From positions 1-45,015 of the forward strand of contig BLLT01000006.1 of assembly GCA_011958945.1 (NCBI GenBank): a stretch of 45,015 nt of DNA. The letters are read 5' to 3'. The notes under the pieces are model-generated. The model was not told where the DNA came from. It ran no database searches and saw only the letters and a list, made by a program, of their open reading frames with translations. Position numbers and translations under genes: made by a program. Shown here in pieces: positions 1 to 45,015 of this stretch (the stretch's first letter is position 1; every line of letters starts with the position of its first letter). This stretch comes from Lachnospiraceae bacterium. Lineage in GTDB: Bacteria; Bacillota; Clostridia; Lachnospirales; Lachnospiraceae.

Positions 1-181
1 GATTCCGTAACAGGGAAGCCGAAAGGCTGGACTGTTAGTTTCTGTTCACTCCGTTCCGGTAACAGGCAAAAATCCATGCAAAATTTGCTCTGCAAATGGA
101 TTTTTGCTTTTCAAGCTGCACATTTTCTCGCGGAATGCGCAATTCAGCGCATTCCTGCCTGTGAACAGTAATAACTGTTAC
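1..181. repeat. Composite palindromic repeat tract (family A plus hairpins)
   Basis: Bases 1-38 are a copy of a dispersed 38-bp palindromic repeat, here called family A, which also occurs at 16616-16653, 17930-17963 and 30325-30362. Its outer arms read GTAACAG and CTGTTA and its core is AGCC-GAAA-GGCT. It is followed by a 12-bp stem (66-77 with 96-107), a 9-bp stem (GGAATGCGC at 132-140 with 147-155), and AACAGT-AATA-ACTGTT at 164-179. The last motif recurs next to the copy at 17930. The tract resembles REP or MITE DNA. Nothing coding is seen from 182 to the gene at 369 apart from its ribosome binding site. Confidence 0.7.
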
Positions 182-368
182 GGTGATTTGATAATTTGAT
201 ACAAATATTGGTTGAATTCTGTATGATAATCTGCTATACTATTTTTACCTTATAAGAAATTTCATCTATGAACAATGACATCTGTTTCTAAGGTGTCACA
301 CTCTATGGCGGTTCTGCCATTAAACCCATTTTTAGCAATAAAATATAAAGAAGAGGAGAAATTTGTGT

Positions 369-1421
369 ATGAAGAATGAAAAACTTACAAAGGAAGAAGT
401 ATTGCGCCGGGTATCGGCAGACACTTGGATGGAGGCTGCCTATCACAGCATGCCGAAGGAATGGCAGGATCGCTTTTTGCGTTTCTGCACTGGGAAAGGA
501 GGGCTGCCAATCACTTATGACCCCTTTTTCAAAAAAATATTTGACCCGGAGATCTGCCCGGAACGGCTTTCCAGACTGCTTTCCCTGGTGCTGGGTAGGA
601 AGCTTAAGGTGCGCAGGGCATTGCCAAACGAGGGAACACGGATACTGGAGGAGGGCAGCCTGCTGATTATGGATATCGTGGTGGAGATGGAGGACGGCTC
701 CATCGCGGACGTGGAGATCCAGAAAATCCCGTACTGTTTCCCCGGGGAGCGCGCGGCCTGTTATTCGGCGGATCTGCTGATGAGGCAGTACCTGAGGGTG
801 AAAGGGGAGAAGGGGAAGAGATTCTCTTACCGGGATATCAAGACGGTATACACAGTGGTGCTGCTGGAGAAAAGCGGTGAGCCCTTCCAAGAAATCCCAG
901 GGGCATGGCTTCATAAGTCGAAGCAAGGGTTTGACACGGGGCTGAAGATGGAATTTCCCCAAAGGTTTGTGTTCATAGCCCTTGACATGTTCCAGAGGGT
1001 TAGCCAAAATAAAGTGAAAGGGGAACTGGAAGCGTGGATGCAGCTGCTGAGCTCGGACAGCCCGGAGGTGCTTTTCAGAATTGCCGGCAAATATCCCGTT
1101 TTCAGAGAAATCTATGAGGAGATAGAGGCTTTTCGCCAAGACATAGGAGGTGTATTGAATATGTTTTCCGATGCATTGAGAATACTGGACAGGAATACGG
1201 TACAGCTGATGATTGATGACATGAATGAGAAAATGGAGGAAACAAAGGAGAAACTGGAGGAAACAAAGGAGAAACTGGAGGAAACGAAGGAGGAACTGGA
1301 AGGAGCGAAAGGGAAGGTGCAAAAGCAAGCGGATGAAATAAAGAAGCAGGCTAAAGCCCTGGAGGAAAAGGAGAAGAAGATTAAAGAACTGGAAAATCTG
1401 TTAAAAGGAAAGGATCATTAA
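369..1421 (+). CDS. Rpn-family recombination-promoting nuclease / putative transposase
   Basis: A 350-residue protein of the Rpn (PD-(D/E)XK nuclease family transposase-like) group. Near the N-terminus it carries the typical YDPFFKKIF motif (about residues 50-60). It then has a nuclease-fold core with IMDIVVEMEDGS and VEIQK at about residues 100-120, where D and the E-x-Q/K pair would be the catalytic acid and lysine-like positions. Family members are metal-dependent endonucleases that promote RecA-independent recombination or act in phage defence. The last 80 residues form a charged coiled coil built from repeats of EETKEKL. ATG 369 is preferred over the in-frame TTG at 363 because AGAGGAG at about 352-358 is correctly spaced only for the ATG. 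It is monocistronic and sits next to palindromic repeats. The family is fairly sure; the cellular role is not. Confidence 0.82.
   Translation: MKNEKLTKEEVLRRVSADTWMEAAYHSMPKEWQDRFLRFCTGKGGLPITYDPFFKKIFDPEICPERLSRLLSLVLGRKLKVRRALPNEGTRILEEGSLLIMDIVVEMEDGSIADVEIQKIPYCFPGERAACYSADLLMRQYLRVKGEKGKRFSYRDIKTVYTVVLLEKSGEPFQEIPGAWLHKSKQGFDTGLKMEFPQRFVFIALDMFQRVSQNKVKGELEAWMQLLSSDSPEVLFRIAGKYPVFREIYEEIEAFRQDIGGVLNMFSDALRILDRNTVQLMIDDMNEKMEETKEKLEETKEKLEETKEELEGAKGKVQKQADEIKKQAKALEEKEKKIKELENLLKGKDH
1230..1313 (+). repeat. Four 21-bp tandem repeats inside the Rpn gene
   Basis: Units start at 1230, 1251, 1272 and 1293. The first three are nearly identical and the fourth is diverged. Each encodes seven residues of the form (K/E)(M/L)EETKE, an in-frame heptad matching coiled-coil periodicity. 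Unit gain or loss would change coiled-coil length without breaking the frame. Confidence 0.85.
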
Positions 1422-1575
1422 ATGTGGTAACGGCCTTATGTATATTTCTTTGTAAAGTTTCTTTGCGAACAGTACTTTTTGTGGAGGGAACAAGATAAGA
1501 AAGGGGATATTTTATGAAAGAAAAAAAGAGGATTGGATTTGTAAATTTTTACTAAAAACTGCAGCAAGAAAAAGC

Positions 1576-1605
1576 TTGACAATGCATACCTTTTTGCTAT
1601 ATATT
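1576..1605 (+). promoter_or_regulatory. Sigma-A type promoter before the thioredoxin-like gene
   Basis: TTGACA at 1576-1581 is followed at 18 bp by TATATT (1600-1605); overlapping TATATA and ATATAT hexamers give 16-17 bp spacing. A palindrome ACGGAATATTCCGT at 1628-1641 lies between this promoter and the start codon and could be an operator or a small hairpin in the leader. Confidence 0.55.
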
Positions 1606-1663
1606 CTTTTTACACGGCAATAGAAAAACGGAATATTCCGTAAAAAAAGAAAGGAAAGAAGGT

Positions 1664-2812
1664 ATGAAGAAGAGAATTTTTGGTATTTTGGCTGCGCTGT
1701 TACTTATGGTGCAGGTGATGCCGGTAATGGCGGCAGAGGGAGACAACCTGTCATTGGATAATAAGGCTTTTACGTTTACAGATATTGATGGCGGAGAGGT
1801 AACTACACAAAGTAGTGGAAAACCTAAGTTGCTTGTATTCTTTAAACCTGGATGCTGGAATTGTAGAAACACATTGAAAAGTATTGCATCCAGTGATTGG
1901 TTAGCTAATGGTGAGGTTGAAGTATGCGCAATTGAAATAACACAGCAGACAGCAGATGAGGTAAGAAAATTTCAAAATGATTATTGTTCAGGAAGTGCAA
2001 TAAGGTTTGTAGCAGATGAGACTTGGTATGCATGGAATAGGGCGCTGGAATATGATCATTTATTAAATCCCACATCAACGGGTATGACAACTCCATTAAT
2101 CGTTATGATTGATAAAGATAATAAAATTCAGTATATGACACAAGGGCAATACTTAGCTGATGAGATTGCGACTAACTATTTACCTACATTAAAAGGCGAA
2201 ACTGGAACAACACCTCCAGAGCAGCCAGATACTCCAGACACACCGGACACACCAGATACCCCGGACACGCCGGACACACCAGATACCCCGGACACACCAG
2301 ATACGCCGGATACCCCGGACACTCCCGATACTCCAGACACACCAGACGATGGCCAGAACCCGGGTACTCCGGAACAGCCTGATGAAACACCTGATAGCGG
2401 AAGCGAAAAGACTGCCTGCAATCACGTAGGTGAAAGCAACGTCATCAGTCAGGCAACGGCAACCAGCGATGCTGTAGTAGCAGTAGAATGCGTAAAATGC
2501 GGTACAGTTTTCCGTTATGAAACCGTTTCTAATTCCGCATTTGCATCCTTTTTGAAGGGAACGGCAAATTCAATCCTGAATGCGGAGCAAAATGGGGAAG
2601 TTGTTGTAAATACAAAGATTTGGACAAGCTTTAACAAATCCGTATTTGAGGCTATGAAAGCCAGACCGGATGTAAAAGTGACGGTGAACTATGTATTTGA
2701 AGGCAACCCATATGTACTGAGCATTCCGGCTAAGGCAAATGTAGATTCCTTTATGGATGAGAATGGCTTTGGCGGGTTCAGGTATATTGAGAAGGTATTG
2801 AGCGGGAAGTAA
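1664..2812 (+). CDS. Secreted thioredoxin-like protein with Pro-Asp-Thr linker
   Basis: A 382-residue exported protein. Residues 1-23 are a signal peptide (MKKR, hydrophobic core, AxA-like end at VMAAEG). Residues about 30-180 look like a redoxin/thioredoxin fold, with strand LLVFFKPGC followed by a CWNC active-site motif (about residues 65-68) and a cis-proline-like TTPLIVMID segment. A long (PDT)n linker spans about residues 187-228. The C-terminal domain carries a C-x2-C pair (VECVKCG) and an upstream CNH, possibly a small metal-binding unit, then an unassigned 90-residue domain. It probably acts outside the membrane as a thiol-disulfide protein, tethered or spaced by the linker. The 5' part is AT-richer than its neighbours. 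The start has an AAAGAAGG-type ribosome binding site. The C-terminal domain's function is unknown. Confidence 0.75.
   Translation: MKKRIFGILAALLLMVQVMPVMAAEGDNLSLDNKAFTFTDIDGGEVTTQSSGKPKLLVFFKPGCWNCRNTLKSIASSDWLANGEVEVCAIEITQQTADEVRKFQNDYCSGSAIRFVADETWYAWNRALEYDHLLNPTSTGMTTPLIVMIDKDNKIQYMTQGQYLADEIATNYLPTLKGETGTTPPEQPDTPDTPDTPDTPDTPDTPDTPDTPDTPDTPDTPDTPDTPDDGQNPGTPEQPDETPDSGSEKTACNHVGESNVISQATATSDAVVAVECVKCGTVFRYETVSNSAFASFLKGTANSILNAEQNGEVVVNTKIWTSFNKSVFEAMKARPDVKVTVNYVFEGNPYVLSIPAKANVDSFMDENGFGGFRYIEKVLSGK
2222..2350 (+). repeat. PDT-coding trinucleotide-triplet repeat
   Basis: A run of 9-bp units encoding Pro-Asp-Thr (variants of ccggacaca/ccagatacc). It forms a low-complexity extended linker in the thioredoxin-like protein. 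Synonymous differences between units show the repeat is old or under selection for protein sequence rather than a fresh DNA slippage product. Confidence 0.85.
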
Positions 2813-3183
2813 TTTGCTGCATGTAAATATGTAGGCATGTACATATGATATGCAATCACCCATAAACTTAATATTTTTACATTGACTGCCACATGGAATG
2901 CAACAACTGTGGGATTTGACGGTTCAGGCATACTGAAACTAATATCAATTTCTACGCATTTGTTTGCAGCAATGTGGCAGTTTTGGTTATAAGTATGAAT
3001 TCCAAAAGATTTGACGACAGAACACTTGCCGTGTAAAGATCAGAAATTAAAATTTTCAATCTAAAGTTTGTGTCTGCGCTGCATCCGCTTGGCCTGTTGC
3101 CCGCGGGAATAGAGTAAAACATGGGAAAAGGGCGGCCTGCCTTGCGGAAACATAGTTTTCAACGGAAGGCTGCCCTAAAAATA
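2813..3183. other. Intergenic stretch without a recognisable gene
   Basis: No coding region with a ribosome binding site and family resemblance is seen here. The only structure noted is a 10-bp hairpin (AGGGCGGCCT at 3129-3138 with AAGGCTGCCCT at 3166-3176) followed by AAAAATA. It might end upstream transcription but lacks a T-run on the plus strand. No T-box signature (GGTGGNACCGCG-type) was found ahead of the methionyl-tRNA synthetase gene. Confidence 0.6.
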
Positions 3184-3217
3184 TTGACACCCATCCATCT
3201 TTATGTTAGTCTAACAT
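3184..3217 (+). promoter_or_regulatory. metG promoter overlapping a palindromic operator-like site
   Basis: TTGACA at 3184-3189 is a consensus -35. The matching -10 region (TAGTCT at 17 bp) falls inside a near-perfect palindrome ATGTTAG-T-CTAACAT at 3203-3217. The TTAG...CTAA core resembles DtxR/IdeR-family metal-regulator operators. Placement over the -10 would suit a repressor. Operator identity is inference. Confidence 0.45.
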
Positions 3218-3269
3218 TTACTTGGAGCACAGTTAAAAATCAAATCCCCAAGTGGAAGGAGAACACAAA

Positions 3270-5267
3270 ATGTGTAAAGGAAAATACTATATTACTACAG
3301 CGATTGCCTACACATCGGGAAAGCCGCACATTGGCAACAGTTATGAAATTGTACTGGCCGATAGTATTGCCAGGTTTAAAAGGAAAGACGGATATGATGT
3401 TTTTTTCCAGACCGGCACCGATGAACACGGGCAGAAAATTGAAATGAAGGCGCAGGAAGCCGGCATTACCCCGAAGGAATATGTGGATAATGTGGCTGGA
3501 ATGATTCGGAAACTGTGGGATTTGATGGATACCTCTTATGATAACTTCGTACGTACTACGGATAAGCCCCATGAAAAGCAGGTACAGAAGATTTTTAAGA
3601 AGCTTTATGAGCAGGGGGATATTTACAAAGGCGCATATGAAGGGCTGTACTGCACGCCCTGTGAATCTTTTTGGACGGAATCCCAGCTTGTGGACGGGAA
3701 ATGCCCTGATTGCGGGAGGGAGGTCAAACCTGCCAAGGAAGAGGCCTATTTCTTTAAGATGAGTAAATATGCGGATAGGCTCATAGAACATATTAATGCC
3801 CATCCGGAGTTTATACAGCCGGTATCCCGCAAGAATGAAATGATGAATAATTTTCTTCTGCCGGGGCTGCAGGATTTGTGCGTTTCCAGGACATCTTTTA
3901 AATGGGGGATTCCTGTAGATTTTGATGACAAACATGTAGTTTATGTATGGCTGGATGCATTGACAAATTATATCACGGGAATCGGCTATGAATGCGGTGG
4001 GGAAAGCAGTGAACAGTACAAAAAATTATGGCCCGCTGACCTGCACCTGATTGGAAAGGATATTATCCGTTTCCATACGATTTATTGGCCGATTTTCCTG
4101 ATGGCACTGGGCGAACCGCTTCCGAAGCAGATCTTCGGGCATCCGTGGCTGTTGCAGGGCGATGGGAAAATGAGTAAATCCAAAGGAAATGTATTATATG
4201 CGGATGACCTGGTAGACTTTTTCGGAGTGGATGCGGTGCGTTATTTCGTGCTCCATGAGATGCCTTTTGAAAATGACGGGGTGATTTCCTGGGAGTTGAT
4301 GGTGGAACGGTTGAATTCGGATTTAGCCAATACTTTGGGTAATCTGGTGAACCGGACGATTTCCATGAGCAATAAATATTTTGGCGGCAAGGTCTGTGAC
4401 AAGGGCATCGAAGACAGTATGGATGCAGACTTGAAAGCGCTGGTGAGCGGCACTTATGAGAAGGTTTGCGGTAAAATGGAGAATCTGCGTGTGGCGGATG
4501 CTATTACGGAAATCTTTGCCCTGTTTAAACGGTGCAATAAATATATTGATGAAACAGAGCCATGGATATTGGCGAAAGACGAGGCGAAGAAGGACAGGCT
4601 GGCCACAGTGCTTTATAACCTGACGGAAGGAATTATGGCAGGCGCTTCCCTGTTGGAGCCGTTTATGCCGGCAACAGCGGCTAAGATAGCGGATCAGCTG
4701 AACACATCTTTGTATGGGTTTGAAGACGTAAAGGAATTTGGTAAATATCCTTCCGGAAATAAAGTGACGGAAAAGCCGGAGATACTGTTTTCCAGACTGG
4801 ACGTGAAGGAAGTGCTGGAAAAGGCAGAGGCCCTTTTTGAAGCCAGGAAAGCCGAAGGCCAAAAAACCGGGCAGGATGCCGGAAAAGAGGATTTGGCGGC
4901 AACAGGGGAAACGGGCGATGTGATTGATATAGAGGCCAAACCGGAAATTACCTATGACGAGTTTGCTAAGATGCAGTTCCAGGTAGGGGAAATTATTGCC
5001 TGCGAAGCCGTTCCTAAGTCTAAAAAGCTGCTCTGCTCAAAAGTACGCATCGGCAGCCAGGTAAAACAGATTGTATCTGGCATTAAACAGCATTATACCC
5101 CGGAAGAGATGGTGGGGAAGAAGGTGATGGTTCTGGTGAACTTGAAACCTGCTACTTTGGCCGGTGTGGTATCGGAAGGGATGCTGCTTTGTGCGGAAGA
5201 CGGCGATGGGAATCTGGCTCTGGTTACGCCGGAGAAAAATATGCCTGCCGGAGCTGAAATCTGTTAA
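3270..5267 (+). CDS. metG: Methionine--tRNA ligase
   Basis: A 665-residue class I aminoacyl-tRNA synthetase that charges tRNA-Met. HIGH-type motif HIGN is at residues 20-23 and KMSKS at about 300. A zinc knuckle of CxxC...CxxC form (CTPCES, CPDCG) lies at about 128-150. The anticodon-binding helical domain follows. A C-terminal EMAP/Arc1p-like tRNA-binding OB-fold occupies about residues 560-665, after a charged linker rich in Ala, Glu and Gly. Full length for the fused MetRS type common in Firmicutes. ATG 3270 is chosen over the in-frame GTG at 3252 because AAGGAG lies between the two, 8 bp before the ATG. It is transcribed alone from the promoter at 3184. Confidence 0.97.
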   Translation: MCKGKYYITTAIAYTSGKPHIGNSYEIVLADSIARFKRKDGYDVFFQTGTDEHGQKIEMKAQEAGITPKEYVDNVAGMIRKLWDLMDTSYDNFVRTTDKPHEKQVQKIFKKLYEQGDIYKGAYEGLYCTPCESFWTESQLVDGKCPDCGREVKPAKEEAYFFKMSKYADRLIEHINAHPEFIQPVSRKNEMMNNFLLPGLQDLCVSRTSFKWGIPVDFDDKHVVYVWLDALTNYITGIGYECGGESSEQYKKLWPADLHLIGKDIIRFHTIYWPIFLMALGEPLPKQIFGHPWLLQGDGKMSKSKGNVLYADDLVDFFGVDAVRYFVLHEMPFENDGVISWELMVERLNSDLANTLGNLVNRTISMSNKYFGGKVCDKGIEDSMDADLKALVSGTYEKVCGKMENLRVADAITEIFALFKRCNKYIDETEPWILAKDEAKKDRLATVLYNLTEGIMAGASLLEPFMPATAAKIADQLNTSLYGFEDVKEFGKYPSGNKVTEKPEILFSRLDVKEVLEKAEALFEARKAEGQKTGQDAGKEDLAATGETGDVIDIEAKPEITYDEFAKMQFQVGEIIACEAVPKSKKLLCSKVRIGSQVKQIVSGIKQHYTPEEMVGKKVMVLVNLKPATLAGVVSEGMLLCAEDGDGNLALVTPEKNMPAGAEIC

Positions 5268-5320
5268 TTTGATGAAATTATTATTAAAATCTTATAATTG
5301 AGGACATTATGGTGTATAAT

Positions 5321-5402
5321 GAATCCATAGCATAGCGGACGCACTGGCATGTTCAATCAGGAACGTGCCGGTGTACTGGAAGTAACGTTATGTTATGGAT
5401 TC
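5321..5402 (+). other. Long hairpin ahead of the alpha/beta hydrolase gene
   Basis: The 82-bp segment folds on itself. Outer arms GAATCCATAGCATA and TATGTTATGGATTC pair with one mismatch. Inner arms GCACTGGCATGTTC and GGAACGTGCCGGTGT pair around a short AATCA loop. A TATAAT hexamer (5315-5320) directly abuts the left arm. It could be a structured 5' leader, a terminator-like element lacking a U-run, or a palindromic mobile repeat; the adjoining GATTCC resembles the start of family A. Confidence 0.6.
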
Positions 5403-5477
5403 CTTTGTTGCGTAACAGAGTTGGGCGATAAATATAAACCGGCGTGATGCCGAAGGATATGGACGGGAGGAATGCCT

Positions 5478-6416
5478 ATGGTAAAAAGGGAAGAAATATA
5501 TTTTGACTCCAGGGATAATAAAAATAAAATTCATGGGATACGTTGGATTCCGGAGGGGGATAAACCGCTATGCATTTTGCAGATTATCCACGGTATGGCT
5601 GAGTATATAGGGCGGTATGATGAATTTGCGGAAAGGATGGCGGAAAAAGGCATTTTGGTAGTGGGTGAAGACCATCTGGGGCATGGCAAATCCGTTAGTG
5701 AAAACGGTACATACGGCTATTTTTGCGAGCAAGATTCCGCTACTGTAGTAGTCAGAGACTCCCATAGGCTGAAGAAGATGACGCAGGAGAAATACCCGGG
5801 GGTTCCTTATGTGGTTCTTGGGCACAGCATGGGTTCCTTTATATTGAGGAATTATTTATGCCGGTATGGAACGGGTATCCAAGGGGCAGTGATTGTGGGA
5901 ACAGGAATGCAGCCCAGGCCGTTGTTATGGATGGGGAAGGCCGTGGCGGCGGTGCAGAAGGTATTCTGCGGTTCCAGGCATCCCAGCGGCCTGCTGAACG
6001 CGCTGTCATTTGGCAGTTATAATAAGAGGATTCCGGGGCATAGGACAGTGATGGACTGGCTGACCAAGGAAGAAGGAATTGTGGATGCATATATTGAAGA
6101 CCCTTTATGCGGATTTACTTTCACGGTGAACGGTTTTCAGACTTTACTGGAACTGGTAAACAGACTGTATAAGAGGGAGAATCTGAATAAGATGCCCAGG
6201 GAACTCCCCGTACTTTTTGTATCCGGTGCGGAAGACCTGGTAGGCGATTACGGGAAAAGCGTGGAAAAGGTATACCAGTCGTTTCTGGACATGGGAATGA
6301 AAAACGTGCAGATAAAACTGTATGAAAATGACAGGCATGAACTGCTCAACGAGAGCGACAGGGAAAAGGTGTACAAAGATATTTATAGGTGGATGCAGTC
6401 GGTGATATCGTTTTGA
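5478..6416 (+). CDS. Alpha/beta hydrolase, monoacylglycerol-lipase-like (Hydrolase_4)
   Basis: A 312-residue cytoplasmic serine hydrolase of the lysophospholipase / monoacylglycerol lipase type. Visible motifs are the oxyanion-region HGMAEYIGRYDEFA, the nucleophile elbow GHSMGS (Ser at about residue 116), the acid in SGAEDLVGD and the general base in NDRHELLN near the C-terminus, giving a complete Ser-Asp-His triad. Family members cleave esters of monoglycerides or lysophospholipids; the actual substrate is unknown. ATG 5478 is favoured over 5472 because GGGAGG ends at 5470, leaving 7 bp to the second ATG but only 1 bp to the first. The gene is followed after 36 bp by the DUF1002 gene on the same strand. 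Confidence 0.88.
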   Translation: MVKREEIYFDSRDNKNKIHGIRWIPEGDKPLCILQIIHGMAEYIGRYDEFAERMAEKGILVVGEDHLGHGKSVSENGTYGYFCEQDSATVVVRDSHRLKKMTQEKYPGVPYVVLGHSMGSFILRNYLCRYGTGIQGAVIVGTGMQPRPLLWMGKAVAAVQKVFCGSRHPSGLLNALSFGSYNKRIPGHRTVMDWLTKEEGIVDAYIEDPLCGFTFTVNGFQTLLELVNRLYKRENLNKMPRELPVLFVSGAEDLVGDYGKSVEKVYQSFLDMGMKNVQIKLYENDRHELLNESDREKVYKDIYRWMQSVISF

Positions 6417-6452
6417 GGCATTAACAGTAAAATATATGGAAATGAGGAGAAA

Positions 6453-7394
6453 ATGAAAAAAATTATGAAGACATTTATGAAAAGAATTTTATGTGTGGCG
6501 GCGGTGTTATGCCTGGCAGGAATTGTTAATTTTCCGGTTCATGCCCAGGAGGGGAAAATAGTGGTAGCCCTGGGGGCGGATTTATCCGCTGAGCAAAGGG
6601 CAACGGTGTTGAGCCTGATGGGGATTACGGAGGAACAGCTTGCCGGATATGAAGTTATTTATATCACTAATGCGCAGGAGCACCAGTACTTGGATGCCTA
6701 CTTGGATGCTTCCGTTATCGGGAGCAAATCCCTTTCCAGCGTTATGCTGAAAAAAGGAGCCAAAGGCAGCGGTGTGAATGTGACCACTAAGAACATTAAC
6801 TATTGTACTACGGGGATGTACCGGAATGCGCTTTTGACCGCCGGTGTGCAGGATACAGAGGTGATTGTGGCAGCACCTACCCAGATTTCAGGTACCGCAG
6901 GGTTAATCGGTGCGGTAAAGGCTTATGAGAAAGTAGAAGGTACGGCAATTTCGGATGCCTCCCTCTCCAGCGCCCTGGACGAACTGATTACTACAGGGCA
7001 ATTGGCAGATGCGGCACAAAATGTGAGCAATGACGAAATCGAAGAATTAATTGCCTATATTAAAGAAAAAGTGGCCAATGGGGAACTGGAAACAGATGCG
7101 GACGTGCGGGCTGCCATTGCGGAAGGGGAACAGAAATTCGGCGTAACTCTTTCGGAAGAAGAAATTGAGAAGATTGTAAGTCTGATGAACAAACTCAGAG
7201 GTATGGGGCTAAACAGCGAATATTTAATCAGCCAGGCGGAGAAACTTTATAATAAATATGGGGCTGACCTTGTGAACCATGCGGATGAGGCCATCAGCGA
7301 AGCTGTGAGCGATGCGGTAAATGGTGCGGCAAAAGGCTTTTTCCAGAGTGTGAAAGACAGCGTAAAAGAATTTTGGAACAGCCTGTTCTCATAA
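6453..7394 (+). CDS. DUF1002 (YpuA-like) secreted protein
   Basis: A 313-residue exported protein with a signal peptide (basic start, hydrophobic core, end near PVHAQ). The body matches the DUF1002/YpuA family: LMGITEEQL, a YITNAQEH(Q)YLD segment, IGSKSLSS, the NINYCTTGMYRNALLTAGV block and VAAPTQISGTAGLIGAVKAYE. A helical C-terminal half follows, ending in an amphipathic segment. Function of the family is not known; members are common in spore formers and Lachnospiraceae. GAGGAG is only 3-4 bp before the ATG, so in-frame ATGs at 6465 or 6477 remain possible starts, each leaving a usable signal peptide. Confidence 0.85.
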   Translation: MKKIMKTFMKRILCVAAVLCLAGIVNFPVHAQEGKIVVALGADLSAEQRATVLSLMGITEEQLAGYEVIYITNAQEHQYLDAYLDASVIGSKSLSSVMLKKGAKGSGVNVTTKNINYCTTGMYRNALLTAGVQDTEVIVAAPTQISGTAGLIGAVKAYEKVEGTAISDASLSSALDELITTGQLADAAQNVSNDEIEELIAYIKEKVANGELETDADVRAAIAEGEQKFGVTLSEEEIEKIVSLMNKLRGMGLNSEYLISQAEKLYNKYGADLVNHADEAISEAVSDAVNGAAKGFFQSVKDSVKEFWNSLFS

Positions 7395-7515
7395 GGATTC
7401 AAAGAAAAAGAGAATAAGAGATATGATTTGTGTAAATGATAAAGCTTGTAATCCGGAGGTTGGAGTAAAAAATAAACGGAAGTTCACAGGTTAAGAGAAA
7501 GGCATGGTTATTAAA

Positions 7516-8505
7516 ATGAAAATTGCATTTTATGGAACAAAGGCGTATGATAAAATTTGGTTTGAGCCGTTGGCCAAAGATTATGGGTTTGAGATTCGAT
7601 TTATTGAACTGCCCTGCAATGAAGAAACTATATTTCTTGCAAAAGGATACGATGCAATCTGCATTTTTGTCAATGATTATGTGAATGCAGAGATGATAAA
7701 CCAACTTTATGAAATGAAGGTAAAAGCGATTCTGCTCAGAAGCGCCGGCTTCAACCACGTGGATGTGAAAGCGGCAGAGGATAAGATAGTTATATTGAGA
7801 GTACCCAGCTATTCACCGGAGGCGGTGGCAGAATATGCAATGGCATTATTGCTTACGGTGAACAGGCGTACCCATAAGGCATATAACCGTACCAGGGATT
7901 TCAATATGAGCCTTCACGGGCTGATGGGCGATGACCTGAACCATAAAGTGGCAGGCGTTATCGGTACAGGAAAAATTGGCCAGGCAATGATTCACATTCT
8001 GAATGGCTTTCAGATGCAGGTGCTGGCTTATGACCCCTATCCGGTAAAGGGGCTGGAAGCGGAATACGTGTCGATTGAAGAACTGATGCGCAAATCGGAT
8101 GTGATTTCCCTTCATTGCCCGTTGACTGCAGCCACGAAACACATCATAAATAAGGAAACAATTGCTATGATGAAGGATGGAGTCTACCTGATTAACACAT
8201 CCAGGGGGAGTCTGATTGATACAGAGGCCTTGATTGCCGGACTGCTGGATAAGAAGTTCGCCGGGGTGGGGTTGGATGTTTATGAGGAAGAAGAGGGGAT
8301 TTTCTATGAGGACAGATCCGGTGACATTATAGAGGATGAGAATCTGGCAAGGCTGGTGACCTTCCCTAATGTGCTGATTACTTCCCATATGGGCTTTTTC
8401 ACTACGGAAGCGATGCAGGCGATTGCCATAGAAACGTTGGAGAATGCATATGCTTTGGAGAATGGGCTGCCTTTGCTGAACCGGGTAGGGGTGGAAGCGG
8501 GCTGA
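7516..8505 (+). CDS. ldhA: D-lactate dehydrogenase (D-2-hydroxyacid dehydrogenase family)
   Basis: A 329-residue NAD-dependent dehydrogenase reducing pyruvate to D-lactate in fermentation. The N-terminus MKIAFYGTKAYDKIWFEPL is typical of D-LDH. The Rossmann motif GTGKIG lies near residues 149-154 with the NAD-selecting Asp in AYDPYP. Catalytic Arg is in NTSRGSLIDT (about 230), Glu in the VYEEEEG segment, and His in TSHMGFFT (about 290). Length fits the family. The family N-terminus argues for ATG 7516; an in-frame ATG at 7504 sits only 1 bp after the purine-rich ribosome binding site. D-hydroxyisocaproate dehydrogenase or VanH-like activity cannot be excluded, but neither vanA- nor vanX-like neighbours are present. 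Confidence 0.88.
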   Translation: MKIAFYGTKAYDKIWFEPLAKDYGFEIRFIELPCNEETIFLAKGYDAICIFVNDYVNAEMINQLYEMKVKAILLRSAGFNHVDVKAAEDKIVILRVPSYSPEAVAEYAMALLLTVNRRTHKAYNRTRDFNMSLHGLMGDDLNHKVAGVIGTGKIGQAMIHILNGFQMQVLAYDPYPVKGLEAEYVSIEELMRKSDVISLHCPLTAATKHIINKETIAMMKDGVYLINTSRGSLIDTEALIAGLLDKKFAGVGLDVYEEEEGIFYEDRSGDIIEDENLARLVTFPNVLITSHMGFFTTEAMQAIAIETLENAYALENGLPLLNRVGVEAG

Positions 8506-8548
8506 CGGTCCGATGGAGAGCCGCCAGAAGCCAGGAAGGGATGAGGGG

Positions 8549-9028
8549 ATGAAAGAAACAGAATTTCCGTATGAAATCCGTTTGGCGTATCGAGAGGAAT
8601 GGGAAGATGCAATGGCATTGGCCTGGAAAACCTTTCTGGAATTCGAGGCAGATGACTATACGCTGGAAGGCATTAGAAGCTTTGAAGATTTTATTACGGA
8701 TAATACGCTGTACCGTATGTTTATTATGGGGGCATACCCGATGTTTGTGGCAGCGGATGGAAAACGGCTGGCCGGTATGATAACGGCAAGGAGCAATGCC
8801 CATATTTCCTTGCTGTTTGTGGACCGGGAATATCATAGGCAAGGCATAGGAAGGGCTTTGATTAGGAAGCTGTGTGAATATTTAAGAGGGGAATCGGGCG
8901 TTCGCCGGGTGACGGTGAACGCCGCCCCGTTCAGTACTGGATTTTACCATAAGGTTGGATTTGTGGATTTACAGCCGGAACAGACATCTTCCGGCATCCG
9001 GTATACTCCAATGGAACTGCTTTTATAA
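8549..9028 (+). CDS. GNAT family N-acetyltransferase
   Basis: A 159-residue acyl-CoA-dependent acetyltransferase. Its GNAT core is visible: N-terminal strand IRLAYREEWEDAMALAWKTF, central beta strand HISLLFVDREYHRQGIGRALI containing the acetyl-CoA pyrophosphate loop (R/Q-x-x-G-x-G/A as RQGIGRA), and the C-terminal VTVNAAPFSTGFYHKVGF motif typical of the last helix. The acceptor is unknown. ATG 8549 is chosen because AGGAAGGGA ends about 8 bp upstream; an in-frame ATG at 8513 has no good site and would overlap the region just after the D-LDH stop. The gene is close behind ldhA and just ahead of the YesL-like gene, suggesting a loose transcription unit. Confidence 0.85.
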   Translation: MKETEFPYEIRLAYREEWEDAMALAWKTFLEFEADDYTLEGIRSFEDFITDNTLYRMFIMGAYPMFVAADGKRLAGMITARSNAHISLLFVDREYHRQGIGRALIRKLCEYLRGESGVRRVTVNAAPFSTGFYHKVGFVDLQPEQTSSGIRYTPMELLL

Positions 9029-9052
9029 AAATACATAGAAATGAGGAAGAAT

Positions 9053-9856
9053 ATGGGAAGAATATTTGATATGGACAGCCCTGTAATGCGTTTCCTGGGC
9101 AGGCTGGCGGATTTGATGATACTGAACCTGGTGACGCTGCTATGCTGTCTGCCTGTTGTAACGATAGGTGCATCCCTTACGGCTATGCATTATGTATTGC
9201 TGAAAATGGTGCGGAATGAGGAAAGCTATATTGTCAGGTCCTTTTTTAAGTCCTTTAAGGAAAACTTTAAGCAGGCTACGGTGATCTGGTTAATCATATT
9301 GCTGTTTCTGGTTATTTTTGGGGCAGACATAATGATTATCAATTATTCAGGGATGGAATTTCCATCGGCACTGAAAATCATTCTTTTTGCGCTGGCGATG
9401 ATTGGATATATGGTGATGTGCTATGTGTTCCCTGTGCTCTGCCGGTTTGAAAATACGGTGATTAAAACAATAAAAAATGCGCTGTTTATGGCTATCCTCA
9501 GTTTCCCTAAAACGGTTGTTATGATGGTTTTATATATTTCGCCTTACATTTGCCTTTATTTCTTTACCATGGCGGTTCCACTGGTGATTTTGTTCGGGAT
9601 TTCGGCGCCGGCTTATTTATCGGCGATGCTTTATAGCGGGACCTTTAAGAAGTTCGAGCCGGAGGAAGAGCCTTTTTATGACAGGTTTGAAAATGGGGAA
9701 GGAATTGACATGAGCGATTTGCCGGCTGCTGACGGAGAAATAACTGGCAGCGGTGAAATATCCGGCAGCGGCGGGGCAGCTGTTGGTGGTGAAATAGCTG
9801 GCATCGGCGGGATGGCTGCTAATGGTGAAGGAACAGGCAGCGATGGAATAAAATGA
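9053..9856 (+). CDS. YesL/DUF624 family membrane protein
   Basis: A 267-residue integral membrane protein. The N-terminus (MGRIFDMDSPVMRFLGRLAD) is the hallmark of YesL/DUF624 proteins, which usually occur beside sugar ABC transporters and YesM/YesN regulators; their biochemical role is unknown. About five hydrophobic segments are seen between residues 20 and 195. The last 70 residues form an unusual Gly-Ser-Ala-rich tail with imperfect GEI(T/S/A)GSG repeats, absent from standard family members. ATG 9053 is taken as start because of family similarity and a GAGG six bases upstream; 9041 is an alternative. The solo sugar-ABC ATPase gene follows. Confidence 0.82.
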   Translation: MGRIFDMDSPVMRFLGRLADLMILNLVTLLCCLPVVTIGASLTAMHYVLLKMVRNEESYIVRSFFKSFKENFKQATVIWLIILLFLVIFGADIMIINYSGMEFPSALKIILFALAMIGYMVMCYVFPVLCRFENTVIKTIKNALFMAILSFPKTVVMMVLYISPYICLYFFTMAVPLVILFGISAPAYLSAMLYSGTFKKFEPEEEPFYDRFENGEGIDMSDLPAADGEITGSGEISGSGGAAVGGEIAGIGGMAANGEGTGSDGIK

Positions 9857-10028
9857 TTCCAAGGATGAAATCTCCGTCTTCGGTACAGTGTTTGCCGGGG
9901 ATAAGACGGCTGCAAGCGTGTAAAACAGCAGGAAAGAAAAGGAAACTGACCACAGCAATTAGCGGGAGTTTGATAATTGAATAACGTTTGTACAATATGT
10001 ATAAGAAAAAAAGTATTTATTGTTCAAC
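9857..10028. other. Non-coding stretch before the ugpC promoter
   Basis: No gene is supported. The DNA becomes AT-rich towards 10000. Together with the leader up to 10208 this leaves about 350 bp between the genes, containing only the promoter candidate listed next. Confidence 0.6.
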
Positions 10029-10057
10029 TTGACGCGATTACGAAAATGATATATGTA
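10029..10057 (+). promoter_or_regulatory. Candidate promoter of ugpC
   Basis: TTGACG (10029-10034), a 17-bp gap, then TATGTA (10052-10057) inside an AT-rich segment. The transcript would have a leader of about 145 nt before the AGGAGG site at 10194-10199. Confidence 0.45.
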
Positions 10058-10208
10058 ATGTAAGCAATTTTTACAATGTGGGAAAAAATCTTTGTGGAAT
10101 GTTGGTATAGCAAAAAAAGAAAAACTCGGTTATACTTGCTTTAGAGTTAAGCGATGGTTCCGGAAATACGGAATAATAATACAAAAAGCGATTAGGAGGC
10201 AAAATAGT

Positions 10209-11318
10209 ATGGCAAGTTTATCATTAAAGAACATCTGTAAAGTATACCCCAATGGGTTTGAAGCAGTAAAGAATTTCAACCTTGAGATTGCAGATAAAGA
10301 ATTCATCATTTTCGTAGGACCTTCAGGATGTGGTAAATCTACTACACTTCGTATGGTTGCAGGCCTGGAAGACATTTCTTCCGGCGAACTTTGGATTGGC
10401 GACAAGCTGGTTAACGATGTAGAGCCGAAGGATAGAGATATCGCGATGGTATTCCAGAACTACGCTTTGTATCCTCATATGTCCGTATATGATAATATGG
10501 CTTTCGGACTTAAATTAAGAAAAGTTCCGAAGGATGAAATTGATAAGATGGTAAAAGAAGCAGCTAAGATCCTTGACCTGACAGCTCTCCTTGACCGTAA
10601 GCCGAAGGCTCTTTCCGGTGGTCAGAGACAGCGTGTTGCTATGGGGCGTGCAATTGTTCGTAATCCTAAGGTATTCCTTATGGATGAGCCCCTTTCCAAC
10701 TTGGATGCTAAACTTCGTGTACAGATGCGTATCGAAATCGCAAAATTGCACCAGAGACTGGGTACAACTATCATCTACGTAACACATGACCAGACAGAAG
10801 CTATGACACTGGGAACAAGAATCGTAGTTATGAAAGACGGTATCGTTCAGCAGGTAGATACACCTCAGAATCTGTATGAGAAACCGCAGAACCTGTTCGT
10901 TGCAGGGTTCATGGGTTCACCTCAGATGAACTTCTTGGATGCAACTGTTGAAGTAAAAGGCAATGTTGCATGCCTCAATGTAGCAGGCAAGAGCATCGAA
11001 TTACCGGCAGCTAAATCCAAGAAACTGATTGACGGCGGTTATGCTGGAAAGAAAGTAACCTTTGGTATCCGTCCGGAAGATGTATATGATTCTGAAGAAT
11101 ATGTTAGCTCCGCGCAGTGCGTATTCGATTCCACAATCAAAGTTTACGAATTACTTGGTGCAGAAGTTTACTTATACTTCGATTTGGCTGAGTTCCCGAT
11201 TACTGCAAGGGTAGATTCCCGTACAACAGCAAGGCCAGGCGATGCTGTGAAATTTGCTTTCGATGTTGATAAGATTCATGTATTCGACAAAGAAACAGAA
11301 CAGGTTATTACAAACTAG
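10209..11318 (+). CDS. ugpC: Sugar ABC transporter ATP-binding protein (UgpC/MsmX/MsiK family)
   Basis: A 369-residue ABC ATPase that powers carbohydrate importers of the CUT1 type. Walker A GPSGCGKST is at residues 37-45, the Q-loop is in AMVFQNYALYPH, the signature is LSGGQRQR, Walker B is VFLMDEPLSNLD and the H-loop is YVTHDQ. A C-terminal TOBE/OB regulatory domain contains GIRPEDVYD. No permease or binding-protein genes are adjacent, which fits the shared MsmX-type ATPases that serve many importers in Firmicutes. Codon choice is more biased (GTT, GGT, CGT, AAC) than in the neighbours, suggesting high expression. ATG 10209 follows AGGAGG by 9 bp. A strong terminator closes the unit. Confidence 0.95.
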   Translation: MASLSLKNICKVYPNGFEAVKNFNLEIADKEFIIFVGPSGCGKSTTLRMVAGLEDISSGELWIGDKLVNDVEPKDRDIAMVFQNYALYPHMSVYDNMAFGLKLRKVPKDEIDKMVKEAAKILDLTALLDRKPKALSGGQRQRVAMGRAIVRNPKVFLMDEPLSNLDAKLRVQMRIEIAKLHQRLGTTIIYVTHDQTEAMTLGTRIVVMKDGIVQQVDTPQNLYEKPQNLFVAGFMGSPQMNFLDATVEVKGNVACLNVAGKSIELPAAKSKKLIDGGYAGKKVTFGIRPEDVYDSEEYVSSAQCVFDSTIKVYELLGAEVYLYFDLAEFPITARVDSRTTARPGDAVKFAFDVDKIHVFDKETEQVITN

Positions 11319-11335
11319 TTTTAAGGGATTCTTGG

Positions 11336-11361
11336 GGGGATGCGGAAGCATCCCCTTTTTT
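11336..11361 (+). terminator. Intrinsic terminator of ugpC
   Basis: Perfect 8-bp stem GGGGATGC / GCATCCCC with a GGAA tetraloop, followed by six T. It begins 17 bp after the stop codon. Confidence 0.92.
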
Positions 11362-11365
11362 GCCA

Positions 11366-11416
11366 TATAGAAAACTGCGTTGTAAGACGCATGAATAGAG
11401 AATGCGAAGCATTCTT
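11366..11416. repeat. Family C palindromic repeat, copy 1
   Basis: Starts ATAGAAAACTGCGTTG, contains the mini-hairpin GCGT/ACGC, and ends with the hairpin GAATGC-GAA-GCATTC. It matches 14262-14341, and the end matches the inverted copy at 37653-37688. This copy lacks the middle stem and the long T-run. The remaining bases to 11554 hold only a small stem, GCACA/TGTGC near 11525-11540. Confidence 0.75.
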
Positions 11417-11554
11417 CCTTACTCGATTTATGCGGCAGCCCTGTGCAGAGGAAACAAGCTGCTATGCGGTGCATGGGGCGCAGCGAGTAGGGGAACACGT
11501 ATGCATTAACAAATTCTACCATGCACAAAAAGCTGTGCAGAAATGGAGTGAAAT

Positions 11555-12643
11555 ATGATATCAAGTCAGGTAATCAGGACAAGCATTGAGGAATTACATG
11601 CAATAACAAAAGTAAATCTATGCGTTTTTGATTTAGACGGCGCGGTGGTGGCATCTACATTTGATACAAAAGACATTCAAATAGGAATTGTGGTAGATTT
11701 TGTAACATCTCCGGCCGACAGTCAGGTGATTGGGGCAGATCATTTGCTGAAGATAAAGGATGAAGGGGAAATGGCATATATTTTAGTGGCCAGAGGAAGC
11801 AGCGATGATGCTTATATGATAGCAAAGGTGGCGGTGAGCCAGATACAGAACCTTATCATTGCATATAAGGAAAGATTTGACCGCAATAATTTCTTCCAGA
11901 ACCTTTTGCTGGATAATATGCTGCTGGTAGATATTTATAACAGGGCCAAAAAGCTTCATGTGGAGGCAGCGGTGCCCAGGGCAGTAATTATAATAGAAAC
12001 AGGAACTGAAAAGGATGGAACGGAGGCTGAATTATTAGGAGGATTGTTTTCCGCCCAGTCAGGGGATTACATTACCGCTGTGGATGAAAGCAATGTAATT
12101 CTGATTAAGGCTTTGGATATGGGGGAAGGGTACGAAGTCATTGAACGGACATCGGAAATGATTGTGGACATGATGAATACGGAAGCGATGATGAATGTAA
12201 GGGTCGCTTACGGAACCATTGTGAGTGAACTGAAGGATGTATCGAAATCCTACAAAGAGGCAAAGATGGCGCTGGATGTGGGAAAAATTTTTTATGTGGA
12301 AAGAAAGGTGAACTCATATAGCAGCCTTGGGATTGGCAGGCTGATTTACCAGCTGCCGGTGAATCTTTGCAAGATTTTTATTGATGAGATATTTGGGGAT
12401 AATATCCCTTTAAATTTCGATGATGAGACGCTGACTACAATTAATAAATTTTTTGAAAACAATCTGAATGTTTCAGAGACTTCCAGGCAGCTGTATGTGC
12501 ATAGAAACACGTTGGTTTACCGGATTGAAAAGCTTCAGAAGAGCACAGGGCTGGATATCCGAACCTTTGATGATGCACTTACATTTAAAATTGCTTTAAT
12601 GGTTGTGAATTACATGAAATATTTGGATACTTTGGAGTATTAA
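11555..12643 (+). CDS. CdaR/PucR-type transcriptional regulator
   Basis: A 362-residue DNA-binding regulator. The N-terminal part (about residues 1-110) resembles the sugar-diacid sensory domain of CdaR, the middle (about 120-270) a GGDEF-like CdaR domain, and the C-terminus an HTH_30 domain: the segment from NLNVSETSRQLYVHRNTL through YRIEKLQ and DALTFKIALM is diagnostic of the PucR/CdaR group. Such proteins respond to small carbon compounds. In Lachnospiraceae this gene often follows the solo sugar-ABC ATPase, so a role in carbohydrate control is plausible but not shown. It is separated from ugpC by a terminator and repeat C, so it likely has its own promoter. Confidence 0.85.
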   Translation: MISSQVIRTSIEELHAITKVNLCVFDLDGAVVASTFDTKDIQIGIVVDFVTSPADSQVIGADHLLKIKDEGEMAYILVARGSSDDAYMIAKVAVSQIQNLIIAYKERFDRNNFFQNLLLDNMLLVDIYNRAKKLHVEAAVPRAVIIIETGTEKDGTEAELLGGLFSAQSGDYITAVDESNVILIKALDMGEGYEVIERTSEMIVDMMNTEAMMNVRVAYGTIVSELKDVSKSYKEAKMALDVGKIFYVERKVNSYSSLGIGRLIYQLPVNLCKIFIDEIFGDNIPLNFDDETLTTINKFFENNLNVSETSRQLYVHRNTLVYRIEKLQKSTGLDIRTFDDALTFKIALMVVNYMKYLDTLEY

Positions 12644-12928
12644 TTTTCCTGGCTAATGGGATGTATTTTTGCATTAGAATAAAATAGGGCGAATATAGGG
12701 ATGCGAGGCTGTTTCATTGCTTCGCATTTTCTATGTTTACCTTTTATGTTTGCTTTTCTATATCTATCTTTCTATATCTACATTTCTATATTTGCTTTTC
12801 TGCGGGCATCCCAATAGCTTGTCAGCATAAATGGAGATAAAGATGCATAGAATGGGTTATAAATAGCCTCACAAAATCAAATACAAAGAGATTTCCAGAG
12901 TCTATTGCAAAGGAAAGGAGGGTGCGCA

Positions 12929-14224
12929 ATGGCTAATTGTTGTAAAAGAGTAGTGTATCTATCCTGCCTGGAGTTTGGCAGCAAAGTGAAGAGGGCAGGT
13001 TTTATAAAAGTAGAGTCTCAGGAAGGGGAATGGATTTTCGATATGCATATATCTGGAATGACGGAATGCCCGGAAAGAAAGTATGAGATATATGCAGTGG
13101 ACAAGATGGGCGAAGAGTATGGGATTGGCAGTGTTTTTTTACATAGAGGATGCGGCGAATGGAAATGGAGAGGGAAGAGGGGAACATTTGGGAAAAAGGA
13201 AATCTCCGGTGACGAAATAGCCTGTTTTGTTGTGAAGATATCGGAAAACAAAGCAATAGAGGGCAGATTGCAGGAGATAGGACTGGGCGTGGGTGAGAAA
13301 GCCGCCGGAAACGGTTCGGAAAGGGCGAGAGGAGAAAAAGAAGGCGGATGGCGGAAAACAGCCAGACCGGAGTTTAGGGCGGCAGAAAAATGGAAAGAGG
13401 GAGATGCGGTATCAAAACCGTCAGGAATAGTTATTTCTGAAGACAAAAAAGAAAGCAGCAAAGAATGCCAGGGGAAGAGAATATTTTTGGCAGGGAGAAG
13501 AGAGGATGGGCGGGTAAATAGCTGGGAACAGGAGGGAAAACAACAGGAAGAAAGACAAGAAGAAAAAAGGAACTTGCATGAAGGGGAGCGGGAAGAAAAT
13601 AAAAGGTGGGAGGAGCAGAGGCCGGAAGAGGGCAGACAGCGGGAAAGCATAGGCCTGGGAAGAAGGCATAGGGAAGCATACGAAAGGACAGGGGAGAGAA
13701 CGAAGGAGGACGGGAAGCGAAATGGCAAAGGGGAAAGAGGGGTACGGATGGAAGAGATGATATTGAATAATAAGTGGGAACAACTCCGTCAGATGTACCC
13801 GGTGATTCACCCTTATGAGGACGAGAGGGAATACATATCCATTGAGCCCAAGGATTTTGTCATTATGACGGGAGACTATCAGCATTTGGCCAATAATAGC
13901 TTTTTGCTTCATGGGTTCTATAATTATCGCCATATTGTACTTGGGAGGGAGCCTGTACACGAGGAAGAAGTGGGGGCAGCGGAAGCCGATAAAAATAGGG
14001 CATGGAATGAAAGGCAAAGAACAGAAAGGGATACGGGAATCAAGGAAATGAATGGCGTAAGGAATGAAGATGCCATGGGGGATTTCTATCTGGGAGTACC
14101 GGGGGTATATTATGAGAGGGAAAAGATGGTGGCCCTTATGTTTGGCTTTGAGGCGTTTGAATGCATTGGAGGAAAGGCTGAATCAGGAAAGTTCGGTTAC
14201 TATCTGCGCAGGGTGAAAATATAG
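12929..14224 (+). CDS. DUF6128-like protein with charged linker
   Basis: A 431-residue protein in three parts. The N-terminal 110 residues (cysteine-containing, beta-rich; RVVYLSCLE to CFVVKISE) form a compact domain. A long hydrophilic stretch rich in Glu, Arg, Lys and Gly runs over about residues 120-275. The C-terminal domain starts near EEMILNNKWEQLRQMYPVIH and carries FVIMTGDYQHLANNSFLLHG, FYNYRHIVLG, YLGVPGVYYEREKMVALMFG and a final GYYLRRVKI, a pattern I associate with the Lachnospiraceae DUF6128 family. Function unknown; no signal peptide or membrane helix. ATG 12929 has AGGAGG six bases upstream. The GAAG-rich linker DNA gives long false open frames on the other strand. Confidence 0.75.
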   Translation: MANCCKRVVYLSCLEFGSKVKRAGFIKVESQEGEWIFDMHISGMTECPERKYEIYAVDKMGEEYGIGSVFLHRGCGEWKWRGKRGTFGKKEISGDEIACFVVKISENKAIEGRLQEIGLGVGEKAAGNGSERARGEKEGGWRKTARPEFRAAEKWKEGDAVSKPSGIVISEDKKESSKECQGKRIFLAGRREDGRVNSWEQEGKQQEERQEEKRNLHEGEREENKRWEEQRPEEGRQRESIGLGRRHREAYERTGERTKEDGKRNGKGERGVRMEEMILNNKWEQLRQMYPVIHPYEDEREYISIEPKDFVIMTGDYQHLANNSFLLHGFYNYRHIVLGREPVHEEEVGAAEADKNRAWNERQRTERDTGIKEMNGVRNEDAMGDFYLGVPGVYYEREKMVALMFGFEAFECIGGKAESGKFGYYLRRVKI

Positions 14225-14261
14225 AGAGGGGGTGATTGCTGTACCGGCATTCTTTTTACCT

Positions 14262-14341
14262 TATAGAAAACTGCGTTGCAAGACGCATGAATTCACAAGT
14301 TCGCTAAGCGAACTTGCAGAGAATGCGAAGCATTCTTTTTT
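14262..14341 (+). repeat. Family C palindromic repeat, copy 2, with terminator-like end
   Basis: Three hairpins in a row: GCGTTGCAAGACGC (14273-14286), CAAGTTCGC-TAA-GCGAACTTG (14296-14316) and AGAATGC-GAA-GCATTCT with a six-T tail (14320-14341). The last is a good intrinsic terminator for the gene ending at 14224, and it overlaps the stop codon of the convergent radical SAM gene. Confidence 0.8.
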
Positions 14342-15335
14342 AGAGCCCATAGCAGTCGAAGGTGGGGATGAAACTTTCGGAAGCGGCGGTTTCATCCTGG
14401 ATGAAGCCGTTTTCAACGCCCAGGGAAACGGCATAATCGACAATAATGTCATATTCTTCCGGGGAAACAGGCCGGCTTAACTCAGGATAAATCTGGCTGT
14501 CCAGAAAATCAGGAATGGGGGTATATTGGCTCATAATACTGATATATATGTCATTTTTATAGGAGGTATATAAATACTGGATAATTTTTTTGGAATCTTC
14601 CGTACATCCGGGCAGAACAAGGTGTCTGACAATGACGCCTTTTTTCATCAGAGGACCCAAATAGTCGTCATCTGCTTGATTTTTATTGGAAGCGGCAGCT
14701 TCTTTCGCTGTGCTGGTTTCATGAGAAAACAATTTTTGAGCGGTGAAGACAGGTCTCCCGGTTTGGCGTACCATTTCTTCAATAGCGGCGGATGCGTGAA
14801 TAAAATAGTCCTGGGCCAAAGAATATTTTTTGCTTAGAACAGGCGAAAAGTATTTTAAATCAGGCAGATAGATGTCGATTAGGCCTTCCAGTGTCCGGAG
14901 GGCCTCCGCTTTTTCATAAGAACTGGTGTTATAAACAACAGGGATGGTAAGGCCGTTGGATTTGGCAGATTGCAGTGCCTGTCTGATTTGAGGGATAAAA
15001 TGGGTGGGGGTAACCAGATTGATGTTACATGCCTTTTGCTCCTGAAGCTGTAAAAATATTTCTTCAAGCCGTTGGGGAGATACTTTCTTCCCCGTGATGC
15101 CCTTGGAAATAGGGTGGTTCTGGCAGAAAACACAGCCCATATTACAGCCTGAAAAAAAGACCGTACCGGAACCGGTCTGGCCTGAGATACAAGGTTCTTC
15201 CCACATATGAAGGGCAGCCCTTGCCGCAGCAATTTCGGAAGCCTGCCCGCAATAACCCTTTTGCCCGGCCGCACGGTTAGCATGGCAGTTCCTTGGGCAG
15301 AGGGTACAATCCTGTAAATCTAAAATATGACTCAT
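14340..15335 (-). CDS. Radical SAM protein, pyruvate formate-lyase activase-related (PflX-like)
   Basis: A 331-residue radical SAM protein. The cluster motif CNMGCVFC (Cys 64, 68, 71) binds the SAM-cleaving 4Fe-4S cluster. Four further cysteines near the N-terminus (10, 13, 17, 29) may hold a second metal or cluster. The family (COG1313 type) is related to glycyl-radical activases, but its targets are mostly unknown. No glycyl-radical enzyme lies nearby. It is the last of the minus-strand group tadA - SRP RNA - this gene. A start at 15335 gives MSHILDLQDC, matching the family. The stop codon sits within the terminator repeat of the convergent gene. Confidence 0.88.
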   Translation of the reverse strand: MSHILDLQDCTLCPRNCHANRAAGQKGYCGQASEIAAARAALHMWEEPCISGQTGSGTVFFSGCNMGCVFCQNHPISKGITGKKVSPQRLEEIFLQLQEQKACNINLVTPTHFIPQIRQALQSAKSNGLTIPVVYNTSSYEKAEALRTLEGLIDIYLPDLKYFSPVLSKKYSLAQDYFIHASAAIEEMVRQTGRPVFTAQKLFSHETSTAKEAAASNKNQADDDYLGPLMKKGVIVRHLVLPGCTEDSKKIIQYLYTSYKNDIYISIMSQYTPIPDFLDSQIYPELSRPVSPEEYDIIVDYAVSLGVENGFIQDETAASESFIPTFDCYGL

Positions 15336-15497
15336 AATAATCTGATATCATACCGGCATAGGGATAAAATGCTGCGCCGCAGCGACACATGATTTTTGCT
15401 GCCGGATATTCTCCTGGGGTATTTTCCCGATAATATAATAACGATACAAATACCGTGCGTTCTATGTTGAGCCGCATCAATATACGTTACCTTTACA
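15336..15497. other. Spacer between SRP RNA and the radical SAM gene
   Basis: No supported gene. The spacer contains no clear terminator T-run for the SRP RNA; a short GTTA/TAAC stem is present at 15485-15502. Confidence 0.5.
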
Positions 15498-15716
15498 GTT
15501 AACTCCGCCAGGCACCCTTACGGCACATGAGAGATTCCGCTTAGTGCTGCTTTGTTCCCAACCTGACACGGTTCACAGATTCCCATTGCGTAAGACCCAA
15601 ACTTCAACGCCACTTATAAAGGGCAGCTATATCAAATAAAAGCCCGCGACAGAACATCACCCCTACTAAAGCGGATTGTAGGTACAGGACACCGCTAACG
15701 CCCCGGCTGCACGGTG
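15498..15716 (-). ncRNA. ffs: Signal recognition particle RNA, long Firmicutes type
   Basis: On the minus strand the 5' part contains GGGGCGTTAGCGGTGTCC, TGTACCTACAATCCGC and TTTAGTAGGGGTGA, matching the Alu domain of Bacillus-type SRP RNA. The 3' part contains GTGAACCGTGTCAGGT, GGGAACAAAGCAGCAC and TAAGCGGAA, the conserved domain IV bound by Ffh. Flanking strands (GCGGGC with GCCTGGCG, and CCCTTTATAAGTGGC with GTGCCGTAAGGG) pair to form helix 5. The length of about 220 nt fits the long form. The RNA scaffolds Ffh for co-translational membrane targeting. Ends are approximate: the 5' end is inferred from the promoter just upstream and the 3' end from helix closure. Confidence 0.92.
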
Positions 15717-15721
15717 TTCTA

Positions 15722-15750
15722 AGTATACTGTCTTTTGGGGCATTTGTCAA
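15722..15750 (-). promoter_or_regulatory. Consensus promoter of SRP RNA
   Basis: On the minus strand, TTGACA (15750-15745), exactly 17 bp, then TATACT (15727-15722). Transcription would begin near 15715-15716. A strong unregulated promoter suits an abundant housekeeping RNA. Confidence 0.88.
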
Positions 15751-15778
15751 TGAGAAAATTGGTCAAATGCGGTCTGGC

Positions 15779-15819
15779 GTAACAATTCAGCCCAGGATTT
15801 TGCACTTGCTGCAAAGTCC
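15779..15819. repeat. Family B repeat, copy 1
   Basis: Starts GTAACAATTCAGCCCAGGA and includes the hairpin-like TTTGCACTTGCTGCAAA. It is nearly identical to 30203-30240. Its first 14 bases match, inverted, the end of family A, so A and B look like opposite ends of one element type. Confidence 0.75.
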
Positions 15820-15853
15820 GTGCGAGCACGTCAATTTAGCCAAGAAAGTATGA

Positions 15854-16330
15854 TTAAACTGATGTTCCCATTTTGTTCCGTATCCGCAGTTCTTTAAAAA
15901 AGGTGGTCAGCATCCGGCTGCATTCCTCCCCCAAAATACCGCGCGTTACTTTTACCTGGTGGTTAAACTGGGGCATTTCCAGTATGTTGAGGATGGAGCC
16001 CCCGCAGCCGGCCTTGGGATTCATGCAGCCCATGACAACTTCGGTGATGCGTGCCTGTACGATAGCGCCGGAGCACATCTGACAGGGTTCCAGCGTTACA
16101 TAGAGGGTGCAGCCTTCCAGCCGCCAGTCCCCCATTTTTTTGCTGGCCTTGCGGATGGCTGTAATCTCCGCATGGGACAGTGTATTTTTATCCGTATTCC
16201 GGCGGTTATATCCCCGGCCAATGATTTTTCCTTCATAGACAATAACACATCCGATAGGAACCTCCCCCAGCAAATAGGCCTTTTTGGCCTGCTTTAAAGC
16301 CTCTTTCATATATTTTTCATGAATATCCAT
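15854..16330 (-). CDS. tadA: tRNA-specific adenosine-34 deaminase
   Basis: A 158-residue zinc deaminase that converts A34 to inosine in the tRNA-Arg(ACG) anticodon. The catalytic HAE is at residues 53-55 and the PCQMC zinc ligands at Cys 83 and 86. VPIGCVIV and the C-terminal motifs also match. Length is typical. It is transcribed towards the SRP RNA gene, a neighbour arrangement seen in other Firmicutes. It is bracketed by inverted repeat ends: family B at 15779 and family A at 16616. Confidence 0.95.
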   Translation of the reverse strand: MDIHEKYMKEALKQAKKAYLLGEVPIGCVIVYEGKIIGRGYNRRNTDKNTLSHAEITAIRKASKKMGDWRLEGCTLYVTLEPCQMCSGAIVQARITEVVMGCMNPKAGCGGSILNILEMPQFNHQVKVTRGILGEECSRMLTTFFKELRIRNKMGTSV

Positions 16331-16673
16331 ATTAATAACAATGCCTTTCTCTCAACCTGCGAAGTTTTGCGCAGGTACAAATTTGAATTCCCTGTGGTTC
16401 GGTGGCAGTACGTACCAATAGTATAGCAGGGTGCATATTGGACTATAAGTCACTTGTTTTTAACGGCTATGGTGGTATACTTGATAATAAGAAAAAGAAA
16501 TAGCCATAAAATTATTCGTGATATGGCAGCGGATAAGCGTCTGCCTCATCACATATTATGATATGATATTGCTTTTTTTTTTTCAACTGGGAATTTGATT
16601 CCTGCATTACGGTCTGATTCCATGACAGGGAAGCCGAAAGGCTGAACTGTTACATAGTAAGTAGGGAGATGGG
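16331..16673. other. Intergenic region with family A repeat (divergent promoters expected)
   Basis: Separates divergent tadA and the NrdG-like gene. No gene is seen. It contains a small GGCAG/CTGCC stem around 16523-16545, a run of T at about 16573-16582, and the family A copy at 16616-16653. Confidence 0.6.
16616..16653 (+). repeat. Family A palindromic repeat, copy 2
   Basis: A 38-bp copy with core AGCC-GAAA-GGCT and right end GGCTGAACTGTTAC. It ends 20 bp before the NrdG-like start codon, so it must lie in that gene's leader or promoter. Confidence 0.8.
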
Positions 16674-17372
16674 ATGATGCGGATATGTGGACTGAATAAA
16701 ACAACGCTGCTGGATTATCCGGGGCATGTGGCTGCTGCGATTTTTTTAGGCGGATGCAATTTCCGCTGCCCTTTCTGCCAGAACGGAGATTTGGTTTTAA
16801 GGCCGGAAAGCCAAAGGGTAATAGATGAGCAGGAGATATACGCTTTTTTGGAAAAGAGGAAGGGTGTCTTGTCGGGGGTATGCATAACCGGAGGGGAACC
16901 TACGCTGGAAAAGGATTTGTCCGCAGTGATAAGGAAAATAAAAGGAATGGGCTATCTGGTAAAGCTCGATACAAATGGATACCGCCCGGAAACCCTAAGG
17001 GAACTGCTGGCCGAAGGGATACTGGATTATATTGCCATGGATGTGAAGAATTGCATGGACCGTTATAGGGAAACAACCGGATGCAGTCATATTGATATAG
17101 AGAAAATCAGGGAATCCATATACTTGATAAAAGGCTGCGGGATAGATTATGAATTCCGCACAACAGTTGTAAAGGAACTGCACAGCGATGAAAACATGGT
17201 AAAGCTGGGGAAAGAAATAGAGGGGGCGAAAGCTTATTTCCTACAGGGTTATCAAGAAAGCGGAGGGGTAATTTCCCCAGGATTTCATAGCTGCACGAAG
17301 ATGGAAATGGAAAAAAAAGCTGCACTTGTCCGCCGTTTTGTGTCAAATGTGCAGTTAAGAGGGGTGGAATAG
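16674..17372 (+). CDS. nrdG: Anaerobic ribonucleotide reductase activating-type radical SAM protein
   Basis: A 232-residue radical SAM activase. GGCNFRCPFCQN supplies the cluster cysteines (28, 32, 35). CITGGEPT is the SAM-binding GGE motif, followed by KLDTNGYRP and IAMDVKN. The family is the NrdG2/PflA-like group (COG1180), which installs glycyl radicals on class III ribonucleotide reductase or related enzymes. No nrdD is adjacent in this window, so the partner is unknown and the symbol is family-level. ATG 16674 follows GGGA at 6 bp. It ends 8 bp from the convergent kinase-like gene. Confidence 0.8.
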   Translation: MMRICGLNKTTLLDYPGHVAAAIFLGGCNFRCPFCQNGDLVLRPESQRVIDEQEIYAFLEKRKGVLSGVCITGGEPTLEKDLSAVIRKIKGMGYLVKLDTNGYRPETLRELLAEGILDYIAMDVKNCMDRYRETTGCSHIDIEKIRESIYLIKGCGIDYEFRTTVVKELHSDENMVKLGKEIEGAKAYFLQGYQESGGVISPGFHSCTKMEMEKKAALVRRFVSNVQLRGVE

Positions 17373-17380
17373 GCTTATAT

Positions 17381-17854
17381 CTAAAAAATTGAGTAGTATT
17401 TCCGCCGTATTCTTCCCGTAAACCCATAGTCGATGATGACAGGGCGGCTATGCAGGATTCCCCAATTTACAGGACGGCACAAGTCGGTGACGAGCAGATT
17501 GTACTTGCGGGGGATGTATTTAAAATCATTTAGCTGGAAAAGTTCTTTGTTCGTCCTTACATGAAAATAATCGCGGACATAGGAAAAATCTGCGATTGTT
17601 CCGGCTTTTTCCATAAAGAGGTAATGATTATCCTGGGAGATGAACAGGACTTTGGCAAAAAGGGTAGAATCATCCATTTCGGAGATAATATATTCTACTT
17701 GATTCTGGGCATAGCCCTTGGCGTTTTTAGCGGCTTTTAAAACAGAACCATTGCGTAAATCGTATACTTTCCGACCGGAACCGGTTCCCAGCAAAGGGTA
17801 TTCGCCATTGGAAAGCCGGTCTAAAATATCTGGTAAATGAATCGGGTCATTCAT
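17381..17854 (-). CDS. Minimal protein-kinase-fold protein
   Basis: A 157-residue protein not assigned to a named family but with kinase-like motifs in order: glycine-rich loop GTGSGRKVY (residues 23-31), a VLK lysine (Lys 40), and a catalytic-loop-like TDLCRPVNWGIL (Asp 124, Asn 130) followed by VIIDYG (Asp 142, DFG-like). This is about half the size of a normal kinase; the C-lobe beyond the metal-binding Asp is missing. It may be a degenerate or miniature kinase or phosphotransferase, or a pseudokinase. AGGTGA lies before the ATG. Family resemblance is inference from motifs only. Confidence 0.6.
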   Translation of the reverse strand: MNDPIHLPDILDRLSNGEYPLLGTGSGRKVYDLRNGSVLKAAKNAKGYAQNQVEYIISEMDDSTLFAKVLFISQDNHYLFMEKAGTIADFSYVRDYFHVRTNKELFQLNDFKYIPRKYNLLVTDLCRPVNWGILHSRPVIIDYGFTGRIRRKYYSIF

Positions 17855-17929
17855 GGAATATCACCTGAGAACTTGTAGTTTATTATCATTATATGTTGGA
17901 AATTGGGGAATGGTACTTTAACTTAAGAG

Positions 17930-17982
17930 GATTCCCCAACAGGGAAGCAGAAGGCTGACCTGTTAACAGTAATAACTGTTAC
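17930..17982 (+). repeat. Family A repeat, copy 3, with AACAGT palindrome
   Basis: A variant copy (core AGCAGAAGGCT) followed directly by AACAGTAATAACTGTTAC, the same 18-bp palindrome found at 164-181. The pairing of these two modules in both places shows they belong to one composite element. Confidence 0.72.
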
Positions 17983-18031
17983 AAATAACAGTATAAATAA
18001 CAGCATTTTACGTGCAAAAAATAAATGAGTG

Positions 18032-18040
18032 TGTTATAAT
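18032..18040 (+). promoter_or_regulatory. Extended -10 promoter of the microprotein gene
   Basis: TGTTATAAT is a consensus TATAAT with an upstream TG extension. No good -35 is seen, as expected for an extended -10 promoter. It lies 46 bp before the start codon at 18087. Confidence 0.6.
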
Positions 18041-18086
18041 ACATTATATATAAGTGGAAACAAGCAGGGAAAAGAGGTAAAAATAT

Positions 18087-18203
18087 ATGGAAATGTTGAT
18101 TTTAGGCGGCGGATTGCTTATCATTATTATTGCAGTGATTGTATCGGTAGTTTCATCGGTAGTATCTGCTGTAGCAGCAAGCGAGGATGAGGAAAATATG
18201 TGA
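18087..18203 (+). CDS. 38-residue single-pass membrane microprotein
   Basis: The frame encodes 38 residues: MEMLILGGG, then one strongly hydrophobic helix of about 22 residues rich in Ile, Val and Ser (residues 10-31), ending in an acidic tail (EDEEN). AAAGAGG is 9 bp before the ATG, and an extended -10 promoter lies upstream. This context supports a real gene. Function unknown; it could be a small regulatory membrane protein or a type I toxin-like peptide, although no antisense RNA promoter was identified. It is short enough to be missed by normal gene calling. Confidence 0.6.
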   Translation: MEMLILGGGLLIIIIAVIVSVVSSVVSAVAASEDEENM

Positions 18204-18437
18204 ATTTAAAATAATGGTTTGGCCTAATAGGCTGTGTATTTACTTTGGAATATGTCAATGCATGGCATTATGGCAAACTATTTATTTTAGATTTAGTTTA
18301 TGAATGGTTATGAAAATTTATATGTTTTTTGAAAATAAAACACATAACGGACACATTTATGACTTATTATATGTTATAGATAGTTGAAGAATTCACTATT
18401 TAAAACTCACTATCTCCCCCCTCATAAGAAAATAAAG
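18204..18437. other. AT-rich stretch between the microprotein and its terminator
   Basis: About 230 bp with no supported reading frame. It is either a long 3' UTR or could hold a small RNA; no clear internal promoter was seen. Confidence 0.45.
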
Positions 18438-18467
18438 AAAAAAGTTCCGCTTATGCGGAACTTTTTT
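18438..18467. terminator. Bidirectional-looking intrinsic terminator
   Basis: A 13-bp perfect stem, AAAAAAGTTCCGC with GCGGAACTTTTTT, around a TTAT loop. The T-run on the plus strand would end transcripts from the microprotein. The matching A-run gives the same structure on the other strand. Confidence 0.9.
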
Positions 18468-18570
18468 CTTGCCTTATAGGAATCGGGTGTTAAATGCGCT
18501 GGCTGCGAACCATATAATACATAGGTTGAATCTTTGGTTTTGCATATAAAATATTCTGGGAGGAAAATTT

Positions 18571-20178
18571 ATGGATAGTATCAGCCTGCTGTATCCGGCA
18601 GGATATAATGAAAAAAAGCGTTCATCCTGTAAGCTGAAAGACTATGATTTTATTAGGGAATTGCAGCTGGATTCTTTGGTGGTGCTGATAACGGGCAACT
18701 ATAGAGGGATGGCGAACCTTAAACTACAGGATTTTTTTACCACAGATGAAGAGGTGCTTAAGTATCGTTTGGATGTGGTAGAGGATTTGGTGGAACATAG
18801 GGAGTGGTATGAGGTGTTTTGTAAGGCAATTCCGGCGATACAGAATATTTCTGATTTGCAGAGGGCGATGAGCAGTGACTTTTCTATAGAATCTGCTCTC
18901 GGTTCCATCCGTTTTTTGGAAATGTATATTGAAATTGTGGAGTTATTTGCCCAAGGGATTCTTTCGGGGGAAGCGGGTTCGGAGGGGCTGCGCAGACTGC
19001 AGGAAAAGGTAAAGGAAGTCTCGGAGAGCGGGGAATACCGCAGCTTAAAGGAAGAACTGGGAAAGGAAGAGACGAACTTTGGTTTGGTGAAAAGCATTAC
19101 GTTGGGAATCAATCTGGATGAGACTCTTCGTGTTCAGGAGGCCGGGATAGTATCTGTCAATATGGAAAAGTTTCATCCGGGAACAGTAATGGATAGGCTG
19201 TTAAAAAAGATGGGGAAAGAGAGTATGGCTTTGATGACCCCATTGTTCCCGATTAACAGAGGGCTGCACATTGGGGATGCGAAGGCCATAGAGGCCACGG
19301 CGCGTTCGGCATTAAATACGATTTTTGCCCGTACGGTAAAAAGTTTTGAACCAACGGTGCAGAAGTACTTCTCAACGAATACCTCCTGGTTTGTGCAGCT
19401 GATGGACGATATCAGATTCCTGACAGCAGGAGTGAAATTTATTTTAGATATGGAAGCGAAAGGGTTCGCCATGTGCAAACCCGGTATTGCATCTATGGAA
19501 GAAAAAAGGTGTGATTTGGCCGGCGTATATAACCCGGTCCTGGCAGCAAAAGAGGTGGAGAAGACGGTAGTAGCCAATTCTTTTACTTATGATGAAAAGG
19601 GGCGGTTTTATCTGGTGACGGGGCCCAACCATGGCGGGAAATCTATTTTTGCCTATTCCATAGGGATGACTCAGGCGTTGTTTCAGTTGGGGCTGTTTGT
19701 GCCGGCGAAACAGGCCTGCATTAGTCCGGCCACCGGAATCTATACACATTTTCCGGTTTCCGATGAAGATAATTATGGGAAGGGAAGGCTGGAAAGTGAA
19801 TGCGCCAGGCTGGGAAAAATATTGGAGGGGTTGGAAGAGACGGATATTTTGCTGATGGATGAATCTTTTTCCAGCACCAGCGGAATGGAAGCCGGCTATA
19901 TTGCTTCCCAAGTGCTGGCCAGCATAGGGCGCATTGGCTGTGGGGGAATCTACGTTACCCATATTCATGAACTGACCCAGAAACTGGAAGAATATAACGG
20001 CTATCCGGGGAATAGGGGAAAGATAGATAATTTGGTGGCTCAGATGGAAAATAAAGAAAACGGAATTCGAAGTTACCGGGTGGAACGGGCAACACCTGAC
20101 GGGTTGAGTTATGCAAAGGATATTGCAGCACGCTATGGGCTGCTGTGCGAATCCTATGGTCTAGCTTCCATGGCATGA
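18571..20178 (+). CDS. MutS-like ATPase lacking the mismatch-recognition domain
   Basis: A 535-residue protein with a MutS-type C-terminal ATPase: Walker A GPNHGGKS (about residue 350), Walker B ILLMDESFSSTS and the H-loop-like VTHIHEL. The preceding 300 residues form a helical lever/clamp-like region (MutS domain III type). The N-terminal mismatch-binding domain with its FxE motif is absent, and so are the Smr nuclease and KOW parts of MutS2. It therefore belongs to the small MutS-homologue ATPases of unknown role, perhaps acting on branched DNA. GGGAGG precedes ATG 18571. The VWA gene follows 100 bp later on the same strand. Confidence 0.85.
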   Translation: MDSISLLYPAGYNEKKRSSCKLKDYDFIRELQLDSLVVLITGNYRGMANLKLQDFFTTDEEVLKYRLDVVEDLVEHREWYEVFCKAIPAIQNISDLQRAMSSDFSIESALGSIRFLEMYIEIVELFAQGILSGEAGSEGLRRLQEKVKEVSESGEYRSLKEELGKEETNFGLVKSITLGINLDETLRVQEAGIVSVNMEKFHPGTVMDRLLKKMGKESMALMTPLFPINRGLHIGDAKAIEATARSALNTIFARTVKSFEPTVQKYFSTNTSWFVQLMDDIRFLTAGVKFILDMEAKGFAMCKPGIASMEEKRCDLAGVYNPVLAAKEVEKTVVANSFTYDEKGRFYLVTGPNHGGKSIFAYSIGMTQALFQLGLFVPAKQACISPATGIYTHFPVSDEDNYGKGRLESECARLGKILEGLEETDILLMDESFSSTSGMEAGYIASQVLASIGRIGCGGIYVTHIHELTQKLEEYNGYPGNRGKIDNLVAQMENKENGIRSYRVERATPDGLSYAKDIAARYGLLCESYGLASMA

Positions 20179-20278
20179 AAAGGCTTTTTACAAAAATATA
20201 TTGTCAGAATATTCAGCAAGTTTATCGGCTTTGCAATTACCTAAATAATAGATATAAAGAAAGGAACATGAAAAGCAT

Positions 20279-21583
20279 ATGGATTCCGAATTTCAGAAGA
20301 CAATGGAAAGGCAGAAAAGGGCGGAAGAACTGGCAGAAAAGGTGATGTGTCTGGCACGGGATAATATAGTGGTAAATATGCGCTTCCTGGATGTAGCCCT
20401 TTCGCGTCTGAAAGCGGAAGGTAGAAATGGGCTGGGCGGAGCGGCAGCGGACGGGGAAAAACTTTATTATGATCCGGTTTGGCTGTTGAAACGATATAAG
20501 GAGGAGCCAGGCTATCCTATCCGGCTGTACCTCCACGTCCTTTTCCATTATGTTTTTTACCATAGTTTTGCTTATGGAGAAAAGGAAGAGGAACTGTGGG
20601 ATTTGGCGGCAGACGCGGCGGCAGAAAATGTAATATTGGAAATGAAGCTTCCGATGGGGGGACTGGAGGCGGACAGGGAGGCAGGAAACAAGCTGCATTA
20701 CCTGAAAGAGGATGCAGGAATGCTCACCGCTGAGAGAATTTACCGGTTTATCAAAAAGAACCCACTGACCAAGGCGGAAATGGAGCAGTGGAGAAGGCTG
20801 TTTGCTAAAGATGTTCATTTTTATTGGAAGGAAAAGGAAAAGTATGAAATAACGCTGGATCAATGGAAAAAAATAAGCGAAAGAGTGAAAGCGGATGTGA
20901 AATCTTTTTCTAAGGATAAAAATTCTTCGGAAAGCCTGGAAAAAAACCTTGCAGAAGCGACCAGAGATAGGTATGATTATGGGGAGTTGCTGCGGCGTTT
21001 TACGGTGATGGGAGAGGATATGCAGGTAAATGACGATGAGTTCGACTACATCTATTATACTTACGGTCTCTCAACCTATGGGGATATGCCTTTAGTCGAG
21101 CCGCTGGAATATAAGGATGCGAGAAAGGTAAAAGAATTTGTGATTGCCATAGATACTTCGGCGTCATGCCGAGGGGAAATTGTGCGGGAATTTATTCGGA
21201 GGACTTATTCTATCTTAAAGGGAACGGAGCATTTTTTCCAGAAAATCAATATCCATATCATACAATGTGACAGCGATGTCAGAAGTGACACGAAGATAGT
21301 TTCACAAGAGGATTTTGAAGACTTTATGAAAAATGGAAAGCTGAAAGGGTTCGGTTCTACGGATTTTCGGCCGGTATTTGAATATGTGGACGAACTTTTG
21401 GCAAAGGGGGAGTTCGAGAATTTAAAAGGTTTGATTTATTTTACGGATGGATATGGGGTGTACCCGTCGCGTATGCCAGGCTATGACACTATATTTGCAT
21501 TTTTGGATGAAAATAATGAACGGCCGGATGTGCCGCCTTGGGCGATTCCGGTAGTATTGGATGGAGCGGATTATGACAATTAA
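20279..21583 (+). CDS. VWA-like (DUF2201) protein with degenerate metallopeptidase domain
   Basis: A 434-residue protein with the architecture of DUF2201 proteins: an N-terminal putative metallopeptidase-like domain and a C-terminal von Willebrand A-like domain. The VWA part has a MIDAS-type DTSAS (about residue 290), GFGSTDFRPVFEYVDE and LIYFTDGYG. In the N-terminal domain the zinc-protease helix reads HVLFHYVFYH, so the usual HExxH glutamate is replaced, predicting loss of peptidase activity. Such proteins work with MoxR AAA ATPases, and the next gene is one, overlapping by 11 bp. The ribosome binding site (AAGGAA) is rather far, about 12 bp, from ATG 20279; ATG 20306 is possible. Confidence 0.82.
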   Translation: MDSEFQKTMERQKRAEELAEKVMCLARDNIVVNMRFLDVALSRLKAEGRNGLGGAAADGEKLYYDPVWLLKRYKEEPGYPIRLYLHVLFHYVFYHSFAYGEKEEELWDLAADAAAENVILEMKLPMGGLEADREAGNKLHYLKEDAGMLTAERIYRFIKKNPLTKAEMEQWRRLFAKDVHFYWKEKEKYEITLDQWKKISERVKADVKSFSKDKNSSESLEKNLAEATRDRYDYGELLRRFTVMGEDMQVNDDEFDYIYYTYGLSTYGDMPLVEPLEYKDARKVKEFVIAIDTSASCRGEIVREFIRRTYSILKGTEHFFQKINIHIIQCDSDVRSDTKIVSQEDFEDFMKNGKLKGFGSTDFRPVFEYVDELLAKGEFENLKGLIYFTDGYGVYPSRMPGYDTIFAFLDENNERPDVPPWAIPVVLDGADYDN

Positions 21584-23183
21584 ACAGGCAAAGGAATATA
21601 TTAAAAGTACAGTAAATTTGTATTTGAAAAAGGATGAGTTCGGCGAATACAGGATTCCGGTGGTGCGGCAGCGGCCAATTTTTCTGCTGGGTGCACCGGG
21701 GGTGGGGAAAACGGCGGTGATGGAGCAGATTGCCCAGGAATTGGGCATTGCGCTTGTTTCTTATTCCATGACCCATCATACGAGGCAATCTGCATTGGGG
21801 CTTCCTTTTATTGAAGAGAAGGAATATGAGGGGAAGAATTACCGGGTTTCGGAGTATACTATGAGCGAAATTATCGCTTCCATTTATGATGTGATGAGGG
21901 AAAGCGGCATTAAGGAGGGAATTTTGTTTTTGGATGAAATCAATTGCGTGTCCGAAACACTGGCGCCTTCCATGCTGCAGTTCCTGCAATATAAAGTATT
22001 CGGCAAGCATAAAGTGCCGGAGGGATGGGTGATTGTGACGGCAGGCAATCCGCCGGAGTATAATAAGTCGGTACGTGAATTCGATGTTGTGACCATGGAC
22101 AGGCTGAAAGTCCTGGATGTGGAGGCGGAATACAGCGTATGGAAGGAGTATGCCCAGGAGCAGGGGATACACAATGTGATTACCAGCTATTTGGAATTGA
22201 AGAAGGAACATTTTTACCGGATAGAAACTACGGTGAAAGGACGTTCTTATGTGACGGCGAGAGGGTGGGAAGATTTATCCCAAATTCTTTATTTGTATGA
22301 GGAAGAAGGGCTGACAGCGGATGAGACGCTGATTGGCCAGTATCTGAGAAATGACAGGATTGTCAAGGAATTTACCGCTTATTATGATTTATATAATAAA
22401 TATAAGAAAAATTATCATGTGGAAGATATTTTGGCTGGAAAAGCGCCGGAGGATACGGTAATCAGGGCAAAGGCGGCGGCTTTCGATGAGAGGCTTTCTT
22501 TGCTGAGCATGCTGATGGATAAGGTGCTTGGGGAAATACGGGAGCGGATGGAGAATGCAGATTACTTGAATGCTTTGATGCCGTTGTTAAAGGCAGTAAA
22601 AAATACAGCAGGAAATACTTGGGCAGGCGCATCGGCGAATGAAACAGTAAATGCATCAGCAAATGCAGCGGCAAGTACAGCGACAAATGAAGCAGCAAAT
22701 ATAACGGCGAATGAAACAGTAAACACAGTAGCAAATATACTGGAGAAGCAAATAGAAGCAAAGAGAAAATGGATGGATTCCCTGCAGGCAGCCAATGCCC
22801 TTTCCGATGAAGAGAGGAGAAAGTATAAAAGGGTAGTCCGGTTTTTGGAACGGGCCAGAAAAGAAGTGCAGATGGGGGATATGGGCCAAGGGGAGGAAGC
22901 GTTTTTACAGATTAAAAAGATGTTCGATGCCCAGGTAGGGGAGATGAAGGCGGATGTGGCTGAAACGAAGGGGAAACTGCATGCCTTGTTTGCATTTACT
23001 AAGGAAGCCTTTGGGGAAGAGAACGAAATGCTTATTCTTGTGACAGAACTGACGGTAAATACCGACAGTGCCCGTTTTATCGGTATGTTTGGATGCGAAG
23101 ATTATCAGAAATATAACGGGCAGCTACGGCTCTCCGGGCGGCAGGAAGATTTGAGGCAGGAGATAGAGAAATTGGATCTATAA
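21573..23183 (+). CDS. MoxR-like AAA+ ATPase
   Basis: A 536-residue AAA+ ATPase of MoxR/dynein-like type. Walker A is GAPGVGKT (residues 40-47), Walker B ILFLDEIN and sensor 1 VTAGNPPEYN. MoxR proteins act as chaperone-like remodellers together with VWA proteins, here the gene immediately upstream, whose stop codon it overlaps. An Ala-Asn-Thr-rich insert of simple repeats (about residues 350-390, containing ANETVN twice) joins the ATPase to a helical C-terminal region. ATG 21573 is preferred (GGAG six bases upstream) over in-frame 21561. Target complex unknown. Confidence 0.87.
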   Translation: MTIKQAKEYIKSTVNLYLKKDEFGEYRIPVVRQRPIFLLGAPGVGKTAVMEQIAQELGIALVSYSMTHHTRQSALGLPFIEEKEYEGKNYRVSEYTMSEIIASIYDVMRESGIKEGILFLDEINCVSETLAPSMLQFLQYKVFGKHKVPEGWVIVTAGNPPEYNKSVREFDVVTMDRLKVLDVEAEYSVWKEYAQEQGIHNVITSYLELKKEHFYRIETTVKGRSYVTARGWEDLSQILYLYEEEGLTADETLIGQYLRNDRIVKEFTAYYDLYNKYKKNYHVEDILAGKAPEDTVIRAKAAAFDERLSLLSMLMDKVLGEIRERMENADYLNALMPLLKAVKNTAGNTWAGASANETVNASANAAASTATNEAANITANETVNTVANILEKQIEAKRKWMDSLQAANALSDEERRKYKRVVRFLERARKEVQMGDMGQGEEAFLQIKKMFDAQVGEMKADVAETKGKLHALFAFTKEAFGEENEMLILVTELTVNTDSARFIGMFGCEDYQKYNGQLRLSGRQEDLRQEIEKLDL

Positions 23184-23277
23184 AGCAATGAAGTGCCGGG
23201 AAACGAAGGAGATAAAGCAATGAAGAGCTGGGAAACGAAGGAGATAAAGCAGCGAAAGGCCGGGAAACGAAAGGGAT
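23182..23277 (+). repeat. Three 32-bp tandem repeats
   Basis: Units at 23182-23213, 23214-23245 and 23246-23277 share AAAGCAATGAAG and GGGAAACGAAGGAGAT, with a decayed fourth unit after 23278. They begin at the stop codon of the MoxR gene and fill the gap to the next gene. Each contains a GAAGGAGAT or AAAGGGAT purine tract like a ribosome binding site. Confidence 0.85.
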
Positions 23278-23329
23278 AAGACAAAAAGGGCCGGGCATCA
23301 AAAAATAATAAGGATATAAAGGGATAAAC

Positions 23330-24373
23330 ATGAAAAAGGGAACATGGAAAACGGAAGAAGGGGATTTTGGTTACCGGGTAGAGGGTGAAACTGGGGAAAA
23401 TGGGCAACAGTGGATAACTGTGACGGATTATAGAGGAACACATTCACAAGTACATGTTCCGGCTCGGATAGAAGGCCTTGCGGTAAGGGCAGTGGAAAAG
23501 AAAGCCTTTTTGAGCAGAAAGAATTTGAGGAAAGTGGTTCTTCCAGAAGGGTTGGAGGAAGTTGGCGACTGGGCGTTTGCCTATTGTACGAATCTGGAGA
23601 GCGTGTGGCTGCCAAAGAAAAGGCTGAAGCTGGGCAACCGTGTTTTCATGGAATGTCCAGGGATACGCAGGATATATACTTATGAAATGACAGGATCGGA
23701 AATTGAAAATTCTCAATCCAAAGGTTCTGCCTGCCCTGCCTCCGCAAACTTGACAGGTGCGGAAAGCTGCGAAGAAATGGGATTAAATATGGAAGCGGCA
23801 GGGGGGAAGGAAGGCGTCATGGAACAGACAGCGGCATTGCTGGCAGCGGCGGCAGTGATGCTGGATGCGGAATATTTGTTGGATGTGCAGGAGGCAGGTA
23901 CAAAGGCCTGGATACAAAAGTGGGATGCCAGGATGGCAGCCGTGATGGCAGCAGAGGATGGCGAGGGATATACGAAGATGATACTCTGCGGCGAAGAAGA
24001 TTATGGATGCAGTCTGGAAGAATTTATCAGGAATAAGCGGAAGGGGAAAGTGCGCTTGGCGCTGCTCCGCTTGCTGAATCCGTTGGGGTTGGAAGAGGAT
24101 GCCGCTGTTTTGTGGAAAGGGTATCTGCTGGCACATACGAAAGGATGTGAAACAGAAGAAACATGGGAAGTGCTGTTGGAAGAACATGGCTATGAGGAGA
24201 ATTATTTCAGGCTGTTCGCAGAAATTGGAGCATTGCGTGAGGATAACTTTGACAGTATCCTAAAGGATATGGCAGAGGGGTATGCGGAAATGAAGGCATA
24301 TTTTATCGGTTATCGTCAAAAGAATATGGAAAGTGTGGACTTTTTCGATGGGCTGTCTCTGGACGAAATATAG
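23330..24373 (+). CDS. BspA-type leucine-rich-repeat protein
   Basis: A 347-residue protein without a signal peptide. Residues about 40-120 contain BspA-like (LRR_5) repeats: VHVPARIEGLAVRAVEKKAF, LRKVVLPEGLEEVGDWAF and LESVWLPKKRLKLGNRVF. The remaining 200 residues are helical and alanine/glutamate-rich with no family I recognise. The position after the VWA-MoxR pair on the same strand suggests a substrate adaptor or structural partner for that pair, which is inference. No strong promoter is seen in the repeat-filled gap before it. Confidence 0.72.
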   Translation: MKKGTWKTEEGDFGYRVEGETGENGQQWITVTDYRGTHSQVHVPARIEGLAVRAVEKKAFLSRKNLRKVVLPEGLEEVGDWAFAYCTNLESVWLPKKRLKLGNRVFMECPGIRRIYTYEMTGSEIENSQSKGSACPASANLTGAESCEEMGLNMEAAGGKEGVMEQTAALLAAAAVMLDAEYLLDVQEAGTKAWIQKWDARMAAVMAAEDGEGYTKMILCGEEDYGCSLEEFIRNKRKGKVRLALLRLLNPLGLEEDAAVLWKGYLLAHTKGCETEETWEVLLEEHGYEENYFRLFAEIGALREDNFDSILKDMAEGYAEMKAYFIGYRQKNMESVDFFDGLSLDEI

Positions 24374-24453
24374 AGAAAGTTCTAAAGTGTTTAAAGGGAG
24401 ACCGTTTGGATATATGAAGAATAGCATATGGGAAACAGGGATAGGAGGACTCC

Positions 24454-24675
24454 ATGGCAGAGGAAAGGTTAATTGATGATATTTTAAAGCATTTGGATAG
24501 CGAGACGAAAATGGGTGTGATGCGGATGAGCGTAGAAATGGACGAAAAAAGCGATAAGCAGGTTCAAGTGTCGCATAAGTGCTGCCGTATGTACGGGCGG
24601 CCCGCCAACGAAACGGTAGGGCTGCTGGACAGCTATACCGATTTGAACGCTGGAAGGCCGGACAATGAAAAATGA
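24454..24675 (+). CDS. Small hypothetical protein (73 residues)
   Basis: A short soluble protein: MAEERLIDDILKHLD..., with an acidic N-terminal helix, an HKCC pair and a polar C-terminus. No family is recognised. Support comes from a clear AGGAGG five bases before the ATG and from its place at the end of the plus-strand MutS-VWA-MoxR-LRR gene row. It ends 17 bp from the convergent SIS gene. Confidence 0.6.
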   Translation: MAEERLIDDILKHLDSETKMGVMRMSVEMDEKSDKQVQVSHKCCRMYGRPANETVGLLDSYTDLNAGRPDNEK

Positions 24676-24691
24676 ATACATAACCGTCATG

Positions 24692-25432
24692 TTACATATA
24701 ATGAATCTGTTCTTTGTACTTTTCGAAAAGGGTTTTATTGAATTCTTCTCCGCCGTCTACATTGGCACTATGGAAAATAGGGGGCTCGATGCCCATTTCC
24801 AGCAGATATTCCACGGTACGTACGACCAACATATTAACGATGGTACATCCCACGGCGCTGGAGGTGGGGGCGATTTTCTGGTTCATGCCCGGCAGCAGGA
24901 TGCTGGAATCTTCGAAATCCCCGCAATTATCAATGACAATATCACAAACTTCAAACAATTTTTTCCCGCTTTTGTGCCTGCTGGTTACGCCGTTTGTATA
25001 CTCCATATTGGTGAGGGCTGCAGTGAAAACGCCCATTTCTCTTGCCTTGACAGCCATTTCAATGGCTGCCGTATTGCGCCCGGAAACGGAATGGAGCAAC
25101 AGGAAATCCCCTTCCCCGATGGGTGTATGTTTTAAAATCACTTCCGGATAACCATCAAGCTTTTCCATAGTGGAGGTCTGTGTCACAGGGCGGGTATTCA
25201 GCATAAATTCCGAAGGCAGGATAGCGTTTAACACTGCCAGCCCTCCGGTGCGGTAAAAAAGCTCCTGTGCCAGAATCCCCGCATGGGATGCGCCAAAGGC
25301 AAAAACACAGTGTTTGGCGGCGATGGTTTCAGCCATTTTTTTAGCACAGGTATCCATGGACTCCCACTGGGTATCCTTGACCCTTCTTAAAATGTCCTGT
25401 ACATGTTCCAAATAATCAAAACTCATACTCAT
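24692..25432 (-). CDS. SIS-domain sugar isomerase-like protein
   Basis: A 246-residue protein with a sugar-isomerase (SIS) fold: FAFGASHAGILAQELFYRTGG binds a phosphosugar, and LLLHSVSGRNTAAIEMA supplies the second SIS motif. It belongs to the UPF0309/phosphoheptose-isomerase-like group. Its ATG overlaps the stop codon of the upstream PRD regulator by one base (TAATG), and AGGAGG lies inside that gene's end, so the two are translationally coupled. Neighbouring Ula-type PTS genes suggest it acts on the imported sugar phosphate. The substrate cannot be told from sequence. Confidence 0.85.
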   Translation of the reverse strand: MSMSFDYLEHVQDILRRVKDTQWESMDTCAKKMAETIAAKHCVFAFGASHAGILAQELFYRTGGLAVLNAILPSEFMLNTRPVTQTSTMEKLDGYPEVILKHTPIGEGDFLLLHSVSGRNTAAIEMAVKAREMGVFTAALTNMEYTNGVTSRHKSGKKLFEVCDIVIDNCGDFEDSSILLPGMNQKIAPTSSAVGCTIVNMLVVRTVEYLLEMGIEPPIFHSANVDGGEEFNKTLFEKYKEQIHYM

Positions 25433-27435
25433 TATAGAATTCCTCCTGATATTATATTTTTTATAAAGGAAAGCAGTTCCTTACGATTTGGTATTTGCGC
25501 CATGCGGGCGCGGTAAACGGGGTCGCCAAGCAGATCCATTAGCGTAAACACATCTTGAATATGTTCATTTTGCCTGGGAACGGCCATGCAAATGCACCAG
25601 GATACCGGGTCATTTTTGTCATGCCCGAAGCAAACCGGGTTTTTGAGCCGCAAAAGCGACAGGCCGAAAAAGTGTACACCATCCTTAGGGTCGGCATGAG
25701 CCAGCGCTACGCCAGGGCAATAGACGAAATAGGCGCCATTGGTTTCACAGGATTGAATCATGGCATTTGTGTACCGGGAATCAATACTCCCGTCCATAAG
25801 GAGTGGTGTGCTGCTTTTGGAGATAACCTCTTTCCAATCCTGGCAGGCCACATCCAGCAGGATATTTTCCTCCTTTAGGAGAAACGGGATGCTTTTGGCC
25901 GTTTCTGCCAGCGGGGAAGCCAGAATGGGCTGTTTTTTCCGGCGGCTGATGCCGATAAAAATTTTCTGAAGCCGTATGATATCCTCATCTTCCAGCATGG
26001 GGGATACTTTGACCCATGTGTCCTCGGGTTCGCTTAAGGAAACCGTGGATAAAATGAAATCGTAATCATATATTTTCTTTACATCCGCCAGTTTGTGGTT
26101 GGATGTAACGGCCAGAATGCGGATGTTAAAAAAGTTTTTCAGCTGTTCTGCCAGAAAATTAGCGGTTCCAATGCCCGTATGGCATACAAGGATAACGCCG
26201 GGGGGCAGGTTGTCTTCATAATGGCGGTCAATGGCTACGACGAGGTAAATTAAAATCAAAGCAATATCATCTTTGCTGTAACTCCGGCCGGAAGCGCTTT
26301 CCAGGACAGAGATGTGGCGGCAAATCAGCTGGTAGATATCAGGATACTCTTCAATCATCTGCCCGGTATAATCATTTTCCAAAAATATTCCTTTTTCATG
26401 AGCCTTATCGATATCACGTAGATGGTTTTCCAGCTGGTCTACAATTTTTGCGTCCTGATGGACGGGGATGGAGATATCGTGGCTTATTTTTATAAGAAAG
26501 CTGTTTAACGCAACATGCAGACGGACATCCCATGCATTTTCAAGGCCAGGATGGTGGTAAAAACGGCTTTGTCTGAACTGGGAAGCCAAAAAGCAGATTT
26601 CGGCTTCGTTGTAAGTGAAATGATAGAGGATGGAAAGATGCCTGAGAATATGTGCGGACAATTCCCCGGCTTCCATATTTCCCAAAGAATTAAACGGCAG
26701 TGTTTCTTCTATCATTTCTCCTTGGCATAACCTGCCAACAGTCAGGGAGAGAACGAAAATCATTTCATCGAATCTGGTATCGGTTACTTCCAAATCATAG
26801 GTTTCCTCCGCCTCCAAAAGGAGTGTGCGTATTTCCGGAAAGTAACTTTCCAGATTCCATTCGTCATAAAGGAATCGTTCATATATATTCACTTCCCTCC
26901 GCAAAGAAAAGGTGGAACCCATGGAAGAGCGGACAAGCCTTAGGATGATCTCCCTTCTTTGAAGTTCACCGACTTCGATGCGATACCCCTTGTTCATGGA
27001 AGGGGCGAAACGGATACCATACTCTGAAAGGTAACGTTTTACTTGTTCAATATCCTTTAATAAGGTAGTCCGGCTGACGTTAAGCTTTTCCGACAGTTCA
27101 AAAAGATTACAGTAGTCATTGCTGGCCAGAAGAAGGAGGAAAAGGAGCTGCCCTCGTTCATCCGGGGAGAGTTTGTAAAAATAGAATTCATTGTCCACAG
27201 CAGCTTCCAGGAGGAGGCCGCTTTCCGAAGAATCCCCGGTAAACGAAATCCCTCCATTGGATATATCCAGGCTGGCGGACAGATTTTGCTCTTTCAGGAA
27301 ATCCTGTATGGACTGTATGTAATTCCGTATGGAACGGGTACTGACGCCAAGACGGGATGCCAAATCTTCATAATGGAAAAACTGTCCGGGAGAGTTTAAA
27401 AGTATGGCGAGAAGTTTGCTTGTCTGTCTGTTCAT
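25432..27435 (-). CDS. PRD-domain transcriptional regulator with EIIB- and EIIA-like domains
   Basis: A 667-residue PTS-controlled activator of the MtlR/LicR/ManR type. In order: an HTH_11 start (FHYEDLASRLGVSTRSIRNY), a second HTH (LFELSEKLNVSRTTLLKDIE), two PTS regulation domains, an EIIB-like domain (VCHTGIGTANFLAEQL, about residue 410) and a C-terminal EIIA-like domain with phospho-acceptor His in PGVALAHADP. Phosphorylation by HPr and the PTS enzymes would tune activity to sugar supply. Its EIIA part closely resembles the separate EIIA gene across the divergent promoter region (KNPVCF and ALAHA in both), indicating co-evolution or duplication. The start has AAAGGAG about 11 bp upstream. 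Confidence 0.9.
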   Translation of the reverse strand: MNRQTSKLLAILLNSPGQFFHYEDLASRLGVSTRSIRNYIQSIQDFLKEQNLSASLDISNGGISFTGDSSESGLLLEAAVDNEFYFYKLSPDERGQLLFLLLLASNDYCNLFELSEKLNVSRTTLLKDIEQVKRYLSEYGIRFAPSMNKGYRIEVGELQRREIILRLVRSSMGSTFSLRREVNIYERFLYDEWNLESYFPEIRTLLLEAEETYDLEVTDTRFDEMIFVLSLTVGRLCQGEMIEETLPFNSLGNMEAGELSAHILRHLSILYHFTYNEAEICFLASQFRQSRFYHHPGLENAWDVRLHVALNSFLIKISHDISIPVHQDAKIVDQLENHLRDIDKAHEKGIFLENDYTGQMIEEYPDIYQLICRHISVLESASGRSYSKDDIALILIYLVVAIDRHYEDNLPPGVILVCHTGIGTANFLAEQLKNFFNIRILAVTSNHKLADVKKIYDYDFILSTVSLSEPEDTWVKVSPMLEDEDIIRLQKIFIGISRRKKQPILASPLAETAKSIPFLLKEENILLDVACQDWKEVISKSSTPLLMDGSIDSRYTNAMIQSCETNGAYFVYCPGVALAHADPKDGVHFFGLSLLRLKNPVCFGHDKNDPVSWCICMAVPRQNEHIQDVFTLMDLLGDPVYRARMAQIPNRKELLSFIKNIISGGIL

Positions 27436-27451
27436 AATATAAAAGTCTCCT

Positions 27452-27493
27452 TTCCCAGTTTAATTTCGTTGTTGTTCCCAGTTTAGTTTCATT
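27452..27493. promoter_or_regulatory. Twin direct repeats in the divergent PTS control region
   Basis: TTCCCAGTTTAATTTCGTT (27452-27470) and TTCCCAGTTTAGTTTCATT (27475-27493) are 19-bp direct repeats with two differences, 23 bp apart, between the PRD regulator and the PTS genes. The spacing of about two helix turns suits cooperative binding of the PRD regulator. An inverted repeat GTTTC...GAAAC at 27528-27548 lies further in. Confidence 0.55.
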
Positions 27494-27622
27494 ATAACGA
27501 AGCCCCAAAAGGGGAGGAAGACAAGATTGTTTCCAAACCTGTTGAAACATTGTGAACTATGCAGCATGAATCTGAAGTGCTATGCTGAATATACAAAAAA
27601 TATGATAAAGGAGGTCTTATCT

Positions 27623-28099
27623 TTGGAGAACATTTTGAACGAAAGCCATATACGCATCAGGGAAGAGGCGCGGGATTGGGAAGGGGCAATCCGCAGGGCC
27701 GGTGAAGTCCTGGTGCAGGCCGGGAGCATTAAGCCTGGCTATATTGATAAAATGATACGTTCGGTCAAAGAACTTGGCCCCTATATCGTGATTATGCCCG
27801 GATTTGCACTGGCACATGCAGCTCCCTGTGAGGACGTGATAAAAAGTGATATTGCCCTTATTACGTTGAAAAATCCGGTTTGCTTTGAAAGCCCCAATGA
27901 TCCTGTGTCCGTAGTGCTGTGTTTAGGATGCACGGACAGCAGTTCCCATCTGGATATGCTGTCGGTCATTGCAGAACTTTTGATGGAAGAAGACCGTATC
28001 CCGGAAATTGCAAAAGCGGGCAGTACAAAAGAAGTGATTGAGGTATTAACAGGGGGTATCGCCTCAAAGGAAGAGGAAAGAGAGGCCGGGAGGCTATAA
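27623..28099 (+). CDS. PTS EIIA component, ascorbate (UlaC) type
   Basis: A 158-residue cytoplasmic phosphocarrier that moves phosphate from HPr to EIIB. The active-site His is in PGFALAHAAP; RAGEVLVQAGSIKPGYIDKM and KNPVCFESPNDPVS fit the mannitol/fructose-fold UlaC/SgaA group. TTG 27623 is chosen as start: AAAGGAGG lies 8 bp upstream, and the resulting length equals the family's. The in-frame ATG at 27602 has no ribosome binding site and would include the Shine-Dalgarno in its coding part. First gene of the EIIA-EIIB-EIIC operon. Confidence 0.88.
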   Translation: MENILNESHIRIREEARDWEGAIRRAGEVLVQAGSIKPGYIDKMIRSVKELGPYIVIMPGFALAHAAPCEDVIKSDIALITLKNPVCFESPNDPVSVVLCLGCTDSSSHLDMLSVIAELLMEEDRIPEIAKAGSTKEVIEVLTGGIASKEEEREAGRL

Positions 28100-28126
28100 A
28101 AACGGAAAGGAAGGAGAAAGACGGGA

Positions 28127-28408
28127 ATGATAAAAATTCAGACGGTTTGCGGATTTGGATGCGGTTCATCGTTGTTCCTGAAAATGAAAATTCAGGATAT
28201 TTTAAAGGAAAACAATCTGGAGGCGGAGGTTTTTTGCGGGGATATCGGTACTTGTATTTCCACTCCCTGTGATGTTATCTTCACTTCGGAAGAACTGGCC
28301 GGGCGGATTAAAGACCGCAGCAAAGTTCCGGTTGTGACGATTGGGAGTTTTGTCAATAAAAAAGAGGTTACGGCAAAAACATTGGAATTTTTCCAGAGTT
28401 TAGAGTAA
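28127..28408 (+). CDS. PTS EIIB component, ascorbate/lactose-type (UlaB-like)
   Basis: A 93-residue EIIB. The phospho-cysteine loop is CGFGCGSSL near the N-terminus after a short beta strand (IKIQTV), as in UlaB/SgaB. It accepts phosphate from EIIA and passes it to the sugar at EIIC. AAGGAGA precedes the ATG. The gene lies 27 bp after the EIIA gene and 86 bp before EIIC. Confidence 0.88.
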   Translation: MIKIQTVCGFGCGSSLFLKMKIQDILKENNLEAEVFCGDIGTCISTPCDVIFTSEELAGRIKDRSKVPVVTIGSFVNKKEVTAKTLEFFQSLE

Positions 28409-28494
28409 TCGGAGTGCCTGGAAAACAGGCGGATTGGGGATAAAGAAATTAAGGCCGATAAATATCGGCACTGATAGAAAGGAAAGGTTTTTTT

Positions 28495-29766
28495 ATGGCT
28501 ATACTTAATTTTATTATCAATGAAATATTCGGGCAGGGGGCTATTTTCCTGGCTTTGATTGCAATGATTGGTTTGATTTTGCAGAAGAAGTCTTTCAGCG
28601 AAATCGTGAGGGGAACGATGATGACGGCTATCGGGTTTTTCGTATTATCTCAGGGGACCGGAATTATCACGGGCAATTCCATTAACGGTTTAGCCGCAGC
28701 GTTTAATACTATGATGCCTACGGCGAACGGGAAACCGGATGTGGATATGTCAGGTTTCGGAACGCAGATAGGTATTGTAATGCTGGTTGCATTTGCATTC
28801 AATCTGTTGTTTGCGCGTTTTACTAAATGGAAATCCGTTTTCCTTACCGGGCATATGCTGTATTGGTTCCCCTATGTATTCATTGCAGCCGGGGTGGATG
28901 CGGGATTAACAGGCGGCAAGCTGATTGTGCTGGCAACCATTTTTACAGGTGCATATATGGTAATTTCGCCTAACCTGATGCGGCCTTTGGTGAAGGAGGT
29001 AACCGGGGACGACAGCTTTACGATTGGCCATCCTACAACAGTCCTTTCTCTTATTTCCGGTTATTTGGGCAAGTTAATCGGTAATAAGGAAAAGTCTACG
29101 GAAGATATCAAATTCCCGAAAGCATTGGGGTTCTTGCGTGAAGTATCCATTACAGGATCTATTGTAATTTGTCTGACCTATATTGTTATGTTCTTTATTT
29201 TAAAGATAAACTGTTTTGCGCCTGCAGAAGTATGGGGGTATGCAGGGGGAACAACGGGAATTTTCACTTATATCTTTACGCAGTCCATTTATTTTGGCGT
29301 CGGTGTTACTGTTATGCTTCTGGGTGTGCGTATGTTGATTGGGGAAATCGTTCCGGCTTTCAAGGGTATTGCGGAAAAGGTGGTGCCCGGTGCGATTCCG
29401 GCTTTGGACTGCCCGGTTATCTTTGACTGTGCGCCTAATGCGCTGATTATTGGCTTTATCGTGGCTATGATTACTTCTACGATTACGATTGTATTGACGG
29501 CGGGGATGTTCCCTACGGTTATCATTCCGCTTACCTTTACTTGTTTCTTTGAAATTGGGTGTGCTTCCGTTATTGGGAATGCTACCGGCGGTATCAGGGG
29601 ATGTGTCGTGGGGGCGGCGCTTAGCGGCATTATTATGGTATTCCTGGTAGGGTTTGGTTCTTATTTCTTTGGGAATACGATTAATAATTGGATGCTGGTG
29701 TATGGCGGACAGGATTTCTCTTTATGGGGGATTATTGAAGGGTTGATTGCTAGGATTATTTCTTAG
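28495..29766 (+). CDS. ulaA: PTS EIIC permease, ascorbate (UlaA/SgaT) family
   Basis: A 423-residue polytopic membrane permease with about ten hydrophobic segments. N-terminal FGQGAIFLALIAMIGLILQKK, GTMMTAIGFFVLSQGTG and the LTGHMLYWFPYVFIAAGVD loop are characteristic of the UlaA family. Family members import L-ascorbate with phosphorylation, but many in gut Firmicutes have other substrates. No ulaD/E/F-type ascorbate genes lie here, and the linked enzyme is an SIS isomerase, so the substrate is open. Length is a little below the 460 residues of E. coli UlaA. Confidence 0.88.
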   Translation: MAILNFIINEIFGQGAIFLALIAMIGLILQKKSFSEIVRGTMMTAIGFFVLSQGTGIITGNSINGLAAAFNTMMPTANGKPDVDMSGFGTQIGIVMLVAFAFNLLFARFTKWKSVFLTGHMLYWFPYVFIAAGVDAGLTGGKLIVLATIFTGAYMVISPNLMRPLVKEVTGDDSFTIGHPTTVLSLISGYLGKLIGNKEKSTEDIKFPKALGFLREVSITGSIVICLTYIVMFFILKINCFAPAEVWGYAGGTTGIFTYIFTQSIYFGVGVTVMLLGVRMLIGEIVPAFKGIAEKVVPGAIPALDCPVIFDCAPNALIIGFIVAMITSTITIVLTAGMFPTVIIPLTFTCFFEIGCASVIGNATGGIRGCVVGAALSGIIMVFLVGFGSYFFGNTINNWMLVYGGQDFSLWGIIEGLIARIIS

Positions 29767-29768
29767 TA

Positions 29769-29804
29769 TAGAGGACTGAGAATAGAGGACTGAGAATAGA
29801 GGAC
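29769..29804 (+). repeat. 14-bp tandem repeat after the EIIC gene
   Basis: TAGAGGACTGAGAA occurs twice in full and once in part (TAGAGGAC), directly before the large palindrome. The unit could be a duplication left by repeat insertion or slippage. Confidence 0.85.
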
Positions 29805-30135
29805 GGGAAATCAATTTTCAGTGGCAGCACAGGGGCCGGCGCCCTTTGGGGCAGTGGCCTGGCTGCACGAGGGTGGGTTTTTCGACTAGGCAAAAAAAGC
29901 AGATTTCACTAATGAAATGGTTGTAGGAATTGGAATGCGGACGGGTCAGAAGCACGGGCATCCTTGCCCTGGCTTCTTGAAAACGCCATCCATGGCGTTT
30001 TCCCCCTGGGTATTGGCCATTTCATAAGTGAAATTTCTGCTTTTTTTGCAATAGTCGCAAAACCCATCCCTGTGCAGCCAGGCCACTGCCCCAAAGGGTG
30101 TCGGCCCCTGTGCTGCCACTGAAAATTGATTTCCC
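29805..30135. repeat. 331-bp near-perfect palindrome (large foldback element)
   Basis: The left arm (about 29805-29920) and right arm (about 30015-30135) are inverted copies with few mismatches, opening with GGGAAATCAATTTTCAGTGG on the left and its complement on the right. The loop of about 94 bases holds further stems, AGAAGC...GCTTCT and AAAACGCCAT/ATGGCGTTTT. No protein is encoded with a ribosome binding site. As RNA this would be a very stable hairpin of over 100 bp; as DNA it resembles a foldback MITE. No target duplication is obvious at the edges. Confidence 0.85.
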
Positions 30136-30202
30136 TGGGGGGTGGAGGGAGGTAGGATGAACTGGAAGGTGAGGATGGCTAGGGAAGGGCTAGGGAAGAG
30201 TT

Positions 30203-30362
30203 GTAACAGTTTAGCCCAGGACTTTGCATTTGCTGCAAAGTAGGACTTTTAAAAAAGTCCGTACCAATGTGTAAATGTGACAAGGAATCCGGCCTTTTGC
30301 CGTAGGCAAAACTCAAAATGGACGGATTTCGTAACAGGGAAGCCGAAAGGCTGAACTGTTAC
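30203..30362. mobile_element. 160-bp MITE-like element with 14-bp terminal inverted repeats
   Basis: The left end GTAACAGTTTAGCC (family B, 30203) and right end GGCTGAACTGTTAC (family A, 30362) are inverted repeats with one mismatch in 14. Inside are hairpins ACTTTGCA/TGCAAAGT and GGACTTTT/AAAAGTCC. No coding frame. Ends shared with repeats at 1, 15779, 16616 and 17930 show a family mobilised or copied around the genome. No clear target-site duplication was found. Confidence 0.65.
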
Positions 30363-30637
30363 AAGAACTGGGGGAGAACTGGGGGGTGGCTTGACGGGGG
30401 AATTGTGGCTGTGATAAACTTTTTGGTATGTAGGGGAGTGGTTTGGGGATGGAAAATCGGATATTTTTGGATTTGTTTCTGTGGGCAATGAGGCGGGCGG
30501 CCGTATTGGTGCGGATTCTTGGAGGTTGCCGTAAGGAATAGGTAGTAGGCAGTCTGTTTTCTGGGGAATTAAATTTTATGTTGTGTGGTTTGGGATGGAT
30601 GTTGGATGGGATGATTGTTAGTGAAGGGGATGCGCCG
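30363..30637. other. Non-coding tract before the histidine kinase
   Basis: No supported gene. G-rich on the plus strand. It must contain the promoter of the sensor operon, but no convincing -35/-10 pair stands out. Confidence 0.5.
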
Positions 30638-32116
30638 ATGGCTGAAGAGAAAATAAGGTATCCTTTGAAAAATAAGTTGATTGTTTTGATACTTGTGGCG
30701 ATGGTGCCGATTCTTTATATTACGATTTATTTGATTATGGCGCTTTTGAATTATAGCAGGGCTTATGACCGGATTGTAAGTAGTATGACGGTTGCTAATA
30801 ATTATAATATGAATTTTAAAGAGGAGATGGATGAGAGTCTTTATAAGCTGGTGGTTAGTAATGTGACTTTTGATACGATTGAGGAGGACGGAACGTTAAA
30901 GGATCCTTATAAGTTGATAGAGGAACTGAGGGGCGGGAGTAATAATTTGTTGGCGATGACGACGGATAGGGATAGCCGTGTCTGGCTGCAGAGCCTTCTG
31001 CGGAATGTGGATACGCTGGAGGATAGGGTGGAGGATATTAAGGCGAATCAGGAGGCGGAGGGGCAGTATGAAAAGAATATAGATATGCTGTATAATGATA
31101 TTTATATTTTGACTGAGCTGATACAGGATGATATCCAGTATTATATTTATTATCAGACCAGGAGCATTGAGCAGTTAAAGGTTCGTCTTAATACGGAAGT
31201 GGAACATGTGATTCTGATTAGTATATTGCTGGGGGGATGTATTGTTGTCTGTGTAATTTTAATTACCAGTGCCATTTTAAACAGTATTACAAAGCCGATT
31301 CAGGAACTTTGCAGGATTACCAGCCGGATTGCGGAGGGGAATTTTTCGGATAGGGCGAAAATGGAGACGAAGGATGAGTTGGAGGTGCTTTCCCACAGCG
31401 TCAATGATATGTCGGAAAATCTGGAAGTTATGGTGCATCAGATTAAGGAGGATGAGAGGAAGATGCGTTATGCGGAGCTGCGGCTTTTGCAGGAGCAGAT
31501 TAATCCTCATTTTCTGTATAATACGCTTGATACAATTGTCTGGCTGATAGAAGGGGATGACCCGGATAAGGCGGTGGATATGGTGGTGGCGCTTTCGGAG
31601 TTTTTCCGTCTGGTGCTTAGCAAGGGGAAGGAATATATTTCTATCCGGGAGGAAAAGGAGCATATCCGGGGGTATTTGGAGATTCAGCAGGTGCGTTACC
31701 GAGATATTCTGGATTATGAGATTGATATAGACGAGGAATTGTATCAATATAAGATTTTGAAGCTGACGCTGCAGCCGCTGGTAGAAAACTCTTTATATCA
31801 TGGTATTAAGTATAAACGGGCAAAGGGTAAAATATGGATTACAGGACGGATGGAGCCGGATGTAAATGCGGAAAATGATAGGCTTTTGTTGTGCGTGCAG
31901 GATAATGGAGTGGGGATGGACGAGGAGGAGTTAGAACGCCTGCGGATAGAAATTGGGAAACCGTGCAAAGAAACAGAACGGGGGTTTGGGCTGGCTAATG
32001 TGAATGAGAGGATTCGGATGAACTTTGGTATGGAATATGGGATGACGATTGAATCGGAAAAGGGTGTGGGAACAAAGGTGAGCATAGTCATTCCGGCCGT
32101 GAAGCTATTTGAATAA
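30638..32116 (+). CDS. YesM-type sensor histidine kinase
   Basis: A 492-residue membrane kinase. TM1 is at about residues 12-36, an extracellular domain of about 150 residues is mostly helical, TM2 is at about 187-215, then HAMP (ILNSITKPIQELCRI...), the His-kinase dimerisation box LLQEQINPHFLYNTLD (phospho-His near 290) and a HATPase domain with N-box LVENSLYHG and G-box DNGVGMDEEE, then ERGFGLANVNERI. The extracellular domain is helical and lacks an obvious dCache fold, so it may read a partner protein rather than sugar directly. ATG 30638 follows GAAGGGGA by 7 bp. It is grouped with the anchored binding protein and response regulator. Confidence 0.9.
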   Translation: MAEEKIRYPLKNKLIVLILVAMVPILYITIYLIMALLNYSRAYDRIVSSMTVANNYNMNFKEEMDESLYKLVVSNVTFDTIEEDGTLKDPYKLIEELRGGSNNLLAMTTDRDSRVWLQSLLRNVDTLEDRVEDIKANQEAEGQYEKNIDMLYNDIYILTELIQDDIQYYIYYQTRSIEQLKVRLNTEVEHVILISILLGGCIVVCVILITSAILNSITKPIQELCRITSRIAEGNFSDRAKMETKDELEVLSHSVNDMSENLEVMVHQIKEDERKMRYAELRLLQEQINPHFLYNTLDTIVWLIEGDDPDKAVDMVVALSEFFRLVLSKGKEYISIREEKEHIRGYLEIQQVRYRDILDYEIDIDEELYQYKILKLTLQPLVENSLYHGIKYKRAKGKIWITGRMEPDVNAENDRLLLCVQDNGVGMDEEELERLRIEIGKPCKETERGFGLANVNERIRMNFGMEYGMTIESEKGVGTKVSIVIPAVKLFE

Positions 32117-32172
32117 CCTTCGGGGGTGCTTTTGACGGAAAAGGCGGATAATGATAAAAAAGGGGAAAGCGC

Positions 32173-33222
32173 ATGAAAAAAATATTGGAAAAATTAGAAG
32201 AGATTTTTTTCGGGCATGTGGGTATATGTATCCTGCTGCTTTGTGTTGTACCTTTTATATTCGTTAGCCACGGGCTCTTTAGGGAGATTGAAGTAGAGCA
32301 GCAGCCCTTCGATGTGGGAACGGAAGATTTGATCGTGGTAGGGTTTTCCCAGTTGGGAAGCGAGTCGGGGTGGCGGACGGCCCATACGCTTTCGGTTCAG
32401 GAGGCGTTGACAAAGGATACGGGCTATTTCCTGATTTTTAACAATGCCAGACAGATGCAGGAAAATCAGATTAAAGCGATTCGAAGTTTTATTTCACAAA
32501 GGGTGGATTATATCGTATTTGCACCGGTGATTGAAAGCGGCTGGGACACTGTGCTACAGGAGGCGAAGGATGCCGGAATTCCGGTTATTATCATAGACCG
32601 TATGGTGAATATAAAAGATGATTCCCTCTATACTACATGGATTGGAACGGATGCCTGGGAAGAAGGAAGAAAGGCGGGGAGATGGCTGGAGGGATATCTA
32701 AGGGAAAAAAACAGACAGGCGGAAAGAATCAATATTGTGGTACTGCAGGGAACGATAGGCTCTACGGCGGAAATCGGCAGAAGCGAGGGATTTGAAGAGA
32801 TTGCCGCCATGCATGAAAATTGGCGTATTTTGGAATCTGCAACAGCGGATTTTACAGCCGCGAAGGGAAAAGAAGTGATGGCAGAAATGCTTTGCCGTTA
32901 TCCCAAGATTGATGTGCTGGTGTCTCAGAATGACGATATGACGATGGGGGCTATAGAGGCGATGCAGGAGGCCGGGGTCAGTTTTGGGGAAAACGGGCAG
33001 GTGGCGGTGATTTCCTTTGATGCCATCCGGGATGCCCTGGAAATGGTGGATGAAGGGCATATCAACGTGGATATCGAATGCAATCCGGTACAGGGGAGTT
33101 ATATTGACATGATTATTCAAAAGCTGGAAAATGGGGAACAGGTAGAAAGAAGTTACGTAGTGGAAGAAAATATTTTTACGAAGGACAATGTTGGCAGGTT
33201 TCTGGAGGACAGGACATATTAA
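32173..33222 (+). CDS. Membrane-anchored YtfQ-like sugar-binding protein (probable sensor subunit)
   Basis: A 349-residue periplasmic-binding-protein-fold protein of the YtfQ family: VVGFSQLGSESGWRTA, NQIKAIRSFISQRVDYIVF, APVIESGWDTVLQEAKDAGI, IDRMVNIKDDSLY, VVLQGTIGSTAEIGRSEGF and SQNDDMTMGAIEAMQEAG. Residues 16-36 form an uncleaved-looking transmembrane helix, with no lipobox of the kind in the importer's binding protein. It lies between the kinase and response regulator genes, 56 bp after the kinase. That location, the anchor and the paralogy to the gene at 36420 argue that it presents bound sugar to the kinase, as XylFII does for LytS in clostridial xylose sensing. Role is inference; family is secure. 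Confidence 0.88.
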   Translation: MKKILEKLEEIFFGHVGICILLLCVVPFIFVSHGLFREIEVEQQPFDVGTEDLIVVGFSQLGSESGWRTAHTLSVQEALTKDTGYFLIFNNARQMQENQIKAIRSFISQRVDYIVFAPVIESGWDTVLQEAKDAGIPVIIIDRMVNIKDDSLYTTWIGTDAWEEGRKAGRWLEGYLREKNRQAERINIVVLQGTIGSTAEIGRSEGFEEIAAMHENWRILESATADFTAAKGKEVMAEMLCRYPKIDVLVSQNDDMTMGAIEAMQEAGVSFGENGQVAVISFDAIRDALEMVDEGHINVDIECNPVQGSYIDMIIQKLENGEQVERSYVVEENIFTKDNVGRFLEDRTY

Positions 33223-33246
33223 TTTGGAGAGGGAGAGGGCAGGCGG

Positions 33247-34866
33247 ATGCTGAAAGTATTTTTGGTGGAAGATGAAAGTATTGTCAGGGAGGGGCTGAAG
33301 AACAATATCCCCTGGCAGGAATACGGTTACCAATTTATGGGAGAGGCGAGCGATGGGGAAATGGCGCTGCCAATGATACGGAAAATCCAGCCGGATGTTT
33401 TGATTACGGATATCAAAATGCCTTTTATGGACGGTCTGGCACTGAGCCAGATTGTTGCCCAGGAAATACCGGATGTTAAGATTATTATTATCAGCGGCTA
33501 TGATGAATTTGAATATGCGCAGCGTGCTATCCGTGTAGGTGTGGAACGGTATCTGTTAAAGCCCATTACAAGGGGGGCTTTACGGAAAGTGCTTTTGGAG
33601 ATACGGGAAAAGATAGAAACGGAAATGGAGCAGAAAAACTACCTGGAAACCTTTCAGAACGAAATGAAGGAATTTGAGGATTATGCCCGCAGAAATTTTT
33701 TGGAAAAGGTGTTTGGGGGCGTATTGTCCGTACAGCAGATTTATGAGGAGGCGGCGAAGCTGTCGCTGGAACTGGACGGCCCCTGCTATAACCTTGTGCT
33801 TTTGAACCTGCAAGTAAAGAGGCGGAATCCGGAGATGGCCATGCGTGAGCCGGAAGGGTTTGATAAGGTCAGGGAGGCATTGTTCCGGTATTTTATGCGG
33901 TTTCCCGAATATCTGGTCTTCCGTTGGAACATCAGCCTCTATGGGGTGCTGATAAAGGGTGAGGAAGAGCGGATGGAGGAATGGAAGGAACGCTGTATCA
34001 CCAATATAGAAAAGATTTGCACCGAAGAGGAAGATTCCATGGAGTGGTATGCTGCGGTGGGCGAAGCGGTGGGGAGGCTTTCCCTTCTGCCGGAGTGCTA
34101 TACGAAGGTAAACCATATACTGGCCCATAGATTTTTTAATCCTAAAAGGCATATCCTGACGGAAAAGGACGCGGTAGAGTTCCTGCCGGGAAAGGATACA
34201 AAAAGCTTTGAGGCCGTGGACAGTGCGAAGATGAATCCGGAGATTATTCAAGGATTTTTGAGGGAAGGAACCCAGGAAGAGACGGAGGATTTCGCAAGGG
34301 GCTATCTGGCAGGGGTGAAGGATGCGTTGGAATCCAGATTGTTTCGGGATTACTTGCTGTTAAATATACGTTTTACCATTATAAATTATATGGAAATGCT
34401 GGGGATTAGCCAGCAGGATTTCCTGGCGGAAGACGACAGCGAGAAGGTGCATGAGGCGTCCGTAAACGGCGGGGAACTTTATGATTATATGAAGGAACTT
34501 TTGGAAAGGGCCTTGATGCTGCGGGATAGGGAGAACGAAAATCAAGGCAAGCGGATATTGAAAAAAGCATTGGAATATATAGAGGAGAATTTCAGCGACG
34601 AATCGCTTTCTTTAAATAGCGTAGCGGGGGTCATCGGCGTCAGCGGGAATTATTTCAGCAGTGTATTTAGTCAGGAAATGAAAATTACCTTTATCGAATA
34701 TGTTACGAAAAAGCGTATGGAAAAAGCAAAAAAACTGCTGCGCCAGAGCGAAATGCATTCCGGGGAGATTGCGGCAAAGGTGGGGTATAAAGACCCCCAT
34801 TATTTCAGTTTTGTGTTTAAAAAGACAGTGGGCTGTACGCCCAGGGAATATAGGAATGGGAGATAG
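33247..34866 (+). CDS. YesN-type response regulator with AraC DNA-binding domain
   Basis: A 539-residue regulator. Receiver domain residues 1-120: acidic pair E8-D9, phospho-Asp D55 in VLITDIKMPFMDG, and the KP motif in YLLKPI. A long helical middle region follows. The C-terminal AraC-type double HTH (about residues 435-537) shows SLNSVAGVIGVSGNYFSSVF, a KKRMEKAKKLL linker helix and IAAKVGYKDPHYFSFVFKK. It would activate sugar-uptake genes when phosphorylated by the YesM-type kinase. The start is 24 bp after the binding-protein gene, with GGAGAGGG upstream. Confidence 0.93.
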   Translation: MLKVFLVEDESIVREGLKNNIPWQEYGYQFMGEASDGEMALPMIRKIQPDVLITDIKMPFMDGLALSQIVAQEIPDVKIIIISGYDEFEYAQRAIRVGVERYLLKPITRGALRKVLLEIREKIETEMEQKNYLETFQNEMKEFEDYARRNFLEKVFGGVLSVQQIYEEAAKLSLELDGPCYNLVLLNLQVKRRNPEMAMREPEGFDKVREALFRYFMRFPEYLVFRWNISLYGVLIKGEEERMEEWKERCITNIEKICTEEEDSMEWYAAVGEAVGRLSLLPECYTKVNHILAHRFFNPKRHILTEKDAVEFLPGKDTKSFEAVDSAKMNPEIIQGFLREGTQEETEDFARGYLAGVKDALESRLFRDYLLLNIRFTIINYMEMLGISQQDFLAEDDSEKVHEASVNGGELYDYMKELLERALMLRDRENENQGKRILKKALEYIEENFSDESLSLNSVAGVIGVSGNYFSSVFSQEMKITFIEYVTKKRMEKAKKLLRQSEMHSGEIAAKVGYKDPHYFSFVFKKTVGCTPREYRNGR

Positions 34867-34881
34867 CCCATAAGGGGGCGG

Positions 34882-35979
34882 CTAGAAATTCATTCCCTCG
34901 GACGGGGGCGCCCCGGCGCTCCGCTTGATGGTGAGGTGCCAGGGGAGTTTCTGGGAAGTGATGGGAGACCCCTTCATCAGCTTAAGGATACTTTCGGCGG
35001 CAACGGTTCCCATTTCGTGTTGTTTATGGGATAGGGAAGTAATCTGAATGGGCGAAAGGTCGTTTAAGTAGGAGTTGTCAAAGCAGACAACGCTAAGGTC
35101 TTCGGGAATTCGTATATTTTTGTAAGTCAATTCTTTTATAAGCCAGTAAGCGATTTCGTCATTATGGCAGACTATGGCTGTGGCATTCTTTAGCTGTTTT
35201 AGTATAAATTCCGACAAAAATCCCGTGTCCTGCTTTTTTTGCAAAGCAGTGAGCCTGGCAGTGTCGAAATGGCAGATGCGTTCTTCATCAAAAGGAAGCT
35301 TTTCATCCCGCAGTGCGGATAAAAGGCCAAAAAGGCGTTCTGTGCCTTGTATGTCATCATCTTTGAAAATGCCGGCTATTTTCTTATGGCCTAAAGAGGA
35401 GAGATACTTGCCCAGGTGGTAGCCGCCCCCATAATTATCATCTTTTATGGAAGGGAAATCGGGCATATTGCTGTAACTTCCATGGAAAAATAATATGGAC
35501 GTACCTTTTTCAAAAAGACGTTCATATAAATCATGGTTGGGTGTGGGAAGGCTTGTTTTGCAGCCTTCGCTTAAAATGCCGCGGACAGGATGCTCCAACA
35601 GTTCTTGCAGAATATCCCGTTCTTTGGAAATCTGGTTGTCCGTAACATAAACTGTGGTGCGAAAGCCTTTGGCCTGGAGGACGGCCCGCATATCCGCCAG
35701 GAGGGCGGGATAAATATGCTCCGCATCAGAACAGGCTAAAACCGCCACAGTATCTTTTTCCGGGCTGCCGGAAAGGCCGGTGGTATAAGAACCGCTGCCC
35801 TGCCGCTTTTCGATTAAATGTTCGTCTTCTAAAATGGAGAGGGCTTTCCGGACAGTCTGACGGCTGACCCCATATGTCCTGCAAAGGGCATCTTCCGTTG
35901 GAAGCCGGAAGGTATCTTTCGCATTTTCTGCTATAAGTTTTTTTAACAGTTCGGCGATCCGAATATACTTTGCAGGCAT
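34882..35979 (-). CDS. AraR-like repressor (GntR HTH plus LacI-type sugar-binding domain)
   Basis: A 365-residue hybrid repressor. The N-terminal winged helix (residues about 5-70) is GntR-type: RLPTEDALCRTYGVSRQTVRKALSIL and IEKRQGSGSYT. The rest is a LacI/periplasmic-binding fold with IVCHNDEIAYWLIKEL and LSVVCFDNSYLNDL, as in AraR of Bacillus. The effector is likely a pentose or related sugar, possibly the cargo of the adjacent importer. It is transcribed away from the importer across a shared control region, and towards the response regulator gene, from which it is separated by 15 bp. AAAGGGGA lies 7 bp before the ATG. Confidence 0.85.
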   Translation of the reverse strand: MPAKYIRIAELLKKLIAENAKDTFRLPTEDALCRTYGVSRQTVRKALSILEDEHLIEKRQGSGSYTTGLSGSPEKDTVAVLACSDAEHIYPALLADMRAVLQAKGFRTTVYVTDNQISKERDILQELLEHPVRGILSEGCKTSLPTPNHDLYERLFEKGTSILFFHGSYSNMPDFPSIKDDNYGGGYHLGKYLSSLGHKKIAGIFKDDDIQGTERLFGLLSALRDEKLPFDEERICHFDTARLTALQKKQDTGFLSEFILKQLKNATAIVCHNDEIAYWLIKELTYKNIRIPEDLSVVCFDNSYLNDLSPIQITSLSHKQHEMGTVAAESILKLMKGSPITSQKLPWHLTIKRSAGAPPSEGMNF

Positions 35980-36419
35980 AAAAAATCCCCTTTTCCATAA
36001 TGATTTGGTACAAAACGGTTTTCTGTAAAGACAGCATATAAGAAAAGAGCCATTAAGAAAAGTGAAAAATTTCTTGAATTATTCACTGGCAGCCTGTAAT
36101 TTTCTATATTTTATCAAAAGCAATTCTTATTTTGGTCAATTTGGCATAAGCTTTAAAAGGCGAAATCTGTAAAAAAGAGAGCACAAATTTTCGAAAATCT
36201 TAAAATATCAAACTAAATCGTGAAATATCCAAACAAAATGACAAAATTTGTATCAAAAAATGGCATAATAACTAAAAATTTGTATTGTTTATAAGAACGA
36301 AATCGTAAAAAGTGCACAAAAATCAGTTGCGTATAAAAATTATATCAGTTAAAGTAAATTTACGGAAACAGCAAAGGCTGTTCCGGCGCAAAAAAAATAT
36401 TCATTAGGGAGGAAAGAAA
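35980..36419. promoter_or_regulatory. AT-rich divergent control region of the repressor and sugar importer
   Basis: About 440 bp without a gene. Three TTTGTA-type half sites are present: ATTTGGTACAAAA (36003-36015, minus-strand TTTTGTAC), AATTTGTATCAAA near 36244 and AAATTTGTATTG near 36278. These could be repressor sites of AraR kind, but none is a full palindrome. A leader hairpin CGGAAACAGC-AAAG-GCTGTTCCG (36363-36386) sits before the GGGAGG site at 36407-36412 and may stabilise the mRNA. Promoter hexamers cannot be fixed with confidence. Confidence 0.45.
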
Positions 36420-37535
36420 ATGAAGAAAAAAATTGCGTTATTATTAATGGCTGCAATGACAATTTCCACATTGGCTGCATGTGGCAATTCGGCAGCAGAA
36501 CAGGCTCCGGCATCAACGACAGAAGAGGCACCGGCAGAAGAAGCAGCACCTGAGGAAGAGGCACCGGCGGAAGAAGCAGCACCTGAGGAAGAGGCGCCGG
36601 CAGAAGAAGCGGCACCGGCAGCTGACGGTGAACTTATTACAGTAGGATTTGCACAGGTTGGCCATGAATCCGACTGGCGTGCAGCTAACACAAAGAATTA
36701 CCAGGATACTTTCAGCGAAGCAAACGGCTATGAATTATCTTTCGTAGACTGTGACAATGACCACGCTGTACAGATCGAAACGGTCCGCGGCTTCATCGAG
36801 CAGGAACTTGATTACATCTGCATCGCTCCGATTCAGTCCGCAGGCTGGGATACGGTTCTTCAGGAAGCACAGGATGCAGGCATCCCGGTTCTGATTGTTG
36901 ACCGTGCAGTGGACGCAGACCCTTCTCTGTATACAACGGCTCTTGGGTGCGATATGGTTGCTGAAGGCGAAGCAGCAGGAAACTGGCTGGCTGAATACCT
37001 GAATGGCGAAGCAGCGAACATCCTCGTTATCGAAGGCTCTGTTGGCGCATCCGCAACACTTGGACGTACAGAAGGCTTTAACAATATTGTGGCAAATAAC
37101 TCTAACTGGACAGTTCTTGATTCCCAGTCCGGTGACTTTACACAGGCTGGCGGACAGGAAGTTATGGAATCCTTCATTAAATCCTACAGCGATTTCAACG
37201 TAGTTGTATGCCAGAATGATAACGAAGCATACGGCGCAATGGACGCAATGGATGCAGCAGGCATTACATACGGCGTTGACGGCGATGTAACCATCATTTC
37301 CTTTGATGCTACTCATGACGGACTTCAGTATACACTGGATGGCAAAATCACCTGTAACGTAGAGTGTAACCCTCTGCAGGCTGGTTTCGCAGAAGAAGTT
37401 ATTAAGAAACTGGAAGCCGGCGAAGCAGTAGACGCATGGACGCTGGTTAAAGACGAAGCTTTCGTAGCACCTGGTATTGAAAGCGCATATGCAGTAACTA
37501 TGAGCCAGGAAGTACTGGATGGCCGTGCTTACTAA
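36420..37535 (+). CDS. ytfQ: Sugar ABC transporter substrate-binding lipoprotein (YtfQ family)
   Basis: A 371-residue lipoprotein. The lipobox TLAAC puts the lipid on Cys 21. It is followed by an acidic Ala-Pro-Glu tether of repeats (EEAAPEEEAPA). The mature domain is a YtfQ-type pentose/hexofuranose-binding protein: VGFAQVGHESDWRAANTK, ETVRGFIEQELDYICIAPIQ, SAGWDTVLQEAQDAGIP, SVGASATLGRTEGF and QNDNEAYGAMDAMDAAG. In E. coli YtfQ binds galactofuranose; arabinofuranose-like sugars are possible here. Codon bias (GTT, ACA, GAA, CGT) indicates high expression, and a hairpin after the gene would keep its transcript more abundant than that of the downstream membrane genes. Confidence 0.9.
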   Translation: MKKKIALLLMAAMTISTLAACGNSAAEQAPASTTEEAPAEEAAPEEEAPAEEAAPEEEAPAEEAAPAADGELITVGFAQVGHESDWRAANTKNYQDTFSEANGYELSFVDCDNDHAVQIETVRGFIEQELDYICIAPIQSAGWDTVLQEAQDAGIPVLIVDRAVDADPSLYTTALGCDMVAEGEAAGNWLAEYLNGEAANILVIEGSVGASATLGRTEGFNNIVANNSNWTVLDSQSGDFTQAGGQEVMESFIKSYSDFNVVVCQNDNEAYGAMDAMDAAGITYGVDGDVTIISFDATHDGLQYTLDGKITCNVECNPLQAGFAEEVIKKLEAGEAVDAWTLVKDEAFVAPGIESAYAVTMSQEVLDGRAY

Positions 37536-37604
37536 TATGGATGCCTGAGCATTGCTGACTGTAAGCAAAAGCTTGGAAGAAAATTTTAGGATGAAATAAA
37601 TGGT

Positions 37605-37646
37605 AAAAGGGAGAAATTCCCCAGGAGACTTGGGTTTCTCCCTTTT
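37605..37646 (+). terminator. Attenuating terminator between ytfQ-like and ytfR-like genes
   Basis: A 12-bp stem AAAAGGGAGAAA / TTTCTCCCTTTT around an 18-base loop that can itself pair (CCCCA with TGGG). A partial terminator here would give the usual excess of binding protein over ATPase and permeases. Confidence 0.75.
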
Positions 37647-37652
37647 GCGTAA

Positions 37653-37688
37653 TAAAAAAGAATGCTTCGCATTCTCTGCAAGTTATAG
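37653..37688 (-). repeat. Family C repeat, copy 3 (inverted, partial)
   Basis: Reverse complement of the end of the 14262 copy: ACTTGCAGAGAATGCG then AAGCATTCTTTTTT. It adds a second hairpin with a T-run on the minus strand. Confidence 0.75.
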
Positions 37689-37726
37689 TATTACCTGGGA
37701 AGAAAACTCTGGAAGGAGACGTCTGC

Positions 37727-39244
37727 ATGGAAAATAATGTTATTTTAAGTATGAAAGGAATTTGTATGACATTCCCCGGTGTAAAAGCGTTGGAAAATGT
37801 GGATTTTAATTTAAAAAGAGGTGAAATACGTGCGCTCATGGGGGAAAATGGCGCCGGAAAATCCACGCTGATTAAATGTCTTACTGGGGTAAACAAATTT
37901 GAGTCCGGAGAAATTTACCTGGATGGCATCAATGGGCCTATTGTGAATAAGGATACCATGGATGCCCAGAAAAAAGGGATTTCTACGGTTTATCAGGAGG
38001 TGAATCTCTGCCCGAACCTTTCTGTAGCCGAGAATCTGTTCATCGGCAGAGAGCCTATGACAAAAATTGGAACGGTAAACCGAAAGAAGATGAATGAAAT
38101 GGCGGCAAAGCTGATGAAGGATCTGAATTTGGACATTGATGTGACCCAGAACCTGGAAGAGTATTCCCTGGCTTTGCAGCAGATGATAGCGATTGCCCGG
38201 GCGGTGGATATGGACTGTAAGGTTCTTATCCTGGATGAACCCACATCCTCGCTGGATGATAACGAAGTGGCGAAGCTTTTTGGCATGATGCGAAGGCTTA
38301 GAGGGCAGGGTGTTGGCATTGTTTTCGTCACCCATTTCCTGGAGCAGGTTTATGAAGTCTGCGATGGCATCACTGTTCTTCGGAACGGCACTCTCGTAGG
38401 GGAATACAGCATCGAGGAACTGCCCCGCGTGAAGCTGGTGGCAGCTATGATGGGTAAAGATTTCGATGATTTGGCGAGTATCAAGCCGGAAGGCAGCGGC
38501 GATAAATCCAAAGAGCCTCTTGTTATCGATGCAAAAGGATTGAGCCATGCGGGAACAATTAAACCTTTCGATCTGGAGATACATAAAGGGGAAGTAATCG
38601 GGCTGACCGGGCTATTGGGGAGCGGCCGAAGCGAACTGGCAAGAGCTATTTATGGTGCGGACAGGGCGCAGACCGGTACGTTAAAAGTAAAAGAACAGGA
38701 AGTGACGATTAAAAATCCTATCGATGCCATGAACCTGGGCATGGGGCTCTTGCCGGATGACAGGAAGGCGGAAGGGATTATTGGGGATCTGTCTGTCCGG
38801 GAAAATATTATCCTTGCCATGCAGGCGAAGCTGGGTATCTTCAAGAAGATTCCCATGTCGAAGCAGATTGAGATAGCGGATAAGTTTATCGAACTGCTCC
38901 AAATAAAGACGGCGAGCAGGGAAACTTTGATTAAACAGCTTTCCGGCGGTAATCAGCAGAAGGTTATTCTGGCAAGATGGCTGGCAACGAATCCGGATTT
39001 CCTGATTTTGGATGAACCCACCCGTGGTATCGACATCGGAACAAAGACAGAGATCCAGAAATTGGTTATCCAGCTTGCGGAAGAAGGCAAGAGCGTGATG
39101 TTCATTTCTTCCGAAATCGAAGAAATGCTAAGAACCTGTAACCGTATGGCAGTTCTTAGGGATGGCTCCAAGGTTGGTGAAATCAGCGGGGAAGAATTAT
39201 CCCAGGAAGGCGTTATGAAGGCGATTGCGGGAGGTGGAAAATAA
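37727..39244 (+). CDS. ytfR: Sugar ABC transporter ATP-binding protein (two ABC domains, YtfR/MglA type)
   Basis: A 505-residue tandem ABC ATPase. The first domain has Walker A GENGAGKST and Walker B KVLILDEPTSSLD; its signature is diverged (LEEYSLALQQM). The second domain has a degenerate P-loop region GLLGSGRSELARAIYG, a good signature LSGGNQQK and Walker B FLILDEPTRGIDIG. This is the RbsA/MglA/YtfR layout in which the two halves differ. It energises import through the two following permeases. AAGGAG precedes ATG 37727; the stop overlaps the next start codon by one base. Confidence 0.93.
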   Translation: MENNVILSMKGICMTFPGVKALENVDFNLKRGEIRALMGENGAGKSTLIKCLTGVNKFESGEIYLDGINGPIVNKDTMDAQKKGISTVYQEVNLCPNLSVAENLFIGREPMTKIGTVNRKKMNEMAAKLMKDLNLDIDVTQNLEEYSLALQQMIAIARAVDMDCKVLILDEPTSSLDDNEVAKLFGMMRRLRGQGVGIVFVTHFLEQVYEVCDGITVLRNGTLVGEYSIEELPRVKLVAAMMGKDFDDLASIKPEGSGDKSKEPLVIDAKGLSHAGTIKPFDLEIHKGEVIGLTGLLGSGRSELARAIYGADRAQTGTLKVKEQEVTIKNPIDAMNLGMGLLPDDRKAEGIIGDLSVRENIILAMQAKLGIFKKIPMSKQIEIADKFIELLQIKTASRETLIKQLSGGNQQKVILARWLATNPDFLILDEPTRGIDIGTKTEIQKLVIQLAEEGKSVMFISSEIEEMLRTCNRMAVLRDGSKVGEISGEELSQEGVMKAIAGGGK

Positions 39245-40308
39245 TGGATAAAATAAAAAAAATTACAAAAATGAAGCTATTCCTGCCAATCTTCAGCATG
39301 ATTCTCGTTATGATGATTAATGTGATTTACGATATTGCCAGCGGGAATGCCCCTTTTAGTTTCTTCTCAATCAGTATTAATAACGGTATTTTGTATGGGC
39401 GTCTCATTGATGTATTAAACAGGGGAAGTGAAGTGGCGATTCTTGCAATCGGCATGACATTGGTAGTATCCGCATCTGCAGGTACGGATATTTCAGTAGG
39501 ATCTGTTATGAGCTTGTCCGGCGGCTTATGCTGCATGCTTTTGGCAGGATACGGCGTAACCAATGTAAGTGAATATAATGTTCCCCTTTGGGTTGGCATG
39601 CTGGCAGGCATTGCAATCGCCTGCGTCTGCGGTTTGTTCAACGGATTTCTGGTGGCCTATATGAATATACAGCCCATGGTGGCTACGCTGATCCTCTGGT
39701 CGGCGGGCAGGGCAATCGGGCTTCTTTTGTGCAACAGCAATATCGTATACGTGCGTGTGCCTTCTTTCCAGTTCTTCGGGGCATATTGCGGCATCATCCC
39801 GACTCCGATTATTATTGCAGCAGTTTGTGTCGCTATAGCGGCTGTTATATTAAAAGTGACTGCGCTGGGAACATACATCCAGAGCGTAGGGATTAATAAA
39901 AAAGCTTCCAGGATTTCCGGTTTTAATTCGGCAAAAATTATCCTGCTTTGCTATGTGATTTGCGGTTTGTGCGCGGGCATTGCGGGCCTGGTTGCAACGT
40001 GCAGGATTTATTCTGCGGATACTAATAATATCGGCCTGAACATGGAATTGGATGCAATTCTTGCGGTAGCACTGGGAGGCAACAGCTTAGGCGGCGGTAA
40101 GTTCAATCTGGCAGGCTCTATTATTGGTGCTTATACGATTCAGGCCATTACCACAACACTGTACGCGCTTGGTGTTTCTTCCGCACAGGCACCTGTGTTT
40201 AAGGCGATTGTGGTTATCCTCATCGTAGTGATTCAATCCGGGCCGGTAAAAGATTATTTCAAAAAACTGTCCGCGAAAAAAGCAGCAAAGGAGGCGGTAC
40301 AGGCATGA
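39244..40308 (+). CDS. ytfT: Sugar ABC transporter permease, YtfT-like
   Basis: A 354-residue inner-membrane permease of the RbsC/YtfT family with about ten hydrophobic helices. Motifs: ILAIGMTLVVSASAGTDISVGSVMSLSGG and the C-terminal LDAILAVALGGNSLGGGKFNLAGSIIGAYTIQ loop that contacts the ATPase. The start codon overlaps the ytfR stop (TAATG) and the end overlaps the next gene by four bases (ATGA), so the three membrane-complex genes are translationally coupled. Confidence 0.92.
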   Translation: MDKIKKITKMKLFLPIFSMILVMMINVIYDIASGNAPFSFFSISINNGILYGRLIDVLNRGSEVAILAIGMTLVVSASAGTDISVGSVMSLSGGLCCMLLAGYGVTNVSEYNVPLWVGMLAGIAIACVCGLFNGFLVAYMNIQPMVATLILWSAGRAIGLLLCNSNIVYVRVPSFQFFGAYCGIIPTPIIIAAVCVAIAAVILKVTALGTYIQSVGINKKASRISGFNSAKIILLCYVICGLCAGIAGLVATCRIYSADTNNIGLNMELDAILAVALGGNSLGGGKFNLAGSIIGAYTIQAITTTLYALGVSSAQAPVFKAIVVILIVVIQSGPVKDYFKKLSAKKAAKEAVQA

Positions 40309-41324
40309 AAAAATTAAAACTGGGTGGAAACAATATATTGCTTGCAATTACGGTAGCACTGTTTGTAATCATGTATCTGGGCGGCTGCATAATTTATGCG
40401 GATAAAGGGTTTACCCATTTTCAGACATTTTTGAATGTGCTGATAAATAATGCGGGGCTGATTGCGGTGGCAGCCGGTATGACCTGCGTGATGCTGACCG
40501 GAGGAATTGATATTTCCGTAGGTTCCCTCATCGCTATGGACTGTATGCTGTTGGCGGTGGGCATGGAAGAATGGGGCATGAAGAGCCCGGTGCTTATGGT
40601 GATTGTGCTGCTTATCGGCTTGGTGTTCGGTTTGGTGCAGGGGTTTTGTGTGTCATATTTGGAGATACAGCCCTTTATCGTGACAATGGCGGGGATGTTC
40701 TTTGCCAGAGGTATGACGGCAGTGATTTGTAAAGACCAGGTAAGTATCGTCTCGGATAAGCTGTTTACGGCTATTTCCGGTGCGAAGATTAAGATTCCCT
40801 TTGGTGGGTATATGAATAAAAAAGGGGTTTATCAGGTGCCTTTTATCCGGCCGACGGTTATAGTGGCTTTGCTGGTTGTAATTTTTGTTTATCTGATGTT
40901 AAAGTATACGAAATTCGGCAGAAGCATTTATGCGGTGGGCGGCAATCAGGTATCGGCAACCCTGATGGGCTTGAATGTACGTAAAACGAAGCTTTTGACT
41001 TATACATTGAGCAGTTTTCTCACTTCTATCGGGGGTATCTGCTATTGTCTGAATACGATGTGCGGCACTACCACACAGGCAACGGGGCTGGAGATGGATG
41101 CGATTTCTTCGGCGGTTATCGGCGGAACGCTCTTAACTGGCGGTGTGGGCAATGTGCTCGGTTCCCTTGTGGGGGTGCTGATTAACGGTACGATTTCGAC
41201 CTTGGTAAAGACCAATGGGAAATTGGTGAGCTCCTGGGCCAATATTATTACGGCTATTCTGTTATGCTTCTTTATTCTGCTGCAGGCTGTGTTTGCTAAG
41301 ATTAAGGAAAGCAAGAAGGCATAA
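40305..41324 (+). CDS. yjfF: Sugar ABC transporter permease, YjfF-like
   Basis: A 339-residue second permease. VMLTGGIDISVGSLIAMD, EIQPFIVTMAGMFFARGM, YAVGGNQVSATLMGLNVRKT and LEMDAISSAVIGGTLLTGGVG closely fit YjfF rather than RbsC. Two different permeases with one double ATPase is the distinguishing layout of the YtfQRT-YjfF galactofuranose importer, supporting that assignment for the operon. The ATGA overlap with ytfT couples translation. A weak hairpin follows. Confidence 0.92.
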   Translation: MKKLKLGGNNILLAITVALFVIMYLGGCIIYADKGFTHFQTFLNVLINNAGLIAVAAGMTCVMLTGGIDISVGSLIAMDCMLLAVGMEEWGMKSPVLMVIVLLIGLVFGLVQGFCVSYLEIQPFIVTMAGMFFARGMTAVICKDQVSIVSDKLFTAISGAKIKIPFGGYMNKKGVYQVPFIRPTVIVALLVVIFVYLMLKYTKFGRSIYAVGGNQVSATLMGLNVRKTKLLTYTLSSFLTSIGGICYCLNTMCGTTTQATGLEMDAISSAVIGGTLLTGGVGNVLGSLVGVLINGTISTLVKTNGKLVSSWANIITAILLCFFILLQAVFAKIKESKKA

Positions 41325-41341
41325 AATAACATTATTTTCCG

Positions 41342-41374
41342 GCAAGGACCTGTCTGTTGTGGGCAGGTCTTTGC
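41342..41374 (+). terminator. Probable terminator of the importer operon
   Basis: An 11-bp stem GCAAGGACCTG / CAGGTCTTTGC with one G-T wobble, 17 bp after the yjfF stop codon. The T-run after it is poor (TATTTGTG), so efficiency may be low. Confidence 0.55.
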
Positions 41375-41532
41375 TATTTGTGCACACGGGCATTCATGCC
41401 AAAGGACATAAAAGAGTAAGACAAACTTTCCGTAAAAAAATTACGGTAATCTATTGTGAAAGGTTGCAAAGATGGTTATACTGTAATCATAGATTTGTGT
41501 GCAAATAATCTATAGGAAGGGATGGCAGGGAA

Positions 41533-42684
41533 ATGTTAAAGAAATTTACATTGAAAAATTACAAAAATTTTAAAGATGAGATATCTATAGATTTTGAAAA
41601 TACTGCAGGGTATCAGTTTAGTACAGACTGTATCACTGATGGAACTATCAGTAAAATGTTGATTTATGGTAGGAATGCGACGGGAAAAACAAATTTGGGA
41701 AAGGCGTTGATTGATATATGTATGACAATGTTTGGTGTGCGGCGTTATGCTGATACAGGAGTATTTCTTAATGCGGATTCAATAGACGAAACGGCGACTT
41801 TTTCATATGAATTTAGGTTTGAAAATAATGAATTAATATATCGCTATACCAGATTTTATAATCAAGAACTTAGGAATGAAGAATTGCGCATTAACAAAAA
41901 AACTATTTTTAGTTGTGATTTCGAAAATAATAAATTTGATTTTAAGAATCTTAAATATATAAATGCAGAAACAGCTAGTATAGATAGATATCTACAATCA
42001 GTAGATATTGATGATGAAGAAGAACTTCAAGAGCCTAAGTTACCATTTCTGAGATGGTTGATAAGTAATGTTGCATTGAACAGTGATTCTATTTTAATTG
42101 AATTAGCTAATTATACGAGAAGAATGCTTATGATTACAGCCGGAAATACAATGTTAAGAACTTCAAGAAGAATGAATGATTCTTTTTATGAGTTGCTGGA
42201 GGACTCAAATAGATTAAAAGATTTAGAATATTTTCTTAATGAAATGGGTATAGCGTGTAAATTGATATTACAGAAATTACCAGATGGTCAGAGAGAGTTA
42301 TATTTTGAACATGAGAAATTAGTGCCGTTTTATGAAACTGCATCCAGTGGAACTTTAGCATTAGTTGATCTATATAGGCGATTGATACCTAAAAATTGGG
42401 ATCCATCTTTTATATATTTAGATGAATTTGACGCATTTTATCATTATGAAATGTCAGAGAAAGTCATAAATTTTTTTAAGAGAAGATATCCAAAATGTCA
42501 GATTATTATGACTTCCCATAATACTAATCTAATGACCAATCGGCTGATGCGCCCAGATTGTTTGTTTATTTTATCAAGAGCGGGCGCATTGACTGCACTT
42601 TGCAATGCAACGGAAAGGGAACTGCGAGAAGGACACAATCTCGAAAAGATGTACATCAGTGGGGAGTTTGATAAATATGAATGA
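41533..42684 (+). CDS. ABC-type AAA ATPase of a two-gene ATPase-TOPRIM module (probable defence)
   Basis: A 383-residue SMC/Rad50-like ATPase. N-terminal MLKKFTLKNYKNFKDEISID leads to Walker A GRNATGKT (residues 46-53). A middle helical region follows, then a signature-like ETASSGTLALVDLYR, Walker B FIYLDEFDAF (about 294-303) and H-loop IIMTSHNTNLM. This is the pattern of AriA (PARIS), AbiL-type, RloA and OLD-like ATPases. The next gene starts inside its last codons (8-bp overlap) and encodes a TOPRIM-like partner. The gene is visibly AT-richer than the importer operon before it, suggesting acquisition. Defence function is inference by architecture; which named system it belongs to is uncertain. 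Confidence 0.78.
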   Translation: MLKKFTLKNYKNFKDEISIDFENTAGYQFSTDCITDGTISKMLIYGRNATGKTNLGKALIDICMTMFGVRRYADTGVFLNADSIDETATFSYEFRFENNELIYRYTRFYNQELRNEELRINKKTIFSCDFENNKFDFKNLKYINAETASIDRYLQSVDIDDEEELQEPKLPFLRWLISNVALNSDSILIELANYTRRMLMITAGNTMLRTSRRMNDSFYELLEDSNRLKDLEYFLNEMGIACKLILQKLPDGQRELYFEHEKLVPFYETASSGTLALVDLYRRLIPKNWDPSFIYLDEFDAFYHYEMSEKVINFFKRRYPKCQIIMTSHNTNLMTNRLMRPDCLFILSRAGALTALCNATERELREGHNLEKMYISGEFDKYE

Positions 42685-43705
42685 TTATCGGGGCAGGGCA
42701 AGAAAGCGAAGTCAAAACCTGTTGATCGTAGAGGGGCATCATGAGAAAAATAAGTTATTTTGGCTGATTTTCAAATGTTTTCCTGAAATCAATATCAACA
42801 TGGACGAAATATGGATTTATGGAACAAATATCTACCAGTTATATAACGATATAGTGAAAGAGTACGGTGAAAAGTGGGCAGAGGAAAATGTGGATATTGA
42901 TTTACCCTTTGTTATTAGTAAGAAACAATATCCGGATGGACTTCGGTATAAAGAAGATTTTACAAATATAGTTTTAGTATTTGATTATGAGCGGCATGAT
43001 ACGAATTTCTCGGAAGAAAAGATTTTAGAAATGCAAAGATGTTTTGCTGATGCTGCGGATGTGGGAAAGCTATATATTAATTATCCTATGATTGAATCAT
43101 ATCGGCATTTGTGTCAATTGCCGGATGATGATTTTGCTGAAAGGAAAATTCCGGTATCATTGCAACGAGGAAAGGAATATAAAGCATTAGTAAAACAAGA
43201 ATCTATACTGGGTTCAAAGGTTGATTTTCCACATCGAATAGATGATTTGCTTGAAAAGCGATTTGGAGTAAGCGATATAGAAAAAAGGAAAAAGTGCTGT
43301 GGTAAAATTTTAGAAATATCTTCAGTCAACAGCATGGAACATGTTATTGATAATGCTTTACAAGAAGTGGTCGCAGAGCATATTTTACCCACAGCAAAAT
43401 ATCAGTTGGTAGATTGGGTTGCAAAACAGGAGTATGTTCATATGAATCTAACGTATTGGGAATATATAAGAGGTGTATTTAAGCAGGTTATATATCACAA
43501 TATTTCTAAAGCTAATAGAATTCAATACGGACAATATCAGATCCCGGAGCACAAATATAAAGGATATTTTGAAAGATTGGATTTAACTGAAATATTAAAA
43601 GTGCAGAATTTAGCAAGTAAAGATAAAATAACGGGATTTATTTGGGTGTTAAATACTTGTATTTATTTTATCGCAGAATATAATTTCAGATTAGTAATGG
43701 ACTGA
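42677..43705 (+). CDS. TOPRIM-like partner of the ATPase (AriB/AbiLii/RloB-like)
   Basis: A 342-residue protein. It starts with a basic tail, then NLLIVEGHHEKNKLFWLIF, a TOPRIM-type glutamate motif (Glu 19), and later NIVLVFDYERHD with D103, E105 and D108 in place of the DxD motif. The rest is helical with no known domain. In PARIS and AbiL-like systems the TOPRIM subunit is the toxic nuclease released or controlled by the ATPase. ATG 42677 is chosen over the longer frame: GGGGAG lies 10 bp upstream and translation is coupled through the overlap. AT-rich like its partner. Confidence 0.72.
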   Translation: MNDYRGRARKRSQNLLIVEGHHEKNKLFWLIFKCFPEININMDEIWIYGTNIYQLYNDIVKEYGEKWAEENVDIDLPFVISKKQYPDGLRYKEDFTNIVLVFDYERHDTNFSEEKILEMQRCFADAADVGKLYINYPMIESYRHLCQLPDDDFAERKIPVSLQRGKEYKALVKQESILGSKVDFPHRIDDLLEKRFGVSDIEKRKKCCGKILEISSVNSMEHVIDNALQEVVAEHILPTAKYQLVDWVAKQEYVHMNLTYWEYIRGVFKQVIYHNISKANRIQYGQYQIPEHKYKGYFERLDLTEILKVQNLASKDKITGFIWVLNTCIYFIAEYNFRLVMD

Positions 43706-43778
43706 TTTCCGTATTCGCAGAATTTCATACAAAATAAGAGGACACACATCTTTTTCAAGAGTGAAATGGGGGTAGTGG

Positions 43779-44072
43779 ATGGCTTCTGTATTGGCAAGAT
43801 TCAGGAATTTCAGGATTGGGATAAAGTTGATGATTGGCTTTCTGGCGGTGGTGATTCCGTTGGTTACGCTGTTGGTGGTGTTTTTTTACATATATTCTGC
43901 GGAGATTATATCTCAGAAGACATTGGAGCAGACCAGTGAGACGGTGGAGCAGTTTTCCAATTCGTTGGATAATTATATGACGTTGATGAGCAATAAGATG
44001 GAAATCTTGGCGGACAGTCCGGTGATTCAGGAGGAGTTGAATGCGGCGTCAAACGATTATCGGAAAGGGTAG
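43779..44072 (+). pseudogene. Truncated N-terminus of a membrane sensor (histidine kinase or chemoreceptor)
   Basis: The frame gives 97 residues: a basic start, one transmembrane helix (about residues 15-42, LMIGFLAVVIPLVTLLVVFF) and the beginning of an extracellular helical sensor domain (TSETVEQFSNSLDNYMTLMSN), then a stop. This matches the first part of YesM-type or Cache-domain sensors. In another frame the sequence stays open from about 44050 to 44182 with charged helical residues (VEEEKNNNQKSMF), as expected from a frameshift near 44066, but no kinase follows. It is probably a decayed remnant. GGGGG precedes the ATG at 6 bp. Confidence 0.65.
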
Positions 44073-44197
44073 AGGAGGAGAAAAACAATAATCAGAAAAG
44101 TATGTTCCGTAAAATTTTCATGAAAGAACTACCATATAGGGTTTTGGAGATACCTTATATGGGGATAAATGATGAACTGTGAAAGATGGAGATGGTG

Positions 44198-44965
44198 ATG
44201 GCAAGCATATATCAAGAGGAACGGATGGAGTATGGTGGGAGGAGTTATTTTAAAAGCGCTTCGGGTCTTTGGCTGGAAATGCGTTATAAAGGAAAGGATA
44301 AGTCATCCTTTGAAGAAAGGAAAATAAAGAACTTTGCAAAGAGAGTTGCAAAAACAACAAAAAAGCCTACAAGCACAATAAAAATGCCGTTCGAGAGAAA
44401 CATAGAGTATGAAGTTGAAAGAAACGTTAAAGTAACGGAAGGCTTTTTCATTTTTAAATCAACAAGGATGGATAAAGTCAGGGAAAGAAGGGCAGGCACA
44501 AAGGTAGACTATAGGGATGTTCCGGTCGATGGATGGATTTTAAAAACCTATTATGAAAATTGCGATGTGGAAATAGATTCTAATTGTAGAGAAAAAGATT
44601 CGGCGAAGTGGTTCTATGTTTTAAAAAGAGACGGAAGCCTTGTGGTGCTGCAAATAGGATATGTTATAACTTCTCCTGAAACAAACTGGGAGAAGGCCAG
44701 GATTTATCATGGGGTGACGGAAGAGCCTATGACGTTTGATTTTGACAGGGCGGGGCTGGGATCGGCTTATCTATTGGATTTCAAACCTATCCTGTGGAAG
44801 ATTCAAACCAAAAGGACGCATAGTGAAATGCTTTATTTTATGAGAAATTATCCGATAAAGATGGGCCAAAATGAGTCAAAAGGGGAATCCTATCTGATTC
44901 AGGAGGCGGGTAGGGGAATTATGGAGGCATTGAAGAAACTGGATACTGGTCATGCGAAGAGATAA
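44198..44965 (+). CDS. Hypothetical protein
   Basis: A 255-residue soluble protein I do not recognise. It has a basic middle (KNFAKRVAKTTKKPTSTIKMPFERN), a beta-rich core (GWILKTYYENCDVEID, WFYVLKRDGSLVVLQIGYV) and a C-terminal helix (EAGRGIMEALKKL). There is no signal peptide or membrane helix. ATG 44198 has GGAG 6 bp upstream; in-frame ATGs at 44186 and 44192 are alternatives. It follows the sensor remnant and is probably not part of the ATPase-TOPRIM pair, since it lies about 500 bp away. Confidence 0.6.
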   Translation: MASIYQEERMEYGGRSYFKSASGLWLEMRYKGKDKSSFEERKIKNFAKRVAKTTKKPTSTIKMPFERNIEYEVERNVKVTEGFFIFKSTRMDKVRERRAGTKVDYRDVPVDGWILKTYYENCDVEIDSNCREKDSAKWFYVLKRDGSLVVLQIGYVITSPETNWEKARIYHGVTEEPMTFDFDRAGLGSAYLLDFKPILWKIQTKRTHSEMLYFMRNYPIKMGQNESKGESYLIQEAGRGIMEALKKLDTGHAKR

Positions 44966-44991
44966 TCATCAAACGGTTGTGACAGGTGATA

Positions 44992-45015
44992 GTGTGAAAA
45001 ATAGATTTTTCACAC
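44992..45015. repeat. Perfect 11-bp inverted repeat at the window edge
   Basis: GTGTGAAAAAT and ATTTTTCACAC around AG. It may be a terminator for the gene ending at 44965 or the edge of a larger repeat cut by the window. Confidence 0.6.

Follow-up and report, generated by a model that had tools for sequence, protein, structure and literature searches.

In the genome of a Lachnospiraceae bacterium (assembly GCA_011958945.1), a membrane-anchored YtfQ-type sugar-binding protein is encoded between a sensor kinase and a response regulator, upstream of a ytfQRT-yjfF transporter with a binding protein of its own. This raises the question of whether the anchored protein serves the kinase or the transporter, and of which sugar it binds. 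The window, i.e., the whole stretch of DNA analyzed (contig BLLT01000006.1, positions 1 to 45,015; 45,015 nucleotides), encodes, at a probability of roughly 0.8, a binding-protein-dependent three-component system that senses a furanose, most likely L-arabinofuranose, and controls ytfQRT-yjfF. Computed here were gene content and order with their conservation, an intact sugar pocket, a predicted helix bundle in the kinase, covariation of the sensor with the outer domain of the kinase, and a conserved promoter motif.

Gene arrangement and its conservation

The kinase, binding-protein and regulator genes lie in a single row on the plus strand, separated by 56 and 24 nt:

30638..32116, +, YesM-type sensor histidine kinase (Pfam HAMP, His_kinase, HATPase_c) with TM1, an outer domain of ~160 residues and TM2
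about 30734-31210, +, four-helix outer domain of the kinase, between TM1 and TM2
32173..33222, +, membrane-anchored YtfQ/GafA-type sensor binding protein (Pfam Peripla_BP_4), GafA pocket residues intact
about 32209-32274, +, TM anchor of the sensor, uncleaved-looking
33247..34866, +, YesN-type response regulator (Pfam Response_reg plus HTH_18/AraC)
34882..35979, -, divergent GntR-LacI regulator of AraR architecture (domain search; AraR is the best solved relative)
36194..36234, +, predicted response-regulator site, a tandem ~20-bp direct repeat (motif comparison)
36270..36291, +, palindrome-like block (conservation), which we infer to be a candidate operator of the AraR-like repressor
36420..37535, +, ytfQ/gafA transport binding protein, lipobox present, GafA pocket
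37727..39244, +, ytfR, ABC ATPase (Pfam/NCBIfam)
39244..40308, +, ytfT, permease (Pfam/NCBIfam)
40305..41324, +, yjfF, permease (Pfam/NCBIfam)

An upstream ATG at 30578 is a possible alternative start of the kinase; GAAGGGG stands before 30638. Open reading frames and Pfam and NCBIfam searches confirmed the preliminary description of this row as a YesM-type kinase, an anchored YtfQ-type protein without a lipobox and a YesN-type regulator.

YtfQ-type matches at 1e-40 were found in 78 of 250 genomes of the family, including that of the window. Ninety neighbourhoods (the window and 89 fetched) were compared, with gene order assigned by phmmer. A separate sensor is encoded in class A (kinase-sensor-regulator, then transporter; 11 loci including the window), class A2 (3 loci), class C (sensor in most cases downstream of the permease genes; 18 loci) and class D (sensor-kinase-regulator-transporter; 7 loci). 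In class B (23 loci), a single binding protein, located at the transporter, serves transporter and kinase; one of these loci (L060) has an additional, diverged binding protein. Class B numbers 23 loci in this arrangement count, 19 in the pocket and distance tests, from which L058, L076, L102 and L110 were omitted for want of a measurable kinase, and 18 in the motif test, from which L056 was also omitted. Twenty-five of the 90 loci are unclassified, and the distance tests draw on 39 or 58 loci. In L035, kinase and sensor are present and the regulator is not beside them.

In a scan of genome contigs, the transporter lies behind the triplet in 12 of 16 near loci; two others (L137, L138) end too early to show it, and in L135 and L139 it is not in the stretch and a more distant sugar transporter lies upstream. 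The kinase frame of L140 is broken; broken frames were taken as they stand. When the search was reversed, starting from the kinase, 90 of 250 genomes matched at 1e-60. Among the 115 matches listed, 68 begin no later than query residue 27, and for 64 of these a YtfQ-type match is present on the same contig; the remaining four adjoin a binding protein or lie where the contig ends. The other 47 of the matches listed begin at residue 148 or later, most being longer frames of ~600 residues. Co-occurrence of the kinase with a YtfQ-type gene exceeds chance, and the expectation that the triplet would recur beside ytfQRT-yjfF in other genomes was borne out.

The anchored binding protein and its sugar

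The best NCBIfam model for the sensor is YtfQ (NF041827; 256.8 bits), below the equivalog cut-off of 510; the transport protein of the window likewise falls under this cut-off (233.9 bits). The best solved relatives of the sensor are GafA/YtfQ proteins (235 bits). In the genome of the window, the sensor and ytfQ are the only two close YtfQ-type matches, the next being at 27% identity. A recent duplication of the adjacent ytfQ was considered as the origin of the sensor and rejected, the two proteins lying in different parts of the tree. Orthology with XylFII was also rejected (5xsj, 36.9 bits, versus GafA, 235 bits; TIGR02634, 49.5 bits, cut-off 389.55).

The N terminus of the sensor, KKILEKLEEIFFGHVGICILLLCVVPFIFV, is a hydrophobic helix with a Cys after LLL and no lipobox. 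Acylation of this Cys is doubtful: it is Phe in one near relative (L134), the other near relatives keeping Cys. A similar anchor, mostly FGHVG..LLC..P, occurs in 16 of the 17 loci of the contig scan, in the order kinase-sensor-regulator; these 16 are titled Lachnospiraceae, Parablautia, symbiosum or unplaced bacterium, and the seventeenth (L145) encodes an Oscillospiraceae lipoprotein adjoining a kinase. The sensor alignment (A2) has 26 rows and, of these 17 loci, omits L145 as well as L131 and L144, in which the sensor frame is broken. In the tree clade of the window sensor, 8 of 12 sensors have a lipobox-like Cys and 4 do not, as counted by eye because the automatic lipobox pattern missed lipoproteins (e.g., L039 ALCGC, L048 CTGC). 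The missing lipobox is therefore real in the window sensor and its near relatives but not systemwide; tethering is common and its form variable.

Eleven pocket positions were compared, numbered as mature residues 7, 13, 16, 17, 90, 91, 146, 170, 199, 227 and 246 of 2vk2. Those beyond the published GafA residues were chosen by homology with ribose-binding protein. The published residues are a Trp, a Phe, Arg38 and Asp111 (precursor numbers), named as GafA pocket residues in the available text of PMC10191376. The sensor has F7, E13, W16, R17, D90, R91, R146, F170, N199, D227 and E246, as in 2vk2, 5ocp and 6hyh, and the ytfQ product of the window is also identical to the three solved GafA proteins at all 11 positions. 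The furanose-type pocket proposed for the sensor is thus intact at every position compared.

The same three-component mechanism might operate with D-galactofuranose or another sugar as the ligand, a reading that overlaps with the main one in all except the sugar and that deserves to be taken seriously, if as the less probable choice. GafA pockets take D-galactofuranose and L-arabinofuranose through identical contact residues, according to the available text of PMC10191376; AraA was not found in the genome of the window (a 709-contig assembly), and the window proteins scanned include no arabinose catabolic gene. Against this stand the regulator and the gene neighbours. The divergent regulator combines GntR DNA-binding and LacI-type effector domains, as in AraR-type proteins, and its best solved relative is AraR (3tb6; 132 bits, the next 62.7). 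Among the 90 loci, recurrent neighbours are FGGY kinase (24), AraD (23) and AraA (19) genes, each cluster being named from one representative (NCBIfam, Pfam); they occur beside both GafA-type transporters and those with a changed pocket. The genome of the window itself has an AraD just above the cut-off (390.6 versus 389.1) with an adjoining FGGY kinase, together with GH51 and GH43 matches, and AraA is present in 10 of 15 other genomes of the genus, one of them partial. Within the galactofuranose/arabinofuranose type proposed at the outset, the AraR-like repressor and the AraA, AraD and FGGY genes near relatives favor L-arabinofuranose over galactose as the probable, though not proven, ligand of the sensor.

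The kinase outer domain and its partner

The region between the two TM segments of the kinase is predicted by AlphaFold2 to form four helices (pLDDT 94.3), and a Pfam scan of the kinase detected no sensor domain there, in agreement with the earlier view that this region is helical and unlike a sugar-binding domain. In a structure comparison, LytSN of XylFII-LytS was the top match, tied with other bundles; a profile search of the outer domain against PDB gave weak matches only. In one distant genome, a chemoreceptor encoded beside ytfQRT-yjfF bears the same outer domain as the kinase.

Distances in the outer-domain alignment (A1) were compared with those of the other proteins. A1 contains 66 of 73 kinase frames, omitting three outer domains of >180 aa, three frames without two predicted TM segments, and L121. 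Across the 39 separate-sensor loci, outer-domain distances correlate with those of the sensor at r 0.828, a value reached in 0 of 2000 permutations; the corresponding values are 0.144 for the transport protein, 0.272 for YtfR and 0.367 for YtfT. The outer domain is further correlated with the core of the same kinase (0.728) and with the regulator (0.655). When the core is held constant, the correlation with the sensor becomes 0.581 over the 39 loci together; by class it is 0.416 (A), 0.085 (A and A2 combined) and -0.007 (C). In class B (19 loci), outer domain and single binding protein correlate at about 0.38. Judged by these distances, it is the sensor, not the transport protein, that appears to vary together with the outer domain. 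The correlations therefore suggest that kinase, regulator and sensor form a unit that moves together and has been combined with different transporters.

If the anchored protein were instead a second transport receptor of the same ABC importer, with the kinase sensing alone, sensor distances would be expected to follow the importer. Most class C loci do have the extra protein downstream of the permease genes, and this protein retains the full sugar pocket. However, sensor distances track the outer domain and not YtfR (0.377), with which the transport protein correlates at 0.942; the sensor gene sits between kinase and regulator genes in 11 of 11 class A loci; and where the transporter pocket has changed, the extra protein mostly retains the old one. 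A second-receptor role is thus improbable.

The pocket change itself is widespread. Trp occurs at position 170 in 36 of 72 transport proteins, together with Tyr 16 in 34 and Gln 246 in 35 of these. This changed pocket is found in 32 of 39 separate-sensor loci and in none of the 19 class B loci (Fisher p 7e-10), so that 32 of the 36 belong to separate-sensor loci. The other four are L121, with a diverged separate protein, L122, without a sensor, and L036 and L062, with a sensor on another contig of the same genome. Separate sensors mostly retain W16, E246, and F or Y at 170 (exceptions: Tyr 16 in L049, L094 and L112; Gly 246 in L104). The transporter is of GafA type in seven separate-sensor loci, the window among them. 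Counted on the kinase tree, there are 6 and 9 changes. Among four independent pairs on branches with good support, none runs in the opposite direction (sign test median p 0.25, a test with no power here).

Direct ligand binding by the four-helix domain, as in chemoreceptor bundles, with the binding protein merely modulating, is quite unlikely: the structures tied with LytSN do include ligand-binding domains (e.g., Vc1313 with D-arginine), and CuaSR perceives cellobiose without CuaD, less efficiently (available text of PMC10384115), but the outer domain occurs nearly exclusively in loci that also encode a YtfQ-type protein, and the short kinase frame of genome G176 (L122) lacks the outer domain where a separate sensor match is also absent.

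Transporter control and known sensing systems

A tandem repeat upstream of ytfQ is common to the window and 12 near loci, its form in the window being AAAATCTTAAAATATCAAACTAAATCGTGAAATATCCAAAC (36194-36234), and the same 13 upstream regions share the palindrome-like block at 36270-36291 (TACAAAAATTTGTATTG in most relatives). A motif matrix built from these 13 loci was tested on held-out loci against 200 column-permuted matrices. The highest-scoring position of the whole locus is in front of the transport-protein gene in 7 of the 10 held-out loci of class A (permuted mean 2.35; 0 of 200 as good) and 10 of 18 class C loci (permuted mean 3.54; 0 of 200); in 8 of 18 class B loci (3 of 200 as good); and in 2 of 3 A2 loci (17 of 200), the single locus L036 (1/1; 54 of 200) and 2 of 7 class D loci (40 of 200). 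At <=3 mismatches the repeat pattern is unique to 36194-36234 in its own 5.07-Mb genome, in which the reversed control has no match. The operator pattern has further matches genome-wide only at 3 mismatches, and a promoter scan stayed at chance level. The REC-AraC regulator may bind the tandem repeat, and the palindrome-like block is a plausible operator for the AraR-like repressor.

The main reading, three-component furanose sensing, suggests the following course, which is probably right in outline. The tethered GafA-type protein would capture a furanose, most likely L-arabinofuranose, and would contact the four-helix outer domain. The signal would pass via HAMP to the kinase core and lead to phosphorylation of the REC-AraC regulator, which would bind the repeats and turn ytfQRT-yjfF on, the divergent AraR-like repressor possibly adding an intracellular check.

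Tentatively, sensing and import might be split by ring form: a GafA-type sensor would read L-arabinofuranose, and the changed pocket of most separate-sensor importers (Trp to Tyr, Phe to Trp, Glu to Gln) would take another form, perhaps the pyranose, the window with its two GafA-type pockets representing an unsplit stage. Furanose, the form just released by arabinofuranosidases, would then signal fresh hydrolysis, and the chemoreceptor with the same outer domain, seen in one genome, would suggest that such a signal can also steer swimming. The locus comparison amounts to a natural experiment in which the pocket used for sensing is mostly conserved and that used for import is altered. The comparison is relevant to the possible detection by gut Lachnospiraceae of arabinose released from dietary fibre, and to the recruitment of binding proteins from transport to signalling.

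Furanose transporters of the GafA type were known already; the present locus brings together kinase, sensor, regulator, promoter motif and importer. GafA/YtfQ transport proteins (2vk2, 5ocp, 6hbd) share family and pocket residues with the sensor, but those characterized serve transport. Among the papers searched, none was recognized as describing a GafA-type furanose sensor with a kinase, and the word 'kinase' did not occur in the available text of the GafA paper (word search; PMC10191376). The solved sensor 2x7x likewise has a periplasmic-binding-type domain (71.8 bits to the window sensor). We take it to be B. thetaiotaomicron BT1754, a fused hybrid kinase, i.e., one polypeptide versus three genes. 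AraPST of Geobacillus, ascribed to work by Shulami in 2011, is reportedly an arabinose system made up of genes for a binding protein, a kinase and a regulator. In Parageobacillus, the YesM-YesN/PF13407 arabinose locus has the same three kinds of gene, and its sensor-locus protein, like that of the window, is described as a non-lipoprotein; it differs in having a ChvE-like transport protein, the likeness being drawn from the published descriptions (available text of PMC4194401, PMC13068155).

In XylFII-LytS-YesN of Clostridium beijerinckii (5xsj/5xsd; described in part in the citing papers PMC10384115 and PMC6321045), a dedicated binding-protein paralogue likewise passes its signal to a kinase whose outer domain is small and helical, and a second binding protein serves transport. 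As in that system, a dedicated binding-protein gene of the window adjoins the kinase and regulator genes, and the kinase has a small helical outer bundle without a sugar-binding domain of its own. The parallel drawn in the preliminary description fits the outer-domain fold, but it does not extend to the sequence of the sensor, which is of the GafA lineage with a pocket for furanoses. CuaDSR of Ruminiclostridium cellulolyticum, as far as the available text of PMC10384115 describes it, likewise combines a sensor binding protein, a receiver/AraC regulator, a kinase outer region without a predicted domain and an adjacent ABC operon with its own binding protein; it differs in that CuaD is a cellobiose lipoprotein (410 residues mature) and that the kinase outer region is longer (~266 residues by the stated helices). 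Binding-protein-dependent three-component sensing is thus already known; new here is a sensor of the GafA lineage, held by a TM or lipid tether and separate from the binding protein of the importer.

Chemoreceptors beside YtfQ-type binding proteins

In one neighbourhood fetched from another genome (L172, genome G621; coordinates here and below are local to each neighbourhood), a chemoreceptor gene lies immediately 3' of yjfF (5309-7039). The outer domains of this chemoreceptor and of the kinase of the same locus, i.e., their predicted extracellular regions, belong to one four-helix family, and a single binding protein may therefore be the signal source for both proteins. Chemoreceptor-like genes also adjoin YtfQ-type proteins in five further neighbourhoods; the Pfam scan among these six genes covered L080:6896-9019 alone.

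Chemoreceptor-like genes adjoining YtfQ-type proteins
L080:3946-5682, chemoreceptor-like gene
L080:6896-9019, chemoreceptor-like gene, Pfam scanned
L082:8821-10509, chemoreceptor-like gene
L099:7072-8790, chemoreceptor-like gene
L101:9036-11075, chemoreceptor-like gene
L105:1858-3882, chemoreceptor-like gene

The L082 row comprises a regulator, a kinase, a transporter, the chemoreceptor-like gene, two proteins with the GafA pocket of sugar-contact residues, and a GGDEF gene.

GGDEF genes behind YtfQ-type lipoproteins

In L082 and three other neighbourhoods, the frame of a membrane GGDEF protein comes 4-11 nt after that of a YtfQ-type lipoprotein (frames read stop-to-stop), as if YtfQ-type sensors served diguanylate cyclases too. 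The outer-domain profile found no match in these four loci.

YtfQ-type lipoprotein frames followed by a membrane GGDEF protein
L074:235-1518, lipoprotein frame
L081:7275-8549, lipoprotein frame
L082:5390-6673, lipoprotein frame
L098:6958-8244, lipoprotein frame

Further YtfQ-type proteins and kinases

Two YtfQ-type domains occur in a single frame of 630-687 residues in three neighbourhoods, each with a kinase nearby whose outer domain is longer; in L111, the one of the three subjected to a domain scan, this is a dCache domain.

Double-domain YtfQ-type frames
L111:5582-7480, double-domain frame
L065:5888-7777, double-domain frame
L115:5064-7124, double-domain frame

In L047, a protein (7518-9272) starts with a zinc ribbon and ends C-terminally in a YtfQ-like domain; the preceding frame (5715-7496) also gives a weak YtfQ-like match. 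Within the window's own genome, distant sugar-binding proteins are encoded close to YesM-type kinases whose frames span ~600 residues (G000:C133 and C231). In the window itself, the intergenic region 5' of the kinase (29815-30125) contains an extended inverted repeat, identified by eye (CAGTGGCAGCACAGGGGCC... with its complement).

In L122 (genome G176), the transporter pocket is changed, no match to a separate sensor was found, and the kinase is encoded by a short frame (254 aa) that has no outer domain, a pattern that would fit a joint loss of the sensor and the sensing domain.
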